From the NCBI RefSeq assembly GCF_002356355.1, contig NZ_AP018052.1, positions 2,046,001 to 2,110,000 on the forward strand: a DNA stretch of 64,000 nt, read 5' to 3'. Position 1 is the first letter of the stretch. The number at the start of each line of letters is the position of its first letter. The notes beneath the pieces are model-generated. The model was not told where the DNA came from. It was given only the letters and a program-made list of their open reading frames with translations, and made no database searches. Below are positions 1 through 64,000 of this stretch, in pieces. The stretch is from Thiohalobacter thiocyanaticus (GTDB lineage: Bacteria; Pseudomonadota; Gammaproteobacteria; Thiohalobacterales; Thiohalobacteraceae). The translations under genes were made by a program, and so were the position numbers.

Positions 1-132
1 GTCTATCGCGTCAAGAAGGATGAGGCGACCACCGGCCGCTACGTCGCTACCGACTACGATCGCTGCATCGGCTGCCACATCTGCTCGGATGTCTGCCCCA
101 CCGGCTACATCGATATGGCGATGGGTGAGTAA
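1..132 (+). CDS. dsrL: DsrL, C-terminal fragment (ferredoxin-like tail)
   Basis: Only the last 43 codons are in the window. They contain a CxxCxxCxxxCP cluster (CIGCHICSDVCP), typical of a [4Fe-4S] ferredoxin domain. DsrL is the iron-sulfur flavoprotein NAD(P)H:acceptor oxidoreductase that interacts with DsrAB in the reverse dsr pathway, and it ends in such a ferredoxin domain. The assignment rests on this motif and on the position directly before dsrJ, as in Allochromatium-type clusters. The 5' part lies outside the window, so other ferredoxin-bearing proteins cannot be fully excluded. Confidence 0.82.
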   Translation, partial: VYRVKKDEATTGRYVATDYDRCIGCHICSDVCPTGYIDMAMGE

Positions 133-165
133 GTCGATCCCTACAGCAGCAGTTTAGGAGCGGAC

Positions 166-675
166 ATGACGCGGTTGTTTCAATCCCTGCAGTCACTGGC
201 TCTCGCAACCGGGATGGCCTTTCTGGCCATCCCGCTGCTTGCCAGCGCCGAGGTACCCCGGCCGGACATCCCCGAGGCCAATGCCCGCTACAGCGAGGCC
301 CAGGGCTGTGTCGAGCCGACCGAGGAGATGCGCAAGAACCACATGGAGTACATCCTCCACCAGCGCGACGAGACCATGCGCCGGGGCGTACGCACCAAGC
401 AGTACAGCCTGGAGGAATGCATCAACTGCCATGTCCCGAAACCTGAATCGGGCAAGGTTGTGCGCAGCGACAGCAAGGAGCATTTCTGCAGCAGCTGTCA
501 CAGCTATGCCGCGGTGAAGATCGACTGCTTCTCCTGTCATCGGGATACACCGATGCCGGATGCCGATACCACCATGCATCGGCTGGGCAGCGGCAAGGCC
601 CATCACTTCACCGGGACAGAAGCCGAACTGACCGCGGATGCTCTGCGGGCAGTAACGGAGGAAGGACTGCAATGA
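166..675 (+). CDS. dsrJ: DsrJ, periplasmic triheme cytochrome c
   Basis: A 169-residue exported protein with a hydrophobic signal peptide (about residues 1-28, ending ALASAE-like). Three CxxCH heme sites are visible at residues 85-89, 108-112 and 121-125. Cys48 sits upstream of the hemes, where the family has a conserved cysteine proposed as an unusual heme ligand. DsrJ is the periplasmic electron-transfer subunit of the DsrMKJOP membrane complex. A Shine-Dalgarno-like TTTAGGAG lies just before the ATG. Its 3' end overlaps the dsrO start by 4 bases, implying translational coupling. Confidence 0.95.
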   Translation: MTRLFQSLQSLALATGMAFLAIPLLASAEVPRPDIPEANARYSEAQGCVEPTEEMRKNHMEYILHQRDETMRRGVRTKQYSLEECINCHVPKPESGKVVRSDSKEHFCSSCHSYAAVKIDCFSCHRDTPMPDADTTMHRLGSGKAHHFTGTEAELTADALRAVTEEGLQ

Positions 676-1439
676 GCGAGCATGTAGACACCTCACGCCG
701 CCGCTTCCTCGGCGGGACTGCCGGTGCCGCCGCCGGCATCAGCATTGCCCCCGGCGTGTTTCTCAACCAGGTCGCGCAGGCCAAGCCCGCCGATCAGCCC
801 GTCTCCAGTGACAATCGCTGGGGCATGCTGATCGATACCAACAAGTGCGGCGACGGTTGCGATGCGTGCGTGCGCGGCTGCATGGAGGAAAACGGCTGGG
901 GCGATATCCACAACAGCGAGCCGCACTCCTCGCCCGAGCAGAAGGCGCAGTGGATCCGCATTGTCGAACTGCGCGATACCAGCACGGGCTACGCCCATCA
1001 GCTGCCGCTGATGTGCCAGCACTGCAAACATCCGCCCTGCGTGGACGTCTGCCCGACCGGTGCCTCCATGAAACGCGCCGACGGCATCGTGCTGGTCGAC
1101 AAGCATATCTGCATCGGCTGCCGTTACTGCATGATGGCCTGCCCCTATAAGGCGCGTTCCTTCATCCACGAGGATCTGCAGGATCAGCTGGTCGTCGCTC
1201 CGCGCGGCAAGGGCACGGTGGAAAGCTGCACCCTGTGCGTTCATCGTGTCGACAAGGACGGGGCCGATGCCGTACCCGCCTGTGCCGAGGCCTGTGCCGC
1301 CGAAGGTCACGACGCCTTCGTCTTCGGGGATATGAACGATCCGAACAGCGAGATATCGCGTCAACTGGCACTGCACGGCGGCACCCAGATCCGTGCCGAC
1401 CTGGGACTCGACCTGGGTGTACGCTATCGCGGCATCTGA
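672..1439 (+). CDS. dsrO: DsrO, periplasmic Tat-exported iron-sulfur protein
   Basis: 255 residues beginning with a twin-arginine signal (SRRRFLGG near residue 9). Cysteine clusters characteristic of a four-cluster ferredoxin-like subunit follow: CGDGCDACVRGC, CQHCKHPPCVDVCP, CIGCRYCMMACP and CTLC...CAEAC. DsrO belongs to the DMSO reductase/NrfC-type electron-transfer subunit family and couples DsrJ to the membrane quinone subunit DsrP. It overlaps dsrJ by 4 bases and is followed by dsrP after 39 bases. Confidence 0.95.
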   Translation: MSEHVDTSRRRFLGGTAGAAAGISIAPGVFLNQVAQAKPADQPVSSDNRWGMLIDTNKCGDGCDACVRGCMEENGWGDIHNSEPHSSPEQKAQWIRIVELRDTSTGYAHQLPLMCQHCKHPPCVDVCPTGASMKRADGIVLVDKHICIGCRYCMMACPYKARSFIHEDLQDQLVVAPRGKGTVESCTLCVHRVDKDGADAVPACAEACAAEGHDAFVFGDMNDPNSEISRQLALHGGTQIRADLGLDLGVRYRGI

Positions 1440-1478
1440 ACCCTCCTCCAAGACGCACAAGCATAAGAGCCAGGATCC

Positions 1479-2722
1479 ATGAAGAAGACAATCCATTTCA
1501 GAGAAGTAACGAACAATGGAACGGGCTACTGGGGCCTGATCGGCATCCTCGGCCTGATCGTGGCCATCGGCCTGGGTGCCGCCTATTACATGGAACACCA
1601 TGGCCATTATGTCACGGGGATGAACAACCAGATCGTGTGGGGCACCCCGCACGTCTTCGCTGTTTTCCTCATTGTTGCCGCCTCCGGGGCCCTGAATGTC
1701 GCCTCCATCGGTTCCGTATTCGGCAAGGCGCCGTACAAGCCGCTGGCCCCCCTCTCCGGCCTGCTTGCCATCGCCCTGCTTGTCGGTGGTCTGGCCATTC
1801 TGGTGCTCGATCTCGGCCGTCCGGACCGTCTGATCGTCGCCATGACCTATTACAACTTCAAATCGATCTTCGCCTGGAACATCATTCTGTACAACGGCTT
1901 CATCGCCATCGTCGCCGTGTATCTGTGGATGCTGATGGACCCGTCCAAGAAGCAGTACTCATCCACGGTCGGCCTGTTCGCCTTCCTGTGGCGCCTGATC
2001 CTCACCACCGGTACCGGCTCGATCTTCGGTTTCATCGTTGCCCGCCAGGCCTACGACGCAGCCATCATGGCGCCGCTGTTCGTGGTCATGTCCTTCTCCT
2101 TCGGCCTGGCCATCTACCTGCTGGTGCTGATGGCGGCGATGAGGTGGACCGAGCGTCCCCTCGGCGATGCCCTGGTGCGCCGCCTGAAGAACCTGCTCGG
2201 CGTATTCGTCGCCGGCGTGCTGTATTTCGTGCTGGCCTACCACCTCACCAACCTCTATGCCACCGAGCATCACGGCTACGAGCATTTTCTCCTGCTCGGC
2301 GGCGGCATCTACACCCAACTGTTCTGGATCGGCCAGATCCTGATCGGCAGCCTGGTCCCTCTGGCCATGCTGTATCACCCGAGTCTTGGCAAATCACGCG
2401 CCGCCATCGGCTGGGCCTGTGTCCTGATCATCCTCGGGGGCTGGCGCAGATGTACACCATCATCATCGGCGGCCAGGCCTACCCACTGGTCCTGTTCCCC
2501 GGGATGGAGGTCAGCAGCAGTTTCTACGACGGCGTGGTGGCCGAGTACAGCCCCGCCCTGCCCGAGTTCCTGCTTGGCATCGGCGGCTTCGGCATTGCCC
2601 TGATCGCCGTGGCGCTGGCCGTCAAGGTCCTGCCCTTCATGCCGCAGAAGCTGGATGATGCCAGCGCCGATCCGCACCATGCCGGAAGCAGCGCCGACGC
2701 CGCGGCCGGCAAAGCGGCCTGA
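1479..2722 (+). CDS. dsrP: DsrP, NrfD/PsrC-type quinone-interacting membrane subunit, frameshifted
   Basis: A polytopic membrane protein of the NrfD/PsrC family, the quinone-interacting anchor for DsrO and DsrJ. Residues 1 to about 320 read in the start frame with roughly nine hydrophobic segments. At the G-run 2436-2440 the frame is lost. The start frame then gives low-complexity Ser/Pro/Arg sequence until a stop at 2603. The frame entered at 2441 continues as convincing membrane protein (LAQMYTIIIGGQAY onward) to a stop at 2722. One missing G explains this, and a repaired protein would be about 414 residues, normal for the family. Either the reference has a homopolymer error or the gene is broken; the otherwise intact cluster favours an error. 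Confidence 0.88.
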
Positions 2723-2799
2723 TCGCCGGATCTCCACCTCCATGCTGACAGAACGCGCGCAGCCGTCGCCGGTTGCGCGCGTTCCGTGTTTCTGAATCC

Positions 2800-4182
2800 A
2801 TGCCCCGTTTCTATATCAGCGCCGCACACAAGTCCTCGGGCAAAACCACCCTGTCCCTGGGCCTCGCGGCGGCGCTGGCGCAGCAGGGCTTGAAGGTCCA
2901 GACCTTCAAGAAGGGACCGGACTACATCGACCCCATGTGGCTGCATGAGGCGAGCGGTCGCCCCTGCTACAACCTCGATTTCAACACCATGCAGCCGGAC
3001 GAGATCCAGGCGCTGGTGGCTGCTCATCTACAGGGTGCGGACATCGGCCTGATCGAGGGCAACAAGGGTCTGTTCGACGGCATGGCGCTGGACCTGAGCA
3101 ACAGCAATGCCGCGCTGGCGCGCCTGCTGGAAACCCCGGTCGTGCTGGTGATCGACGTCCAGGGCATGACCCGCGGCATCGCCCCCCTGCTGCTGGGCTA
3201 CCAGCAGTTCGATCCGCAGTTGCGCATCGGCGGCGTGATCCTGAACAAGGTGGCCGGCAGTCGCCACGAAACCAAGCTCCGCGAGACCGTTGAGCACTAC
3301 ACCGACATCCCGGTGATCGGTGCCGTGCACCGCAACCCGGCCCTGCGCATCGATGAGCGTCACCTGGGCCTGGTACCGAGCAACGAGGCCTCCGGCGCCC
3401 GCGTCCTGATCGACGGCATTGCCGCCCGGATCCGGGACGAAGTCGACCTGTCCCTGCTGCGTGGGATTGCGGCCGCAGCACCCGCACTGCCGCCCGCCTC
3501 GATCCAACCGGCGGCTGCACCGTCCCGGATAAAGGTTCGCATCGGCATTGCCCGCGACGCCGCCTTCGGCTTCTACTACCCCGATGACCTGGAGGCACTG
3601 GAAGCGGCCGGCGCCACCCTGGTCCCGATCGATACCCTCAGCGATACCGCACTGCCGGCCATCGACGGTCTGTTCATCGGCGGCGGCTTTCCGGAGACCT
3701 GCATGGACCGGCTCGCGGCCAACACGGAACTGCGTCATGCCATCCATGCCGCCATCGAGGCGGGACTGCCCGCCTATGCCGAGTGCGGCGGCCTGATGTA
3801 CCTGACCCGCAGCCTGCACTGGAACGAGCGGCGGGCGGAAATGGTCGGCATCATCCCGGCCGACACCGTCATGCATCCCCGCCCACAGGGCCGCGGCTAC
3901 ATCGTGCTGGAAGAGGAACACCCTGCACATCCCTGGCAGGGCACCCCCCCCACCGGGGCTGTCGCCGCCCACGAATTCCACTATTCAAGGCTGGAAAATT
4001 TCAACACCGACAGCGCGACCTTCGCCTACCGGGTGCTGCGCGGCAGCGGCATCGACGGCCGGCACGACGGCTATGTCTACAAGAACCTGCTGGCTTGCTA
4101 TGCCCACCTGAGGGACACCAGTCAGTATCACTGGACCGCACGGTTCGTCGACTTTGTCCGTCGCTGCAAAAACCCCACGTAA
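2800..4182 (+). CDS. dsrN: DsrN, siroheme amidase (cobyrinate a,c-diamide synthase family)
   Basis: About 460 residues. The N-terminal P-loop AHKSSGKTT (residues 9-17) marks the dethiobiotin-synthetase-like ATPase domain. The C-terminal half is a class I glutamine amidotransferase-like domain with the nucleophile-elbow region AECGGLMYL. DsrN is proposed to convert siroheme to siro(heme)amide for DsrAB. I chose the ATG at 2800 because family members begin directly with the strand preceding the P-loop; a TTG at 2773 would add nine non-conserved residues. CysG at 12397-13833 would supply the siroheme. Confidence 0.93.
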   Translation: MPRFYISAAHKSSGKTTLSLGLAAALAQQGLKVQTFKKGPDYIDPMWLHEASGRPCYNLDFNTMQPDEIQALVAAHLQGADIGLIEGNKGLFDGMALDLSNSNAALARLLETPVVLVIDVQGMTRGIAPLLLGYQQFDPQLRIGGVILNKVAGSRHETKLRETVEHYTDIPVIGAVHRNPALRIDERHLGLVPSNEASGARVLIDGIAARIRDEVDLSLLRGIAAAAPALPPASIQPAAAPSRIKVRIGIARDAAFGFYYPDDLEALEAAGATLVPIDTLSDTALPAIDGLFIGGGFPETCMDRLAANTELRHAIHAAIEAGLPAYAECGGLMYLTRSLHWNERRAEMVGIIPADTVMHPRPQGRGYIVLEEEHPAHPWQGTPPTGAVAAHEFHYSRLENFNTDSATFAYRVLRGSGIDGRHDGYVYKNLLACYAHLRDTSQYHWTARFVDFVRRCKNPT

Positions 4183-4265
4183 CACAGGTGATGGCGACGC
4201 CGCCCCGGCAGCTGTCATAAAATAGCCTGTGAAATTCACGCTTTAATCATTACGAGGTGTCATCC

Positions 4266-4586
4266 ATGATCACCATTACCCCCGCCGCCGCCAAACAGAT
4301 CAGAGAATCGGCCAAGCAGTCGCGCATGGAGGGCATGGCCCTGCGCATCGCCGCCGACCGCCAGTCCGACGGCAGCATCCACTACGGCATGGGTTTCGAT
4401 GACCTGAATCGGGATGACGACACCCGCTATACCGCGGAAGGCATCGAACTGGTCATCGCCCCCACCAGCCGCGCCCTGCTGGACGGCACCGTGGTGGACT
4501 TCGTCGAGATAGAACCCGGCCAGTTCGAATTCATTTTCATGAACCCCAATGATGCCAATTACAAGCCGCCGGAAGACGCCGGCTGA
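4266..4586 (+). CDS. dsrR: DsrR, cysteine-free A-type (IscA-like) scaffold-fold protein
   Basis: 106 residues with the IscA/ErpA-like fold pattern (ITITPAAAKQIRES at the start; region near GMGFDD). It lacks every cysteine that A-type carriers use to bind iron-sulfur clusters, which is the hallmark of DsrR in Allochromatium vinosum. DsrR has been linked there to post-transcriptional control of dsr expression. The ATG at 4266 is preceded by ACGAGG at a good distance; a GTG at 4257 lies within that ribosome-binding site. It follows dsrN after 83 bases. dsrS, which follows dsrR in A. vinosum, is absent here. Confidence 0.9.
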   Translation: MITITPAAAKQIRESAKQSRMEGMALRIAADRQSDGSIHYGMGFDDLNRDDDTRYTAEGIELVIAPTSRALLDGTVVDFVEIEPGQFEFIFMNPNDANYKPPEDAG

Positions 4587-4743
4587 GGCTTCCCGGCGCC
4601 CATTGCGGAACCGGCGCGGAGGGTTCCCGGCGGATGTCTGCCGGCGGTGAAGGTGGTATAGTGGGTGATTCAAGTCCGTTGTTTTCGCCCCGTCTTCCAG
4701 CACCATGGCATTGATTTTAGAGGCAGTACGTCACTGAGGTCGG

Positions 4744-6390
4744 ATGAGCCAGGAATCCCTCGAACAGACCGAAACCCGGCGCCAGCGGGAGCCGCACGCG
4801 GAGACCTCCGGCGGCGGCATTTCACTGCGCAACCGGGTACTCAACCCCCTGCTCATGCCCATGCTCGGGCTGGGGCTGACCTTCCTGCTCTCGCTCGCTC
4901 ATCTGTGGCTGGCCGAACCCGGCAGCGGCTTTTACATCCTCCAGACACTTCTGGCCGTGCTGGGTCTGGTGCTCGTGATCACAGGCATCATCCTGATCCG
5001 GCATGAACTCCTGCAGCCACTGCAGGAAATCCGCTCCTGGGCGACAATGATGCTGAATAACCAGCTCTCCAGCCGGATCCCGGTCCCGACCCAGGGTCTG
5101 TTCACGGATCTGATGCACGACATCAACCAACTCAGCGATCGTTTCCAGAGCCTGGAACTGGACATGGAAACCCAGGTTCGCAAGCAGACCCGCCACATCA
5201 AGCAGAAGACCCGATCGCTGGAGATCCTCTACGACGTCGCGGCCAGCATCAACAGTTCCCGCGATCTGGATGACCTGCTGACCCGCTTCCTGCACACCCT
5301 CAAGGAGGTGGTACAGGCCCGTGCCGCGACGGTGAGACTGCAGGGCAAGGACAACCAGATGCGTCTGGTCGCCAGTCTGGGACTGAGCGAGGACATCGTG
5401 CGCAAGGAACAGTACCTGCCCTCCGATCGCTGCCTGTGCGGCCAGGCCGCCACCGAGGGGTCGGTGCAGATGCATACCAGCCTGCGCACCTGCAACCGAC
5501 TGGTCGGCAGCGATTTCTTCGACAATCAGGAAATCGAGATGATTGCCGTGCCGCTGCAGTACCGTGGTCGCACCCTGGGGGTGTACAACCTGTTCGTGGA
5601 CAAGAGCAACAAGCTGGACAACGGCGTGGATCGCGAGTTGCTGGTCAGCATCGGCCGTCATCTCGGCATGGCGATCGAGAAGGCCGGCGTTGACGAGGAA
5701 GCCAACCGCCTGTCCATCATCGAGGAGCGCACCCGCATCGCCCACGAACTGCATGACTCGCTGGCACAGACCCTGGCCAGCCTGCGCTTCCAGGTCCGGG
5801 TTCTGGACGAAACCCTGCACCAGGGTGATGAATCCGCCCTGTGGGCCGAACTGGAGCGCATCGAGAACAGCCTGGATGAGGCCTACACCGAATTGCGCGG
5901 ACTGATCGACCATTTCAGCGCGCCCATCGACCGCCGCGGTCTCATACCGGCGGTGGAGAAGGTTATCCAGCGTTTCCGCAATGAATCCGATATTCAGATC
6001 TTCCTGCAGCAGGAATGGGGCAATCGCGAACTGCCCGACGACATGGAAATCCAGGTGCTGCGCATCATTCAGGAGGCGCTGGCCAACGTGCGCAAGCACA
6101 GCCAGGCACACGTGGTGCGCGTACTGATGCGCGGCGATGCGGTCGGCAACTATACCGTGCTGATCGAAGACGACGGGGTCGGCATGGCCAGACCCAACAA
6201 AAGCGGCGGCCCGGGCGAACATGTGGGCCTGTCCATCATGGAGGAGCGCGCCCAGCGGCTCGGTGGACGCATCCGTATCGAATCCGAGCAGGGCGAAGGC
6301 ACGCGCATCCAGGTAATGTTCAAGGCACCGCCCTCGACCCAGGTCAATCTGCAGGAAGTCAACATCCCGGTGGAAAATATCTCCCGATGA
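4744..6390 (+). CDS. NarX-like membrane sensor histidine kinase
   Basis: 548 residues. Two transmembrane segments (about 35-56 and 64-86) are separated by only some eight residues, so there is no sizeable periplasmic sensor, unlike E. coli NarX. A HAMP-like linker and coiled coil (about 87-155) and a GAF-like domain (about 165-310) with Cys230, Cys232 and Cys250 follow. Then comes the HisKA_3 box with HELHDSLAQ (phospho-acceptor probably His337) and a HATPase domain ending near residue 535. The GAF cysteines suggest a cytoplasmic redox or metal signal, which is inference. It overlaps the response regulator by 4 bases (ATGA), so the two form an operon. Confidence 0.9.
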   Translation: MSQESLEQTETRRQREPHAETSGGGISLRNRVLNPLLMPMLGLGLTFLLSLAHLWLAEPGSGFYILQTLLAVLGLVLVITGIILIRHELLQPLQEIRSWATMMLNNQLSSRIPVPTQGLFTDLMHDINQLSDRFQSLELDMETQVRKQTRHIKQKTRSLEILYDVAASINSSRDLDDLLTRFLHTLKEVVQARAATVRLQGKDNQMRLVASLGLSEDIVRKEQYLPSDRCLCGQAATEGSVQMHTSLRTCNRLVGSDFFDNQEIEMIAVPLQYRGRTLGVYNLFVDKSNKLDNGVDRELLVSIGRHLGMAIEKAGVDEEANRLSIIEERTRIAHELHDSLAQTLASLRFQVRVLDETLHQGDESALWAELERIENSLDEAYTELRGLIDHFSAPIDRRGLIPAVEKVIQRFRNESDIQIFLQQEWGNRELPDDMEIQVLRIIQEALANVRKHSQAHVVRVLMRGDAVGNYTVLIEDDGVGMARPNKSGGPGEHVGLSIMEERAQRLGGRIRIESEQGEGTRIQVMFKAPPSTQVNLQEVNIPVENISR

Positions 6391-7070
6391 GTCTGCGCGT
6401 CATACTGATTGATGATCACACCCTGTTCCGGGTCGGCCTGCAGGGCCTGCTCTCCCACCGCGGCATCGAGATCGTTGCCGCAGTGGGCGACGGCAAGGAA
6501 GGCATCCGGCTGGCCGAGGAACTCAAGCCGGATGTCGTGCTGCTGGACATGCGCATGCCTGACATGGATGGACTCGGGGTTCTGCGGCAACTGCGCCAGA
6601 GCGGACTGAAAATGCCCATCGTCATGCTCACGACCAGCAGCAACGAACAGGATCTGGTCGAATCCCTGCGCAATGGTGCCCAGGGTTATCTGATCAAGGA
6701 TATCGAACCTGACGACCTGGTCGTCGCCCTGCGCGAGATCGTTGCCGGCAAGACCGTGGTCGCCCCCGACCTGGCGCCGGTGCTGGCCAAGGTGGTCCAG
6801 GGTGAGAGCATCAGCACCCATGACGCCAGCACCAGCCCCTTCGATGAGCTCACACCGCGCGAGAGCGAGATCCTCGGCCTGCTCGCGGAGGGCCAGAGTA
6901 ACAAGGCGATCGCCCGCAACCTCGGCATCTCCGACGGCACCGTGAAGCTGCATGTCAAGGCGATCCTGCGCAAGCTGGGCGTCCACTCCCGGGTCGAGGC
7001 CGCCGTGATCGCAGTCGAACAGGGCCTACGCTCCACCCGCGAGGATCTCGGCGGGCGCGAGGCCGAGTAA
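6387..7070 (+). CDS. NarL/FixJ-family response regulator
   Basis: 227 residues. The receiver domain (1 to about 125) has the acidic pocket IDDH and phospho-acceptor Asp54 in VVLLDMRMPDMDG, plus the conserved Lys in YLIKDI. A LuxR-type helix-turn-helix (about 155-215) carries LTPRESEILGLLAEG and SDGTVKLHVKAIL. The start ATG lies inside the stop of the kinase gene, so it is translationally coupled and is its obvious partner. Targets cannot be read from the sequence; the neighbouring dsr cluster is one candidate regulon. Confidence 0.92.
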   Translation: MSLRVILIDDHTLFRVGLQGLLSHRGIEIVAAVGDGKEGIRLAEELKPDVVLLDMRMPDMDGLGVLRQLRQSGLKMPIVMLTTSSNEQDLVESLRNGAQGYLIKDIEPDDLVVALREIVAGKTVVAPDLAPVLAKVVQGESISTHDASTSPFDELTPRESEILGLLAEGQSNKAIARNLGISDGTVKLHVKAILRKLGVHSRVEAAVIAVEQGLRSTREDLGGREAE

Positions 7071-7098
7071 GCGCATAAGATTCCAAGCGGAGCACGCA

Positions 7099-7569
7099 AT
7101 GAAGAAATACACCGATCTCATCGAGCAAGCCACCTCTCAGATCCAGGAAGTCTTTCCCTGGGACATGGAGGAACTGGAGCAGCACAAGGACAACATTCTG
7201 ACGATCGACACCCGCGAGCCCCATGAATACGAAGCCATGCGCATCGAGGGTTCGCTCAACGTACCGCGCGGAATCCTGGAAACCGCCTGTGAATGGGGCT
7301 TCGACGAAACCGTCCCCGAACTGGTGGAGGCGCGCCACCGCCCGGTGGTCGTGGTGTGCCGCTCGGGCAACCGCAGCGCGCTGGCGGCCGTGACCATGCA
7401 GCAGCTCGGCTACGAGGATGTCTACTCCCTCAAGACCGGTCTGCGCGGCTGGAACGACTACGAACTGCCGCTGGTCGACAGCCAGGGCAACCGGGTCGAC
7501 CCGGATGATGCCGAAGAGTACTTCACGCCCCATCTCAAACCCGAGCAGCTGCCGCCGGAGCAGCGCTGA
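7099..7569 (+). CDS. Rhodanese-domain sulfurtransferase
   Basis: 156 residues, one rhodanese domain. The active-site loop CRSGNR contains the catalytic Cys87, with the CH2A-like IDTREPHEY at about 36-44 and a C-terminal LRGWNDYELPL motif. No signal peptide is seen, so it is predicted cytoplasmic. Such proteins carry persulfide sulfur. Next to dsr genes it could feed or withdraw sulfane sulfur in the same pathway, by inference. It starts 28 bases after the response regulator, in the same direction, with AAGCGGAG before the ATG, so it may be cotranscribed with the two-component genes. Confidence 0.9.
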   Translation: MKKYTDLIEQATSQIQEVFPWDMEELEQHKDNILTIDTREPHEYEAMRIEGSLNVPRGILETACEWGFDETVPELVEARHRPVVVVCRSGNRSALAAVTMQQLGYEDVYSLKTGLRGWNDYELPLVDSQGNRVDPDDAEEYFTPHLKPEQLPPEQR

Positions 7570-7619
7570 AGCCGCAGCCCGACTGGCACCACCCGCACCA
7601 CAGCCGCCTGGATTGCAGT

Positions 7620-9584
7620 ATGAACTACAGCAGTAGCGATGATGCCCGATGGCTGCAGAAACATAGCGACGCCTCCCTGCGCCGCCTGCTGCCGCGCATC
7701 GAGGAACGCTACCGGGCCCGCACCGACCCTGCCGAATGGGCCGCCTACGTTGATCGACTGAAGACCTACTTCCCCAGACTGTTCAAGCGCCTGCACGGGC
7801 TGTATGGCCAGCACTACGACTTCTTCTATCACTTGGAGAGCATCCTGGCCTCGGCTACTGAGATGTGGCTCGAACGCCCCGCCGAGCTCAAGGCACTGGA
7901 CGCCATGCGCGAACTGGATCCGCACTGGTACCAGTCCAACCGCATGGTCGGCGCCATGTGCTACGTGGATCTGTTCGCCGGCGATCTCGAGCGGTTGCGG
8001 GGTCGCATTCCCTATCTCACTGAACTCGGCATCAGCTACCTCCATCTGATGCCAGTATTCAAAGTGCCGCAGGGCGACAACGACGGCGGCTATGCCGTGA
8101 GCAGCTACCGCGGGATCGAGCCCCGCCTGGGCGAGATGGAGGACCTGCGCGAACTGGCGACCGAACTGCGCCATCACGGCATTTCGCTGGTGCTGGATTT
8201 CGTCTACAACCACACCTCGGATGAGCACGAGTGGGCCCAGCAGGCACTGCGCGGCGACGAGGAATATCAGGATTATTACCGCATGTTTCCCGACCGAAGC
8301 ATGCCGGACGCCTTCGAACGCAGCATGGGCGAGATCTTTCCCGAGGACCATCCGGGCGCCTTCACTTACCGCAACCGGATCAAGCGGTGGGTCTGGACCA
8401 CCTTCAACACCTTTCAGTGGGATCTCAACTACGAGAACCCGGTGGTATTCAACCGCATGCTGGAGGAGATGCTGTTCCTCGCCAACCAGGGCGTCGAGAT
8501 ACTGCGCCTGGACGCAGTGGCCTTCCTGTGGAAGCGTCTGGGCACGGACTGCCAGAACCTTCCCGAGGCGCACTGGATCATTCAGGCCTTCAACGCGCTG
8601 GTCAGCATCGCCGCCCCGGCGATGGTATTCAAATCCGAGGCCATCGTTCATCCCGACGAGGTCAGCAAGTACATCAGCCCCGAGGAATGTCCACTCTCCT
8701 ACAACCCACAGCTGATGGCCCTGCTGTGGGACGCGCTTGCGACCCGCGACGTCAGGCTGCTGCACTATGCGATGGAACGCCGCTTCGCCATCCCCGAGGG
8801 CTGCGCCTGGGTCAACTATGTACGCTGCCATGACGACATCGGCTGGGCCTTCTGCGACCGGGACGTAGCAGCGGTGGGCTTCGATCCGCGTGCACACCGG
8901 GATTTTCTCACCCGTTTCTATACCAACCGCTTTGAAGGCAGCTTCGCCCGTGGCGCTCCCTTCCAGGAAAATCCCGCCACCGGCGACGCCCGCGTCTCGG
9001 GCACCTGCGCCTCGCTGTGCGGACTGGAAAAAGCGCTCGAGGAAGACGACGCAAACGAACAGGATCTGGCTGTACGACGCATCCTGCTGTTGCACGGAGT
9101 GATCATCACCATCGGTGGCATCCCGCTGATCTACCTGGGCGATGAGATCGGCATGCTCAACGATTACAGCTACGACGAGGATCCGGGCAAGGTGGGTGAC
9201 TCACGCTGGCTGCACCGCTCCACCTTCGACTGGGAGCGGGCAGAACAACGCCGCAACACCTCCACCACCGTCGGTCGTATCTACCAGGGGATCCTGCGTC
9301 TGATTCAGCTGCGCCAGCAGAATGATGCCTTCCGTCGTACCGAAACCGAGATCGTCAACACCGGCAACCGGCACGTATTCGGCTTTTTCCGCAATCATGA
9401 ACAGCACAGCCTGTTCGTGCTGGCCAACTTCAGCGAGCGCGAGCAGCGGCTGGAGGCGCGCTACCTGCGCATGATGGGCATGCGCAAGTCGATGGTGGAC
9501 CTGTTCGCCGGTCGCACCATCATTGCCGCCCAGGAACTGGTGCTGGAGCCCTACCAGCTGATGGTCCTGTCGCGGCTGCATTGA
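7620..9584 (+). CDS. Amylosucrase (GH13 glucosyltransferase)
   Basis: 654 residues, the family's usual length. An N-terminal helical domain (1-90) precedes a GH13 TIM barrel with all core motifs: DFVYNHTS, the nucleophile region LRLDAVAF, the acid/base region VFKSEAIVHP, and VRCHDDIGW. The distinctive N domain and overall pattern fit amylosucrase, which uses sucrose to build alpha-1,4-glucan and releases fructose. In halotolerant and methane- or sulfur-oxidising gammaproteobacteria it links the compatible solute sucrose to glycogen-like storage. No sucrose synthesis gene is in the window. A related GH13 specificity such as sucrose hydrolysis is possible. Confidence 0.9.
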   Translation: MNYSSSDDARWLQKHSDASLRRLLPRIEERYRARTDPAEWAAYVDRLKTYFPRLFKRLHGLYGQHYDFFYHLESILASATEMWLERPAELKALDAMRELDPHWYQSNRMVGAMCYVDLFAGDLERLRGRIPYLTELGISYLHLMPVFKVPQGDNDGGYAVSSYRGIEPRLGEMEDLRELATELRHHGISLVLDFVYNHTSDEHEWAQQALRGDEEYQDYYRMFPDRSMPDAFERSMGEIFPEDHPGAFTYRNRIKRWVWTTFNTFQWDLNYENPVVFNRMLEEMLFLANQGVEILRLDAVAFLWKRLGTDCQNLPEAHWIIQAFNALVSIAAPAMVFKSEAIVHPDEVSKYISPEECPLSYNPQLMALLWDALATRDVRLLHYAMERRFAIPEGCAWVNYVRCHDDIGWAFCDRDVAAVGFDPRAHRDFLTRFYTNRFEGSFARGAPFQENPATGDARVSGTCASLCGLEKALEEDDANEQDLAVRRILLLHGVIITIGGIPLIYLGDEIGMLNDYSYDEDPGKVGDSRWLHRSTFDWERAEQRRNTSTTVGRIYQGILRLIQLRQQNDAFRRTETEIVNTGNRHVFGFFRNHEQHSLFVLANFSEREQRLEARYLRMMGMRKSMVDLFAGRTIIAAQELVLEPYQLMVLSRLH

Positions 9585-9622
9585 AGGAGGCCGGGCAGCC
9601 GCCCGCAAAAGCAGACAACGCC

Positions 9623-10939
9623 ATGAACGACAAGACCAACAAGCACCGTATCGTCATCGTAGGCGGCGGCGCCGGCGGACTGGAACTGGCCACCCGGCTG
9701 GGCAGGAAACTCGGCCGCCGCGGACGCGCCGACATCACCCTGGTGGACGCCAGTCGCACGCATATCTGGAAGCCCCTGCTGCATGAGGTCGCGGCCGGCA
9801 CCTTCGACTCCTACGAGAATCAGCTGGAATATCTGGCCCAGGGGGCCAAGAACGGCTTTCACTTCCGGCTCGGCCGGATGGAGGGTCTGGACCGGGAAAA
9901 AAAGGAAATTCAGGTCGCCCCGACCTACAGCAGCGACGGAGAAGAGATCATCCCGCAGCGCACCTTCGGCTACGACACCCTGGTGATCGCCGTGGGCAGC
10001 GTGAGCAACGATTTCGGCATTCCCGGCGTCAAGCAGCACTGCCTGTTCCTGGATACCAAGACCCAGGCCGAGCAGTTCCAGACCCGACTGCTGGAATCCT
10101 ATATCCATGCCCATGCCCAGAACCGGCCGCTGGAACTCAGTCAGCTCGACGTGGTGATCGCCGGCGGCGGCGCCACCGGCATCGAGCTGGCCGCGCAGCT
10201 GCACAAGGTATCACGGCTGTTCCGGGCCTACGGGCTGGAGACCATCACCCCGAACGCGATCCAGATCAGCATCGTGGAGGCGGCCGAGCGCATCCTGCCC
10301 GGCCTGCCCGAACGCCTGTCCCAGGCCACGCACGCCGAACTGAACCGGCTGGGTATCGATGTCATCACCGGTCAGCGGGTCACCGAGGTAACCGATCAGG
10401 GCGTGCGGACCGACAGTGATCAGTTCATCCCGGCAGCGATCAGGGTATGGGCCGCAGGCATCAAGGCGCCGGATTTCCTGCAGGACATTGCCGGACTGGA
10501 AACCAACCGCGGCAACCAGCTGGTGGTCCGCCCCACTCTGCAGACCACGCGTGATGACGCCATTTTCGCCCTCGGCGACTGCGCCGCCTGTCCCTGGCCG
10601 GAAAAGGACAGCCTGGTGCCGCCACGCGCGCAGGCCGCACACCAGCAGGCCTCGCACCTGTACCGGGTACTGCAGCAGCGCCTCAACGGCGAGCCGCTGT
10701 CGGAATATCACTATCGGGATTACGGCTCGCTGGTCTCGCTCGGCCGCTACAGTACGGTGGGCAATCTGATGGGGAACCTGACCGGTTCCGTGATGGTGGA
10801 AGGCTTTATCGCGCGGATGGTGTACCTGTCACTGTACAAGCTGCACCAGCTGGCGCTGTTCGGGTTCTACCGCACCACCATGCTGAGCATCTCGCACCTG
10901 TTCCGCGCGAGCGTGCATCCGGAGATCAAGCTGCACTAG
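9623..10939 (+). CDS. ndh: Type II NADH dehydrogenase (Ndh-like)
   Basis: 438 residues with two dinucleotide-binding motifs: FAD at the N terminus (IVIVGGGAGGLELA) and NADH in the middle (VVIAGGGATGIELA). The FAD-contact motif IFALGDCAACP is near residue 315. A C-terminal amphipathic or hydrophobic tail (about 390-430) would bind the membrane. It oxidises NADH and reduces quinone without proton pumping. The ATG at 9623 matches the family start; an upstream TTG at 9581 overlaps the amylosucrase stop and would add 14 non-conserved residues. It converges on the next gene, sharing a CTAG. Confidence 0.92.
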   Translation: MNDKTNKHRIVIVGGGAGGLELATRLGRKLGRRGRADITLVDASRTHIWKPLLHEVAAGTFDSYENQLEYLAQGAKNGFHFRLGRMEGLDREKKEIQVAPTYSSDGEEIIPQRTFGYDTLVIAVGSVSNDFGIPGVKQHCLFLDTKTQAEQFQTRLLESYIHAHAQNRPLELSQLDVVIAGGGATGIELAAQLHKVSRLFRAYGLETITPNAIQISIVEAAERILPGLPERLSQATHAELNRLGIDVITGQRVTEVTDQGVRTDSDQFIPAAIRVWAAGIKAPDFLQDIAGLETNRGNQLVVRPTLQTTRDDAIFALGDCAACPWPEKDSLVPPRAQAAHQQASHLYRVLQQRLNGEPLSEYHYRDYGSLVSLGRYSTVGNLMGNLTGSVMVEGFIARMVYLSLYKLHQLALFGFYRTTMLSISHLFRASVHPEIKLH

Positions 10940-11613
10940 TGCTGGGCACTGAGCCGCCGGCGTGCCGCAGCCGCCAGCCCGACCAGGCCGGAACCGAACA
11001 GCAGCAGTGCGCCCGGCACCGGAACGGCTGCCGGCGGGACCAGTCCGTCGGTCTCCATGGTCAGGAAGCCCAGCCCGCCCCGGGTCTCGGGGAAATAGCG
11101 CCCGAACAGGCCCACCTGCAGGTCCGCGCTCTCCAGACCGAGCAACAGGCTGGTGTAGTCGACGGCCAGCGCGAAACGGATCGCCAGCGACTCGTGCACG
11201 GCCTCCGTACCCGCGTTGATACCGCTTACCGTGGCCGGGCCGCTGATACCGAAGTCATAGGCGGGATCACGTTTCGCCGGATGCAGGGTACCGGGCCTGG
11301 CCAGCCCCTCCATCAGGTCCACCCGGCCCACGCTGCCGCTCTCGATGGCATTCAGGCCGGAGAAATAGCCATCACCGAAGAAATAGATATGCGGCAGCAC
11401 CACCGAGGCCTCCGGGCCGATGTTGGCAAAGGTGAAAGTCACCTCGTCGGCTGCGCTCTGGCTGACATCGATACGGAACTGGGACTCGCCGATGGCACAG
11501 CCTACATCCACGTTGGGTCGGGTGGCAACGCAGACCGGATCGAGGGAGACGGCCTGCAGCAGACCGGGAAGCAGCAGCAGCAGACTGAGAAAACCGGTTT
11601 TGAAACGGGACAT
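10936..11613 (-). CDS. Secreted protein with PEP-CTERM-like sorting signal
   Basis: 225 residues. The N terminus (SRFKTGFLSLLLLLPGLLQA) is a clear signal peptide. The C terminus has the tripartite sorting signal VPVPGALLLFGSGLVGLAAA followed by basic RRR, with a PEP-like VPVPG motif. Such proteins are processed by exosortase and often belong to exopolysaccharide or biofilm matrices. The middle is Gly/Ser/Val-rich with no recognised domain. I start at the ATG at 11613, preceded by ACAGGTAG; upstream in-frame ATGs at 11634 and 11643 lack signal-peptide character. No exosortase gene is in the window. Confidence 0.85.
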   Translation of the reverse strand: MSRFKTGFLSLLLLLPGLLQAVSLDPVCVATRPNVDVGCAIGESQFRIDVSQSAADEVTFTFANIGPEASVVLPHIYFFGDGYFSGLNAIESGSVGRVDLMEGLARPGTLHPAKRDPAYDFGISGPATVSGINAGTEAVHESLAIRFALAVDYTSLLLGLESADLQVGLFGRYFPETRGGLGFLTMETDGLVPPAAVPVPGALLLFGSGLVGLAAAARRRLSAQH

Positions 11614-12014
11614 GGAACTACCTGTCGTTGGCATATGAGTCATCCAGCGATGTAATGCAATCACCAGGCCAGGTTTCTAACTTCCTAATATCGTATATAT
11701 TTCCCTGAACCCTGGCTCAGCCGCTTTGAAAAATGTAACTAATTTCGACAAGGCGATTTCCGGGAAAATATCATCTCTATAATTTATTTTAATATCATTA
11801 AGATAAATTAATTAAAAAATCATAATTTTAGACTACAGCATTTTATATGAGGTTTTTTTGTAAGATATTGCTTACATATTCGGATAATTTTACATACATG
11901 GATGCGGCTCAACGCATCGCTGCGGGCAGGGTGGACCGGCAGGTGGGCGCGGAGTGATGACAACGGCCGTCCGGTCCCGTCTGGCCACGGGACCGGACGT
12001 GCCCTGAAGCAGGA
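11614..12014. other. AT-rich intergenic region without a gene
   Basis: About 400 bases without a credible coding region. From about 11690 to 11900 the sequence is strikingly A/T-rich (runs such as TAATTTATTTTAATATC and AATTAATTAAAAAATC), in contrast with its GC-rich surroundings. It lies upstream of the PEP-CTERM gene (minus strand) and downstream of the S24-fold gene. It probably carries the promoter and perhaps nucleoid-protein binding sites for the former. Confidence 0.6.
11968..11999 (-). terminator. Strong hairpin after the S24-fold gene
   Basis: Perfect 12-base inverted repeat CGTCCGGTCCCG / CGGGACCGGACG with an 8-base loop, 15 bases past the stop of the minus-strand gene at 12015. No U-tract follows, so it may be a processing or stabilising hairpin rather than a full intrinsic terminator. 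Confidence 0.55.
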
Positions 12015-12356
12015 TCAGTCGTAGTGCTTGTGGTAACTGCGGCGGGTACCCGCGCGCTGCACGATCACACCGGAGATTTGGTGCAGGCCATCGATCTCAA
12101 GGGTGTCGTAACTGGAACGCATGGGCTTGAGGTAATAGCGGTCGTCCTGGACCAGCAACTGGCGGAAGATCAGGTCGTCCCCCTGCAGCCTGGCCAGCAC
12201 GAAGCAGCCGTTCTGTACCACGCCGGAGGGATCGATGATGATGATGCAACCCTTGGCGAACTCGGGTTCCATACTGTCGTCGAGTACCTGCAGTGCAAAC
12301 AGTTCCGCCTCGCCGCAGGAACCGGAATCGATCTGTATGTCGAGGGATTCGCTCAT
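12015..12356 (-). CDS. Stand-alone S24 (LexA/UmuD-fold) protein with predicted dead catalytic dyad
   Basis: 113 residues consisting only of the S24 peptidase fold, without a DNA-binding domain. The serine motif is present (LDDSMEPEF, Ser28), as is the following strand segment GCIIIIDPSG. In LexA and UmuD the catalytic lysine lies exactly 37 residues after the serine, in a V-x-V-K-R-L strand. Here that position is Arg65 (LIFRQL). Autoproteolysis is therefore unlikely; the domain may serve in protein binding. It precedes nothing in the same operon except cysG, 40 bases upstream on the same strand, so it is probably cotranscribed behind cysG. Confidence 0.75.
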   Translation of the reverse strand: MSESLDIQIDSGSCGEAELFALQVLDDSMEPEFAKGCIIIIDPSGVVQNGCFVLARLQGDDLIFRQLLVQDDRYYLKPMRSSYDTLEIDGLHQISGVIVQRAGTRRSYHKHYD

Positions 12357-12396
12357 CGCTCACCTCCTGCCTGTACGGCATTGCTTGCAGTGGACC

Positions 12397-13833
12397 TCAA
12401 CTGCGCCCGGCCTGGCCGTGCGAGCTGAAGACGGTGCCGGGAGTATGCTCCTCGGCCTGATACCACTCGAGTTTCTCATGCAGCTTGACCACCTCGCCGA
12501 CGATGGTCAGGGTCGGCGCCCGTACCTCGGCCTGACGCACGATCTCGGGCAGGGTGCGGACCGTGCCGATGAGCACGCGCTGGTTGGGCGTGGTGCCCTG
12601 CTCCACCAGCGCAGCCGGCATGTCCGGTGACATGCCGTGCTCGACCAGCCGCTGGCTGATCACGGAAATGCCGGTCAGTCCCATGTAGAAGACCACGGTC
12701 TGGCGCGGCTGCACCAGGGCCGGCCAGTTCAGATCCAGATCCCCGGCCTTGAGATGCCCGGTCACGAAGGTCACCGACTGGGCGTAATCGCGATGCGTCA
12801 GCGGAATCCCGGAATAGCTGGCACAACCGGCGGCAGCGGTGATTCCGGGCACCACCTGAAACGGCACGCCCTCCTGGGCCAGGGTCTCGATCTCCTCGCC
12901 GCCGCGGCCGAAAATGAAGGGGTCTCCGCCCTTGAGCCGCAGTACCCGCTTGCCCTGCCTGGCATGCTCGACCAGCAGCTGATTGATGCCTTCCTGCGGT
13001 ACGGCGTGGTTGTCCTTCTCCTTGCCGACATAGTAGCGCTCGGCATCGCGGCGGGTCATGTCCAGGATCGGCCCGGCCACCAGCCGGTCGTAGATGACCA
13101 CATCGGCCTGCTGCATCAGCCGTACTGCGCGGAAGGTCAGCAGGTCGGGGTCGCCCGGCCCGGCGCCGACCAGGTAGACCTCGCCCATCTCGCGGCCGGC
13201 CGACTTGCCGGCCAGGGCATCCTCGAGCGCCTGGCGGGCCTCGTCGTCGCGTCCGGCGAACACCATTTCGGCGATCGGTCCCTGCAGTACCTCCTCCCAG
13301 AAATGGCGGCGTTTGCCCTCGTCCGGGATCGCAGACCGCGCCCTGTCACGATAGGCCTCGGCCATGGCCGCCAGCCGACCGTAGGTGGAGGGAATCAGGG
13401 TCTCCAGGCGGGCGCGCAGCTGGCGCGCCAGCACCGGGGAGGCACCGCCCGTGGACACGCTCACCAGTACCGGCGTCCGGTCCATGATGGAGGGAACGAT
13501 GAAGCTGCACAGTTCGGCATTGTCGACCACATTGACCGGGATGCCGCGGGCCTGACACAACCCGGAGATGTGCGCATTGACGGCACTGTCATCGGTCGCG
13601 GCAATGACCAGGTGTTTGCCGTCGATGTCCGAGTCCTCGAACAGCCCCTGCCGCCACTGGATCGCCCCGCCGTCGGCCTGGCGCTGCAGTTCCGCTGTCA
13701 GGGCCGGGGCAACCAGGTGCACCTGCCCCTGCGCCCGCTGCAGCAGGGCCACCTTGCGCTGGGCCACTCCGCCCCCGCCGACCACCAGACAGGGTTTGTC
13801 GGCCAGGGTCAGGTAAATCGGTAAATAGTCCAT
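12397..13833 (-). CDS. cysG: Siroheme synthase CysG (dehydrogenase/ferrochelatase plus uroporphyrinogen III methyltransferase)
   Basis: 478 residues. The N-terminal CysG^A part has an NAD-binding motif (VVGGGGVAQRKVALL), and Ser128-region sequence VSTGGASPVLARQLR. The C-terminal SUMT domain has VGAGPGDPDLLT, LKGGDPFIFGRGGEE and VVPGITAAAGCASY. It makes siroheme from uroporphyrinogen III. The ATG at 13833 (MDYLPIYL) is the standard start; longer in-frame extensions are Arg-rich and not conserved. Siroheme is the cofactor of DsrAB and the substrate of DsrN, so this gene supports the dsr genes at the window's left end. The S24-fold gene follows in the same direction. Confidence 0.96.
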   Translation of the reverse strand: MDYLPIYLTLADKPCLVVGGGGVAQRKVALLQRAQGQVHLVAPALTAELQRQADGGAIQWRQGLFEDSDIDGKHLVIAATDDSAVNAHISGLCQARGIPVNVVDNAELCSFIVPSIMDRTPVLVSVSTGGASPVLARQLRARLETLIPSTYGRLAAMAEAYRDRARSAIPDEGKRRHFWEEVLQGPIAEMVFAGRDDEARQALEDALAGKSAGREMGEVYLVGAGPGDPDLLTFRAVRLMQQADVVIYDRLVAGPILDMTRRDAERYYVGKEKDNHAVPQEGINQLLVEHARQGKRVLRLKGGDPFIFGRGGEEIETLAQEGVPFQVVPGITAAAGCASYSGIPLTHRDYAQSVTFVTGHLKAGDLDLNWPALVQPRQTVVFYMGLTGISVISQRLVEHGMSPDMPAALVEQGTTPNQRVLIGTVRTLPEIVRQAEVRAPTLTIVGEVVKLHEKLEWYQAEEHTPGTVFSSHGQAGRS

Positions 13834-14006
13834 CGATGCTGATCCAACGTGGGAGACAAGGCCGCGTTCAGGCACGCAACGCGGCGGGCAAAGCCGGGTT
13901 GCGCGCGCAGCCCGGACCGGGCGCAACTATAATTGTTTAGATACTGTTTTACAAGAGATTTCCAGAAAGACAGGAAGGGTTTTCAGCGCTGCGGGGGATC
14001 GCGTAC

Positions 14007-14666
14007 TCAGGGGAAGCGCTTGCGGAAGCTGCCCATCAGGCTGTAGCCGTTGTCCTCGCCGGCCAGACCGAAGCCGGAACGGTCGATCAGGCGGATGCCC
14101 AGGCCGTAGCTGTCGAAGTTGCCCTCGGCGGCAATGCTGAGATCCGGATAGCCGTGTTCGAAGCCCACCCCCTGGCGATAGCTCTGCCCCATCTGCAGGG
14201 ACAGGGACAGGCGCTCACTCACCGGCGCCTTCCAGCCCGCCTGATAGTAGAAACTGCGATCGCCGTCCATGCTCTGCGGCTCATCCAGATACCAGACCTG
14301 GCCACTGAACCCCTGGTAGCGGAAGCCGAGAAAGGCGTCATGATAATCGTGTCGGGACAGGCCCAGCGGTTCTACCGCGCGCTCCCGGCCGTGGGCCATG
14401 CCGGCATCCAGCGCCAGACCGTTGTCCAGGGTGTGGGACAGCTGCAGGCCCTGCGGGGCGGTATGAGCGGTGGCGCCGGCTGCGGCGTTGGCACGGTTGT
14501 AGCCGGCGAGCGGGTCACGCGCCAGGGCGGAGTCAGCCGTGGAAAAGGCCCAGCCTTCGTAACCCGACGCGGCATCCGCGGCCAGCGCCGGAAAGGCACA
14601 GGCCTGAGCACCCAGGAAGGTGCCCAGGGCCAGGGTCCGGAAGAACTGGTTGCCGTTGGCTGGCAT
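14007..14666 (-). CDS. Exported beta-strand-rich protein, possibly TorF-like
   Basis: 219 residues. A signal peptide ends near residue 29 (...FPALAADA). The mature part alternates aromatic and polar residues as in outer-membrane beta structures (for example FLGFRYQGFSGQVWYLDE and RLSLSLQMGQSYRQGV) and ends in Phe-Pro after FRKRF. Spacing of strands resembles the TorF-type putative porin family, but I cannot confirm membership. Neighbours (cysG and pepN, same strand) give no functional hint. Confidence 0.6.
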   Translation of the reverse strand: MPANGNQFFRTLALGTFLGAQACAFPALAADAASGYEGWAFSTADSALARDPLAGYNRANAAAGATAHTAPQGLQLSHTLDNGLALDAGMAHGRERAVEPLGLSRHDYHDAFLGFRYQGFSGQVWYLDEPQSMDGDRSFYYQAGWKAPVSERLSLSLQMGQSYRQGVGFEHGYPDLSIAAEGNFDSYGLGIRLIDRSGFGLAGEDNGYSLMGSFRKRFP

Positions 14667-14863
14667 GGCGGTCGTACGTGGCTGTGAGGCTCGATCAAAT
14701 AGAATAATTTGACGCTAACATAGCACAGCGCGTTCCACCGATACAGGGTTCACACTTCCCGCCGGCGGCCAGGTCAGAGACCCTTTGAGACTGTACTGAC
14801 TAAGCAACTGAATTGTCTCACAGGACGGCGCCGGCCACGGGGCGGGCCGGTGACCGGCTGGAC
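14667..14863. other. Short gap between pepN and the exported protein gene
   Basis: 197 bases, no coding potential seen. The segment AAATAGAATAATTTGACGC near 14696-14714 is A/T-rich and could hold the promoter of the minus-strand exported protein gene. No convincing terminator. Confidence 0.4.
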
Positions 14864-17527
14864 TCAGTCCGTACCGGTATCGTCGCCCAGGCTGCGGGCG
14901 GCGATTTCGTAGAGATCCCGCGATACTCCGCCGGCGTCGCGCATCTTCTCCAACTCGGTCCGCATCCCGGCCTGGCGTGTCGGATTGTAGCGACGCCAGT
15001 CGGTGAAGGCCGCGGCCAGACGCGAGGCCACCTGGGGGTTGCGGCCATCGAGGGTACGGATCTGCTCACCGATGAAGCGGTAACCTGCACCTGAGGCCTG
15101 GTGGAACCCCACCGGATTGCCCTGGGCGAAGGCCCGCAGCAGCGCATAGACCTTGTTGGGATTGGTCAGGCTGAAGGCCGGATGGCCGGTCAGGGCCTGG
15201 ACCCGCTCCAGGGTATCCGCACGGTCGGCGGTCGCCTGCAGGCTGAGCCACTTGTCCACTACCAGGGTGTCCTGCTGCCAGCGGCTGTAGAAATCCTCCA
15301 GAACCGCCTCTCGCTGCGGGCAGTCACTGTTGACCAGCGCCTGCAGCGCGGCCAGCGAGTCGGTCATGTTGCCGGCCTGCTCGTACTGGCGCAGGGCCAG
15401 CTGGTAGGCGGAGTCGTCCTCGCAGGCGATGAGATAGCTCAGGCACAGGTTGCGCAGTCGGCGCCGGCCGGCCGAGGCGGCATCCGGGCTGTAGGCGCCG
15501 GTCTCGGTCAGCTGCTCATAGCAGGCCTCCAGGTCCGGGCGCAGCGCCCGGGACAGGGTCAGGCGCAGGGCCTGGCGGGCGGTATGCAGCTGTTCCGGTT
15601 CGATCGGATCGACGAATTCGGCCAGATAGCCCTCGGCCGGCAGGGTCAGGGCCAGGGCACGCAGGGCCGGATCCAGGGCCGTGTCGGCCAGGGTCCGCCG
15701 GGCCGCCTCGATCAGGGGCCGGGCGGTGTCGGCATCCAGGGCCTGCGGTGGATGTGTCAGCAGCAGGCGCCGGGCCAGGGTCTGGCCGGCCTCCCAGCGG
15801 CAGAAGGGATCCCGCTCATGGGCCGAGAGCAATGCCAGTTCCGCATCGGTGTAGTCCAGCGCCAGCTTGACCGGCGCGGAGAAACCGCGCAGCAGCACCG
15901 GCACCGGCTCGGCCGGAATGTCCTGGAAGACGAAGGTCTCCTCCTCCCGGCACAACTCCAGTACCCGCGATTCGCCGCCGGCTGCAGCCTCGCCGTACAG
16001 CCGCAGCGGCAGCGCCCTGCCCTCGCGGTCGCACAGCCCCATGGCCACCGGGATGTGGAAGGGCTGCTTGTCCGACTGTCCCGGCGTGGGCGGGCAGTGC
16101 TGGCGCAGGGTCAGGGCACAGGTACGGGCCTGCGGGTCGTAGTGACGCTCCAACTCGAGTTCGGGTGTGCCGGCCTGGTCGTACCAGCGCCGGAACTGCT
16201 GCAGGCTGACACCGGTGGCCGCCTCCATGGCATTGACGAAGTCATCCGTGGTCACGGCCTGACCATCATGGCGTTCAAAGTACAGATCGCAGCCGCGGCG
16301 AAAACCCTCGGTGCCAAGCAGGGTGTGCAGCATCCGCACCACCTCGGCGCCCTTGTTGTAGACGGTCACGGTATAGAAGTTGTCGATGGCAACATAGTGA
16401 TCCGGCTTGACCGGGTGTGCCATGGGGCCGGCATCCTCGCGGAACTGGTGGGTGCGCAGAATGTTGACGTCGCCGATACGCTGCACGCCGCGCGAGTTCA
16501 TGTCGGATGAGAACTCCTGGTCGCGGAACACGGTGAAGCCTTCCTTGAGGCTCAGCTGGAACCAGTCCCGGCAGGTCACCCGGTTGCCTGACCAGTTGTG
16601 GAAATACTCATGGCCGATGACACTCTCGATATTCTGATAATCGGCATCGGTCGCCGTATCCGGGCGCGCCAGCACATAACGCGAATTGAAGACATTGAGG
16701 CCCTTGTTCTCCATTGCGCCCATGTTGAAATCATCGACGGCAACGATCATGTAACGATCAAGATCATATTCCCGGCCGTAGACCTCCTCGTCCCAGCGCA
16801 TGGCGTGCTTGAGCGAGGCCATGGCATGATCGCACTTGTCCAGATTGTGCTTCTGCACATAGATATAGAGATCGACCTCGCGCCCGGAACGGGTCACGAA
16901 ACGGTCCCGGATCCAGCCCAGGTCGCCGGCCACCAGGGCGAACAGGTAACAGGGCTTGGGGAAGGGATCCTGCCAGGTGACATAGTGACGGCCGTCCTCC
17001 AGCTCGCCGCTGGCGATCGGGTTGCCGTTGGACAGCAGCACCGGAGTGGCGACCTTGTCCGCGCGCAGGGTGGTGGTGAAGCGCGCCATCACATCCGGCC
17101 GGTCCGGATAGAAGGTGATACGGCGAAAGCCTTCGGCCTCGCACTGGGTGCAGAAGTTGCCGCTGGAGGTATAGAGCCCGGAGAGTTCGGTGTTGGCGCT
17201 CGGGTTGATGCGGGTCTCGATCTCCAGCACTCCGGTCTCGGGCAGCCCCCGGACCTCGAGACCAGCTTCATCCAGGCGATAGCGGTCTGCCGTCAGCGGC
17301 TCGCCGTCCAGGGCAATGCCCAGCAGTTCCAGCGCCTCGCCGTCGAGGTGCAGGGGCGTGTCCGGCCCGGTCTCCGGCGCCCGGCGAAACTGCAGCCGGG
17401 AACGCACCCGGGTCGCCTGCGGGTCCAGGTCGAACTCCAGTTCCACCGCCTCGATCTGCCAGGCCGGTGGCTGATAGTCCTTGAGATAGACAGTGGCGGG
17501 CTTCGGGGTGCTGGCTTTGCGGTCCAT
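14864..17527 (-). CDS. pepN: Aminopeptidase N (PepN, M1 metallopeptidase)
   Basis: 887 residues, usual length. It has the exopeptidase motif GAMENKG and the zinc site HEYFHNWSGNR followed by the second glutamate in LSLKEGFTVFRDQEF. An N-terminal beta domain and a C-terminal helical domain complete the M1 type seen in E. coli PepN. It removes N-terminal residues from peptides in the cytoplasm. A nested repeat element lies directly upstream of the start, between this gene and the tandem-DsrC gene. Confidence 0.97.
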   Translation of the reverse strand: MDRKASTPKPATVYLKDYQPPAWQIEAVELEFDLDPQATRVRSRLQFRRAPETGPDTPLHLDGEALELLGIALDGEPLTADRYRLDEAGLEVRGLPETGVLEIETRINPSANTELSGLYTSSGNFCTQCEAEGFRRITFYPDRPDVMARFTTTLRADKVATPVLLSNGNPIASGELEDGRHYVTWQDPFPKPCYLFALVAGDLGWIRDRFVTRSGREVDLYIYVQKHNLDKCDHAMASLKHAMRWDEEVYGREYDLDRYMIVAVDDFNMGAMENKGLNVFNSRYVLARPDTATDADYQNIESVIGHEYFHNWSGNRVTCRDWFQLSLKEGFTVFRDQEFSSDMNSRGVQRIGDVNILRTHQFREDAGPMAHPVKPDHYVAIDNFYTVTVYNKGAEVVRMLHTLLGTEGFRRGCDLYFERHDGQAVTTDDFVNAMEAATGVSLQQFRRWYDQAGTPELELERHYDPQARTCALTLRQHCPPTPGQSDKQPFHIPVAMGLCDREGRALPLRLYGEAAAGGESRVLELCREEETFVFQDIPAEPVPVLLRGFSAPVKLALDYTDAELALLSAHERDPFCRWEAGQTLARRLLLTHPPQALDADTARPLIEAARRTLADTALDPALRALALTLPAEGYLAEFVDPIEPEQLHTARQALRLTLSRALRPDLEACYEQLTETGAYSPDAASAGRRRLRNLCLSYLIACEDDSAYQLALRQYEQAGNMTDSLAALQALVNSDCPQREAVLEDFYSRWQQDTLVVDKWLSLQATADRADTLERVQALTGHPAFSLTNPNKVYALLRAFAQGNPVGFHQASGAGYRFIGEQIRTLDGRNPQVASRLAAAFTDWRRYNPTRQAGMRTELEKMRDAGGVSRDLYEIAARSLGDDTGTD

Positions 17528-17618
17528 GGCGGGCGATTCCGGGTTGCTGTGTCACAGGACCCTTTATTCTGCCCGAATCGACGGGCTGTGGCATCCCATC
17601 CCGCCGGATCACGATGGC

Positions 17619-17796
17619 GACGGAACACACGGAATGCACGGACACATTGAAATCTTATGGCATCGTAGGTCGGGTTAGCGCAGCGTAACCCGACACTCAC
17701 GGCGGAAACGTCGGGTTACGCCCTGTCGGGCTAACCCGACCTACGATGCTCATACAATGATAAGCCTGTCCGTGCTTTCCGTGTTTTCCGTGGCCA
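17619..17796. repeat. Nested inverted repeat element (family B around family A)
   Basis: Outer imperfect arms: GACGGAACACACGGAATGC... (from 17619) and, inverted, CCGTGCTTTCCGTGTTTTCC (to about 17796). Inside lies a family A palindrome at 17661-17748, whose ends are a perfect 19-base inverted repeat (CATCGTAGGTCGGGTTAGC and its complement), with internal GTAACCCGAC / GTCGGGTTAC arms. Related copies occur at 23279, 24123, 25649, 34089 and 49210. Confidence 0.85.
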
Positions 17797-17797
17797 T

Positions 17798-17825
17798 AAA
17801 AAAACCCTCCCTTTACAGGGAGGGT
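17798..17825 (-). terminator. Intrinsic terminator of the tandem-DsrC gene
   Basis: On the minus strand the stem ACCCTCCCT-(GTAA)-AGGGAGGGT is followed by a run of seven T. It lies 88 bases past the stop of the gene at 17913-18704. Confidence 0.88.
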
Positions 17826-17912
17826 AAAGCTACACCCCTCGAAGAAAACGGTGTAAGCAGGTTTACGGCGATTACCGTAAATTCTTTAGTGTTGTTGGTA
17901 TGACCAACAGAT

Positions 17913-18704
17913 TCAGCCGTCGATGCAGCCCTGCGGCTCGGGCAGGCCGGCGATGCGCGAGCCCTGGCGCGAGGGTCCCTTGGGAAACAGCTTGTAGAGA
18001 TAGTCCGCGCCGGCCTTTTCCGGACCGACCTCCTCGCGCATATGCCGCATCAGGATCTTGACCATCGGGCTGATGCCGTATTCGAAATAGAACCCGCGCA
18101 GGAAATTGAGGATCTCCCAGTGCTCCGCGGTCAGTTCGATGCCCTCCTTCTGGGCCATGTGGGCCGCAACCCGCTCATTCCAGCGGTGCAGATCGACCAG
18201 GTTGCCCGTGGGGGTGACCTCGTGGCGTTCGCCGTCGAAGTTGAAACTGCCCACGAAGTGGCCGGCCGCCCTGGACTGCTTGACCCTGGGATTGTCGGCG
18301 GCCCGGTTGGCGGCATAGGTACGCCGCTCCAGTTCAGCATCCAGATGCGGCATCGGCACGCCGGCGAGTTTGGAACCCTGCACCAGCACGTCGCCGGGAA
18401 ACAGCGAATCCAGGCGTTCATCACGGGCCAACTCCGCGTGGCCCTCGCGCAGCAGGGCGCGCTTGAGCAGCTTGCGGACCGGCGAAACGTTGTATTCCCC
18501 ATAATAGGCGCGCATCAGGTTGATCACGTCCCAGTGATCCTGGCTCAGGCTCACCCCCATGGCAGCGCCCATGGCTGCAGCGACCTCCGGAGTCCAGTCA
18601 TCGAGGTTGTGCAGCCGTCCGTCCGGCATGAGCGGGACGGTCCTGCCGCCGACCTCCATCACGGCACCAGTGGAAAACTGGACGACATTCGAGGCTTGTG
18701 GCAT
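17913..18704 (-). CDS. Tandem DsrC/TusE-domain protein (two DsrC folds in one chain)
   Basis: 263 residues containing two DsrC-family repeats. Repeat 1 (about 12-125) has DGRLHNLDDWTPEVA, QDHWDVINLMRAYYGEY and LFPGDVLVQGSKLAGVP. Repeat 2 (about 148-263) has GNLVDLHRWNERVA, EHWEILNFLRGFYFEYG and LFPKGPSRQGSRIAGLPEP. Canonical DsrC carries two redox cysteines 11 residues apart on its C-terminal arm. Here repeat 1 has Ser111 and Asp122 in those places and repeat 2 has Ser249 and Cys260. Cys260 is the only cysteine in the chain and is followed by two extra residues (DG). One active cysteine is the TusE pattern, so a sulfur-carrier or regulatory role is plausible. It is a single-gene unit with its own terminator and a palindrome upstream. 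Confidence 0.88.
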   Translation of the reverse strand: MPQASNVVQFSTGAVMEVGGRTVPLMPDGRLHNLDDWTPEVAAAMGAAMGVSLSQDHWDVINLMRAYYGEYNVSPVRKLLKRALLREGHAELARDERLDSLFPGDVLVQGSKLAGVPMPHLDAELERRTYAANRAADNPRVKQSRAAGHFVGSFNFDGERHEVTPTGNLVDLHRWNERVAAHMAQKEGIELTAEHWEILNFLRGFYFEYGISPMVKILMRHMREEVGPEKAGADYLYKLFPKGPSRQGSRIAGLPEPQGCIDG

Positions 18705-18875
18705 GTCAGCACCTTTATCAATCTCTGTGTTGCAGGTTCAGCCTGGCTTGGCGTTGTCAGGCGGGAACATGGGCCGGTCGACTGCCGCGGCAACCATCCC
18801 CCTCATATCCGCTTTAGCGGTCCCCGACAGACGATCTTGAATCCTGCGATGGCAATTCAGGTTAAAATTCATTAT

Positions 18876-18891
18876 GTTAGATATTTCTAAT
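18876..18891. promoter_or_regulatory. Palindromic operator-like site upstream of the tandem-DsrC gene
   Basis: GTTAGATATTTCTAAT: half sites TTAGA and TCTAA around four bases, inside an A/T-rich patch. It lies in the divergent region between the tandem-DsrC gene (start 18704, minus) and the gene at 18972 (plus). A very similar site occurs at 40445. The binding protein is unknown. Confidence 0.45.
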
Positions 18892-18971
18892 ATTGTGGCG
18901 GCGCGCCGGCGTCTGGCCGTTGCCGGCACCAGCGGCTATCCTGACGGGCACCAGCAGACAGCCGCATCCCC

Positions 18972-19343
18972 ATGAGAAAGGAAATTGCAATACACTGCGA
19001 TCAGCGCATCCAGACGCTCCTGCTCGAGGCCCTGGAGAACTATGTCGATGTCGCTTTCCCGCCCCACAGTTCCGACTGTGCCCAGGTCGCACGCAGCGCG
19101 CTGCAGGATGCAATCGCCGGCCTGCGCACGGAGTTCGCCAGCCAGGGCCAGGCCAGCTACAACAAGCGACTGCGCGCCATGTTCCGGAAAGGCATCAAGC
19201 TGCATTATCAGTTGCAGGAGGCCGACAGCGGACGCTCGCATGCCGCCGAACGGGAATTATCGCTGGCCGTGGTCGGCGGTGAACCTGCCGGCGCCGCAGA
19301 GTTGGAACGCGCTCGCAGTCAGGACGCCGGACCGACGGCTTGA
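18972..19343 (+). CDS. Hypothetical helical protein
   Basis: 123 residues, family not recognised. Mostly helical and charged (IQTLLLEALENYVDVAF, LQDAIAGLRTEF, YNKRLRAMFRKGIKLHYQ); the last 35 residues look disordered. No signal peptide or membrane segment. There is no strong Shine-Dalgarno before the ATG, so the start is uncertain. Codon use resembles real genes in this window. It is divergent from the tandem-DsrC gene and 151 bases upstream of another unknown gene. Confidence 0.6.
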   Translation: MRKEIAIHCDQRIQTLLLEALENYVDVAFPPHSSDCAQVARSALQDAIAGLRTEFASQGQASYNKRLRAMFRKGIKLHYQLQEADSGRSHAAERELSLAVVGGEPAGAAELERARSQDAGPTA

Positions 19344-19494
19344 GGCGCAGTGCTGTCGGGGGGATAATTCCGCCGCTGCGGCGTGGCAACGGGATTGCCC
19401 CGCCGGGGCGCATCTACGCTAACGACAGCCATTGACGGCATCTGCCTGCATCAGCCGATCGCAATTCAGACCCTGTAACCAACCGCATCGACCT

Positions 19495-20193
19495 ATGACC
19501 ACAACGCCCCTGTTCAGTCGCGAGCCCGGCGCCCACGAGCGTCACCTGCGCCGGCGCTATGAAAACCCCCTCTTCCCTCCCGAGCGCCGCCGGATCGGCG
19601 ACCGGGACGTGCTGGCTGCCCGTCTACGTGATCAGCAGCACCTCGAAGCCTTTCTGGAACGTTTTCACCAGGTGGTGCAGCGAGCAGTGAATCTCGACGC
19701 CAATGTCCAGAGCGACGTTATTCTGGAACTCAAGGAGGAACTGGATCGCTGCTACGAGGAGGCTGCCGGACTGGCGGGGGACCAGGCCCGCATCAAGGAG
19801 GCCATCGTAAAGCTGGTCGGCACCATCATGCGGGCCGTGCGACAGGGGGCGGAACACGACGCCGTGGCGCTGCGCAAGCTTGACGAAGAGGATCAGGCCC
19901 GCAGCCTGCACTACGAACTGCTGGAGGAGCCGCTGGTCGCCGACCTGCTCAATCCCGAAGACGTCATCCCTGAGGGCGATCTCATACCTGCATTGCTTGG
20001 CTGTGAACCCGCCGTGCTGGAGAAGGTGCTGACCCTGTTCAGCCCCGAGCAGATGACGGTGATGATCCGGGATGCGCGCAGCCTGCTGGAAAACACAACG
20101 TTGGAAGCCGGCGTCCTGGCGCTGGCCACGACCAACCTGGTGCGGATGGAAGCCGCGGCCACCGAACAGGCCGGCACCCATACCGTCAATTAG
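19495..20193 (+). CDS. Hypothetical helical protein
   Basis: 232 residues, family not recognised. Almost entirely helical and acidic: LEAFLERFHQVVQRAVNLDANVQ, ELKEELDRCYEEAAGL, IKEAIVKLVGTIMRAVRQGAE, then a C-terminal part with LFSPEQMTVMIRDAR. No transmembrane segment, so probably cytoplasmic. I take the ATG at 19495, since the upstream in-frame ATG at 19432 adds a poorly conserved-looking stretch. It lies 79 bases before the diguanylate cyclase and may be expressed with it. Confidence 0.7.
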   Translation: MTTTPLFSREPGAHERHLRRRYENPLFPPERRRIGDRDVLAARLRDQQHLEAFLERFHQVVQRAVNLDANVQSDVILELKEELDRCYEEAAGLAGDQARIKEAIVKLVGTIMRAVRQGAEHDAVALRKLDEEDQARSLHYELLEEPLVADLLNPEDVIPEGDLIPALLGCEPAVLEKVLTLFSPEQMTVMIRDARSLLENTTLEAGVLALATTNLVRMEAAATEQAGTHTVN

Positions 20194-20272
20194 GAAGCGG
20201 CCGATCGCCGGTGTATAATTACCGGTCTGGCTGAGGCTGGCCGAAATAACAAACCGCACAAGGAACGAAGCC

Positions 20273-21415
20273 ATGGGAATTCTGCGTCGTCGAAGCGTGG
20301 ACGACCGGCGCTCCGGGCGTGACCGGCGCTGGACCGACGCTGCCGTCTGCAAGGGACTGAATCAGGACGTCTACCGCTTCCCCGACTGGTCGGAACAACT
20401 CATCCAGTTCCTCACCCGCTACCTGTTCTTCAGCCTCGGCATCCTGTTTTTCAATTTCACCCAGAACATCGAACCGGTCTGGCTCAGCCGCCTCGAACTC
20501 AATATCGCCTTCGGCGTATACTTCATCATCAACACCCTGAATTTCCTGCACGCCAGCCGTCACCCCATCTGTCCGGCCCGCTATCACTTCGCCATGTGGG
20601 TGGACATCGCCATCACCGCCATCTCGGTACTGAACGACCCCTACGCCATCCCGCCCTCCCTGCTGGTATTCATCATGGTGGTGCTCGGCAATGGCATGCG
20701 CTACGGCATGCGCCTGTTCGGCGAGGCGGTAATCGGATGCTTCGGCGCCGTGATGCTGGTATTCACCCTGCGTTACTCCAACATGGGCGAGCTGTTCACG
20801 CCGGGCATGCTGTTCCTGAACCTGTTCGGCGGCATCATCCTTGTCTACGCCTACATCCTGATGGGACGTATCGAGCAGTCGCGCCGCCAACTCGAACACA
20901 ACAGCCGCATTGACCCCCTCACCGGTCTCATGAACCGGGGCGCACTTATGGAGCTTTCCGACGGACTATTCCAGAAGCTTGGCGGCGGCCCGCACCGCGC
21001 CGTGGTCATGTTCGCCGACATGGACAAATTCAAACAGGTCAACGATACCTATGGTCACGGTACCGGCGACGAGGTCCTGCGCAGGGTTGCCGAAATCATG
21101 CGCGGTTCGCTGCGAGGTACCGATCTCGCCGCCCGCATCGGCGGTGACGAGTTCGTGCTGGTACTCACCGACATCACCCTGGACGAAGCTGAGTTGGTCG
21201 CCACCCGCATCCAGGAACAGATCGCGCAGTATGCCTGTGACCATCGACTGCCCTGCAGCGTGACCATTGCCCTCGGCGAAGCCCCGACGCATGGCCGCAG
21301 CCTCGATGCGATTCTCGACCACGTCGACCGCGCCCTGTACAAATGCAAGCGCACCCGCAACTGCACCGGCATCATGCGCGCCGACCTGGTGCAACCGGAG
21401 CAGGTGCCGGCGTGA
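20273..21415 (+). CDS. Membrane diguanylate cyclase (GGDEF)
   Basis: 380 residues. The N-terminal part (about 45-200) has roughly six hydrophobic segments without a recognised named sensor domain. The C-terminal GGDEF domain (about 205-370) begins with DPLTGLMNRGAL. The active-site motif is RIGGDEF (residues 288-294), and an intact inhibitory I-site RGTD lies five residues before it (281-284). It should synthesise cyclic di-GMP with product inhibition. Its stop overlaps the start of the SixA-like gene (GTGA), so these are translationally coupled. Confidence 0.93.
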   Translation: MGILRRRSVDDRRSGRDRRWTDAAVCKGLNQDVYRFPDWSEQLIQFLTRYLFFSLGILFFNFTQNIEPVWLSRLELNIAFGVYFIINTLNFLHASRHPICPARYHFAMWVDIAITAISVLNDPYAIPPSLLVFIMVVLGNGMRYGMRLFGEAVIGCFGAVMLVFTLRYSNMGELFTPGMLFLNLFGGIILVYAYILMGRIEQSRRQLEHNSRIDPLTGLMNRGALMELSDGLFQKLGGGPHRAVVMFADMDKFKQVNDTYGHGTGDEVLRRVAEIMRGSLRGTDLAARIGGDEFVLVLTDITLDEAELVATRIQEQIAQYACDHRLPCSVTIALGEAPTHGRSLDAILDHVDRALYKCKRTRNCTGIMRADLVQPEQVPA

Positions 21416-21924
21416 GTTGTACGCTCGGGCTGCTGCGTCACGCCAAGTCCGACTGGGAAACGGGACGTGCGGATATGGACCGGCCGTTGAACCAGCGCGG
21501 CAGCAGGGACGCACCCCGCATCGGCCGCTGGCTGCGCAGCCGGGGTTCATGGCGGCCGCAGTTGATCCTGAGTTCAACCGCAGTACGGGCGCGGCAGACC
21601 ATCGCGGCCGTGATCGAACAGGCGGGGCTGGAGGATGTTGAACTGCGCTGGGAAGATGGCCTCTATCTGGCCAGCCGCAGGGCGTTGCTTGAGCAGGTGC
21701 GCGCCCTGCCCCCAGCCTGCAACAGCGTGCTGCTGGTCGGTCATAATCCAGGGCTGGAAGAACTACTGGAGGATCTGAGCCGGACGCCGGTGCCAATCAC
21801 AGACAGCGGCAAGGTATTCACCACCGCCAATCTGGCGCTGCTGCAACTGGACAGTGAATGGAAGAATGCCGATCGCGGCAGCGCTGAACTGCTGGAACTG
21901 GTGCGGCCGCGGGATCTGGAGTGA
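21412..21924 (+). CDS. sixA: SixA-like phosphohistidine phosphatase
   Basis: 170 residues of the histidine phosphatase superfamily. The RH motif LLRHAKSDWE is at the N terminus and the second catalytic His is in LLVGHNPGLEELL. Size and motif spacing fit SixA, which dephosphorylates phosphohistidines. The GTG start at 21412 overlaps the upstream TGA and leaves seven residues before RH, which suits the family. It converges with serS. Confidence 0.88.
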   Translation: MSCTLGLLRHAKSDWETGRADMDRPLNQRGSRDAPRIGRWLRSRGSWRPQLILSSTAVRARQTIAAVIEQAGLEDVELRWEDGLYLASRRALLEQVRALPPACNSVLLVGHNPGLEELLEDLSRTPVPITDSGKVFTTANLALLQLDSEWKNADRGSAELLELVRPRDLE

Positions 21925-21973
21925 TTCGGGTTGATTATCCGGCTGCTGCGTTATACACACCCCCGGCACATCC

Positions 21974-23362
<1,389 letters not shown>

Positions 23363-23374
23363 CCAGCGTTTGAG

Positions 23375-23680
23375 TTATTCGTGTACCGTGGCCGGCCAGG
23401 TCACGACATGACCCGGCGCGATCTGATCTTTCTGGTGTTCCAGTATCCGTTCGACCTTCTCCGGCGTGTCGAAGAACTCGATCACCAGCGGCAGGTCCAG
23501 CGCCAGGTCCACCAGCCGCGCCTCGTGCATCTGCCCCGAGGGACCGAAACCGCTGACGGCCCGGAACACGGTCACCCCGCGCACCTCTTCCTCGTCGTGC
23601 AGCCGCCGGACCAGGTGGCTGTGTCGTTCCTCAACATCCGTCATATAGATACGTACGAAGGTAACTTCGACCTGCTTCAT
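23375..23680 (-). CDS. DUF190 family protein
   Basis: 101 residues with the DUF190 pattern: VTFVRIYMTDVEERHSHLV near the start, VRGVTVFRAVSGFG in the middle and LPLVIEFFDTPEKVE near the end. The fold is PII-like and these proteins are commonly encoded next to CrcB. Here it overlaps crcB by 4 bases (ATGA), which also fixes its start. A role in fluoride export or its control is inferred from this pairing. Confidence 0.9.
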   Translation of the reverse strand: MKQVEVTFVRIYMTDVEERHSHLVRRLHDEEEVRGVTVFRAVSGFGPSGQMHEARLVDLALDLPLVIEFFDTPEKVERILEHQKDQIAPGHVVTWPATVHE

Positions 23681-24051
23681 AACTGCCTCCCGAGCGCCAT
23701 GCCGAGACCCGCTGCCCCGATGCACAGCAGTACGCTCAGCATCACATTTGCCGCCGCCCGTCCCAGCTCGCCGGCCTGCATCAGGTTCAGGGTTTCCAGC
23801 GAAAAGGTGGAAAAGGTAGTGAAGGCCCCCAACAGCCCGACCAGCCAGAAGGCGCGCAGCGCTGGAGCAACCGCCAGCCGCTCGACCAGCAGGATGAACA
23901 GCAGCCCCATCAGCAGGCTGCCGAGCACATTGACCACCAGGGTGCCCCAGGGAAACTCCCGCCCCCACCAGTGATGGACACCGGTGGAAATTCCATAGCG
24001 CAGCACCGAACCCAGCGCGCCGCCCAGGGCGATGGCCAGCCACTGGATCAT
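23677..24051 (-). CDS. crcB: CrcB/Fluc fluoride channel
   Basis: 124 residues, four hydrophobic segments. Family motifs GGALGSVLRYGIS at the N terminus, GTLVVNVLGSLLMG, and GLLGAFTTFSTFSLE are present. These form dual-topology channels that export fluoride. It is followed by the coupled DUF190 gene. No fluoride riboswitch signature was found upstream, where a repeat element lies. Confidence 0.95.
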   Translation of the reverse strand: MIQWLAIALGGALGSVLRYGISTGVHHWWGREFPWGTLVVNVLGSLLMGLLFILLVERLAVAPALRAFWLVGLLGAFTTFSTFSLETLNLMQAGELGRAAANVMLSVLLCIGAAGLGMALGRQL

Positions 24052-24122
24052 GAGGCGCGGAGTCCTGTCAGGGTCGGTGGTCGCATGGGCGGCTATGTTA
24101 CACCAGGTAAGCGATTATTATA

Positions 24123-24297
24123 AAAGAGCGCCACGGAATACACGGAAAACACGGACAAATTCATTATTGCTGTCCTGGCATCCTGCATCGTCCAATAACG
24201 TCATTCCGGCGTATGCCGGAATGACGGGAGAACTGTCAGATATTGCCAACATCTTAATCATCTTTTCCGTGTTTTCCGTGTATTCCGTGGCGCTCTT
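24123..24297. repeat. Nested inverted repeat element (family B)
   Basis: Outer arms of about 35 bases: AAGAGCGCCACGGAATACAC... at 24123-24158 and its inverted copy at 24262-24297, nearly perfect. Inside, 24199-24228 is a smaller palindrome (CGTCATTCCGGC-GTAT-GCCGGAATGACG). It fills the gap between crcB and rarA. Confidence 0.88.
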
Positions 24298-24303
24298 CGC
24301 TCT

Positions 24304-25629
24304 TCAATCAGATTCATCCCGCGCCCGCCGGTCCAGTTCGCGCAGGTGGGCCAGCTTGTCGCGGATCTTCAACTCCAGCCCGCGCGGCACCGGATCATAG
24401 TAATGCGGCCGCGGCATACCTTCGGGGAAATAGTCCTCGCCGGCGGCATAGGCCTCGGGCTCGTCGTGGGCATAGCGGTATTCGCGCCCGTAGCCCAGTT
24501 CCTTCATCAGCTTGGTCGGCGCGTTGCGCAGGTGAATGGGCACCTCCAGCGAGCCGTATCTGCCGATCTCGCGGCGGGCGGCGTTGTAGGCCATGTAGAC
24601 GGCGTTGCTCTTCGGTGCGCAGGCCAGGTACAGCACCGCCTGAGCCAGGGCCAGCTCGCCCTCGGGACTGCCCAGGCGTTCCTGCACGTCCCAGCAATTC
24701 AGGCACAACTCCAGGGCGCGCGGATCGGCGTTGCCGATGTCCTCCGAGGCCATGCGCACAATGCGCCGCGCCAGGTACAGCGGGTCGCAGCCGCCGTCGA
24801 GCATCCGCACCAACCAGTAGAGTGCGGCGTCCGGTGCCGAGCCGCGCACCGACTTGTGCAGCGCCGAGATCTGGTCATAGAAGGCCTCGCCGCCCTTGTC
24901 GAACTGGCGCAGCCCGCCCGAGGCCACCTCGTTGACCACGGCCTCGGGGATCACCATGGCGCCGTCCTGCTCGACGGCCAGGTCGGCGGCGATCTCCAGC
25001 AGGTTGAGCACCCGCCGGGCATCGCCGTCGGCGGCCCGGCACAGGCGGTCGCGCAGTTCCGGGGCGAGTTCGATCCGGCGTTCACCCAGGCCGCGTTCGG
25101 TGTCTTCCAGCGCCTCGTCCAGGATCCGGCGCAGGGTCTCCGGCTCCAGGCGCTTGAGCACATAGGTACGTGCGCGCGACAGCAGGGCGTTGTTCAATTC
25201 GAACGAAGGATTCTCGGTGGTCGCACCGACGAACAGCACGGTGCCGTCCTCGACATGCGGCAGGAAGGCATCCTGCTGCGACTTGTTGAAGCGGTGCACC
25301 TCGTCGACGAACAGGATGGTCGGGCGGTTGTAGGCCTCGCGCAGCTGGCGGGCATGCTCGACCGCCTGGCGGATGTCCTTCACCCCGGCCAGCACCGCCG
25401 ACAGGGTCATGAACTCGGCCCCGGCGGTGCGCGCCAGCAGCCGCGCCAGGGTGGTCTTGCCGGTGCCGGGCGGACCCCAGAAGATCATCGAATGCAGACG
25501 CCCGGCCTCGATGGCCGCGCGCAGCGGCTTGCCCGGCCCGAGCAGATGCTCCTGGCCGATGAACTCGTCCAGCGTGCGCGGCCGCATGCGGTCGGCCAGG
25601 GGGCGGTAGGCGGTTTCGCTGTCCTGCAT
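24304..25629 (-). CDS. rarA: Replication-associated recombination protein A (RarA/MgsA)
   Basis: 441 residues, AAA+ ATPase related to RuvB and clamp loaders. Walker [14 protein letters not shown], Walker [12 protein letters not shown] and the C-terminal MgsA tetramerisation domain with YKYPHNFP-like counterpart [17 protein letters not shown] are present. It acts at stalled replication forks. It lies downstream of lolA in the ftsK-lolA-rarA order typical of gammaproteobacteria, though a 310-base repeat separates them here. Confidence 0.96.
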
Positions 25630-25648
25630 GTGGTGTTATCCCAGAATT

Positions 25649-25958
25649 CAAGAGCGCCACGGAATACACGGAAAACACGGACAATACTTGATTGATCGAG
25701 ACGCTAATGCCCGAAAGATATCCCGCCATTCCGGCGTATGCCGGAATGACGGGAAAAGCTGACCACTGCCGCCGACCATCCTTAGGAACCTCTGATTAAT
25801 TCACTCAGTCTCGTCATTGCGAGCCACGCGAAGCAATCTCGTACAGCAGAATCAATCGGTTGGAGATTGCCACGGCGCTACGCGCCTCGCAATGACGAAT
25901 AAATCAGAGGTTCCCTTAATCATTTTCCGTGTTTTCCGTGTATTCCGTGGCGCTCTTT
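25649..25958. repeat. Large nested inverted repeat element (families B, E, D)
   Basis: Outer arms AAGAGCGCCACGGAATACAC... (25649-25684) and inverted copy (25921-25958). Inside are a CATTCCGGCGTATGCCGGAATG palindrome near 25727-25750, then a second inverted pair GGAACCTCTGATTAAT (25785) / AATCAGAGGTTCC (25904), and innermost TCGTCATTGCGAG... / CTCGCAATGACGA (25811-25900). Three palindromes are nested or side by side within one element. Confidence 0.82.
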
Positions 25959-25966
25959 TACGCTCT

Positions 25967-26602
25967 TCAATGCTCCCCGCCCAGCACATCCGTGCCCGGC
26001 GGCGGATCGAAGCGGAACAGTTCGGGGTCGAGTTCGACATTGCGCTGCGCGTTGGTGAAGCGGATATCGGTACGCTGGCCGAAGCTGTCGTGCAGAATCA
26101 TGCGGCGCAGCATGCCGTCGGCGAAGCCCAGGTGAATGGCCTCAAACTGGCTGTCTGCATCGCGCGGCATGAGCTCGACCCAGGCGATGTCGCCCTCCCC
26201 GCCCACGGCGGCGATCTGAAAGACCTCGGCCGGGTCCTCCACGCTGCTCAGCAGCACCGCCGGGGTACCCATCAACACCTCCTCCTGGGGCTTGCGCGTG
26301 GCCTGCTCCAGGTCGGCGTCGTAGGTCCAGAGGGTACGGCCGTCGCCCAGGATGACCTGGGTGTAGGGCTCGGCATAGTTCCAGCGGAACCGGCCGGGGC
26401 GCTGGATGAAGACCTCGCCAGAGCCTTCCTGCACACGGTCGCCGTGGCGGTCCAGGACCTCCTGGGTGAAATCGGCCCGGAAGCTGCGCAGGCCGTCGAA
26501 GAAGGCGGTGAACACCGCCGGCGGCTCGGCTCGCGCGGAGTTGAACAGCAGAAACAGGAATGCAGCGAGAAGCCAGGCGGTTCGGTTCAATACGCTAGAC
26601 AT
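25967..26602 (-). CDS. lolA: Outer-membrane lipoprotein carrier LolA
   Basis: 211 residues with a signal peptide (LNRTAWLLAAFLFLLFNSARA). The LolA pattern follows: SFRADFTQEVLDRHG, GRFRWNYAEPYTQVILGDG and LWTYDADLEQ. It ferries lipoproteins across the periplasm. The ATG at 26602 has GAGAGG seven bases upstream; a TTG five codons earlier is rejected because it is part of that site. It starts 11 bases after ftsK ends, so they form an operon. Confidence 0.95.
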   Translation of the reverse strand: MSSVLNRTAWLLAAFLFLLFNSARAEPPAVFTAFFDGLRSFRADFTQEVLDRHGDRVQEGSGEVFIQRPGRFRWNYAEPYTQVILGDGRTLWTYDADLEQATRKPQEEVLMGTPAVLLSSVEDPAEVFQIAAVGGEGDIAWVELMPRDADSQFEAIHLGFADGMLRRMILHDSFGQRTDIRFTNAQRNVELDPELFRFDPPPGTDVLGGEH

Positions 26603-26613
26603 GCTGTGACCTC

Positions 26614-28920
26614 TCAATCCTGGGGCGGCGGCGGCGCGAGCACCTCGCGCGAGCCGTTGGCCTCCAGCGGCCCGACGATGCCGGCCGCTTCCATGGCCTC
26701 GATCATGCGTGCGGCGCGGTTGTAGCCGATCTTGAGCCGGCGCTGCACGCCGGAGATGGAGGCCCGCCGGGTCTCGGTGACGATCTGCACCGCCTGATCG
26801 TAGAGCGGATCGGACTCGCTGTCCTCGCCGCCGATGGGTGCCTCGCCCGGCAGTTCGCCACCGGGCACGTTGTCCTGCAGGATCTCCTCGATATAGTCGG
26901 GCGCGCCGCTGCCCTGCAGATGATTCACCACCTTGTGCACTTCCTGGTCGGAGACGAAGGCGCCGTGCACACGCATTGGCAGGCCGGTGCCGGGCGGCAG
27001 GTAGAGCATGTCGCCGTGGCCCAGCAGCTGCTCGGCACCCATCTGGTCAAGGATGGTGCGCGAGTCCACCTTGCTCGAGACCTGGAAGGCGATGCGGGTC
27101 GGAATATTGGCCTTGATCAGGCCGGTGATGACGTCCACCGAGGGCCGCTGGGTGGCCAGGATCAGGTGCACGCCGGCGGCGCGTGCCTTCTGCGCCAGCC
27201 GGGCGATGAGCTCCTCCACCTTCTTGCCGACCACCATCATCATGTCGGCCAGCTCGTCGACGATGACCACGATGTAGGGCAGCTTGTCCAGGGTGGGATG
27301 CTCGGTCTCGTCCATGTGCTCTTCCGGCTTCCACAGCGGATCGGGAATGGGCTCGCCGCGGTCGATGGCCTCTTTGACCTTGCGGTTGTAGTTGAGGATG
27401 TTGCGCACCCCGAGCGCGGCCATCAGCTTGTAGCGCCGCTCCATCTCGGCCACGCACCAGCGCAGCGCGTTCTGCGCCTCCTTCATGTCGGTCACGACCG
27501 GCGTGAGCAGGTGCGGAATGCCCTCGTAGATGGACAGCTCCAGCATCTTGGGGTCGATCATGATCAGGCGCACATCCTGCGGCAGGGTCTTGTACAGGAT
27601 GCTGAGGATCATGGCATTGATGGCCACCGACTTGCCCGAGCCGGTGGTGCCCGCCACCAGCAGGTGCGGCATGCGCGCCAGGTCGGCCACGATGGGCTGG
27701 CCGCTGATGTCCTTGCCCAGCGCCAGGGTCAGCGGCGAGCTGGAATCGTCGTAGGCGCTGGATTTGACGATCTCGCTCAGGGTGACGATCTCGCGGTGCT
27801 CGTTGGGGATCTCCAGCCCCACCACCGACTTGCCCGGGATGATCTCCACCACCCGCACGCTGATGGTCGACAGGGCCCGGGCCAGGTCCTTGGCCAGGTT
27901 GGTGATCTGGCTGACCTTCACCCCGGTGCCGGGCTGCAGCTCGAAGCGGGTGATGACCGGGCCGGGGCTGACCGCGACCACCTCGACCTCGATGCCGAAG
28001 TCGGCCAGCTTCATCTCCACCAGCCGCGACATGGCCTGCAGGGCCTCCTCGGAATAGCCGCCGACCTTCTTCTGCGGCTCGTCCAGCAGCGCCAGCGGCG
28101 GCAGCTCGGAATTGGGCGGCGGGTCGAACAATGGAACCTGGCGTTCCTTCTCCTCGCGCTCGCTGGACTCCACCGTCTTGATCACCGGCTCGATCCTGAC
28201 CGGCTTGCGTTTCTCGACCTTCTTCTTCTCGGTCCGGACCACCTCTTCGCGCTCGCGCACCGCCTTGCGGCTTTCGAGGTAATCCTTCGCCTGGCGCAGC
28301 TTCTGCCGGGCCAGGCTCAACCCCTCCAGCACCAGCCGCCCGGTCTGGTCCATGAGGGCGAACCAGGACAGGCCGGTGAACAGGGTCACCCCGGCCAGGA
28401 ACAGGGCCAGCAGCAGCAGGGTCGCGCCCAGAAAACTGAAAGGCCCGGCCAGGCCGCCGCCGATGAAGTTGCCGAGGATGCCGCCGGCGCTGAGAGGCAG
28501 TGCGCCTTGGGCGATGGCGAAGTGCAGACTGGCCAGACCGCAGCCGGCCGCCACGGTGAGCAGGAAGCCGGCCCAGCGGATGCCCAGCACCCGGTAGTCG
28601 ATCTCGTCGCGGCCGTCACGGCCGCGGAAGATCAGCCAGCCGCTGAAGGCGATCATCACCGGGAACAGGTAGGCCAGGTAACCGATCAGGTAGAGCAGCA
28701 CGTCGGCGAACCAGGCACCGACCGCGCCGCCCAGGTTCCGGACGTCGCCGCGCGGCCCGCTGTGCGACCAGCCGGGATCGTCGTGGTGATAGGTCAGCAG
28801 CGCGAACAGAAAATAGAGCGCGATCGCCGCCAGCACGATGAGCGCACCCTCACGCACACCGCGACTGACATGGTGTCGCAGCGGGACCGGGTTCACCTTC
28901 TTGCGTTTTGCCTGAGCCAA
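26614..28920 (-). CDS. ftsK: DNA translocase FtsK
   Basis: 768 residues. Four to five N-terminal membrane segments (about 25-195) anchor it at the septum. A short charged linker (about 215-290) precedes the RecA-like motor with Walker [14 protein letters not shown] and Walker [15 protein letters not shown]. The C-terminal winged-helix gamma domain (about 700-765, [18 protein letters not shown]) reads the KOPS polarity sequences. It pumps chromosome ends and activates XerCD. Confidence 0.96.
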
Positions 28921-28988
28921 GATGAGAAATCTTTGTAGGTTTATCGTCTAACTATATTGACTTAAAAGGAAATCGGCCGCAACCAAAA

Positions 28989-31147
<2,159 letters not shown>

Positions 31148-31160
31148 GATGCCTTGGCTC

Positions 31161-31325
31161 AACGCAAAGGCGCTAAGGACGCAGAGAAACCTATAAGATT
31201 GATACGTCATTGCGAGGAGCGAAGCGACGTGGCAATCTCCCACTGATCCTGTCTGCGTTAAAAGATTGTCGCGCTGCGCTCGCAATGACGGATACAGATG
31301 AAATTCCTCTGCGCCCTTTGCATTA
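31161..31325. repeat. Nested inverted repeat element (family C around D)
   Basis: Outer arms AACGCAAAGGCGCTAAGG... at 31161-31187 and inverted CTCTGCGCCCTTTGCATT at 31308-31325. Inside, 31206-31290 is a D-type palindrome (GTCATTGCGAGGAGCGAAG ... GCTCGCAATGAC). It lies between trxB and its terminator. Confidence 0.75.
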
Positions 31326-31358
31326 ATGCCGCGAGTTCACAAGTAACAGCCGGTTATT

Positions 31359-31385
31359 AAAGCCCGCCATTGGTGGGCTTTTTTG
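31359..31385 (+). terminator. Intrinsic terminator downstream of trxB
   Basis: Stem AAGCCCGCCA-TTGGTGGGCTT (one G-U pair) followed by TTTTTT. It lies 29 bases before the next gene start, after the repeat element. Confidence 0.85.
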
Positions 31386-31413
31386 CACCCTCGTTCCGGG
31401 TACACTCTGCCCC

Positions 31414-32595
31414 ATGCAGATCCGTATCAGTCACAGCCTCGACGAGGTTTCCGCCGCCGACTGGAACCGCCTCAATCCGGACGGCAACCCCTTCCTTCGC
31501 CACGAGTTCCTCGCCGCGCTGGAACACCACGACTGCGTGGGCCAGACCTTCGGCTGGCTGCCGCATCACCTGCTGGCCTTTGACGACCAGCGCCGGCTGG
31601 TCGGGGCCGTGCCCTTGTACTTGAAGACCAACTCCTATGGCGAATTCGTCTTCGACTGGGCCTGGGCCGACGCCAGCGAGCGTGCCGGCATGCCCTGGTA
31701 CCCCAAGGCGGTGGCGGCCGTACCCTATACCCCCGTCACCGGGCGGCGGCTGCTGATCGATCCGACGCTGTCCGATCCCGAACCGGTGCGCCGCGGGCTG
31801 ATCGAAGCCGCCGGGGTACTGGCCCGCGAGCAGGGCCTGTCGTCGCTGCACTGGCTGTTTCCCGATGCGAGCGACACCGACAGCCTGGAGGATGCCGGTT
31901 TTCTGCTGCGAATGGGCTGCCAGTACCACTGGACCCAGCCGGGCTACCGCGACTTCGACGATTTTCTCGACAGCTTCAGCGCCCACAAGCGCAAGAAACT
32001 CAAGCGCGAACGGCGGCGGGTCATCGAGGCGGGCATCGAGCACCGCATCGTCCATGGCCATGAGGCCGATGAGAGCGACTGGCGGACCCTGCATCGCTTC
32101 TATCAATCCACTTTCGATAAAAAGTGGGGCACGGCCACCCTGAATCTGCCCTTCTTCCGCGAACTCGGCGCCGCCATGGGCGAGCAGGTGGTGCTGATCT
32201 TTGCCGGCATCGACGGTCGGCCGGTGGCCGGGGCCCTGTGCTTTCGCAGCCAGGGCGCGTTGTACGGCCGGCACTGGGGCTGCGAGGCCGACTACCATAG
32301 CCTTCACTTCGAGACCTGCTACTATCAGGGCATCGACTACTGCATCCGGGAGGGCCTGAGCCTGTTCGAACCCGGTGCCCAGGGCGAACACAAGGTCAGC
32401 CGGGGATTTCTGCCCACGCCGACCTGGTCGGCGCACTGGATCGCCCAGCCCCGGCTGCGGGAGGCGATCGCGGATTTCCTGTCACGGGAGCAGCGGGCCA
32501 TGCGCGACTACATCCACACCCTCAACGCGGAACACCTGCCCTACAAGGCCGACCGGCTGCCGCCGGCCGCCCGTCACGTGCGTCGCATCGACTGA
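31414..32595 (+). CDS. FemAB-like GNAT-fold acyltransferase (DUF482/PF04339 type)
   Basis: 393 residues. Pattern [19 protein letters not shown] at the N terminus, [28 protein letters not shown], and [31 protein letters not shown] match the peptidogalycan-biosynthesis/FemAB-like family PF04339. The substrate is unknown. It stands 7 bases before aat, so it is likely in an operon with aat and bpt. Confidence 0.88.
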
Positions 32596-32602
32596 AACTG
32601 CG

Positions 32603-33331
32603 ATGACCCGGCGTCAATCCGCCCCCTACTGGCTCAACCCGGCCAACCCGCGCGCCCCCTTTCCCCCGGTGGAACTGGCGCTGCGCGAGCCGGACGGACT
32701 GCTGGCCGTGGGCGGCGGCCTGGAACCCGAGCGCCTGCTCAACGCCTACCGCCATGGCATCTTCCCCTGGTACAGCGAGGGACAACCCATCCTCTGGTGG
32801 TCGCCGGACCCGCGCACGGTCCTGTTTCCGGAACAGCTCAAGGTTTCGCGCAGCCTGGCCAAGACCTTGCGGCAGCGGCGTTTCGAGGTCAGTCTGGACA
32901 CGGATTTCGCGGGCGTGATCCGCGGCTGTGCCGAGCCGCGCCGGGACGAGCCCGGCACCTGGATCACCACCGAGATCCGCCAGGCCTACGAGCGTCTGCA
33001 CGGGATGGGTCTGGCCCACTCGGTAGAGACCTGGCAGGACGGCCAGCTGGTCGGTGGGCTGTACGGCGTGGCCCTGGGCCGGGTCTTTTTCGGCGAGTCC
33101 ATGTTCAGCCGCACCAGCGACGCCTCCAAGGTTGCCTTCGTGCATCTGGTGCGCCAACTCGCGGCCTGGGACTTTGCCCTGATCGACTGTCAGGTCCATA
33201 CCCGCCACCTTGCCAGCCTTGGCGCGGTCGATATCCCCCGGCGCGACTTCATCCAGCGGCTCGAGGCGGCCCTGCAGTACCCGCACCGGCGCGGACCCTG
33301 GCGGTTTGACAGCCCTGAGGGGGTTGCCTAA
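32603..33331 (+). CDS. aat: Leucyl/phenylalanyl-tRNA--protein transferase
   Basis: 242 residues. [42 protein letters not shown], and [20 protein letters not shown] are signature segments. It adds Leu or Phe to N-terminal Arg or Lys for the N-end rule pathway, whose adaptor ClpS and protease subunit ClpA are encoded 3-4 kb downstream. The ATG at 32603 gives the family start. Confidence 0.97.
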
Positions 33332-33375
33332 CCTGCAGGCAGGGTCACCATGACCGCATTGCAGCACAGCCCCGC

Positions 33376-34089
33376 ATGAACCGTCCCACCGACATCCAAC
33401 TCTATGTCACCCCGCCGCAGCAATGCAGCTATCTGCCGGATCGGGAGGCGGTCAGTATCTTCGTCGAGCCGGGGACCGCGGACAATCCCATCTACAGCCA
33501 CCTCATCCGACACGGCTTCCGCCGCAGCGGCGAGCACATCTACCGACCGGCCTGTCCCGGCTGCCAGGCCTGTATCTCGGTGCGCATCCCGGTGGCCCGC
33601 TTCACGCCCTCACGGCGCGACCGGCGCTGCCGCAAACGCAATCAGGATCTGGTAGGGCACTGGCTGAAGGGGCACTATGCCCCGGAATATTTCGAGCTCT
33701 ATCAGCGTTACCTGGCTGCCCGCCATCCCGGCGGCGGAATGGATAAAACCTCCCCGACCCAGTTTCGCCAGTTTCTGCTCAGCCGCTGGAGCCAGACCCT
33801 GTTTCTCGAACTGCGGCTGGATGAGCAGCTGATGGCCGTAGCCTGCACCGATCTGGTCGATGACGGTCTGTCGGCGGTCTATACCTTCTTCGAACCCGGC
33901 GCCGAGTCCCGCGGTCTGGGCAACTACGCCATCTTGCAGCAGATCGATCTGGCCAGACGCCTGCATCTGGACTGGGTGTATCTGGGCTACTGGATTGAAA
34001 ATTCTCCCAAAATGGCTTACAAACGCCGCTTCCGCCCACTTCAGGGCTACCAGGGCGACCGCTGGCGGGAGTTACCTGACGAGCCTTGA
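33376..34089 (+). CDS. bpt: Aspartate/glutamate leucyltransferase (Bpt)
   Basis: 237 residues of the ATE1-like family: N-terminal cysteines in PPQQCSYLPDREA and HIYRPACPGCQACISVRIPV, then KRNQDLVG and YLGYWIENSPKMAYKRRFRPLQ at the C terminus. It leucylates proteins with N-terminal Asp or Glu, complementing Aat in N-degron targeting. It follows aat after 44 bases. Its stop codon touches a family B repeat. Confidence 0.95.
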   Translation: MNRPTDIQLYVTPPQQCSYLPDREAVSIFVEPGTADNPIYSHLIRHGFRRSGEHIYRPACPGCQACISVRIPVARFTPSRRDRRCRKRNQDLVGHWLKGHYAPEYFELYQRYLAARHPGGGMDKTSPTQFRQFLLSRWSQTLFLELRLDEQLMAVACTDLVDDGLSAVYTFFEPGAESRGLGNYAILQQIDLARRLHLDWVYLGYWIENSPKMAYKRRFRPLQGYQGDRWRELPDEP

Positions 34090-34220
34090 GAGCGCCACGG
34101 AATACACGGAAAACACGGACAAAAACCATTCAGCATTGCCGATCGCACCGCGCCACGGCAATGGGAATACGGCTTTTACAATTATTTCGTCCGTGCTTTC
34201 CGTGTTTTCCGTGGCTATTT
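34089..34220. repeat. Family B inverted repeat element
   Basis: Arms AGAGCGCCACGGAATACACG... (34089-34122) and inverted CGTCCGTGCTTTCCGTGTTT... (34188-34220) with about 65 bases between. It fills the space between bpt and the infA promoter. Confidence 0.8.
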
Positions 34221-34224
34221 GTGT

Positions 34225-34252
34225 TTTACGTGGCACGCTGAGCCGCTATAAT
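34225..34252 (+). promoter_or_regulatory. Candidate sigma-70 promoter of infA
   Basis: TTTACG (34225) and a perfect TATAAT (34247) separated by 16 bases, ending 34 bases before the infA start. The -35 match is moderate. Confidence 0.55.
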
Positions 34253-34279
34253 GCGCCATTCGCCAAGTCACTGAATTGA

Positions 34280-34504
<225 letters not shown>

Positions 34505-34546
34505 TCCCGCCCTCTCCTGCATCAATCCGAGTTTGCCCCAGCCCAT

Positions 34547-34580
34547 AAAAAAAACCGCCCAACCGGGACGGTCGGGCGGT
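34547..34580 (-). terminator. Intrinsic terminator of clpA
   Basis: On the minus strand the stem ACCGCCC...GGGCGGT is followed by eight T. It lies 23 bases past the clpA stop; it could also act weakly for infA from the other side. Confidence 0.85.
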
Positions 34581-34602
34581 GATGTTGTGCGGCCGGCGGG
34601 GA

Positions 34603-36861
34603 TCAGGCTTCCTCTTCCTCCGGAATCTCGATCTCGAGTTCGCCGTCCCTGAGGTGTACATGCACCTCGCCGCCCTTGACCAGGCGACCGAACAGCAGCT
34701 CCTCGGCCAGCGGCTTCTTGATGTACTCCTGCACCACCCGCGCCATCGGGCGGGCGCCCATCTTCGGATCGTAGCCCTTCTCGGCCAGCCACAGCCGCGC
34801 CTCGTCATCAACGTGCAGGGACACGCCCTTGTCCTGCAGCTGCGCTTCCAGTTCGAAGATGAACTTGTTGACCACCTGCGCGACCATGGTGGGATCCAGT
34901 GACTTGAACTGGATGATCCCGTCCAGACGATTGCGGAACTCCGGAGTGAACAGGCGCTTTATCGCCTCCATGCCGTCGGTGGTGTGATCCTGCCGGGTAA
35001 AGCCGATCGAACGCCGGTCCATATCCTGCGCCCCCGCATTGGTGGTCATAACGATGATCACGTTGCGGAAATCCACCTTGCGGCCGTTGTTGTCGGTGAG
35101 CGTGCCGTGGTCCATCACCTGCAGCAGCAGATTGAACACTTCCGGATGGGCCTTTTCGATCTCGTCGAGCAGCACCACCGAATGTGGGTGTTTGAGTACC
35201 TCATCGGTCAGCAGACCGCCCTGGTCGAAACCGACATAGCCCGGCGGCGCGCCGATCAGCCGCGAGACCGTGTGGCGTTCCATGTATTCGGACATATCGA
35301 AACGAATCAGTTCGATCCCCAGGTGCAGCGCCAGCTGTCGGGTAACCTCGGTCTTGCCCACTCCGGTAGGACCGGCAAACAGATAGGAACCGACCGGCTT
35401 GCGCTCGTCACGCAGACCGGAACGCGCCATCTTGATCGAGGCCGCGAGTGATTCCACAGCCTCGTCCTGGCCGAAGATGACCAGTTTGAGATCGCGCGCC
35501 AGGTTGCGGAGCTTGTCCTTGTCAGTGGTGGACACACTCTTCGGCGGAATCCGTGCGATCTTCGAGACGATCATTTCGATATCGTTCACGCCGATGGTCT
35601 TCTTGCGCCTGGACGGCGGCTGCAGGCGCTGATTGGCGCCGGCCTCGTCGATGATATCGATGGCCTTGTCCGGCAGGTGGCGGTCGGTGATGTAGCGGTC
35701 GGACAACTCGGCAGCCGCATGCAGCGCCTTGGAGGAGTACTTCACCTCGTGGTGCTGCTCGAACACCGGCTTCAGGCCCTTGAGTATCTGCACCGTCTCG
35801 TTGACCGTGGGCTCGCGTACGTCGATCTTCTGGAACCTGCGGGCCAGGGCGCGGTCCTTCTCGAAGATACCGCGGTATTCCTGGTAGGTGGTCGAGCCGA
35901 TGCACTTGAGCTCGCCGTTGGCCAGCATCGGCTTGATCAGGTTGGAGGCATCCATCACCCCGCCGGAGGCGGCACCCGCCCCGATGATGGTGTGGATCTC
36001 GTCGATGAACAGCACCGCACCCGGTTCCTTGCGCAACTGGGCCAGTACCGCCTTGAGGCGCTTTTCGAAATCACCGCGATACTTGGTGCCGGCCACCAGC
36101 GCCCCCAGATCCAGCGCGTAGATAACACTGTCCTTGAGCACCTCGGGCACCTGGCCATCGACGATCATGCGCGCCAGACCTTCGGCCAGAGCGGTCTTGC
36201 CCACGCCGGCCTCGCCCACGTAGAGCGGGTTGTTCTTGCGCCGTCGGCACAGGATCTGCACGGTGCGCTCGATCTCTTCGGCGCGACCGATGAGCGGATC
36301 GATCTTGCCCTGGCGGGCAAGTTCGTTGAGATTGGTGGCAAAGGTCTCCAGCGGGTTGCTCTTGCCGCCCGCCTCGCCGGCTGCCTCGGCCTCCTCGCCG
36401 GCCTGGCCGCCCAGTTCCTCCTGGTCGCCGACCTTGGAGATGCCATGAGAGATGTAGTTGACCACGTCCAGCCGGGTGACGTCCTGCTTGTTGAGGAAGT
36501 AGACCGCCTGGGATTCCTGCTCGCTGAAAATGGCCACCAGCACATTGGCGCCGGTGACTTCCTTGTTGCCCGAGGACTGCACGTGGAACACCGCACGTTG
36601 CAGCACCCGCTGAAACCCGAGGGTGGGCTGGGTCTCGCGGTTGTCGTGCTCGGGCAGCCGCGGGGTGGTCTCCTCGATGAAGGCTTCCAGTTCCTGCTTG
36701 AGCTTCCCGGTATCGGCGGCGCAGGCGCGCAGGACCTCGGCGGCGGCGGGGTTGTCCAGCAAGGCGAGCAGCAGGTGCTCGACCGTCATGAATTCATGCC
36801 GTTTTTCCCGGGCCTCCTTGAAGGCCAGGTTGAGGGTGAATTCCAGTTCCTTGCTCAGCAT
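34603..36861 (-). CDS. clpA: ClpA, ATPase subunit of ClpAP protease
   Basis: 752 residues. The N domain starts [14 protein letters not shown]. Two AAA+ modules follow: Walker [14 protein letters not shown] and [13 protein letters not shown], Walker [15 protein letters not shown] and [15 protein letters not shown]. An IGF-type loop for ClpP docking is visible as SIGFTR near residue 610. It unfolds substrates for ClpP, including N-degron substrates delivered by ClpS. The ATG at 36861 is the family start. It follows clpS by 23 bases. Confidence 0.97.
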
Positions 36862-36884
36862 AGAATCGTACCTCTGTAACCGCC

Positions 36885-37208
36885 TCAGGCCTCCTCCAGA
36901 GTACACAGGAGCGGGTGTTGATGTTGCCGCGAAAAATCGTTGACCTGGTATACCTTGGTCTCGGCAATTTCATGGGTGTAGACCCCGCAGATGCCCTTTC
37001 CACGCGTATGCACGTGCAGCATGATCTGGGTGGCCTTCTCGCGCGACATGGAAAAGAAGGTTTCCAGTACTTCGACCACGAACTCCATGGGAGTGTAATC
37101 GTCGTTCAGCAGTACGACCTTGTACAGCGGCGGCTTCTTTAGCTTGGGCTTGTCCTCCTGGACAGCGAGCCCGTCATCCTGGTTCGGTTGCTTGGGTTCC
37201 TGGCTCAT
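36885..37208 (-). CDS. clpS: ClpS adaptor protein
   Basis: 107 residues. A flexible N-terminal tail (1-27) is followed by the ClpS core: [43 protein letters not shown]. The Asn-Asp of LNDDYTPM and the His of MLHVH form the N-degron pocket. It delivers substrates with N-terminal Leu/Phe/Tyr/Trp to ClpA and pairs functionally with aat and bpt. The ATG at 37208 agrees with the family start. Confidence 0.96.
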
Positions 37209-37529
37209 GGCAGTGATCTTACGCGAAATCATTCCGTCCTGTCGCGGCGCTACAGTCATCAATATATAGGGATCGTGAGGCGGATTTAAACCCTTTGATA
37301 AGTGATTGAATTCACTTTTCGCCCGGCGTCGGCCAAGGGGGGGTTCACCGTTGCCTGGACCGCCCGGGAATACTTGACTATTTTAGTCAAGAGTATAAAG
37401 TTGCCCGTGTCGGATCCGGTGATGCGACAGGAGGAGTCTCCCGGCGAACGCTTCGGCGTTGCGGAGCACAGAACAAACCACACAGCAATAAGCGGTCGTG
37501 AACCGCAGCGGTAAACGAGGTAAGTACGT
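37209..37529. other. Divergent clpS/csp region with long csp leader
   Basis: 321 bases between clpS (minus) and the cold-shock gene (plus) without a credible gene. It contains the IscR-type palindrome at 37370-37396. Downstream of it is about 130 bases that would form a long 5' leader, as is common for csp genes. GTAAACGAGGTAAGT just before 37530 supplies the ribosome-binding site. Confidence 0.5.
37370..37396. promoter_or_regulatory. IscR/Rrf2-type palindromic operator overlapping a promoter
   Basis: The core CTTGACTA-TTT-TAGTCAAG is a perfect 8-3-8 palindrome, flanked by ATA on the left and TAT on the right. It closely fits the type 1 IscR-like pattern (GACT-R-WWW-Y-AGTC core). TTGACT at 37374 also resembles a -35 box and TATAAA at 37394 a -10, though the 14-base spacing is short. 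It lies 134 bases before the csp start. Functional assignment is inference from the pattern alone. Confidence 0.6.
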
Positions 37530-37739
37530 ATGGCAATCGGTACAGTGAAGTGGTTCAGTAATGCCAAAGGCTATGGCTTTATTGAACCCGAAGGCGGCGG
37601 TGAGGATGTGTTCGCCCATTTCACCGTGATAGAGGCGGAAGGATACCGCACCCTCAAGGAAGGACAGAAGGTGGAATACGAATACAAGGAAGGCCCGAAG
37701 GGTCTGCTCGCCACCCGCATCGACCCTTCAATCAGCTAG
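37530..37739 (+). CDS. CspA-family cold-shock protein
   Basis: 69 residues, one cold-shock domain: [20 protein letters not shown] with RNP1 (KGYGFI) and RNP2 (DVFAHF). It binds single-stranded RNA or DNA. Position between clpS and icd corresponds to cspD in enterics, but the sequence alone does not settle the subtype. The TAG stop overlaps the icd TAG stop on the other strand in a shared CTAG. Confidence 0.95.
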
Positions 37740-39010
37740 GATCTGTCCTGGCCCTGCATGCGCGCGATCACCGCGTCGCCAAAGGCGCTGCAGCCCAGTT
37801 CGGTCGCTCCTTCCCGTTCCCGGGCCAGATCGCCGGTCACCTGACCCGCGGCGATCGCTCCGGCCAGCCCGGTGACGACACAGTCGGCCGCTTCCTGCCA
37901 GCCGATATGACGCAGCAGCATTTCCGCGGACAGGATCAGTGAACTGGGATTGGCCCGATCCTGCCCGGCAATATCGGGGGCGGTACCGTGCGTGGCTTCG
38001 AACAGCGCCACCGTGTCCGACAGGTTGGCGCCGGGCGCGATACCGATGCCGCCGACCTGAGCCGCAGCGGCATCCGAGATGTAATCCCCGTTGAGATTGA
38101 GTGTGGCAATGACGTCGCAGCGTTCCGGTTGCAGCAGCAGCTGCTGCAGGAAGGCATCGGCGATGACATCATCGATAACGATCTCCCGGCCCGTCTGCGG
38201 ACTGGAAAATGACAGCCAGGGGCCGCCATCCTTGTCCCTGGCACCGAACTCGTGTCGGGCCAGTGCATAGCCCCAGTCGCGGAAGGCCCCTTCGGTGAAT
38301 TTCATGATGTTGCCCTTGTGCACGAGGGTCACCCGGCCCCGATCCTGGTCAACGGCGTACTGGATGGCCTTGCGTACCAGGCGTTCAGTACCTTCGCGCG
38401 AGACCGGCTTGATACCGATGCCGGAACTGCCCGGGAAGCGGATCTGACTTACATCGAGTTCCTGTTGCAGAAACGCCAGCAGTTTCTTCACTTCAGGCGT
38501 ACCCTCCGCCCACTCGATGCCGGCATAGATGTCCTCCGAGTTCTCCCGGAAGATCACCATGTCGCTCTTCTCCGGATGCCGGACCGGGCTCGGCGTTCCC
38601 GGGTAGTAGCGCACCGGCCGCAGGCAGACATACAGATCCAGCTGCTGGCGCAGGGCGACATTGATGGAGCGGATACCGCCCCCCACCGGGGTGGTCAGCG
38701 GTCCCTTGATGGCGATGGCATGATCGCGGATGGCCGCAACCGTCTCGTCCGGCAGCCAGGTGTTTTCGCCATAGATCGCATTGGATTTCTCGCCGGCGTA
38801 GATCTCCATCCAGGCCAGCCGGCGCTTGCCGCCATAGGCCTTGTCCACCGCCGCATCCACTACCCGGCGCATGACCGGCGTGATGTCCACGCCGATGCCG
38901 TCGCCCTCGATGAAGGGAATCACCGGGTGATCGGGCACCGTGAGGGAGTAGTCCGCGTTGACCCGGATGCGTTCACCCGCGGCGGGGACCTCGATCTTCT
39001 GATACGCCAT
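37736..39010 (-). CDS. icd: NADP-dependent isocitrate dehydrogenase
   Basis: 424 residues. [46 protein letters not shown] and [14 protein letters not shown] match E. coli-type Icd closely. The serine in [13 protein letters not shown] corresponds to the phosphorylation site that AceK controls in E. coli. It makes 2-oxoglutarate and NADPH. The ATG at 39010 gives MAYQKIEVP. Aconitase is encoded 6 kb away at 44924. Confidence 0.97.
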
Positions 39011-39086
39011 GCTGTTGCACTCCTGCCGCACATCGACACGGTGCCAGTTTAGCATGATGTTCAAGGGGCGACTCCATCAGAGCACC

Positions 39087-39240
39087 CGTCATTGCGAGCA
39101 CCCGAAGGGCATAAACGAAGCGTGGCAATCCCGTACGGCAGGCTCAGCCGTAAGGAGATTGCCGTGGCGCGTCGCCATAGAATCCCTTCGGGCTTCATTA
39201 GGGCAACCCCATCCTCCGGGCCCGGGCACCGTAATGACGG
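39087..39240. repeat. D-type inverted repeat element
   Basis: Begins CGTCATTGCGAGCACCCGAAG and ends GGGCACCGTAATGACGG, so the ends are roughly inverted. Inner arms include GTGGCAATCCCGTACGG / GGAGATTGCC and CCCGAAGGG / CCCTTCGGGC. It lies upstream of icd, in the 307-base gap to the next gene. Confidence 0.7.
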
Positions 39241-39250
39241 GGCATACAAA

Positions 39251-39276
39251 CAAAAACCCCCGCACTGGGCGGGGGT
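39251..39276 (-). terminator. Intrinsic terminator of the DUF302-like gene
   Basis: On the minus strand the stem ACCCCCGC-(CCAGT)-GCGGGGGT is followed by TTTTGTTTG. It lies 42 bases past the stop at 39318. Confidence 0.85.
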
Positions 39277-39317
39277 CGTTGTCCTGCACTGTCGTGCAGA
39301 GGATCTTGCCCGACGCT

Positions 39318-40232
39318 TCAGATTTCGCCGCCGGCGGCCTGGATCAGGGCCTCCTCGATGGCGTTCGGTGCGCACATGATGTTGAAGAAGGTGGCACCGG
39401 TCTCACTGGCGATCATCGGCAGATGCGGCCAGCTGATGGCGATGCGGAAGCGGGCATACAGGGCATACACATCACCGCCTGAGACCAGGATCTCGTAAGG
39501 CAGGTGACCGGTGGAACGCAGCTGATCCTTGTCCACGCGGCTCATGATGTACTCGTCACCGGAGCAGCCTTCGCTGAGGCCCACGCCGAACACAGTCTCT
39601 TCCTTGCCGGGGATGTCGATGCGATAGACCTTGGTGGCGCCGCCGCGGGCACTGGCCAGGCCTTCCTCGACAGCCTTGATGGCCTCCTCATGGCTGTCGT
39701 ACTGAGCCAGTTCGGACGGATCGTCGAAGTACTCCATACCGAACATGTAATGATACTTGCGCAGGTCCTTGGAGCTCAGTTGCTCTTCACCGGTACCGAA
39801 CTCGGTCTGCTTGCCCAGGGCGTCCTTGAGCTTGGCCGCGGCGTTGGTCAGGCTGGACTCGTCATCCAGGCGGTAGGCATTACCGTAGTACTCGGGATTG
39901 GTGTAGGAAACCTGGATCTCCTCGCCCACCTGGGTCAGGGTGACGCGCTGACCTGCCGCGTAGCCGCCGAACTCGGAGCTGGCCGCGGCCTGCTTCAGTT
40001 CGTCGTTGGTGATGGCCAGAATCAGAGCACCCTCGTAGGGGGTGTAGGAACCGACGATCTCGAAGCCCGCCGAGGTCACCTTGGACTTGACCTCATCGGC
40101 CACGGCATTGATGTCACCGCTGGTGGTATAGGCCAGGCTGAACGGCTTCAACTCCTCGGCCGACACTGCACTGCTGGCGGTGAAGGCGAACACTGCACCT
40201 GCAAGACAGATTTTCTTGATTGCATTGATCAT
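39318..40232 (-). CDS. Exported protein, DUF302-like folds (tentative)
   Basis: 304 residues with a signal peptide (IKKICLAGAVFAFTASSAVSAEE). The pattern of strand-helix-strand near residues 30-120 (FSLAYTTSGDINAVADEV, GFEIVGSYTPYEGALILAIT) and again near 255-300 (LPMIASETGATFFNIMCAP) resembles DUF302 modules. I cannot confirm this without a profile search. Function unknown, probably periplasmic. It is monocistronic with its own terminator; AGGAG precedes the ATG. It is divergent from nudJ across an A/T-rich region of about 300 bases. Confidence 0.7.
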   Translation of the reverse strand: MINAIKKICLAGAVFAFTASSAVSAEELKPFSLAYTTSGDINAVADEVKSKVTSAGFEIVGSYTPYEGALILAITNDELKQAAASSEFGGYAAGQRVTLTQVGEEIQVSYTNPEYYGNAYRLDDESSLTNAAAKLKDALGKQTEFGTGEEQLSSKDLRKYHYMFGMEYFDDPSELAQYDSHEEAIKAVEEGLASARGGATKVYRIDIPGKEETVFGVGLSEGCSGDEYIMSRVDKDQLRSTGHLPYEILVSGGDVYALYARFRIAISWPHLPMIASETGATFFNIMCAPNAIEEALIQAAGGEI

Positions 40233-40444
40233 TGTGCAACTCCTCCGTTACATGATTTATTCTGGAAATGTCGGAACTCTGCCCGATCGGTTTTATCTTC
40301 CCGCCGTGCCGGCAGTTCCCTGGCCGGATCCCGACGGTGATGGGCAATAGTAATCCATCGAGCCGCTTTTGATGTCAAGCGAAAAAGACAAAAAATCGAC
40401 GCCTGTGCAGATTAGCCTTTACAACCGACTGAAACCAAAATTTT

Positions 40445-40460
40445 ATTAGTATTCACTAAT
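40445..40460. promoter_or_regulatory. Palindromic operator-like site upstream of nudJ
   Basis: ATTAGTATTCACTAAT: perfect 6-base arms around ATTC, within an A/T-rich stretch of the divergent region 40233-40528. It resembles the site at 18876-18891 upstream of the tandem-DsrC gene. The regulator is unknown. Confidence 0.45.
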
Positions 40461-40528
40461 CTTTTAACATTACATCGGCTCCGGCATCCCCGACCGGCCC
40501 CAGAACCCACTGGAGTTGCACTGCATTC

Positions 40529-40987
40529 ATGACCTGGAAACCGCATGTCACCGTCGCCGCCGTCATCGAACACAGCGGTTACTTCCTCTGTGTGGAGGAG
40601 ACCATCGAGGGTCGGTCACGGCTGAACCAGCCGGCCGGTCACCTGGAGCCGGGCGAATCCCTGACCGATGCGATCATCCGCGAGGTTCGCGAGGAAACCA
40701 CGCGCGCTTTCACCCCCGAAGCGCTGGTCGGTGTGTACCTGTGGCGCGCGGGACCACGACACCCCACCTTCCTGCGGGTGACCTTCACCGGCTATGTGGA
40801 TGAATCCGATCCGGCGTTGCAGACGGATACCGAGATCGACGCCAACGTCTGGCTCAGTCCGGACGACATCCGCACGCGGCGCCGGGAGTGGCGCAGCCCG
40901 CTGGTGATGCAGTGCATCGACGACTATCTGGCCGGGCAGCGCTATCCCCTGTCACTGCTGCGCAGCCTGGTGGACGCAACACCGTGA
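40529..40987 (+). CDS. nudJ: NUDIX hydrolase NudJ-like
   Basis: 152 residues with the NUDIX box [21 protein letters not shown] (reading from about residue 37). NudJ-type phosphatases act on thiamine pyrophosphate intermediates and nucleoside di/triphosphates. Its place directly before mnmA is the conserved gammaproteobacterial order. Its TGA overlaps the mnmA GTG (GTGA), so translation is coupled. Confidence 0.93.
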
Positions 40988-42084
40988 CGCGACCGGTGGA
41001 CACACGCGTGATCGTGGGCCTGTCCGGCGGCGTGGACTCGGCCGTCGCCGCCCTGCGGTTGCTGGAACAGGGATTTGAGGTCGAAGGCCTGTTCATGAAG
41101 AACTGGGACGAGGACGATGCCGACGGCCACTGCCCCGCGGCCGAAGACCTGGCCGATGCCGAAGCCGTGGCCGAACGCCTGGGCATGAAACTGCACAAGG
41201 TGAATTTCTCGGCCGAGTACTGGGACCGGGTGTTCGAGTATTTCCTGGCCGAGTATCGCGCCGGACGCACACCCAATCCGGACGTACTCTGCAATCGCGA
41301 GATCAAGTTCCGTGCCTTCCTGGACTACGCCCTCTCACTGGGCGCCGACGGCATAGCCACCGGTCATTACGCCCGCATCGATTCCACGGCGGGCGGGGTG
41401 CGCCTGCTCAAGGGTGTGGATGACAACAAGGATCAGTCCTATTTTCTTTATCTGCTGACGCAGGCACAACTCAGCCACAGCCGCTTCCCGCTGGGCGGGA
41501 TGCACAAGGATGAGGTCCGTGCCCGCGCCCGCCAGGCCGGCTTCCCCAATCACGCCAAGAAGGACAGCACCGGCATCTGCTTCATCGGCGAGCGCCGCTT
41601 CAATACCTTCCTGAAGCAATACCTGCCGGCACAGCCGGGGGAGATCGTGGATGAAGCCGGCCACATACTCGGCGAGCACCAGGGCCTGATGTATCACACC
41701 ATCGGCCAGCGCCAGGGGCTGGGCATCGGCGGCCGGGCCGACAGCAGCGGCGCGCCCTGGTACGTGGCCGACAAGGATCTGGAGCACAACCGCCTGCTCG
41801 TGGTCCAGGGCGGCAACCACCCGCGGCTGCTGCACACCGGACTCACCCTGACTCGTCTGCACTGGATCAACGGGTCCGCGCCGCAGCAGCCGCTCGCATG
41901 CAGCGCCAGGATCCGCTACCGCCAGAGCGATCAGCCATGCCTGCTCGAACCGCGTGGCGCTCAGCACTGGCAGGTGCGGTTCGACTCGGCCCAACGGGCC
42001 ATCACGCCGGGACAGGCGGTGGTGTTCTATCAGGGCGAGGAATGCCTGGGCGGCGGGACCATAGAGGCAGGATTCAACCCGTAG
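40984..42084 (+). CDS. mnmA: tRNA-specific 2-thiouridylase MnmA
   Basis: 366 residues. PP-loop [13 protein letters not shown] for ATP, the catalytic cysteines in [10 protein letters not shown] and [10 protein letters not shown], and YYVADKDLE-like [11 protein letters not shown] near the C terminus. It inserts sulfur at U34 of Glu/Lys/Gln tRNAs, with sulfur relayed through Tus proteins including TusE, a DsrC relative. The GTG start at 40984 overlaps the nudJ stop; an in-frame upstream start would overlap nudJ by nearly 100 bases. Confidence 0.96.
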
Positions 42085-42172
42085 GTTGGGCCGAGCTATA
42101 GTGTCAATCCGGACTTGATCATCACTCAACACGGTCCGCATACTTGGCACCAGCCAACCACCACCAGCCGTC

Positions 42173-42811
42173 ATGAGCCAATCCCTGTCCGATCGCTGTC
42201 TCGCCCTTGCCGGCGTCTTCCAGTCCGCCCTGCTGGTACGCGAGTACGCCCACAACGGCCGCGCCGACAGTGCCGAGCGCGAAACCCTGATACGCAGCCT
42301 GCTGATCACCGACCCGGCCAGCACCGCCGAGGTCTACGGCGGCGTCGAACCGCTGCGGCGCGGGCTGGAGGGCCTGATCCAGCGCCTCGGCGGCGGCCGC
42401 GGCGCCGCGCCGGAGATGGAAACCACACGCTACGCCATCGCCCTGCTGCATCTCGCTCACAAGCTGCAGCGCCGTCGGGATCTGATGGATATCCTGGCCG
42501 AGGGCATTACCCAGGCCAAACACCAGGCAGAGTATTTTTCCCCCGCCCACGAGAACGTGATCGCCGCGCTGGCCGATCTGTATCAGCAGACCGTGAGCAC
42601 CCTCACACCGCGCATCATGGTTCAGGGCGAGGCCGCTGTGCTGGGCAACCCTGACAACCAGAACTGGATCCGCGCCCTGCTGCTGGCCGGGATTCGTTCC
42701 GCCGTGCTGTGGGAACAGTCCGGCGGCCGGCGCTGGCAGCTGCTGGTACGGCGCAAGGCGCTGCTGCAGGCGGCACGTTCGCTGCTGGAGACCACCGGCA
42801 CCGCCGTCTAG
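42173..42811 (+). CDS. hflD: HflD homolog
   Basis: 212 residues, all helical: DRCLALAGVFQSALLVREYAH, YGGVEPLRRGLEGLI, YAIALLHLAHKLQRR, and GEAAVLGNPDNQNWIRALLLAGIRSAVLW match the HflD family, which in E. coli affects lambda CII and associates with the membrane. It follows mnmA by 88 bases, the standard order. Its TAG stop shares CTAG with the convergent diguanylate cyclase. Confidence 0.93.
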   Translation: MSQSLSDRCLALAGVFQSALLVREYAHNGRADSAERETLIRSLLITDPASTAEVYGGVEPLRRGLEGLIQRLGGGRGAAPEMETTRYAIALLHLAHKLQRRRDLMDILAEGITQAKHQAEYFSPAHENVIAALADLYQQTVSTLTPRIMVQGEAAVLGNPDNQNWIRALLLAGIRSAVLWEQSGGRRWQLLVRRKALLQAARSLLETTGTAV

Positions 42812-44601
42812 GCCACAGAGGCAACGGGACGGTAGCGGATGCGATTGCGGCCGTCGTGTTTGGCCTGGTAGAGGTACTTGTCGGCGACGGAAATCAGGCT
42901 GTCCAGATTGGGATGTTCAACATCGCGCTCGGCAACTCCGAAGCTGGCAGTGACCGTGATGATGTCATCACCCCACCGCAGGCGGACGGCCTCGATGGCC
43001 TGACGCAGCCGCTCCGCCAGCGCAGCCGCTTCCTCCAGCCCGGTTTCGGGCAGCAGCAGGATGAACTCCTCCCCACCCCAGCGCGCCGCCACGTCCTGTT
43101 GACGGATGGTGTCGATGATCACCTCCGCCACCGTGATCAACACCTTGTCGCCGTAGGCATGGCCATAGCTGTCGTTGATGCGCTTGAAGCAGTCGATATC
43201 CAGCAGCACCACGGCCAGCGGATGCCCCTGGCGATGGGCGATATTCCAGACGGGCCGGGCCTCGTCGGTGAAGGCACGACGGTTTTTCATCCCGGTCAGC
43301 GGGTCCTGCCGCGCCAGCTGCTCGGCCAGCAGACGTTCGGACTGGCCGACCCGGAACTGATAGGTCAGTGCCAGCGCCAGCAGGGTGGCATCCAGCAGCA
43401 TGCCGATATCGACGGCGCGGTAGGTCCAGACACTGGTGGGAATGTAGCCCCAGACCGCCAGTGCCGTGGTTGCCGCGCCGGCCATGGCCGCGACCGCCGC
43501 CAGCAGGAAGTAACGGGCCGCGCGCATGCCGCCGCGTACGGCCAGCAGGCCCAGCGACAGCATGATCAGGGTGAACAGGGTGACAAAGCTGAACGCCACC
43601 AGCAGGGCGAAATACTGGCTGCTGAACAGCGCGGCCAGCCCCAGCAGCCCGACGCCGGCGCCGATATAGGCCAGCACCGCGCGATGCACACGCGGAAAGT
43701 TGCAGCGCGTCTCCAGGAAGCTCAGGGCGAAGGCCAGCCCCGCCACTCCGTAGAGCACCATCAGCACCGGATTGGACCACTGCGCCCAGCCCGGGCTGTC
43801 CGGCCACAGCCAGCGGAAACCGTGTCCGGTATAGGCGATGTTCATCAGCAGGAATGCGCCCAGATAGAGCGAGTACAGGCCATAGCGCGGCACGCCCAGA
43901 CCGGCATAGAGCATCAGGTTGTAGATCAGCAGCGCCAGCAGAAAACCGTACAACACTCCATAGCTGTACTGCTGCAGCGTGGCATGGCTGCGGGCCTGCT
44001 CGGGCGCGTGCAGGTACAGCGGTATCAGCATCGGGTCCGGGGTCTGCACCCTGATGAAGACCTCTGACCTGCCCGGGACGAAACTGTGCTGGAATACGAA
44101 ATGGCGACTGTCCACACTGCGATGCGCAAACGGCAGACTGTCGCCCGCCTGATCCATCGCCAGGGTCCGGCCATCCTGGCGGACATAGAATTCGACCCGA
44201 TCCAGCCAGGTGGTCTCCACCGACAACTGCCGTCGCAACGGTTCGCCGGTGTCGTTGACCACCCTGAAATGCAGCCACACCGGCCGCGCGCCGATGCCGT
44301 AGTTCAGGATCGGGGCAGCAGCGGGCCTGAAGCTGTCCGCAGCGAGCGCCGCAACCGCCTGCTGCAGTACCAGCCGGTCACCGGTTTCCTGGTAATAGCT
44401 GACGGAGGCGCCGATCGGCCCCTCGTGGACAGCCGTCAGTGACAGCGGCGCAGCGGCCGGCGCCAGGCCGGGGATCAGGGTCAGCAGCAGGGCGAAATAC
44501 CGCAGCCACGGCCATGGCCGAACCCGCCGGGCAGGGTTGCGCTCGTGCGCCCGCGGCCCTGCGTCGCGTGGCGCGGCATCGTAATCATTCATCTGCGTCA
44601 T
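42808..44601 (-). CDS. 7TMR-DISM diguanylate cyclase
   Basis: 597 residues. A signal-anchor region (about 30-50), an extracellular 7TMR-DISM type 2 beta domain (about 55-190; RPVWLHFRVVNDTGEPLRRQ), seven membrane segments (about 205-400) and a GGDEF domain (about 430-590) follow in order. The active site reads RWGGEEF, and the I-site RQQD lies five residues before it. It makes cyclic di-GMP in response to an extracellular ligand not predictable from sequence. It separates hflD from acnA-purB. An alternative ATG three codons downstream is possible. Confidence 0.92.
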   Translation of the reverse strand: MTQMNDYDAAPRDAGPRAHERNPARRVRPWPWLRYFALLLTLIPGLAPAAAPLSLTAVHEGPIGASVSYYQETGDRLVLQQAVAALAADSFRPAAAPILNYGIGARPVWLHFRVVNDTGEPLRRQLSVETTWLDRVEFYVRQDGRTLAMDQAGDSLPFAHRSVDSRHFVFQHSFVPGRSEVFIRVQTPDPMLIPLYLHAPEQARSHATLQQYSYGVLYGFLLALLIYNLMLYAGLGVPRYGLYSLYLGAFLLMNIAYTGHGFRWLWPDSPGWAQWSNPVLMVLYGVAGLAFALSFLETRCNFPRVHRAVLAYIGAGVGLLGLAALFSSQYFALLVAFSFVTLFTLIMLSLGLLAVRGGMRAARYFLLAAVAAMAGAATTALAVWGYIPTSVWTYRAVDIGMLLDATLLALALTYQFRVGQSERLLAEQLARQDPLTGMKNRRAFTDEARPVWNIAHRQGHPLAVVLLDIDCFKRINDSYGHAYGDKVLITVAEVIIDTIRQQDVAARWGGEEFILLLPETGLEEAAALAERLRQAIEAVRLRWGDDIITVTASFGVAERDVEHPNLDSLISVADKYLYQAKHDGRNRIRYRPVASVA

Positions 44602-44923
44602 TGATGGGGGTGGTAACGTCGGTCAGTTTCCCTGGCGGGCGCCCGTTCAATCATAGCGGCGGAGGCCCCGGCAGCTTGACCGACAGGGATCGCGTTAGGC
44701 ACGCATATAATAATAACCAATCACATTAATTTTGCTCTGTATCATACTGTTGTTAAATATATTATTTAACCCTTACTTTCGAGATCCACAGGCATGTCGT
44801 TGTTTCGGCTTGCATTTCCGACTACTCAGCCGGCGCCAAATCCGACATAATGGCGCGCTTGCCGGAAACCCGTTTTCCCCCGGCCCGGCTTCGCCCCCGA
44901 ATCAGAACCAGACAGGAGTCAGC
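44602..44923. other. Divergent promoter region between diguanylate cyclase gene and acnA
   Basis: 322 bases, no credible gene. From 44700 to 44775 it is A/T-rich (ATATAATAATAACC, TTAAATATATTATTTAACC), the likely acnA promoter area. GACAGGAGTCAGC before 44924 is the acnA ribosome-binding site. No clear operator seen. Confidence 0.5.
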
Positions 44924-47593
<2,670 letters not shown>

Positions 47594-47612
47594 GATAAAC
47601 CCTTTACCCTTT

Positions 47613-47815
47613 AAACGCAGAGACGCGGAGACGCAGAGATCGCAAAGTTATAGAAATAGCCTGACTAACCTGGTACGTCATTCCGGCGCAGGCCGGAATC
47701 CAGTACCCGCGGCGGTTTCTGGATCCCGGCCTGCGCCGGGATGACGGGGATGGTTAAGGTGTTTATCACACTCCAGGGTTCTTTGCGTTCTCTGCGCCTC
47801 TGCGCCTCTGCGTTG
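47613..47815. repeat. Nested inverted repeat element (family C)
   Basis: Outer arms AAACGCAGAGACGCGGAGAC (47613 on) and inverted CTCTGCGCCTCTGCGTTG (to 47815). Inner arms GTCATTCCGGCGCAGGCC... (47677-47703) and TGGATCCCGGCCTGCGCC... (47719-47745). It fills the acnA-purB gap. Confidence 0.8.
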
Positions 47816-47833
47816 AATATCTTCAATAGGTAA

Positions 47834-49289
<1,456 letters not shown>

Positions 49290-49345
49290 AATCGCCCGTT
49301 TTTCCTGCCGTTCCCAAATGCCCCCGATTCCGGCACCATATCCCC

Positions 49346-49819
49346 ATGACCGACGCCGCCGCCCCCGAAACCGGCTTTCTCATCGCCCGCGCCGACTGGG
49401 AAACCGACGCCACCGCCATCCGCGCCATCCGCACGACCGTGTTCGTCGAGGAACAGGGTATCGATCCTGAACTGGAATTCGACGGCGCGGATCCACTCTG
49501 CGTCCATTACCTCGCCTACGCCATCGACGGCCGCCCCATCGCCACCGCGCGCATGGCCGCCGACGGCCGCATCGGCCGCATGGCCGTACTGCCCGACTAC
49601 CGCAACCAGGGCGTGGGCAGTGCCCTGCTGTTGAGCCTGATCGAACTGGCCGGCGAGCATGAACTGGACGAGGTCTATGTGCACGCCCAGGCGAGCGCCG
49701 CCACCTTCTATCACCAGCACGGCTTCATCGCCACCGGCGAGCCGTTCGCGGAGGCCGGCATCACCCACTACAGCATGTCCCGTTTCTGCGAGACCTTCCC
49801 GACCCGCGAGGACGGGTAA
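49346..49819 (+). CDS. GNAT-family N-acetyltransferase
   Basis: 157 residues with the acetyl-CoA loop in GRMAVLPDYRNQGVGSALLLSLIEL and FYHQHGF near the end. The segment IRTTVFVEEQGIDPELEFDG resembles the ElaA-like subgroup. Substrate unknown. It is 7 bases before the next gene, so they form a pair. Confidence 0.88.
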   Translation: MTDAAAPETGFLIARADWETDATAIRAIRTTVFVEEQGIDPELEFDGADPLCVHYLAYAIDGRPIATARMAADGRIGRMAVLPDYRNQGVGSALLLSLIELAGEHELDEVYVHAQASAATFYHQHGFIATGEPFAEAGITHYSMSRFCETFPTREDG

Positions 49820-49826
49820 AGACACC

Positions 49827-50357
49827 ATGTCCGACTTCGCCGAAGCCCTTGCCAGCCTGAATCCCGAACTCGGTCAGACCGAAGGCGAGTTCACCCTCAG
49901 GACCCGAGACGACAACCGCCTGGCCGTGGACACCCTGCTCCCGCTGGCGCATCGACGCATCGAAATCTTCACCCGCGACCTCGACCCCCAGCTCTACGAC
50001 CGCAGCCCCGTGATCGAGGCCATGGCGCAGTTCGCCCTGCGTCACCGCAACTGCCGCATCCGCATCCTCACCCACGACGCGGAGCCGGCCGTGAAGGCCG
50101 GCAACCGGCTGATCGAACTCTGCCGGCGCCTGAGCAGCTACGCCGAGATCCGCCGCAGCCACGAGGACTACCGCGAACGCAGCGACAGCTTCCTGCTGGT
50201 GGACGATTACGGTTTACTGGAACGCAAGCTCGCCAGCCGCTTCGAGGGTCGGGTGAGTTTCAAGCTGCCACTGGAGGTGCGCCGCCTGCGCAGCGAGTTC
50301 GACGAGATCTGGGAGCGCAGCAGCACCGATCCGGAACTGCGGCGGCTGCATCTTTAA
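49827..50357 (+). CDS. Conserved hypothetical protein paired with GNAT gene
   Basis: 176 residues. I do not recognise a characterised family. It reads DTLLPLAHRRIEIFTRDLDPQLYD, CRIRILTHDAEPAVKAG, FLLVDDYGLLERKLASRFEGRV, a pattern suggestive of a phospholipase D-like or nuclease-like beta-alpha fold but without an HKD motif. No signal peptide. Tight spacing to the GNAT gene suggests shared function. Confidence 0.72.
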   Translation: MSDFAEALASLNPELGQTEGEFTLRTRDDNRLAVDTLLPLAHRRIEIFTRDLDPQLYDRSPVIEAMAQFALRHRNCRIRILTHDAEPAVKAGNRLIELCRRLSSYAEIRRSHEDYRERSDSFLLVDDYGLLERKLASRFEGRVSFKLPLEVRRLRSEFDEIWERSSTDPELRRLHL

Positions 50358-50367
50358 TTGTGCGGCC

Positions 50368-51204
50368 TCAGCGGCCCAGGGCGCGGGCGTGGTAGGCAAG
50401 GTGCTCGCCGATGAAGCTGGCGATGAAATGGTAGCTGTGATCATAGTCCGGCTGGCGCCGCAACCTGAGCGGAAAATCCCGCTCGGCACAGGCCTGCTCC
50501 AGTGCCTCGGGCAGCAGCTGCTCGGCCAGGAACTCATCGGCCGTACCCTGATCGATCAGCAGCTCGATCGGCTCGGCCCCGGCCCGGACCAGACAGGTGG
50601 CGTCATAGGCTTCCCAGTCCCGGCGGTCCTCGCCCAGGTAGGCACTGAAGCAGCCCTCGCCCCAGCCGCAGCGCACCGGGTGGCAGATGGGGGCGAAGGC
50701 GGAGACGGAGCGGTAGAGGCCGGGCTCGCGCAGGGCGCAGACCAGGGCCCCGTGCCCGCCCATGGAGTGGCCGCTGATGCTGCGCAGCCCCGGCACCAGC
50801 GGCAGCGCGCCCTCGACCAGGGCCGGCAGCTCGCGGGTGACGTAGTGGTACATCCGGTAGTGGCGCGACCAGGGTGCGCGGGTGGCATCGACGTAGAAGC
50901 CCGCGCCCTGCCCCAGATCGTAACGCTCCGGCGCGTCGGGCACCTCCTCGCCGCGCGGACTGGTGTCCGGAATCACCAGGGCAAGCCCCAGTTCGGCGGC
51001 ATAGCGCTGGGCGCCGGCCTTGACCCGGAAGTTGTCGTCGGTGCAGGTCAGGCCCGACAGCCAGTACAGGCTGGGCACCGGGCCCTGCTCCGCCTGCGGC
51101 GGCAGGTAAACCGAGAAGGTCATCGGGCAGTTGCAGCTGGTGGAGTCGTGGCGATAGCGTTCCAGCCAGCCGCCTGACTCCTTCACGCGTTCGATGCGTT
51201 CCAT
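50368..51204 (-). CDS. fghA: S-formylglutathione hydrolase
   Basis: 278 residues, alpha/beta hydrolase. Nucleophile elbow GHSMGGHGAL, the Asp in LIDQGTADEF and His in DYDHSYHFIASF complete the triad. YWLSGLTCTDDNF is an esterase D signature. It hydrolyses S-formylglutathione to formate. The ATG at 51204 is 11 bases past the frmA stop, so both form a formaldehyde-detoxification operon. Confidence 0.95.
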   Translation of the reverse strand: MERIERVKESGGWLERYRHDSTSCNCPMTFSVYLPPQAEQGPVPSLYWLSGLTCTDDNFRVKAGAQRYAAELGLALVIPDTSPRGEEVPDAPERYDLGQGAGFYVDATRAPWSRHYRMYHYVTRELPALVEGALPLVPGLRSISGHSMGGHGALVCALREPGLYRSVSAFAPICHPVRCGWGEGCFSAYLGEDRRDWEAYDATCLVRAGAEPIELLIDQGTADEFLAEQLLPEALEQACAERDFPLRLRRQPDYDHSYHFIASFIGEHLAYHARALGR

Positions 51205-51214
51205 GGTCAGCCCC

Positions 51215-52324
51215 TCAGAAGATGATGACCGAGCGGATGCTCTTGCCGGCATGCATCAGATCAAACGCGGTGTTGATCTCCTCCAGCGGCAGGGTGTGGG
51301 TGACCAGGCGATCGATTTCGATCCGGCCGTTCAGATACTGCTCGACATAGTCCGGCAGCTGACTGCGGCCCTTGACCCCGCCGAAGGCCGATCCCTTCCA
51401 GGTCCTGCCGGTTACCAGCTGAAACGGCCGGGTATGAATCTCCTGGCCGGCGCCGGCCACGCCGATGATGGTGGACACGCCCCAGCCCATGTGACAGCAC
51501 TCCAGGGCCTCGCGCATCACCTCGACATTGCCGATGCACTCGAAGGAATAGTCCACCCCGCCGCCCGTCATCTCCACGATCGCCTCGGTGACGGTGGTGC
51601 CCAGCTCGGCCGGGTTGACGCAGTCCGTGGCCCCCAGGGCGCGGGCCATCTCGAACTTGTCCGGATTGACGTCGACGGCGATGATACGGTCGGCCTGGGC
51701 CATCACCGCACCCTGGATCACCGACAGGCCGATGCCGCCGAGGCCGAACACGGCCACGCTGGAACCCGGCTCGACCTGCGCGGTATTGCGCACGGCGCCG
51801 ATGCCGGTGGTGATGCCGCAGCCAAGCAGGCATACCTTGTCCAGCGGCGCGGCGGGATTGACCTTGGCGAGCGCGATCTCCGGCACCACGGTATATTCCG
51901 AGAAGGTGGAGCAGCCCATGTAATGATAGATCGGCTTGCCCTTATGCGAGAAGCGCCGGGTATGGTCGGGCATGTAGCCGGTCCAGACGGTGGCGGCGAT
52001 GGACTGGCAGAGATTGGTCTTGGGAGAACGGCAATACTCGCACTCCCCGCATTCAGGGATATACAGCGGTATGACGTGATCGCCGGGCTTGAGCCCCTTC
52101 ACGCCCGGGCCGCATTCCACCACTTCGCAGCCACCCTCGTGGCCGAGCACACAGGGAAAGGCCCCCTCCGGATCCTCGCCCGACAGGGTGAAGGCATCGG
52201 TGTGACAGACCCCGGAGGCCACCACCTTGAGCAGGACCTCCCCCTCCTTCGGCCCCTCGACGTCGATTTCCTCGATGGACAGGGGCTGTCTGGGTGCCCA
52301 GGCGACCGCAGCGCGTGCTTTCAT
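51215..52324 (-). CDS. frmA: S-(hydroxymethyl)glutathione dehydrogenase / class III alcohol dehydrogenase
   Basis: 369 residues of the zinc alcohol dehydrogenase family. Catalytic zinc site [17 protein letters not shown] and [10 protein letters not shown], structural zinc cysteines [16 protein letters not shown], and the NAD motif [17 protein letters not shown]. It oxidises hydroxymethylglutathione made from formaldehyde. The ATG at 52324 is the standard MKARAAVAW start. No frmR repressor gene is adjacent. Confidence 0.96.
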
Positions 52325-52751
52325 GGATTCAACCTCGGATGGTGGAAAACAAAGGTCGGATTGTTGCAGAAAACACCGTCGATTTCGACACCGCAGGACA
52401 ACCCTGTACGGCCCCGGCGTCACGGGTGCGCAGGCACTGCAACGCTCCCTGTCCCCGCCCCGGGGTGATCGTGTATCCTGATCCCCTCAGGCAATCCATG
52501 CGACAGATACCATCATGACGCGCTGCCCAGGTTTCGTGTTTCCGCTGCTTCTCCTGCAGGGCATCCTGACCGGCGTACGCGCGACTGGTGGCATGCGCAA
52601 CGGGAAGACGATGCAGGGCCCGGGACGATCCCGGTATCCGGGGTTTCTGCGCCGCCTTGGCAACCACAGTGATTGAAATCCCGGATAAGCCTCCCGCCCG
52701 CGGCGCATCGCGGGTGGAGACCGCCAACCCAGCCCCTGACAGCCAGCGCCG
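52325..52751. other. Gap between frmA and the DMT transporter gene
   Basis: 427 bases. It should hold the promoters of frmA (minus) and of the transporter gene (plus). A 53-codon reading frame at 52515-52676 begins with a hydrophobic stretch (FVFPLLLLQGIL) but its second half is not protein-like and no homolog is recognised, so I do not call it a gene. Confidence 0.4.
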
Positions 52752-53651
52752 ATGCCAAGCTTACTGACGTCCATCCCCGCCCTTGCCCTCGCCTTCGTCT
52801 TCCTCTGGAATTCCGGCTTCATCGGCGCCGAATACGGCCTGCCCGACGCCGGCACCTTCACCCTGCTGTTCTGGCGCTACACCGCCCTGACCCTGGCGCT
52901 GGCACTGTTTCTGGCCTGGCACCGGCGCCTGGAATGGCCCGGCATGGAGGCCGCGGGCCACGCCGCCCTGGTGGGCGCGCTGGCCCACGGCGTCTGGCTG
53001 GCCTGCGTACTGCTGTCACTGGAACAGGGTGTGCCCGCCGGCATCGTCGCCCTGGTGGTCGCCCTGCAGCCGCTGGCCACCGGTGCCTTCTCAGGACGGA
53101 TGACCGGCGAGAGCACGAGTGCCCGGCAATGGGCCGGACTGATACTGGGATTCTGCGGGGTGGCGGTCGCCGTCGGCGCCCGCATCGACTGGAACGACAG
53201 CGGCTCCGTATTCGGCTACCTCATCCCGCTCGGCTCGGTGGCGGCCATTACCCTGGCCAGCCTGCTGCAGCGCCGGCGGGAGGTACTGGGCAGAGTGGTC
53301 ATGCCGCTGGACCTGACCCTGTTCTACCAGAGCCTGGCAACAGCCCTGGCGCTCGCCCTGCCCGCCGTGGCCGTGGAACAGCTGGCGACCCACTGGACGC
53401 CGCGATTCCTGGCCACCATGGCCTGGCTCATCTTCGCCGTCTCCCTCGGCGCCTATGGCCTGATGTGGCTGCTGCTGGCACGGATTGACGCGGTACGCGT
53501 CGCCAGCCTGTTCTACCTGGGCCCGCCGGTCACCATGCTGATGGCCTGGATCGCGTTCGGGGATCGTTTGCTCGGGACCGATATCGCCGGTCTGATGATT
53601 GCGGCCGTGGGTGTGGTGCTGGTTCAGGGCGTTCGCCGACGCCCCGGTTGA
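52752..53651 (+). CDS. EamA/DMT-family membrane transporter
   Basis: 299 residues with about ten membrane segments in two EamA repeats. Segments AFVFLWNSGFIGAEYGL, GVPAGIVALVVALQPL and RVASLFYLGPPVTMLMAWIAFGD match the drug/metabolite transporter superfamily. Substrate unknown. It converges on the cytochrome b gene 64 bases away. A decayed copy with the same spacing to a second cytochrome b gene lies at 58540-59121. Confidence 0.9.
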   Translation: MPSLLTSIPALALAFVFLWNSGFIGAEYGLPDAGTFTLLFWRYTALTLALALFLAWHRRLEWPGMEAAGHAALVGALAHGVWLACVLLSLEQGVPAGIVALVVALQPLATGAFSGRMTGESTSARQWAGLILGFCGVAVAVGARIDWNDSGSVFGYLIPLGSVAAITLASLLQRRREVLGRVVMPLDLTLFYQSLATALALALPAVAVEQLATHWTPRFLATMAWLIFAVSLGAYGLMWLLLARIDAVRVASLFYLGPPVTMLMAWIAFGDRLLGTDIAGLMIAAVGVVLVQGVRRRPG

Positions 53652-53715
53652 GCTGAAGTCGGGGGCGCAGATGCCCCGGCTTCATATCGCCGCACGGAAC
53701 CCCATGCCCGGGTGA

Positions 53716-54453
53716 TTACTCAGACCGATCCTCCGGTTCCCGGTCCGGCGTCTTGTAGCCGTGGATCATGGCCGAGACCAGGCCGCTGCGCTCTTTGATC
53801 TCCGCCGCCACCACCGCCAGGATATGCAGGACTGCCGCACCGCTGAGCACGAAGAAGACCCATTCATGCAGCGTGATGTAGGGCTTACGGAAGGCGCGCA
53901 TCGCCTCCCAGGCCGCCGGATCGACCAGCGTCTTGTCGCCCGGCACCAGCGTCGCCGGGTCCACACCCGCTGCGGCGACCCAGCCGGCGATCCAGCCGCC
54001 GAGCGGCGGATAATAAATATCGGTTCCGGCCAGTACCAGCCCCGTCACGCCCTGCACCGTCAACAGCACGAACAGCACCAGCACCATCAGGCGACCGAGC
54101 GGATTATGCCCCAGATAGCGACGCGGCTCACCGCCGGCCAGACTGCGCAGATATGCCCCGAGTTCGCTGAAATAGCCGCGCCCGAAGGGCAGGACAGCAC
54201 CCCAGCGCGCATAACGGCTGCCGACGAATCCCCACAGATAGCGCCAGAGGAGATTCAGCACCATCACGTAGCCGACCCACACATGGAAGGTTTTGAGAAA
54301 TACCTTGGCCTCGGCGGAAATACCCAGCGCCTTGCCGTTGTAGATGATCAGGCCGATGGCCAGGAGCAGCAGCACGCTGGTGAAGTTGACCCAGTGGAAC
54401 ACGCGCACGGAGCGGTCCCAGACGCGGTAGGTCTCGTTTTCTGACTGTGTCAT
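53716..54453 (-). CDS. Cytochrome b561/hydrogenase-type b-heme membrane protein, copy 1
   Basis: 245 residues, four or five membrane helices. Candidate heme-ligand histidines: VFHWVNF (about 19), TFHVWVGY (about 55), TLHEWVFF (about 195) and VLHILAVV (about 208). It fits the cytochrome b/b6 domain family that passes electrons between quinone and a periplasmic partner. No partner gene such as a cytochrome c is adjacent. A paralog of identical length is at 59186-59923. Confidence 0.9.
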   Translation of the reverse strand: MTQSENETYRVWDRSVRVFHWVNFTSVLLLLAIGLIIYNGKALGISAEAKVFLKTFHVWVGYVMVLNLLWRYLWGFVGSRYARWGAVLPFGRGYFSELGAYLRSLAGGEPRRYLGHNPLGRLMVLVLFVLLTVQGVTGLVLAGTDIYYPPLGGWIAGWVAAAGVDPATLVPGDKTLVDPAAWEAMRAFRKPYITLHEWVFFVLSGAAVLHILAVVAAEIKERSGLVSAMIHGYKTPDREPEDRSE

Positions 54454-54562
54454 TATGTTCGCCTCGGTTTACGGATCTGGAAACAGGATACCGCCTTCAG
54501 CTGAATTCAAACTGAAAGCAGACAGCTGAGGACTGAGGGCTGACACCGGAATGACGGATCAA

Positions 54563-55606
54563 TCAACGCCCCCCTTGCAGTCGTTTCAGCATACGTTTCA
54601 GCGATCCAGCCAACCGTTCATGCATGCCTTCAGGCTCAACCCCTTTCACACAGCCCAATACGAATCGTTCCCTGCGCTCAGACATCCAGTCCTGCTTGTA
54701 AGCGTCATTGCCGGTCAGAAAATCGATCTCATCCACCGCTTCGGCATCGATCACGTATTCCATCATAAAACTGGTGAGTATCGATCCCGGCGAATACTGC
54801 CTCCACGCCTCATCATACGCCAGCCTGAAGATGTTCGCCTTGCCGTGGAGCACAAACCAGAGTTGAGCCGCGACAGGCTTGGCCTGAACATAAAGAACTG
54901 CCAGCCGCGACCAGCCCGACCTCGAAATCCCGGCCACAACACCGTCAAGAAAATCCGCATATTGTTCATTCGCCTTCCAGCTGGCCGTATAAACTGCGTG
55001 ATAGTCGGGCATTGCCTGCGGCACCTCCAGCCCGGCAAACAGGCGAATTTCATAGCCGTGCTCGCGTTCGAGCTTGCGTTTCTTGCGGGCAATGGTATTG
55101 CGCAACCTCCCAGGACGGGCCGCCATGTAGTCTTCATACGATTCCCCCTGTACACGATAAATCCAGCTGTACAGGCGAAAATCATAATCACAACTGAATC
55201 CGACCGATTCCAGGCTCCGTTGCAAGCCGCGCATTCTGTCATCATCGTCGGCAACCGGCTCCAGGAGCAAGGCACGGATCGACAGCCGGCTCAAACCTTC
55301 TGCCAGGCATTCGAGGATCCGCTGTTGATCATTCTCCGCAAGCAGAAAACTGTAAAGCGAGGTGTATCGGTGCCTGAGGGCATACCAGGCATGTCCGGCC
55401 CGCCGCATAAGCGGCAGGATCGCCAGCACGTCATCTTCTGCCACCACGCAGGCCAACACCAAAGCCTGATCATCATCAAGGGCAGAGGCAGTCAGTGCCT
55501 CAAACCACGGGCGGGAGAGAAAAACACTGTTCATTTCCCCCTGCCTGAAAAGCGCATCGGCACTCTCCGGCAGTTGGTTCCAGTCGGTATAGCAAACGAA
55601 CTTCAT
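54563..55606 (-). CDS. BioF2/FemAB-like GNAT acyltransferase, copy 1
   Basis: 347 residues. The C-terminal GNAT-like half contains YHAVYTASWKANEQYADFL, AAQLWFVLHGKANIFRLAYD and EIDFLTGNDAYKQDW, as in Acetyltransf_6 proteins often tied to polysaccharide or cell-envelope synthesis. The N-terminal half has LSRPWFEALTASALDDDQ. No membrane segment. Paralog at 57073-58104. I take the second in-frame ATG (MKFVCYTDW) as start, although MLM two codons earlier is possible. Confidence 0.85.
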   Translation of the reverse strand: MKFVCYTDWNQLPESADALFRQGEMNSVFLSRPWFEALTASALDDDQALVLACVVAEDDVLAILPLMRRAGHAWYALRHRYTSLYSFLLAENDQQRILECLAEGLSRLSIRALLLEPVADDDDRMRGLQRSLESVGFSCDYDFRLYSWIYRVQGESYEDYMAARPGRLRNTIARKKRKLEREHGYEIRLFAGLEVPQAMPDYHAVYTASWKANEQYADFLDGVVAGISRSGWSRLAVLYVQAKPVAAQLWFVLHGKANIFRLAYDEAWRQYSPGSILTSFMMEYVIDAEAVDEIDFLTGNDAYKQDWMSERRERFVLGCVKGVEPEGMHERLAGSLKRMLKRLQGGR

Positions 55607-55642
55607 CAACAAGCCCGGCAGAAACGGCGGCGGCGCCTCCGA

Positions 55643-56932
55643 TCACCCCTTCTCTGTGTCCGCTGTTTCTGCCACAGCCAATGCCTGTACTGCTGCAACA
55701 TCCTCATCCAGCAGAAGTCCCTTCCGGGCATAAACCAGTGCCCGGGCCGAATGCCGCAGTGCGGCCTGGCGCATCACCGCATGCCCCGCCGCTGCCAGCG
55801 TCGCCATCGCCTTCTGCACCCGGATCGCCACCTCCAGAGAAGCACACCCATCACGTTCTATCGCAATAAAGGCATCGTCGAACATATCCTCGACCGAAAG
55901 TTCGGGCACCATTATCCGGTCGTACAGGATCTCGGCAGTCTCACCCTCATCCAGGGGAGCGGACCAGAACAGGAACAGCCGGACCAGTGTACCGCAGACA
56001 TCGATCGCAGTGCCCGGGTCATTCACCGCAGGCGACAGTGCGCGGGCGGCAATCTGGGAAAGCACCACCAGCCCGTAGCGCGGATCCTCGTAGTAGGTGC
56101 GTTGCTTATCGATCTTGAACGCAGCAGCAACCACGTGCGGCTCCCAGTCCTTCGCATCTGCATCAGCCATCACATAGGCCAGCACCCGTTCCGGGCTGAC
56201 GAAGGAACCGGGCAGCACCACCACCCGAACCTTCCCGTCAATCTGTTCAGCGAATTCCTGCAGGCTGGCGACATCGATTCGCTGCACATACCCCGCCGAC
56301 TCGGCGGTAACAGCCACGCCCGAGTCGTTTTCCGGGTCGTCCTGAACGGCGCAAAGCGTCGGCGCAATCCGGCGCTGCCCGAGCGCATTGACGGTCGCCT
56401 CCTCCACCTGATCGACCGTATTGCCCAATCGGCCCAGCCTTGCGATGCGGTCCACCCAGTAGACAAAGGTCAGAATCACCAGTCCGAACACGAAAGCCGT
56501 GAACAGGAACAACACAAAAATTCCCGCCCCCCCGAAAAAACCGTTCTTGGCTGCCGTCAGACCCACAATACTGAAGATGAAGGCACCGATGAAAGTGGAA
56601 AGCGCCCGTTGAGAGATGTCATCGGCGATGACCAGGGCGAAGGAGCGCGGCGATGCCGTGGTACTGGCCGAGGCGTAGGCTGAGACCATCGACGCGACTG
56701 CGAAAGTAGCGATGACCAGCATGCTGGAGGCCATGATGGAAAGCAGCGATTCAACGGATTCGGCCGAGACACGTGGCAACACAGTCGCCAGCCGGGTATA
56801 GCTGTCGGCCTTCGAGGCGGCCAGCGCCGCCGCAATGGACAGCAACCCGACCATCAGCGGCTTGACCCACAAACGCTCCTGCAGTTGCACAAAGATGAAC
56901 CTGGCCCGACTCACCATACCGTTCACAGTCAT
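55643..56932 (-). CDS. DUF2254 membrane protein
   Basis: 429 residues. Four membrane segments (about 25-45, 62-85, 110-135 and 140-165) are followed by a long soluble part. Features include FAVASMVSAYASASTTASPRSF, typical of DUF2254, and the C-terminal DPRYGLVVLSQIAARALSPAVNDPGTA. Function unknown. It lies between two paralogous acyltransferase genes in the same direction, 36 bases before copy 1. Confidence 0.88.
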   Translation of the reverse strand: MTVNGMVSRARFIFVQLQERLWVKPLMVGLLSIAAALAASKADSYTRLATVLPRVSAESVESLLSIMASSMLVIATFAVASMVSAYASASTTASPRSFALVIADDISQRALSTFIGAFIFSIVGLTAAKNGFFGGAGIFVLFLFTAFVFGLVILTFVYWVDRIARLGRLGNTVDQVEEATVNALGQRRIAPTLCAVQDDPENDSGVAVTAESAGYVQRIDVASLQEFAEQIDGKVRVVVLPGSFVSPERVLAYVMADADAKDWEPHVVAAAFKIDKQRTYYEDPRYGLVVLSQIAARALSPAVNDPGTAIDVCGTLVRLFLFWSAPLDEGETAEILYDRIMVPELSVEDMFDDAFIAIERDGCASLEVAIRVQKAMATLAAAGHAVMRQAALRHSARALVYARKGLLLDEDVAAVQALAVAETADTEKG

Positions 56933-57072
56933 TTCAGCGTCCCTTCAGATACACAGAAACCCGCGACGGCGAATCAGGCTACAATGATGGCGCGAATCCG
57001 GTTCTGCATACAGGAATGCGCGTCCCGAACACCCGTTCATCGGGCCCGCAAATGCGGCGCTGAAACAGTTGC

Positions 57073-58104
57073 CTACCGCCCTTTCAGCATACGCTTCATC
57101 GATTCAATCAACAGCCCATACCGTCCGGGCAGCTTGGCTTGTTTCACGCAGCCCAACGCGAAACGCTCCCTGCGCTCCGACATCCAGTCCTGCTTGTAGG
57201 CGTCGTTTCCCGTCAGAAAGTCGACCTCTTCCACCCCGTCGGCATCGATCACGTACTCCATCAGGAAACTGGTGAGTATCGAACCCGGCGAATAGCGCCG
57301 CCATGCCTCGTCATATGCCAGCCTGAAGATACTCGCCTTGCCATGCAGCACGAACCAGAGCTGCGCGGCAACCGGCTTCCCCTTGGCATAGAGAACCCCC
57401 AGTCTGGTCCAGCCCGGTCGCGAAAAGCCCGCCACCATGCCGTCCAGGAATCCCGCGTACTGCTCATTTGCCTTCCAGCTGGCTGTGTAGACCGCATGGT
57501 AAGCGGCCAGCGCCGGCGGCACCGCGTCTCCAGCGAACAGACGGATCGCGCAGCCGTGTTCACGCTCGAGCTTGCGCCGCTTGCGGGCGATGGTGTTGCC
57601 CAGCCTGGCGGGTCGGGCCGCCATATAGTCCGCATGAGACCGCCCCTGCACACGATGAATCCAGTTGTACAGGCGAAAGCTGCGATCACAGCTGTATCCG
57701 GCCGCCTCCAGCGCCCGTTGCAGACCATTTATCCTGCTGTCATTGTCAGCAACCGGCTCCAGCAGCAATGCCTGCAGCGGCAGCCGACTCAGACCTTCGG
57801 CGAGGCAGGCGAGGACCTCCGACTGATCATCATCCGCGAGCAACAGACTGTAAAGCGGAGTATAGCGGTGCCTGAGAGAGTACCAGGTATTTCCGGCGCA
57901 GCGCTTCAGGGGCAGGATCGCCAGCACCGCACCGCCCGCCACCACGCAGGCCAGCACCAGGGTCTGACCCTGATCAAGCGCGGTGGCCGCCAGGTTCTCG
58001 AACCAGGGGCGGGAGAAAAAGATACTGTCCTGCTCGCCCTGTGCGAAGAGCACATTGGCACTTTCCGGAAGTTCACTCCAGTCGGAGTAACATATGAAGT
58101 TCAT
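57073..58104 (-). CDS. BioF2/FemAB-like GNAT acyltransferase, copy 2
   Basis: 343 residues, aligning along its whole length with the protein at 54563-55606, with most residues the same (for example YHAVYTASWKANEQYAGFL and DFLTGNDAYKQDWMSERRERF). Copy 2 lacks a few C-terminal residues. Both appear intact, so both may function. The two flank the DUF2254 gene, implying a local duplication. Confidence 0.85.
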   Translation of the reverse strand: MNFICYSDWSELPESANVLFAQGEQDSIFFSRPWFENLAATALDQGQTLVLACVVAGGAVLAILPLKRCAGNTWYSLRHRYTPLYSLLLADDDQSEVLACLAEGLSRLPLQALLLEPVADNDSRINGLQRALEAAGYSCDRSFRLYNWIHRVQGRSHADYMAARPARLGNTIARKRRKLEREHGCAIRLFAGDAVPPALAAYHAVYTASWKANEQYAGFLDGMVAGFSRPGWTRLGVLYAKGKPVAAQLWFVLHGKASIFRLAYDEAWRRYSPGSILTSFLMEYVIDADGVEEVDFLTGNDAYKQDWMSERRERFALGCVKQAKLPGRYGLLIESMKRMLKGR

Positions 58105-58196
58105 CAACAAGGCTGGCGATAGAGAAGTTCCGGGATTCAGGAAAAGAGTGCCGACCCCTTCATTACAACGAAAAGGCGGCCGGGTTGAGCGCCGGG

Positions 58197-58382
58197 TTAG
58201 ACCAAGCTGGTACCATTATCAACCTCCTTATCGGGTACAGCCAAAACAACTTCTCCTTGTGAATTGTAAAATCCTGTTATCAGACATTCAGACTTGATGG
58301 GACCGATTTGCTTCGGTGGAAAGTTGACGACTCCAATTAGCTTTTTCCCCATCAGCTCATCTTTACTGTAGAGAGTTGAATG
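58197..58382 (-). pseudogene. C-terminal remnant of a CsaA-like tRNA-binding protein
   Basis: Minus-strand frame of about 61 codons ending TAA at 58197. It reads HSTLYSKDELMGKK, LIGVVNFPPKQIGPIKSECL, ITGFYNSQGEVVLAVPDKEV and DNGTSLV, which is the C-terminal half of the tRNA_bind/CsaA domain. The N-terminal half is missing; upstream sequence belongs to another gene remnant in a different frame. Confidence 0.75.
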
Positions 58383-58456
58383 TCTTTGGTAATCCGCTTC
58401 GAATAGCGGCCCTGACGAATTTTCTCAGCCTCCTTGCCCTTGAACGATTTGATCAT
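58352..58456 (-). pseudogene. N-terminal remnant of a HigB/RelE-type toxin
   Basis: 34 codons from ATG at 58456: MIKSFKGKEAEKIRQG, RYSKRITKDIQ, then out-of-family residues and a stop. The beginning matches HigB-type toxins of the RelE superfamily, which are about 90 residues long. The frame is lost where the CsaA-like remnant begins; the two overlap by about 30 bases in different frames. No antitoxin gene follows. Confidence 0.65.
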
Positions 58457-58539
58457 AACGCCAATGCTACCGCGCCGCATTAGTATTATCCAGCGCCCCG
58501 ATTTCTGGTCTCGTGAGTTCTAACGAGATGAATAAGGGG

Positions 58540-59121
58540 CCGAACACGGCCTGCCCGACGCCGGCACCTTCACCCTGCTGCTCTGGCGCTACGCCGCCCT
58601 GAGCCTGGTGCTGGCACTGGTGCTCGCCCTGCAGCCGCTGGCAACGGGCACCTTCTCAGGGTGGATGGCCGGAGAAACCGCGAGTGCGCGACAATGGACA
58701 GGACTGGTACTGAGGGTTCTGCGGCGTGGCGTTCACCGTCTGCGCCCGCAGCAACTGGGACGACAGCGGCTCCATCTTCGGCTATCTCATCCAGTTCGGC
58801 TCGATGGCGGCCATTACGCTGGCCAGCCTGCAGCAGCGTCGTCGGGAGGTACTGGCGTCCCATTGGAGTCCCGGGTTCCTTGCCACCATGGCCCAGCTCA
58901 TCCTCGCGGTATCCCTGGACGGCTATGGCCTGATGTGGCTGCTGCTGGCACGAATTGACGCTATGCGCGTCGCCAGCCTGTTCTATCTGGGACCGCCGGG
59001 CACCATGCTGATGACCTGGATCGCATTCTGGGGTCACCTGTTCGCGACCGATATCACCGGGTTGGTGATTGCGGTCGCTGGTGTGGTGCTGGCTCAGGGC
59101 GTTCACCAACGCCTCAGCTGA
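58540..59121 (+). pseudogene. Decayed copy of the EamA/DMT transporter gene
   Basis: Relative to 52752-53651 it lacks the 5' end (homology begins at GAACACGGCCTGCCCGACG). It has an internal deletion joining the second membrane helix region to LALQPLATG, a frameshift near 58715-58725 (VLRVLRRGV versus AFTVCARSNW), and a second deletion after QQRRREVL joining to SHWSPGFLATM. The rest (YGLMWLLLARIDAMRVASLFYLG) is still recognisable. It cannot encode a full transporter. Confidence 0.9.
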
Positions 59122-59185
59122 GCGGAAATCAGGGTGCGGGCGCCCTGACTTCAGGCTGCTGTCACGCAACCCACTGCCTTGGCGA

Positions 59186-59923
59186 TCATTCAGGCCGATC
59201 CTCCGGTTTCCGGTCCGGCGTCTTGTAGCCGTGGATCATGGCCGAGACCAGGCCGCTGCGACTCCGGATCTCGAGGACCACCACGGCAAGGACATGCAGC
59301 AGCGCTGCACCGCTGAGCACGAAAAAGACCCACTTATGCAGCGTGATGTAGGGCTTGCGGAAGCCGCGCATCGCCTCCCAGGCCGCCGGATCGACCAGCG
59401 CCTTGTCGCCCGGGACCAGCGTCGCCGGATCCACGCCGGTCGCGGCGACCCAGCCGGCGATCCAGCCGCCGAGCGGCGGATAGTAGATGTCGGTGCCGGC
59501 CAGTACCAGACCCGTCGCGGCCTGCACAGTCAGCAGTACGAACAGCACCAGTACCATCAGGCGGCCGAGCGGATTGTGCCCCAGGTAGCGACGCGGCTCA
59601 GCGCTGACCAGGCTGCGCAGATACGCGCCCAGTTCGCTGAAATAACCGCGTCCGAAGGACAGGACAGTAGCCCAGCGCCCGTACCGGCTGCCGACGAACC
59701 CCCACAGGTAGCGCCATGCCAGATTCAGGGCCAACACGTAGCCGACCCAAACATGGAAGGTTTTGAGGAAGACCTTGGCCTCGGCGGAAATGCCCAGCGC
59801 CTTGTTGTTGTAGATGATCAGGCCGATGGTCAGGAGCAGCAACACGGCGGAGAAATTGACCCAGTGGAAGACGCGCACGGAGCGATCCCATACGCGATAT
59901 GTTTTAGTTTCAGGTTGCGCCAT
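59186..59923 (-). CDS. Cytochrome b561/hydrogenase-type b-heme membrane protein, copy 2
   Basis: 245 residues, the same length as copy 1 at 53716-54453 and nearly identical over most of the chain; all four candidate heme histidines are kept (VFHWVNF, TFHVWVGY, TLHKWVFF, LLHVLAVV). Unlike the neighbouring transporter copy it is intact. I start at the ATG at 59923 (MAQPETKTY), equivalent to copy 1. Confidence 0.9.
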   Translation of the reverse strand: MAQPETKTYRVWDRSVRVFHWVNFSAVLLLLTIGLIIYNNKALGISAEAKVFLKTFHVWVGYVLALNLAWRYLWGFVGSRYGRWATVLSFGRGYFSELGAYLRSLVSAEPRRYLGHNPLGRLMVLVLFVLLTVQAATGLVLAGTDIYYPPLGGWIAGWVAATGVDPATLVPGDKALVDPAAWEAMRGFRKPYITLHKWVFFVLSGAALLHVLAVVVLEIRSRSGLVSAMIHGYKTPDRKPEDRPE

Positions 59924-60249
59924 CGGTGTTTCGCCCCGGTCTACGGATTCGGCTGACAAGATACCGCCATCAGCTGAATTCAAACTGAAAAATTGTATCA
60001 GTGAAGAATCAGTATCAGGAAAAGCCGGATTGATTTCCTTTGCGTCATCCCGGCGTCGGCGGGATCCAGGGAAAATCAGCCACATGGCTGCCGATCGGGG
60101 CCCGACCGGCTTGTGGGCCGGCTGAGCATTACCGAACTTCCCGCATGGACCACTGGAGCAGAAATATCCTCGGTGCATCTTGATCTCCCTCAACCTATAC
60201 TTCAGCCTGCACGACTGGATGCTGGTCAGGCAAAAGATGGATAGGTGAT
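59924..60249. other. Divergent region between cytochrome b copy 2 and the HAD-ATPase gene
   Basis: 326 bases without a gene. The first 70 bases match the region before cytochrome b copy 1, including CAGCTGAATTCAAACTGAAA (59971-59990), so the duplication includes the promoter. A small palindrome (GTCATCCCGGCGTCGGCGGGAT) is near 60044-60064. ATAGGTGAT before 60250 gives a ribosome-binding site. Confidence 0.5.
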
Positions 60250-61959
60250 ATGCGTTACCTTGCACTTGTAACGGACTACGACGGGACACTGGTTTCAGAT
60301 GACAGGGTATCGGAGCCTGTCGCGCAGGCCCTGGAGCGCCTGAGGGTTTCCGGCAGGCGGGCGATTCTGGTTACCGGTCGACGGCTTGACGATCTGCTTG
60401 CGGTCTGTCCCTGCGCACGGTTGTTCGACCTCGTGGTAGCAGAGAACGGCGGCATCGTCTACGACCCGCACAGCCGCGAAGAGACGCAGCTTGCCCCTTC
60501 CCCATCCAAGCTGCTGATACAGGGCCTGCAGAGGCATGGGGTCGAGCCGCTTGAGGTCGGACAGGTCCTGGTGGCGACACAGGCGCCGCACCGCACGGTG
60601 GTCCAGGACCTCATCTGGGAACTCGGTCTCGAAGCCCAGGTGATCGGTAATCGCGGTGCGGTGATGGTGCTCCCGGCAGGTGTCAACAAGGCGACGGGGC
60701 TCGAGTACGCACTGCGTGAACTGGGGCTTTCGCGCCACGAAGTGGTGGGAGTCGGTGACGCGGAGAACGATCACTCCTTCCTGGAGCGCTGTGAGTGCGC
60801 CGTGGCAGTGGCCAACGCGGCACCGTCCATCAAGGCGATTGCCACCTTCGTCACCACGGCCGAGAACGGGAACGGGGTTATCGAGCTGATCGATGAATTG
60901 ATCACTGACGATCTGGACCGGGTGACCGGCACGCTGCCACAACATCTGGTCCTGTTCGGCAAACGCTCGGATGCAACCACGGTGCAACTTCCACCTTACG
61001 ATCACAACATACTGGTTGCCGGGCCTTCCGGCAGCGGCAAATCCACCCTCGCCGCCGGCGTCGTCGAGCGCCTCATCGAAAAGGATTACCAGGTTTGTAT
61101 CGTCGACCCGGAGGGTGATTACGGAACGCTGCGCGACGTGGTGGCGCTCGGCAACCAGTGGCGTGCACCGAGTGTGGCCGAGGTGGTGTCGATACTCGAA
61201 GACGCCAGGGTCAATGTCAGCGTCAACCTGCTTGGCATCGCATTGGGCGATCGGCCGGATTTCTTCGCCCAACTCATACCCAACCTGCAGGCCATGCGCG
61301 CCCGCACCGGACGGCCACACTGGCTGCTCGTGGACGAGGCGCACCACATGCTGCCCAGCACCTGGGGTCACGCCGCCTCCGTGCTGCCGCAACAACTCCA
61401 CGAGACCATCCTGGTCACCGTGCATCCCGACCAGGTGGCCCCGGCCATCCTCGCACCGATCGACGTGGTTGTGGCCATCGGGCATTCACCGGAAAAGACC
61501 CTTGGGGAGTTCGCCACCGCAACGAACCAGCCGCTGGCCTGGCCCGAGGGCTTGTCCTATCAACCGGATTACGTCGTCGTCTGGTACCTCCGGGACGGAC
61601 AGCCGCCGTTTTCGATGCAGCCACAACGTGGGCGGGCCGAGCGCATCCGCCACCACCGCAAGTATGCGGAAGGCAATCTGCGCTGGCACAGCTTCTATTT
61701 CCGCGGCCCGGACAATCATCATAACCTGAAGGCGCAGAACCTCCATGTCTTTTCCCAGATCGGCGAGGGCATCGACGAGTCAACCTGGATGTTTCATCTC
61801 CGCCGCGGCGATTATTCGCGTTGGTTCCGCCACGTGATCAAGGATGATTATCTCGCTGACGAGACAGGGCGCATCGAGCGGCGTGCCGACCTCGCGCCCT
61901 GGCAGACACGACAGATGATCCGGGAGTTGATCAATGCCCGCTACACACTGCCCGAATAA
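60250..61959 (+). CDS. HAD-superfamily phosphatase fused to HerA/DUF87-like P-loop ATPase
   Basis: 569 residues. Domain 1 (1 to about 225) is a Cof-type HAD hydrolase: motif I DYDGT (9-13), motif II VTGR (41-44), Lys147 in GVNKATGLEYAL and motif IV GVGDAENDHSF (167-177). Domain 2 (about 240-460) is a P-loop ATPase: Walker A GPSGSGKST (258-266) and Walker B WLLVDEAHHML (358-368), similar to HerA/DUF87 proteins. About 100 further residues end the chain. The joined function is unknown; the HAD part resembles sugar-phosphate phosphatases. It is followed by mgtE after 301 bases. Confidence 0.85.
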   Translation: MRYLALVTDYDGTLVSDDRVSEPVAQALERLRVSGRRAILVTGRRLDDLLAVCPCARLFDLVVAENGGIVYDPHSREETQLAPSPSKLLIQGLQRHGVEPLEVGQVLVATQAPHRTVVQDLIWELGLEAQVIGNRGAVMVLPAGVNKATGLEYALRELGLSRHEVVGVGDAENDHSFLERCECAVAVANAAPSIKAIATFVTTAENGNGVIELIDELITDDLDRVTGTLPQHLVLFGKRSDATTVQLPPYDHNILVAGPSGSGKSTLAAGVVERLIEKDYQVCIVDPEGDYGTLRDVVALGNQWRAPSVAEVVSILEDARVNVSVNLLGIALGDRPDFFAQLIPNLQAMRARTGRPHWLLVDEAHHMLPSTWGHAASVLPQQLHETILVTVHPDQVAPAILAPIDVVVAIGHSPEKTLGEFATATNQPLAWPEGLSYQPDYVVVWYLRDGQPPFSMQPQRGRAERIRHHRKYAEGNLRWHSFYFRGPDNHHNLKAQNLHVFSQIGEGIDESTWMFHLRRGDYSRWFRHVIKDDYLADETGRIERRADLAPWQTRQMIRELINARYTLPE

Positions 61960-62260
61960 CGCGGCCGCATATGGATGTCAGCGTGTGCGCCCTCGTTGCG
62001 GGCATGGACGCGCAGAAAACCCTGAACCCTCTCAGCATTCTGCCGGTGTGCGCGAGTCCGCCGGGTCGGTGGGTGGCCTTCGCCGCAAGGGCCTTCGGTC
62101 TGTCGCGGGCGAATCCACGCAGCCGCTGCCGGAATTCACCTGAAGGAAACCGTTTTCGAAGCCGCCGATATCCAGGAACTCGAAGCGCCTGCATGGCCCG
62201 GAGCGCCCCGTCCTGGGATGATGGATTGAACACCCATGATTTGGTCGGAGAGCCAGCACG
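61960..62260. other. Gap before mgtE with a possible gene remnant
   Basis: 301 bases. From 62131 to 62229 one frame reads GIHLKETVFEAADIQELEAP and AWPGAPRPGMMD before a TGA, with protein-like composition and no start. It may be the C-terminal end of a deleted gene, not identified. GGAGAG nine bases before 62261 is the mgtE ribosome-binding site. Confidence 0.4.
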
Positions 62261-63604
62261 ATGAGAAAGAATGAAACAAGCCCGGGCGCTACGATGCCCC
62301 CGGAAGATGCCTCGAACGAGACCATCCGCCATTTCGTCCAGACGGCGCATGCGGTCGATCTGGCCGCCTGGCTTGCGGAGCTTCCGCAAGACCTGGCGCA
62401 GGAGCAGATTCTGGCACTGGCGCAGCCCCGGCAGGCCGAAACCTTCAGCTATCTTTCGCTCGACGTTCAGGCAGCGCTCGCCCGACGGCTGGGTCGCCGG
62501 GAATTGGCGGAAATCGTCACCCGGATGGAAGCCGACGACCGCGTCGACCTGTTCAACCATCTAAAACCAGAAGAACAGCAGCGGCTGCTGCGCGATCTTG
62601 CGCAGGAGGAGCGCGAGGATATCCGGCGCCTGTCGACCTATGCCGAAGAAACCGCTGGTGCAATAATGACCTCGGACTATGCGACGCTGGCCACATCCAT
62701 GTCGGCGCATGAAGCGATCGAGGTGCTGCGGCGTGAGGCGCCCGAGAAGGAAACCATCTACCGGTCCTATGTCCTCGACGCCGACCGCCGGCTGATCGGC
62801 TCGGTTCGACTGGTGGAATTGATCCTGGCTGGCACCGATACGTTGATCGCCGAAATCATGGACCCGGATCCAATGGCTGTCACGCTGGACACGGATCAGG
62901 AGGAAGTCGCCCGGTTGATCGCACGCTATGATCTGACGGCACTGCCGGTAATCGATGAGCATGGCAGACTGGTCGGAATCATCACGCGCGACGACGCGGA
63001 AGATGTGATGCAGCGTGAGACCACGGAGGATTTTCAGAAGATCGCCACGGTCATCCCGTTTTCGCAGAGTATACGCGAGGCCGGCAAGAGTGTACTTTAT
63101 AAAAAGCGGATCTTCTGGCTTGCGCTGCTGGTATTCGGCAACCTGTTTTCGGGCGCGGGGATCGCGTTCTTCGAGGAGACGATCCTGGCCTATGTGGCAC
63201 TTGTATTCTTTCTTCCGCTGCTAATCGACAGCGGCGGCAATGCCGGGTCTCAGGCGGCCACCCTGATGGTGCGCGCGCTGGCCACGGGCGACGCGGCATT
63301 GAAAGACTGGCGCGACCTGATTCTACGCGAGTTGACGATCGCGACGGCGCTGGGGGCGACCATGGCGCTCATTGTCTCGCCGATCGGGTTGCTGCGTGGC
63401 GGCTCCGACATCGCGCTTGTAGTGAGCCTGACGATGATGCTGGTCGTCATCGTCGGGAGCTTGGTGGGGATGTCGCTTCCGTTTCTGCTCAGCCGGCTGC
63501 GCCTCGACCCCGCGACCGCCAGCGCGCCGCTGATCACAACGATATCGGATGTGGTCGGCGTGCTGATCTATTTCTCGCTTGCGACATCGATACTGGGCCC
63601 CTGA
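62261..63604 (+). CDS. mgtE: Magnesium transporter MgtE
   Basis: 447 residues. The N domain (about 20-135) is followed by two CBS domains (about 140-260; IMDPDPMAVTLDTDQEEVARLI and LPVIDEHGRLVGIITRDDA) and five membrane helices (about 290-445) with the pore motif PLLIDSGGNAGSQAATLMVRAL. It passes magnesium through the inner membrane, gated by CBS/N-domain Mg binding. Its end overlaps the convergent stress-protein gene by 37 bases. Confidence 0.96.
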   Translation: MRKNETSPGATMPPEDASNETIRHFVQTAHAVDLAAWLAELPQDLAQEQILALAQPRQAETFSYLSLDVQAALARRLGRRELAEIVTRMEADDRVDLFNHLKPEEQQRLLRDLAQEEREDIRRLSTYAEETAGAIMTSDYATLATSMSAHEAIEVLRREAPEKETIYRSYVLDADRRLIGSVRLVELILAGTDTLIAEIMDPDPMAVTLDTDQEEVARLIARYDLTALPVIDEHGRLVGIITRDDAEDVMQRETTEDFQKIATVIPFSQSIREAGKSVLYKKRIFWLALLVFGNLFSGAGIAFFEETILAYVALVFFLPLLIDSGGNAGSQAATLMVRALATGDAALKDWRDLILRELTIATALGATMALIVSPIGLLRGGSDIALVVSLTMMLVVIVGSLVGMSLPFLLSRLRLDPATASAPLITTISDVVGVLIYFSLATSILGP

Positions 63605-64000
63605 TCCGGGCTATCCCCGGGCCCTGTACCGTCCAGTGTGCGACAGATCAGGACATCGCAGGCTGCATTGTTCAAGACCCGCTGGGTGACGCTGCCGAGC
63701 AGCGCCCGGCGGATCCTGCCCGTGCCACCGGGTCCCAGCACGATCAGGCCCACCTTCGGGCTCCATGTCGCCCGTACCAGTGATGTCGCCGGATCGCCGG
63801 CAAGGACCCGCGCCATGCCTCTTATCGGGCGTGGGTCCAGCCTTTTGGAAGCAGCGTTCAGCTCGGCTTTCGCCTTGCGCACCAGGGCCTGGCGATGGGC
63901 CGCTACGCTTTGGCCAACGCCCGCGTGCAGCATCGCCGCTTCGAGTTGGGGCGGGATCTGCACCACATGGATCAGGTAGAGTCCGGCCTGCGGAAGCAAC
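63568..64000 (-). CDS. Universal stress protein (UspA family), 5' end outside window
   Basis: About 143 visible residues. LYLIHVVQIPP is the second strand of the Usp fold and VGLIVLGPGGTGRIRRALLGSVTQRVL is the ATP-binding G-2x-G-9x-G-S motif. The first strand and start codon, roughly 30 residues, lie beyond the window edge. The C-terminal 20 residues (GTGPGDSPDQGPSIDVASEK) look like a flexible tail. Confidence 0.9.
   Translation of the reverse strand, partial: LLPQAGLYLIHVVQIPPQLEAAMLHAGVGQSVAAHRQALVRKAKAELNAASKRLDPRPIRGMARVLAGDPATSLVRATWSPKVGLIVLGPGGTGRIRRALLGSVTQRVLNNAACDVLICRTLDGTGPGDSPDQGPSIDVASEK

What the first reader, a model, noticed from the sequence alone, without database searches (positions are those of the whole stretch)
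17913..18704. Two DsrC/TusE domains in one polypeptide, with a single remaining cysteine
The chain has two complete DsrC-fold repeats (about residues 12-125 and 148-263). Both retain the G-S-[K/R]-[L/I]-A-G-[V/L]-P arm motif, but three of the four expected redox cysteine positions are Ser111, Asp122 and Ser249. Only Cys260 remains, followed by two extra residues. Known DsrC, TusE and related proteins are single-domain, about 105-115 residues. The pseudo-dimer suggests one half became a docking or regulatory module and the other a one-cysteine sulfur carrier. I know of no characterised member; its presence in a dsr-bearing genome makes it a candidate new sulfur-trafficking component.
Basis: partly seen in the sequence, partly recalled or inferred. 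Interest (0 to 1): 0.85.

Follow-up and report, generated by a model that had tools for sequence, protein, structure and literature searches.

The report
Double DsrC sulfur-carrier-like protein
A sulfur-oxidising bacterium makes a protein built from two sulfur-carrier (DsrC-type) domains in one chain, with only the last of four expected cysteines kept; the same design is conserved in about twenty other sulfur oxidisers, so it is a real and apparently undescribed family, but its job has not been tested.

Summary
The ORF at 17913-18704 (-) encodes 263 aa with two complete DsrC-family domains (Pfam E 2.3e-22 and 2.4e-37; modelled halves match solved DsrC-family structures at Z 15.7 and 14.2). The four cysteine positions are Ser111, Asp122, Ser249 and Cys260, as stated. 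It is not an assembly join: 21 more proteins share the architecture, and all 22 keep Cys260, Ser249, Asp122 and Glu124. Both halves are under purifying selection. The family occurs in a subset of gammaproteobacteria (16/369 sampled; 14 of 16 have dsrA, against 103 of 353 others) and stands alone among variable neighbours. N and C halves each form one clade, probably from tandem duplication of a single-domain, two-cysteine DsrC relative; that step has only moderate support. Most likely function (about 0.5): the C-terminal half carries persulfide sulfur on Cys260, like TusE or a natural DsrC C100S, for the reverse Dsr pathway, while the cysteine-free N-terminal half docks it. A persulfide-reading regulator or a Dsr buffer is not excluded. 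New variant of a known kind.

The parts
17913..18704 (-). Double-DsrC protein, 263 aa, whole ORF with stop codon
   Evidence: ORF; two PF04358 domains; conserved in 21 other proteins
18330..18665 (-). Half 1: DsrC-fold domain without cysteine (residues 14-125)
   Evidence: PF04358 79.9 bits; VIA Z 15.7 to 1yx3 over residues 12-123; dN/dS 0.13-0.19
18444..18482 (-). Conserved basic helix of half 1 (residues 75-87, PVRKLLKRALLRE); K78, L79 and L80 invariant
   Evidence: per-column conservation; charge of the aligned 15-residue stretch (residues 74-88) +3 to +6 in 21 of 22 members, against -1 to +3 at the matching stretch of half 2
18330..18380 (-). Arm of half 1 (residues 109-125, QGSKLAGVPMPHLDAEL): Ser111 at the CysB position, invariant Asp122 at the CysA position, invariant Glu124
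   Evidence: alignment of 22 proteins
18255..18329 (-). Linker, variable in length and sequence across the family (residues 126-150)
   Evidence: alignment
17916..18254 (-). Half 2: DsrC-fold domain of TusE-like cysteine pattern (residues 151-263)
   Evidence: PF04358 128.1 bits; VIA Z 14.2 to 7syb over residues 156-261; dN/dS 0.02-0.06
17916..17966 (-). Arm of half 2 (residues 247-263, QGSRIAGLPEPQGCIDG): Ser249 and Cys260 invariant; the terminal extension keeps an acidic residue at 262
   Evidence: alignment of 22 proteins
17925..17927 (-). Codon of Cys260, the only cysteine of the window protein (CysA position)
   Evidence: sequence; 22 of 22 members

Best explanation
It is a duplicated, fused DsrC-family protein that serves as an accessory sulfur carrier for the reverse Dsr (sulfur-oxidising) pathway. 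Shown here: two DsrC-fold domains, one invariant cysteine, conserved architecture, purifying selection on both halves, association with dsrAB. Inferred: half 2 takes sulfane sulfur as a persulfide on Cys260, most plausibly from DsrE of DsrEFH, as DsrC and TusE do. Because CysB is Ser249, it cannot form the CysA-CysB disulfide proposed to release sulfite and to be re-reduced through DsrK/DsrMKJOP, so it should carry or store sulfur rather than complete the DsrAB cycle. Half 1, which has no cysteine but keeps the arm motif, a basic helix and an invariant Asp in place of the acceptor cysteine, holds the protein on a partner (DsrEFH, DsrAB or another sulfurtransferase) as a docking module.
For: Cys260 and Ser249 are invariant in 22/22 proteins, and half 2 is under the strongest constraint. 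In A. vinosum DsrC only the penultimate cysteine binds sulfur, the C100S variant still accepts it from DsrEFH, and Cys100 is proposed to be needed for sulfite release (PMC3397948); half 2 has the same residue pattern. E. coli TusE also keeps only the last cysteine. 14 of 16 carriers in the class sample have dsrA, against 103 of 353 others: Fisher p 3.8e-6 by genome, 1.1e-4 by family; the f1-family carriers also have dsrB. All carriers except G188 and G195 encode DsrE. In the window genome no other DsrC paralogue has the CysA-only pattern. Half 1 keeps Asp122, Glu124 and K78-L79-L80 in 22/22.
Against: No biochemical or expression data. No conserved gene neighbourhood outside close relatives, so no partner is indicated. 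103 of 117 dsrA-bearing genomes lack it, so it is dispensable to the pathway. G188 (95% complete) has the fusion, but no dsrA, dsrB, dsrC, dsrE or soxB was found in it, and its contig GC fits that genome. G004 (100% complete, same family and genus as two carriers) has dsrAB but no fusion and no CysA-only protein.
Confidence: 0.5

Rival explanations
1. It is a regulator: a covalent pseudo-dimer of two helix-turn-helix-like DsrC domains that binds DNA through the basic helix of half 1 and reads sulfur supply through persulfidation of Cys260.
For: Half 1 has a conserved basic helix (charge +3 to +6 in 21 of 22) where half 2 has almost none. After DsrC itself the next structural neighbours of half 1 are winged-helix and helix-turn-helix proteins (Fur Z 5.6, sigma region 4, LexA). 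A putative transcription role for DsrC is cited in PMC7787665. The gene stands alone.
Against: Those structural scores are within the range the tool calls common. Both halves are net negative overall in most members. No conserved operator was sought or found.
Confidence: 0.2
2. It is a non-productive DsrC decoy or buffer that occupies DsrAB or DsrEFH and limits flux, Asp122 imitating a loaded cysteine.
For: Both arms keep the GS[KR]xAGxP motif; three of four redox cysteines are replaced; Asp122 is invariant. CysB, proposed for the release step of the DsrAB cycle, is missing in both arms.
Against: Cys260 is invariant, which a pure decoy would not need.
Confidence: 0.15
3. It is the TusE of these organisms, serving tRNA 2-thiouridylation by MnmA rather than sulfur oxidation.
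For: Half 2 has the TusE cysteine pattern and 43% identity to E. coli TusE. It is the only CysA-only protein in the window genome.
Against: It is below the TusE equivalog cut-off (158.1 bits against 191). It is restricted mostly to dsrAB genomes. G004 has neither it nor another CysA-only protein. Several carriers have a second CysA-only protein ending in GCS.
Confidence: 0.12

Closest known systems
DsrC (A. vinosum type; window genome copy at G000 C1:2041389)
   Same: Same fold (half 1 Z 15.7 to 1yx3); arm motif; penultimate-type cysteine retained in half 2; same genomes
   Different: DsrC is a single domain with both Cys100 and Cys111; here two domains and one cysteine; 38% and 42% identity of the halves to the genome's own DsrC
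TusE (E. coli)
   Same: CysA kept, CysB replaced by Ser/Thr; 43% identity to half 2
   Different: Single domain; the fusion scores below the TusE equivalog cut-off and is found mostly in dsrAB genomes
Single-domain DsrC relatives ending in C-[I/V]-D (here 'CID type', L187-L195)
   Same: Arm GPSRQGxRIAGLPxPxxC[IV]D shared with half 2; up to 51% identity to half 2; tandem pairs in G104 and G224
   Different: Separate single-domain genes that keep both cysteines
Cysteine-free DsrC-like protein beside dsrAB (ends ESRRKGGY; L005)
   Same: DsrC family member without redox cysteines, like half 1
   Different: Separate clade in the trees; single domain

Membership tests
DsrC/TusE/DsvC family (PF04358, TIGR03342) | Each half passes the curated score cut-off | tested here: met
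   Pfam 79.9 and 128.1 against 24.9; TIGR03342 74.5 and 128.8 against 53.5
DsrC/TusE/DsvC family (PF04358, TIGR03342) | DsrC fold in both halves | tested here: met
   VIA Z 15.7 for residues 12-123 and 14.2 for 156-261 on a model of pLDDT 79
DsrC/TusE/DsvC family (PF04358, TIGR03342) | Single domain of about 105-115 residues (usual, not part of the score definition) | tested here: not met
   263 aa with two domains, conserved in 22 proteins
DsrC in the strict sense | Two C-terminal cysteines (CysB and CysA) in the arm | tested here: not met
   Ser111/Asp122 and Ser249/Cys260
DsrC in the strict sense | Genome also encodes DsrAB | tested here: met
   dsrA twice and dsrB twice in the window genome
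DsrC in the strict sense | Forms a CysA-CysB disulfide or trisulfide with DsrAB/DsrMKJOP | not testable with these tools
   no CysB is present, so not expected
TusE | CysA kept, CysB replaced by Ala, Ser or Thr | tested here: met
   half 2 Ser249/Cys260, 22 of 22; definition from PMC3397948
TusE | Passes the TusE equivalog model (NF008562, 191 bits) | tested here: not met
   158.1 bits for the whole chain, 109.4 for half 2
TusE | Passes sulfur from TusBCD to MnmA | not testable with these tools
   needs an in vitro transfer assay or complementation

The most novel reading that the evidence does not exclude
A built-in pseudo-dimeric sulfur-supply sensor for the reverse Dsr pathway: one DsrC half evolved into a cysteine-free nucleic-acid- or partner-binding module with Asp122 imitating a charged cysteine, the other reads sulfane sulfur on Cys260, giving sulfur oxidisers a dedicated regulator derived from their own sulfur carrier.
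Probability: 0.15. Interest if true: 0.75.

Novelty: new variant of a known kind. Interest (0 to 1): 0.5.

Why it matters
DsrC-family proteins are the sulfur hand-off hubs of dissimilatory sulfur metabolism, and sulfur oxidisers keep many uncharacterised copies (8 ORFs, 9 domains in this genome). A conserved double-domain member that keeps the sulfur-accepting cysteine but has lost the release cysteine separates the carrying step from the DsrAB redox cycle, and can be tested directly in a cultured organism, T. thiocyanaticus HRh1.

Tried and rejected
Assembly-made fusion: rejected, since 22 proteins in 21 genomes share it. Chance similarity of half 1: rejected. Decaying pseudogene half: rejected, dN/dS 0.13-0.19 for half 1. 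Gene neighbourhood as a guide to function: no conserved neighbour beyond Thiohalobacteraceae and one related genome. Phage or plasmid origin: only ordinary single-domain TusE-like hits and none in viral contigs. G188 as MAG contamination: suspected because its contig is syntenic with G206 (78.6% DNA identity), but its GC (0.424) fits the other G188 contigs sampled (0.415-0.456), so left open. Half 1 modelled alone gave pLDDT 59 and was not used. Fusion of two different paralogous subfamilies rather than duplication: not favoured, not excluded. N+C is one side of a branch at 93/89 in one tree and 81/94 in a reduced tree, but unresolved in a third. Keeping C with the CID singles is not rejected (p-AU 0.33).

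Full report
What is there. The ORF at 17913-18704 on the minus strand encodes 263 aa. Each half alone matches the DsrC family: the first with 79.9 bits (residues 18-120) and the second with 128.1 bits against a Pfam cut-off of 24.9; TIGR03342 agrees. A whole-chain AlphaFold2 model from four sequences has mean pLDDT 78.9 (best of five; the other four were 47-55) and shows the same order of strands and helices twice. By VIA-align, residues 12-123 match A. vinosum DsrC 1yx3 (Z 15.7, 1.6 A) and residues 156-261 match 7syb (Z 14.2, 1.7 A); Foldseek ranks the eight DsrC-family chains first. Half 1 modelled alone had low confidence (59) and carries no weight.

Source. The window is bases 2046001-2110000 of a 3.23 Mb single-contig genome. 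Close relatives include T. thiocyanaticus HRh1 (90% protein identity, L041). Genome size and text (PMC6504805, PMC5552999, PMC7892661) suggest a Thiohalobacter strain such as FOKN1 or COW1; this identification is inference. The window begins inside the dsr operon: dsrJ, dsrO, dsrP and a cobB/dsrN-type gene, about 14 kb from the finding.

Conservation. Searches of 95 relatives and 369 genomes of the class found the double-domain protein in 20 genomes, one with two tandem copies, plus one named MAG, CP070738. In a 349-genome sample of the phylum only the window genome had it. In all 22 proteins Cys260, Ser249, Gln258, Gly259, Asp122, Glu124 and K78-L79-L80 are invariant. The CysB position of half 1 is Ser (14), Thr (6), Ala or Val. 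The residue two after the CysA position is acidic in both halves (Glu124 22/22; residue 262 Asp 20, Glu 2). Between congeners dN/dS is 0.13-0.19 for half 1 and 0.02-0.06 for half 2; dsrC itself gives 0.07.

Origin. In maximum-likelihood trees the N halves form one clade and the C halves one clade, so the architecture probably has a single origin and the halves have been inherited together. N and C are sisters with moderate support in two trees and unresolved in the third. A set of single-domain relatives with both cysteines shares the arm GPSRQGCRIAGLPxPxDC[IV]D; in G104 and G224 two such genes lie in tandem, about 60 bases apart. The best reduced tree places them with both halves (77/71, not starred). 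The likely path is tandem duplication of such a gene, fusion and loss of CysB; this is inference.

Distribution and context. In the class sample 14 of 16 carriers have dsrA, against 103 of 353 non-carriers: Fisher p 3.8e-6 by genome and 1.1e-4 by family. These tests do not fully remove shared ancestry. The two exceptions are G195 (81% complete; a same-genus carrier has dsrAB) and G188 (95% complete, no dsrA, dsrB, dsrC, dsrE or soxB found), which remains unexplained. All other carriers searched encode DsrE. SoxB does not distinguish carriers from non-carriers. The gene stands alone; neighbours are mostly housekeeping genes and differ between families, with partial synteny only among Thiohalobacteraceae and G317. 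The window genome has seven other DsrC-family ORFs; none has CysA without CysB.

Mechanism. Published work on A. vinosum DsrC shows that only the penultimate cysteine binds sulfur, that C100S still accepts it from DsrEFH, and proposes that Cys100 forms the disulfide that releases sulfite (PMC3397948). Half 2 is the natural counterpart of C100S, so it can plausibly accept sulfur but should not complete the DsrAB cycle. Half 1 can do neither; its conserved arm, basic helix and invariant Asp122/Glu124 point to a binding role. Whether the partner is DsrEFH, DsrAB, another sulfurtransferase or DNA cannot be decided from sequence. I give about 0.5 to an accessory carrier with a docking half, 0.2 to a regulator, 0.15 to a decoy or buffer and 0.12 to a TusE substitute.

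Comparison with what is known. It belongs to the DsrC/TusE superfamily by score and fold but fails the definition of DsrC (two cysteines) and the TusE equivalog cut-off. No double-domain DsrC was found in the open-access papers searched; the comparative genomics of Thiohalobacter lists dsrC/tusE genes without mentioning a fusion in the passages read. I therefore rate it a new variant of a known kind.

Noticed in passing
window 1479-2720 (+): dsrP is split between two reading frames near position 2440, whereas the same gene of T. thiocyanaticus HRh1 (G002) reads through in one frame; a sequencing indel or a real frameshift in a core dsr gene.
   Followed up: partly
window 4744-7070 (+): A GAF-containing histidine kinase and a LuxR-type response regulator lie directly after the dsr operon and dsrN-like gene, followed by a rhodanese (7099-7569): candidate sulfur-responsive regulation.
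   Followed up: partly
G000 C1:931272, 1332818, 2034703, 902580, 2188665, 713902 (L003, L004, L005, L006, L008, L009): The genome has six further DsrC-like ORFs besides dsrC and the fusion, in distinct conserved subfamilies with different cysteine patterns (none, CysB only, both).
   Followed up: partly
L192 and L193 (G224, G104): Tandem pairs of single-domain DsrC relatives that keep both cysteines and end in CVDW, directly behind a Rieske ferredoxin gene.
   Followed up: partly
window 12015-12356 (-): Stand-alone S24 peptidase-like domain (113 aa) without a DNA-binding part.
   Followed up: no
window 17660-17749: REP-like inverted repeat (GTAGGTCGGGTTAGC...GCTAACCCGACCTAC) between the finding and pepN.
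   Followed up: no
window 18868-18891: An AT-rich block (TTAGAAATATCTAACATAATGAAT on the minus strand) in the divergent intergenic region upstream of the fusion is partly conserved in two congeners; possible promoter or regulator site.
   Followed up: no
G188 C160 (L076): A 3.9 kb contig carrying the fusion in a MAG with no dsrA, dsrB, dsrC, dsrE or soxB found; either a dsr-less carrier or a mis-binned contig.
   Followed up: partly

Follow-up and report, generated by a model that had tools for sequence, protein, structure and literature searches.

A conserved bacterial protein that joins a HAD-IIB phosphatase, a HerA-type ATPase core, and a DUF5752-like domain

A single unbroken open reading frame with an ATG start codon, at 60250-61959 (+) of the 64,000-nucleotide stretch of Thiohalobacter thiocyanaticus DNA analyzed here (the window), encodes a 569-residue protein that is a three-part fusion of a HAD-IIB phosphatase, an ATPase of the HerA fold, and a DUF5752-like domain. 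The domain types are already known, while the combination, the family that carries it, and its link to trehalose and TreT are new. The fusion is tentatively read as a phosphatase of stress islands that acts on a disaccharide phosphate or sugar phosphate and is coupled to its ATPase (probability about 0.35). HerA-type ATPases are known as DNA motors and defense parts, and if this reading is true, a conserved one in stress islands that is fused to a phosphatase of small molecules would put the fold to a new use.

Architecture of the fusion protein

An earlier note on this DNA had described the gene as a HAD phosphatase fused to a HerA/DUF87-like ATPase. The fusion is real, but a third, strongly conserved C-terminal domain (residues 459-569) was missed. 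The features of the gene and its neighbors in the window are the following:

60250-61959 (+): whole gene, HAD-IIB phosphatase, HerA-type ATPase core, and DUF5752-like domain, 569 aa (ORF reading; 39 aligned sequences of the same architecture)
60250-60903 (+): HAD-IIB phosphatase domain with a small C2-type cap, residues 1-218
60274-60288 (+): HAD motif I, DYDGT, with catalytic D9 and D11 (D9, D11, and T13 invariant in 39 sequences)
60688-60690 (+): HAD motif III, Lys147 (invariant in 39 sequences)
60754-60771 (+): HAD motif IV, GDAEND, residues 169-174 (G169, N173, and D174 invariant, D170 nearly so)
60931-61614 (+): ATPase core of the HerA/FtsK clade without HAS barrel, residues 228-455
61021-61044 (+): Walker A, GPSGSGKS, residues 258-265 (G258, G263, and K264 invariant)
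61324-61347 (+): Walker B, LLVDEAHH, residues 359-366 (E363 and H365 invariant, D362 nearly so)
61624-61956 (+): DUF5752-like domain, residues 459-569 (RHxRKYAEG...FYFRGP...NLxAxNL...GDYSRWFRxxIKDxxLA)
62261-63604 (+): neighbor outside the protein, magnesium transporter MgtE
63568-63999 (-): neighbor, universal stress protein (USP), cut by the window edge

In the alignment of 39 members (35-85% identity to the query), both enzymes have catalytic motifs that vary little or not at all; conservation covers the HAD motifs, Walker A and B, a DPEGDY motif, and the C-terminal blocks RHxRKYAEG, FYFRGP, GDYSRWFR, and IKDxxLA. Motifs kept in this way across sequences of the same architecture show that the fusion is neither a chance joining nor an assembly artefact. 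The AlphaFold model of the whole protein, from which the family members on plasmid records were left out, has a mean pLDDT of 88.6 and a pTM of 0.76. A search for a sigma-70-like promoter upstream of the gene found none, which says little.

The head carries the complete set of HAD motifs (D9-x-D11-x-T13, T42-G-R, K147, and G169-D-A-E-N173-D174). In Pfam it matches Hydrolase_3 (PF08282, E 4.8e-27) and S6PP (PF05116, 42.6 bits against a cut-off of 20.3), and in NCBIfam the HAD-IIB model TIGR01484 (79 bits, above the cut-off of 41.8). The Cof model TIGR00099 stays at 97 bits, below its 137-bit cut-off, so that “HAD-IIB” is a safer label than “Cof”; the complete HAD domain and motifs proposed earlier stand. 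Models for phosphoglycolate phosphatase reach 97-99 bits, likewise below their cut-offs, and among the best 25 NCBIfam matches of the query no equivalog is reached at its own cut-off. The OtsB models PF02358 and TIGR00685 are absent among the best 25 matches listed for the query in Pfam and NCBIfam. Foldseek confirms the HAD-IIB fold and the C2 cap, with archaeal PH1421 as the best structure (1wr8, E 3.5e-17, TMt 0.82). The structure list holds HAD-IIB sugar phosphatases, with trehalose-6-phosphate phosphatases lower down, and the close structures include archaeal phosphoglycolate phosphatases.

The P-loop ATPase with intact Walker motifs is confirmed. DUF87, the HerA central domain, is matched at residues 254-323 (Pfam, 35 bits against a cut-off of 23.2, E 1.9e-8), and PF01935 is found in 18 of 18 members. 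When modeled separately, the part after the head matches HerA in a VIA comparison (Z 20.3, 3.1 Å over 228 residues) that barely covers the C-terminal part of the protein. HerA, VirB4, and TrwB dominate the structure list of the core (215-235 residues aligned, Z 15-20), and by this fold the P-loop does not belong to an ordinary kinase family, a possibility that the earlier note had named beforehand. In PADLOC the core scores highest against mad8 (50 bits, residues 235-413), ahead of the HerA models there. As the head ends at residue 218 and the core starts at 228, the roughly 10 residues between them leave no HAS barrel.

The final ~110 residues of the query alone match no family above cut-off, and the DUF5752 score lies under the Pfam cut-off. 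Across the family, DUF5752 (PF19027) is matched weakly in 16 of 19 C-terminal segments, and an hhalign comparison with five DUF5752 proteins aligns it to their first repeat at 96.3% (E 1.9e-9). The C-terminal profile finds 4cso in the PDB, OrfY from Thermoproteus tenax (E 1.4e-4). A blind profile scan of 200 genomes returned, besides family members, one gene (in genome G102), which a separate DUF5752 scan also names (8e-83). In a divergent homolog (L116), Hydrolase_3, DUF87, and DUF5752 all exceed their Pfam cut-offs within one protein, DUF5752 narrowly (23.2 against 23.0). At the level of sequence profiles, the domain is taken as a relative of DUF5752 with one repeat present; the two tandem repeats of DUF5752 (~208 positions) were not found in the C-terminal region of ~110 aa. 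Conservation in its blocks is close to that of the enzymes, so that it looks like a functional domain rather than a tail. No match was found when plasmids were searched for DUF5752, and a literature search, whose coverage leaves out most subscription journals, found no described function for DUF5752.

Spread of the family and its stress-gene surroundings

The three-part protein is present in at least 45 genomes, which belong to more than eight phyla. A scan of genomes yielded 53 loci, the majority of which match residues 1-569 at full length with 39-85% identity, in Beta-, Gamma-, and Alphaproteobacteria, Planctomycetota, Acidobacteriota, Chloroflexota, Myxococcota, Bdellovibrionota, Bacteroidota, and Chlamydiota. 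Plasmid records extend the family to Cyanobacteria and Actinomycetota, where annotation, if present, reads merely HAD hydrolase. The earlier note knew of no well-studied protein with this domain order. A literature search for the HAD-HerA-DUF5752 architecture likewise found no description, which, with most subscription journals outside its coverage, is not proof of absence. What had looked like an odd local fusion is a three-domain family of many phyla, and a local artefact or a recent odd fusion is rejected.

The distribution is patchy. The gene occurs in one of the 11 genomes of the host family, and it is missing from the two other genomes of the host genus, one of them just 78% complete. 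The tree places Loosdrechtia (Planctomycetota), a Polyangiaceae MAG, and an acidobacterial MAG among Proteobacteria, where MAG binning errors are a possible explanation for single misplaced cases, and Pseudomonadota require at least five changes on starred branches. The fusion gene has a GC3 of 0.76, compared with 0.81-0.96 for several genes of the window, and the G+C content of the window drops from 64% (1-54000) to 61% (54000-64000). Taken together, the patchy spread, a tree that does not follow phyla, G+C, and GC3 favor, without proving, horizontal transfer, as the earlier note had suspected. Loosdrechtia also carries two fusion copies (L030, L012), one of its own lineage’s type and one of proteobacterial type, which suggests transfer or mixed binning. 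No full-length homolog was found in the phage records and viral contigs searched, and a phage or viral origin is rejected.

At its own locus, the fusion gene is followed by mgtE (TIGR00400, 376 bits against a 233-bit cut-off), and, in a stretch that runs past the window end (L119 1569-4837), by three USP genes in a row and then a V/A-type ATPase operon; cytochrome b561 is also among the neighbors read. The two neighbors reported before, mgtE and a USP gene at the window edge, are thus correct, the latter being the first of three. Universal stress proteins are the commonest neighbor family (17 of 258 neighbor ORFs). They are present at 18 of 52 fusion loci and at none of 31 arbitrary stretches taken from the same genome set with the same search (Fisher P 6e-5), a comparison that is mildly biased, as the search seeds came partly from the test loci. 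Phosphoketolase, P-type ATPases, and CBS and BON proteins also recur. Most fusion loci are stress islands. Trehalose genes rarely adjoin the fusion and are rejected as its usual neighbors, with TPS beside it at 2 loci. MgtE-type matches occur at only about 4 loci, too few for an MgtE partnership, which is rejected. Of the suggested “stress or ion-homeostasis module,” the stress part is therefore borne out across loci, whereas ion homeostasis is weak, since MgtE occurs at few loci and universal stress proteins at many.

Elsewhere in the window, two paralogous PF13480 acetyltransferase genes (54563-55612 (-) and 57073-58110 (-)) flank a gene for a DUF2254 membrane protein (55643-56932), likely by local duplication. 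At 7620-9584 (+) lies the gene for a 654-aa GH13 protein whose C-terminus weakly resembles the amylosucrase type, co-directional with a pyridine-nucleotide oxidoreductase gene.

Trehalose and sucrose synthesis around the relatives of the outer domains

The strongest functional lead, trehalose/α-glucan metabolism, was missed by the earlier note and comes from the nearest relatives of the two outer domains. Two members of one genus, the draft genomes G194 and G197 (each rated 100% complete), have a stand-alone HAD, ~50% identical to the query head, that leads a co-directional cluster in the order HAD-GT4-debranching enzyme-OtsA (L096 7310-13319 and L097 6505-12973). OtsA is present and Trehalose_PPase (PF02358) is absent in both genomes. 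G071, a third member of the genus, carries the cluster GT4-debranching enzyme-OtsA-OtsB, with OtsB confirmed as a trehalose-phosphatase by TIGR00685. A noncanonical HAD heading the OtsA cluster where OtsB is missing, and OtsB in the third genome, form the pattern of non-orthologous displacement. By this gene order, the stand-alone HADs are candidates for a new trehalose-6-phosphate phosphatase, and they would put a name to the missing enzyme in OtsA genomes without OtsB. In the HAD tree, built with a quick method, they are nested in the fusion family as sister to an Aminobacter fusion (SH-aLRT 95), whose gene adjoins GT4-debranching enzyme-TPS divergently. G194 has a fusion gene elsewhere in its genome as well.

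Full-length DUF5752 genes adjoin TreT in five of five loci examined, three of which also have an OtsA-type gene. The orders are TreY-TreZ-TreT-DUF5752-glycogen phosphorylase in G102, a member of the host’s class (L095 2007-11368), OtsA-phosphatase-DUF5752-TreT in G535 and G399, OtsA-type protein (731 aa)-DUF5752-TreT in G361, and TreT-DUF5752 inside an apparent α-glucan cluster in G512; TreY, TreZ, and the G535 phosphatase (T6PP) score above cut-off, and the TreT and OtsA assignments are strong scores below it. Their place in TreT/OtsA-type clusters makes the relatives of the C-terminal domain trehalose-operon proteins, and the fusion family is a first handle on DUF5752. Chloroflexota DUF5752 proteins of ~460 aa (L110, L112, and L113) have an extra N-terminal half that is membrane-bound in appearance and recalls the mechanosensitive-channel gene of the T. 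tenax trehalose operon (PMC3634074).

Profile searches of the host genome found neither OtsA nor OtsB (no PF02358 match). The host has a fused sucrose-phosphate synthase/phosphatase gene that is directly followed by sucrose synthase (L118 4214-8796). Because it lacks both trehalose enzymes, makes sucrose, and has its own sucrose-phosphate phosphatase, no one substrate stands out in this host; trehalose-6-phosphate is the best-supported candidate substrate for the stand-alone relatives only, as judged from their clusters. Among OtsA-less hosts, Thiobacillus and Thioalkalivibrio have sucrose-synthesis matches, Thiorhodococcus has a weaker one, and others have TreS above cut-off. The fusion family often accompanies makers of stress sugars, of no single kind. 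Most genomes that combine the fusion with OtsA have canonical OtsB as well. A general replacement of OtsB by the fusion is rejected, since most OtsA genomes keep PF02358 and the host has neither enzyme.

Proposed role, alternatives, and known systems

The fusion would act as a cytosolic stress protein that has spread horizontally. Its head would dephosphorylate a small sugar phosphate, most likely a trehalose-6-phosphate-like α-disaccharide phosphate or a close sugar-phosphate relative. Without the DNA-entry HAS barrel, the HerA-type core is probably an ATP-dependent assembly or switch that links phosphatase output to the energy state of the cell, and not a DNA pump. The DUF5752-like domain probably docks the protein on a sugar-transferase partner, since free-standing DUF5752 proteins are encoded beside TreT. 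The absence of OtsA and OtsB from the host, its own fused sucrose-phosphate synthase/phosphatase, the canonical OtsB kept by most genomes that have the fusion and OtsA, the archaeal phosphoglycolate phosphatases among the close HAD structures, the rarity of trehalose genes beside the fusion, and a DUF5752 likeness of one repeat only speak against this reading. A broader form, in which a HerA-type ring diverted from moving DNA to a new task would gate a widespread sugar-phosphate phosphatase, switch compatible-solute synthesis with the energy state, and dock on glycosyltransferases via the DUF5752-like domain, is unlikely.

Possible, if doubtful, is a general repair or housekeeping phosphatase for phosphoglycolate or a broad range of hexose phosphates, in which the trehalose link of the two relatives would be incidental and the ATPase a regulatory ATP sensor. 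Phosphoglycolate matters for autotrophs, and several fusion hosts are autotrophs by name (Thiobacillus, Nitrosomonas, and Thioalkalivibrio). The phosphoglycolate phosphatase models among the best sequence matches and the top structure match PH1421 would suit such an enzyme. Heterotrophs, however, carry the fusion as well (Niastella, Ktedonobacteria, Pseudomonas, and Rhizobium), Rubisco or glycolate genes are not prominent in the neighbor tallies, and both the position in the OtsA clusters and the DUF5752 link would be left unexplained. The ATPase fold, which matches HerA defense complexes, and the mad8 score could instead point to a defense or nucleic-acid device that pairs a HerA-type motor with a HAD nuclease or phosphatase effector, by analogy to the SIR2-HerA and DUF4297-HerA anti-phage systems or to Mad8 of MADS. 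This is improbable, as no restriction, methylase, or nuclease gene (NurA or other) and no other mad or MADS gene lies among the own-locus neighbors read, the tallies are headed by universal stress proteins and not by defense genes, the HAS barrel is absent, full-length homologs are missing from the phage records and viral contigs searched, and HAD-IIB enzymes handle small molecules.

Bifunctional kinase-phosphatases exist, and around Walker A there is weak similarity to APS kinase in Pfam and the PDB, which would allow the P-loop to be a kinase-like or nucleotide-handling enzyme that, with the HAD, controls how much of a phosphorylated metabolite or protein is present. These matches are confined to the P-loop, whereas over its whole length the domain aligns with HerA, VirB4, and TrwB and its DEAHH Walker B and DPEGDY motif fit HerA; the fold rejects the kinase reading of the P-loop and leaves such an enzyme little likelihood. 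Equally slight is the chance of a protein-level regulator, with a HAD acting on phosphorylated proteins or a DUF5752-like part in transcription. The title of 4cso calls OrfY a transcription factor, but this label was not traced to a publication in a search that left most subscription journals outside its coverage, and Pfam scans of the C-terminal domain named no DNA-binding family.

With HAD-IIB sugar phosphatases (Cof/YidA/SupH, sucrose-phosphate phosphatase, and PH1421) the head shares motifs I-IV, the C2-type cap, and the fold, and the protein differs from them in that the HAD is joined to an ATPase and a third domain. Canonical OtsB (PF02358) is also of the HAD superfamily, whereas the head belongs to a different subfamily, HAD-IIB; the likeness lies in a stand-alone relative that occupies the place of OtsB in two genomes. 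HerA/DUF87 ATPases (archaeal HerA, SIR2-HerA, and DUF4297-HerA) have the core fold (Z about 20) and Walker A and B in common with the query, and DPEGDY is the counterpart of the HerA DxxGEY motif. The query carries a HAD domain where their HAS barrel would be, and no nuclease partner is seen at its locus. Mad8 of MADS, the best PADLOC match of the ATPase part, lacks the additional HAD and C-terminal domains and belongs to a system of which no other gene is seen beside the fusion. DUF5752 and T. tenax OrfY (4cso) align through their first repeat with the C-terminal domain, which has one repeat in place of two and is joined to a HAD and an ATPase.
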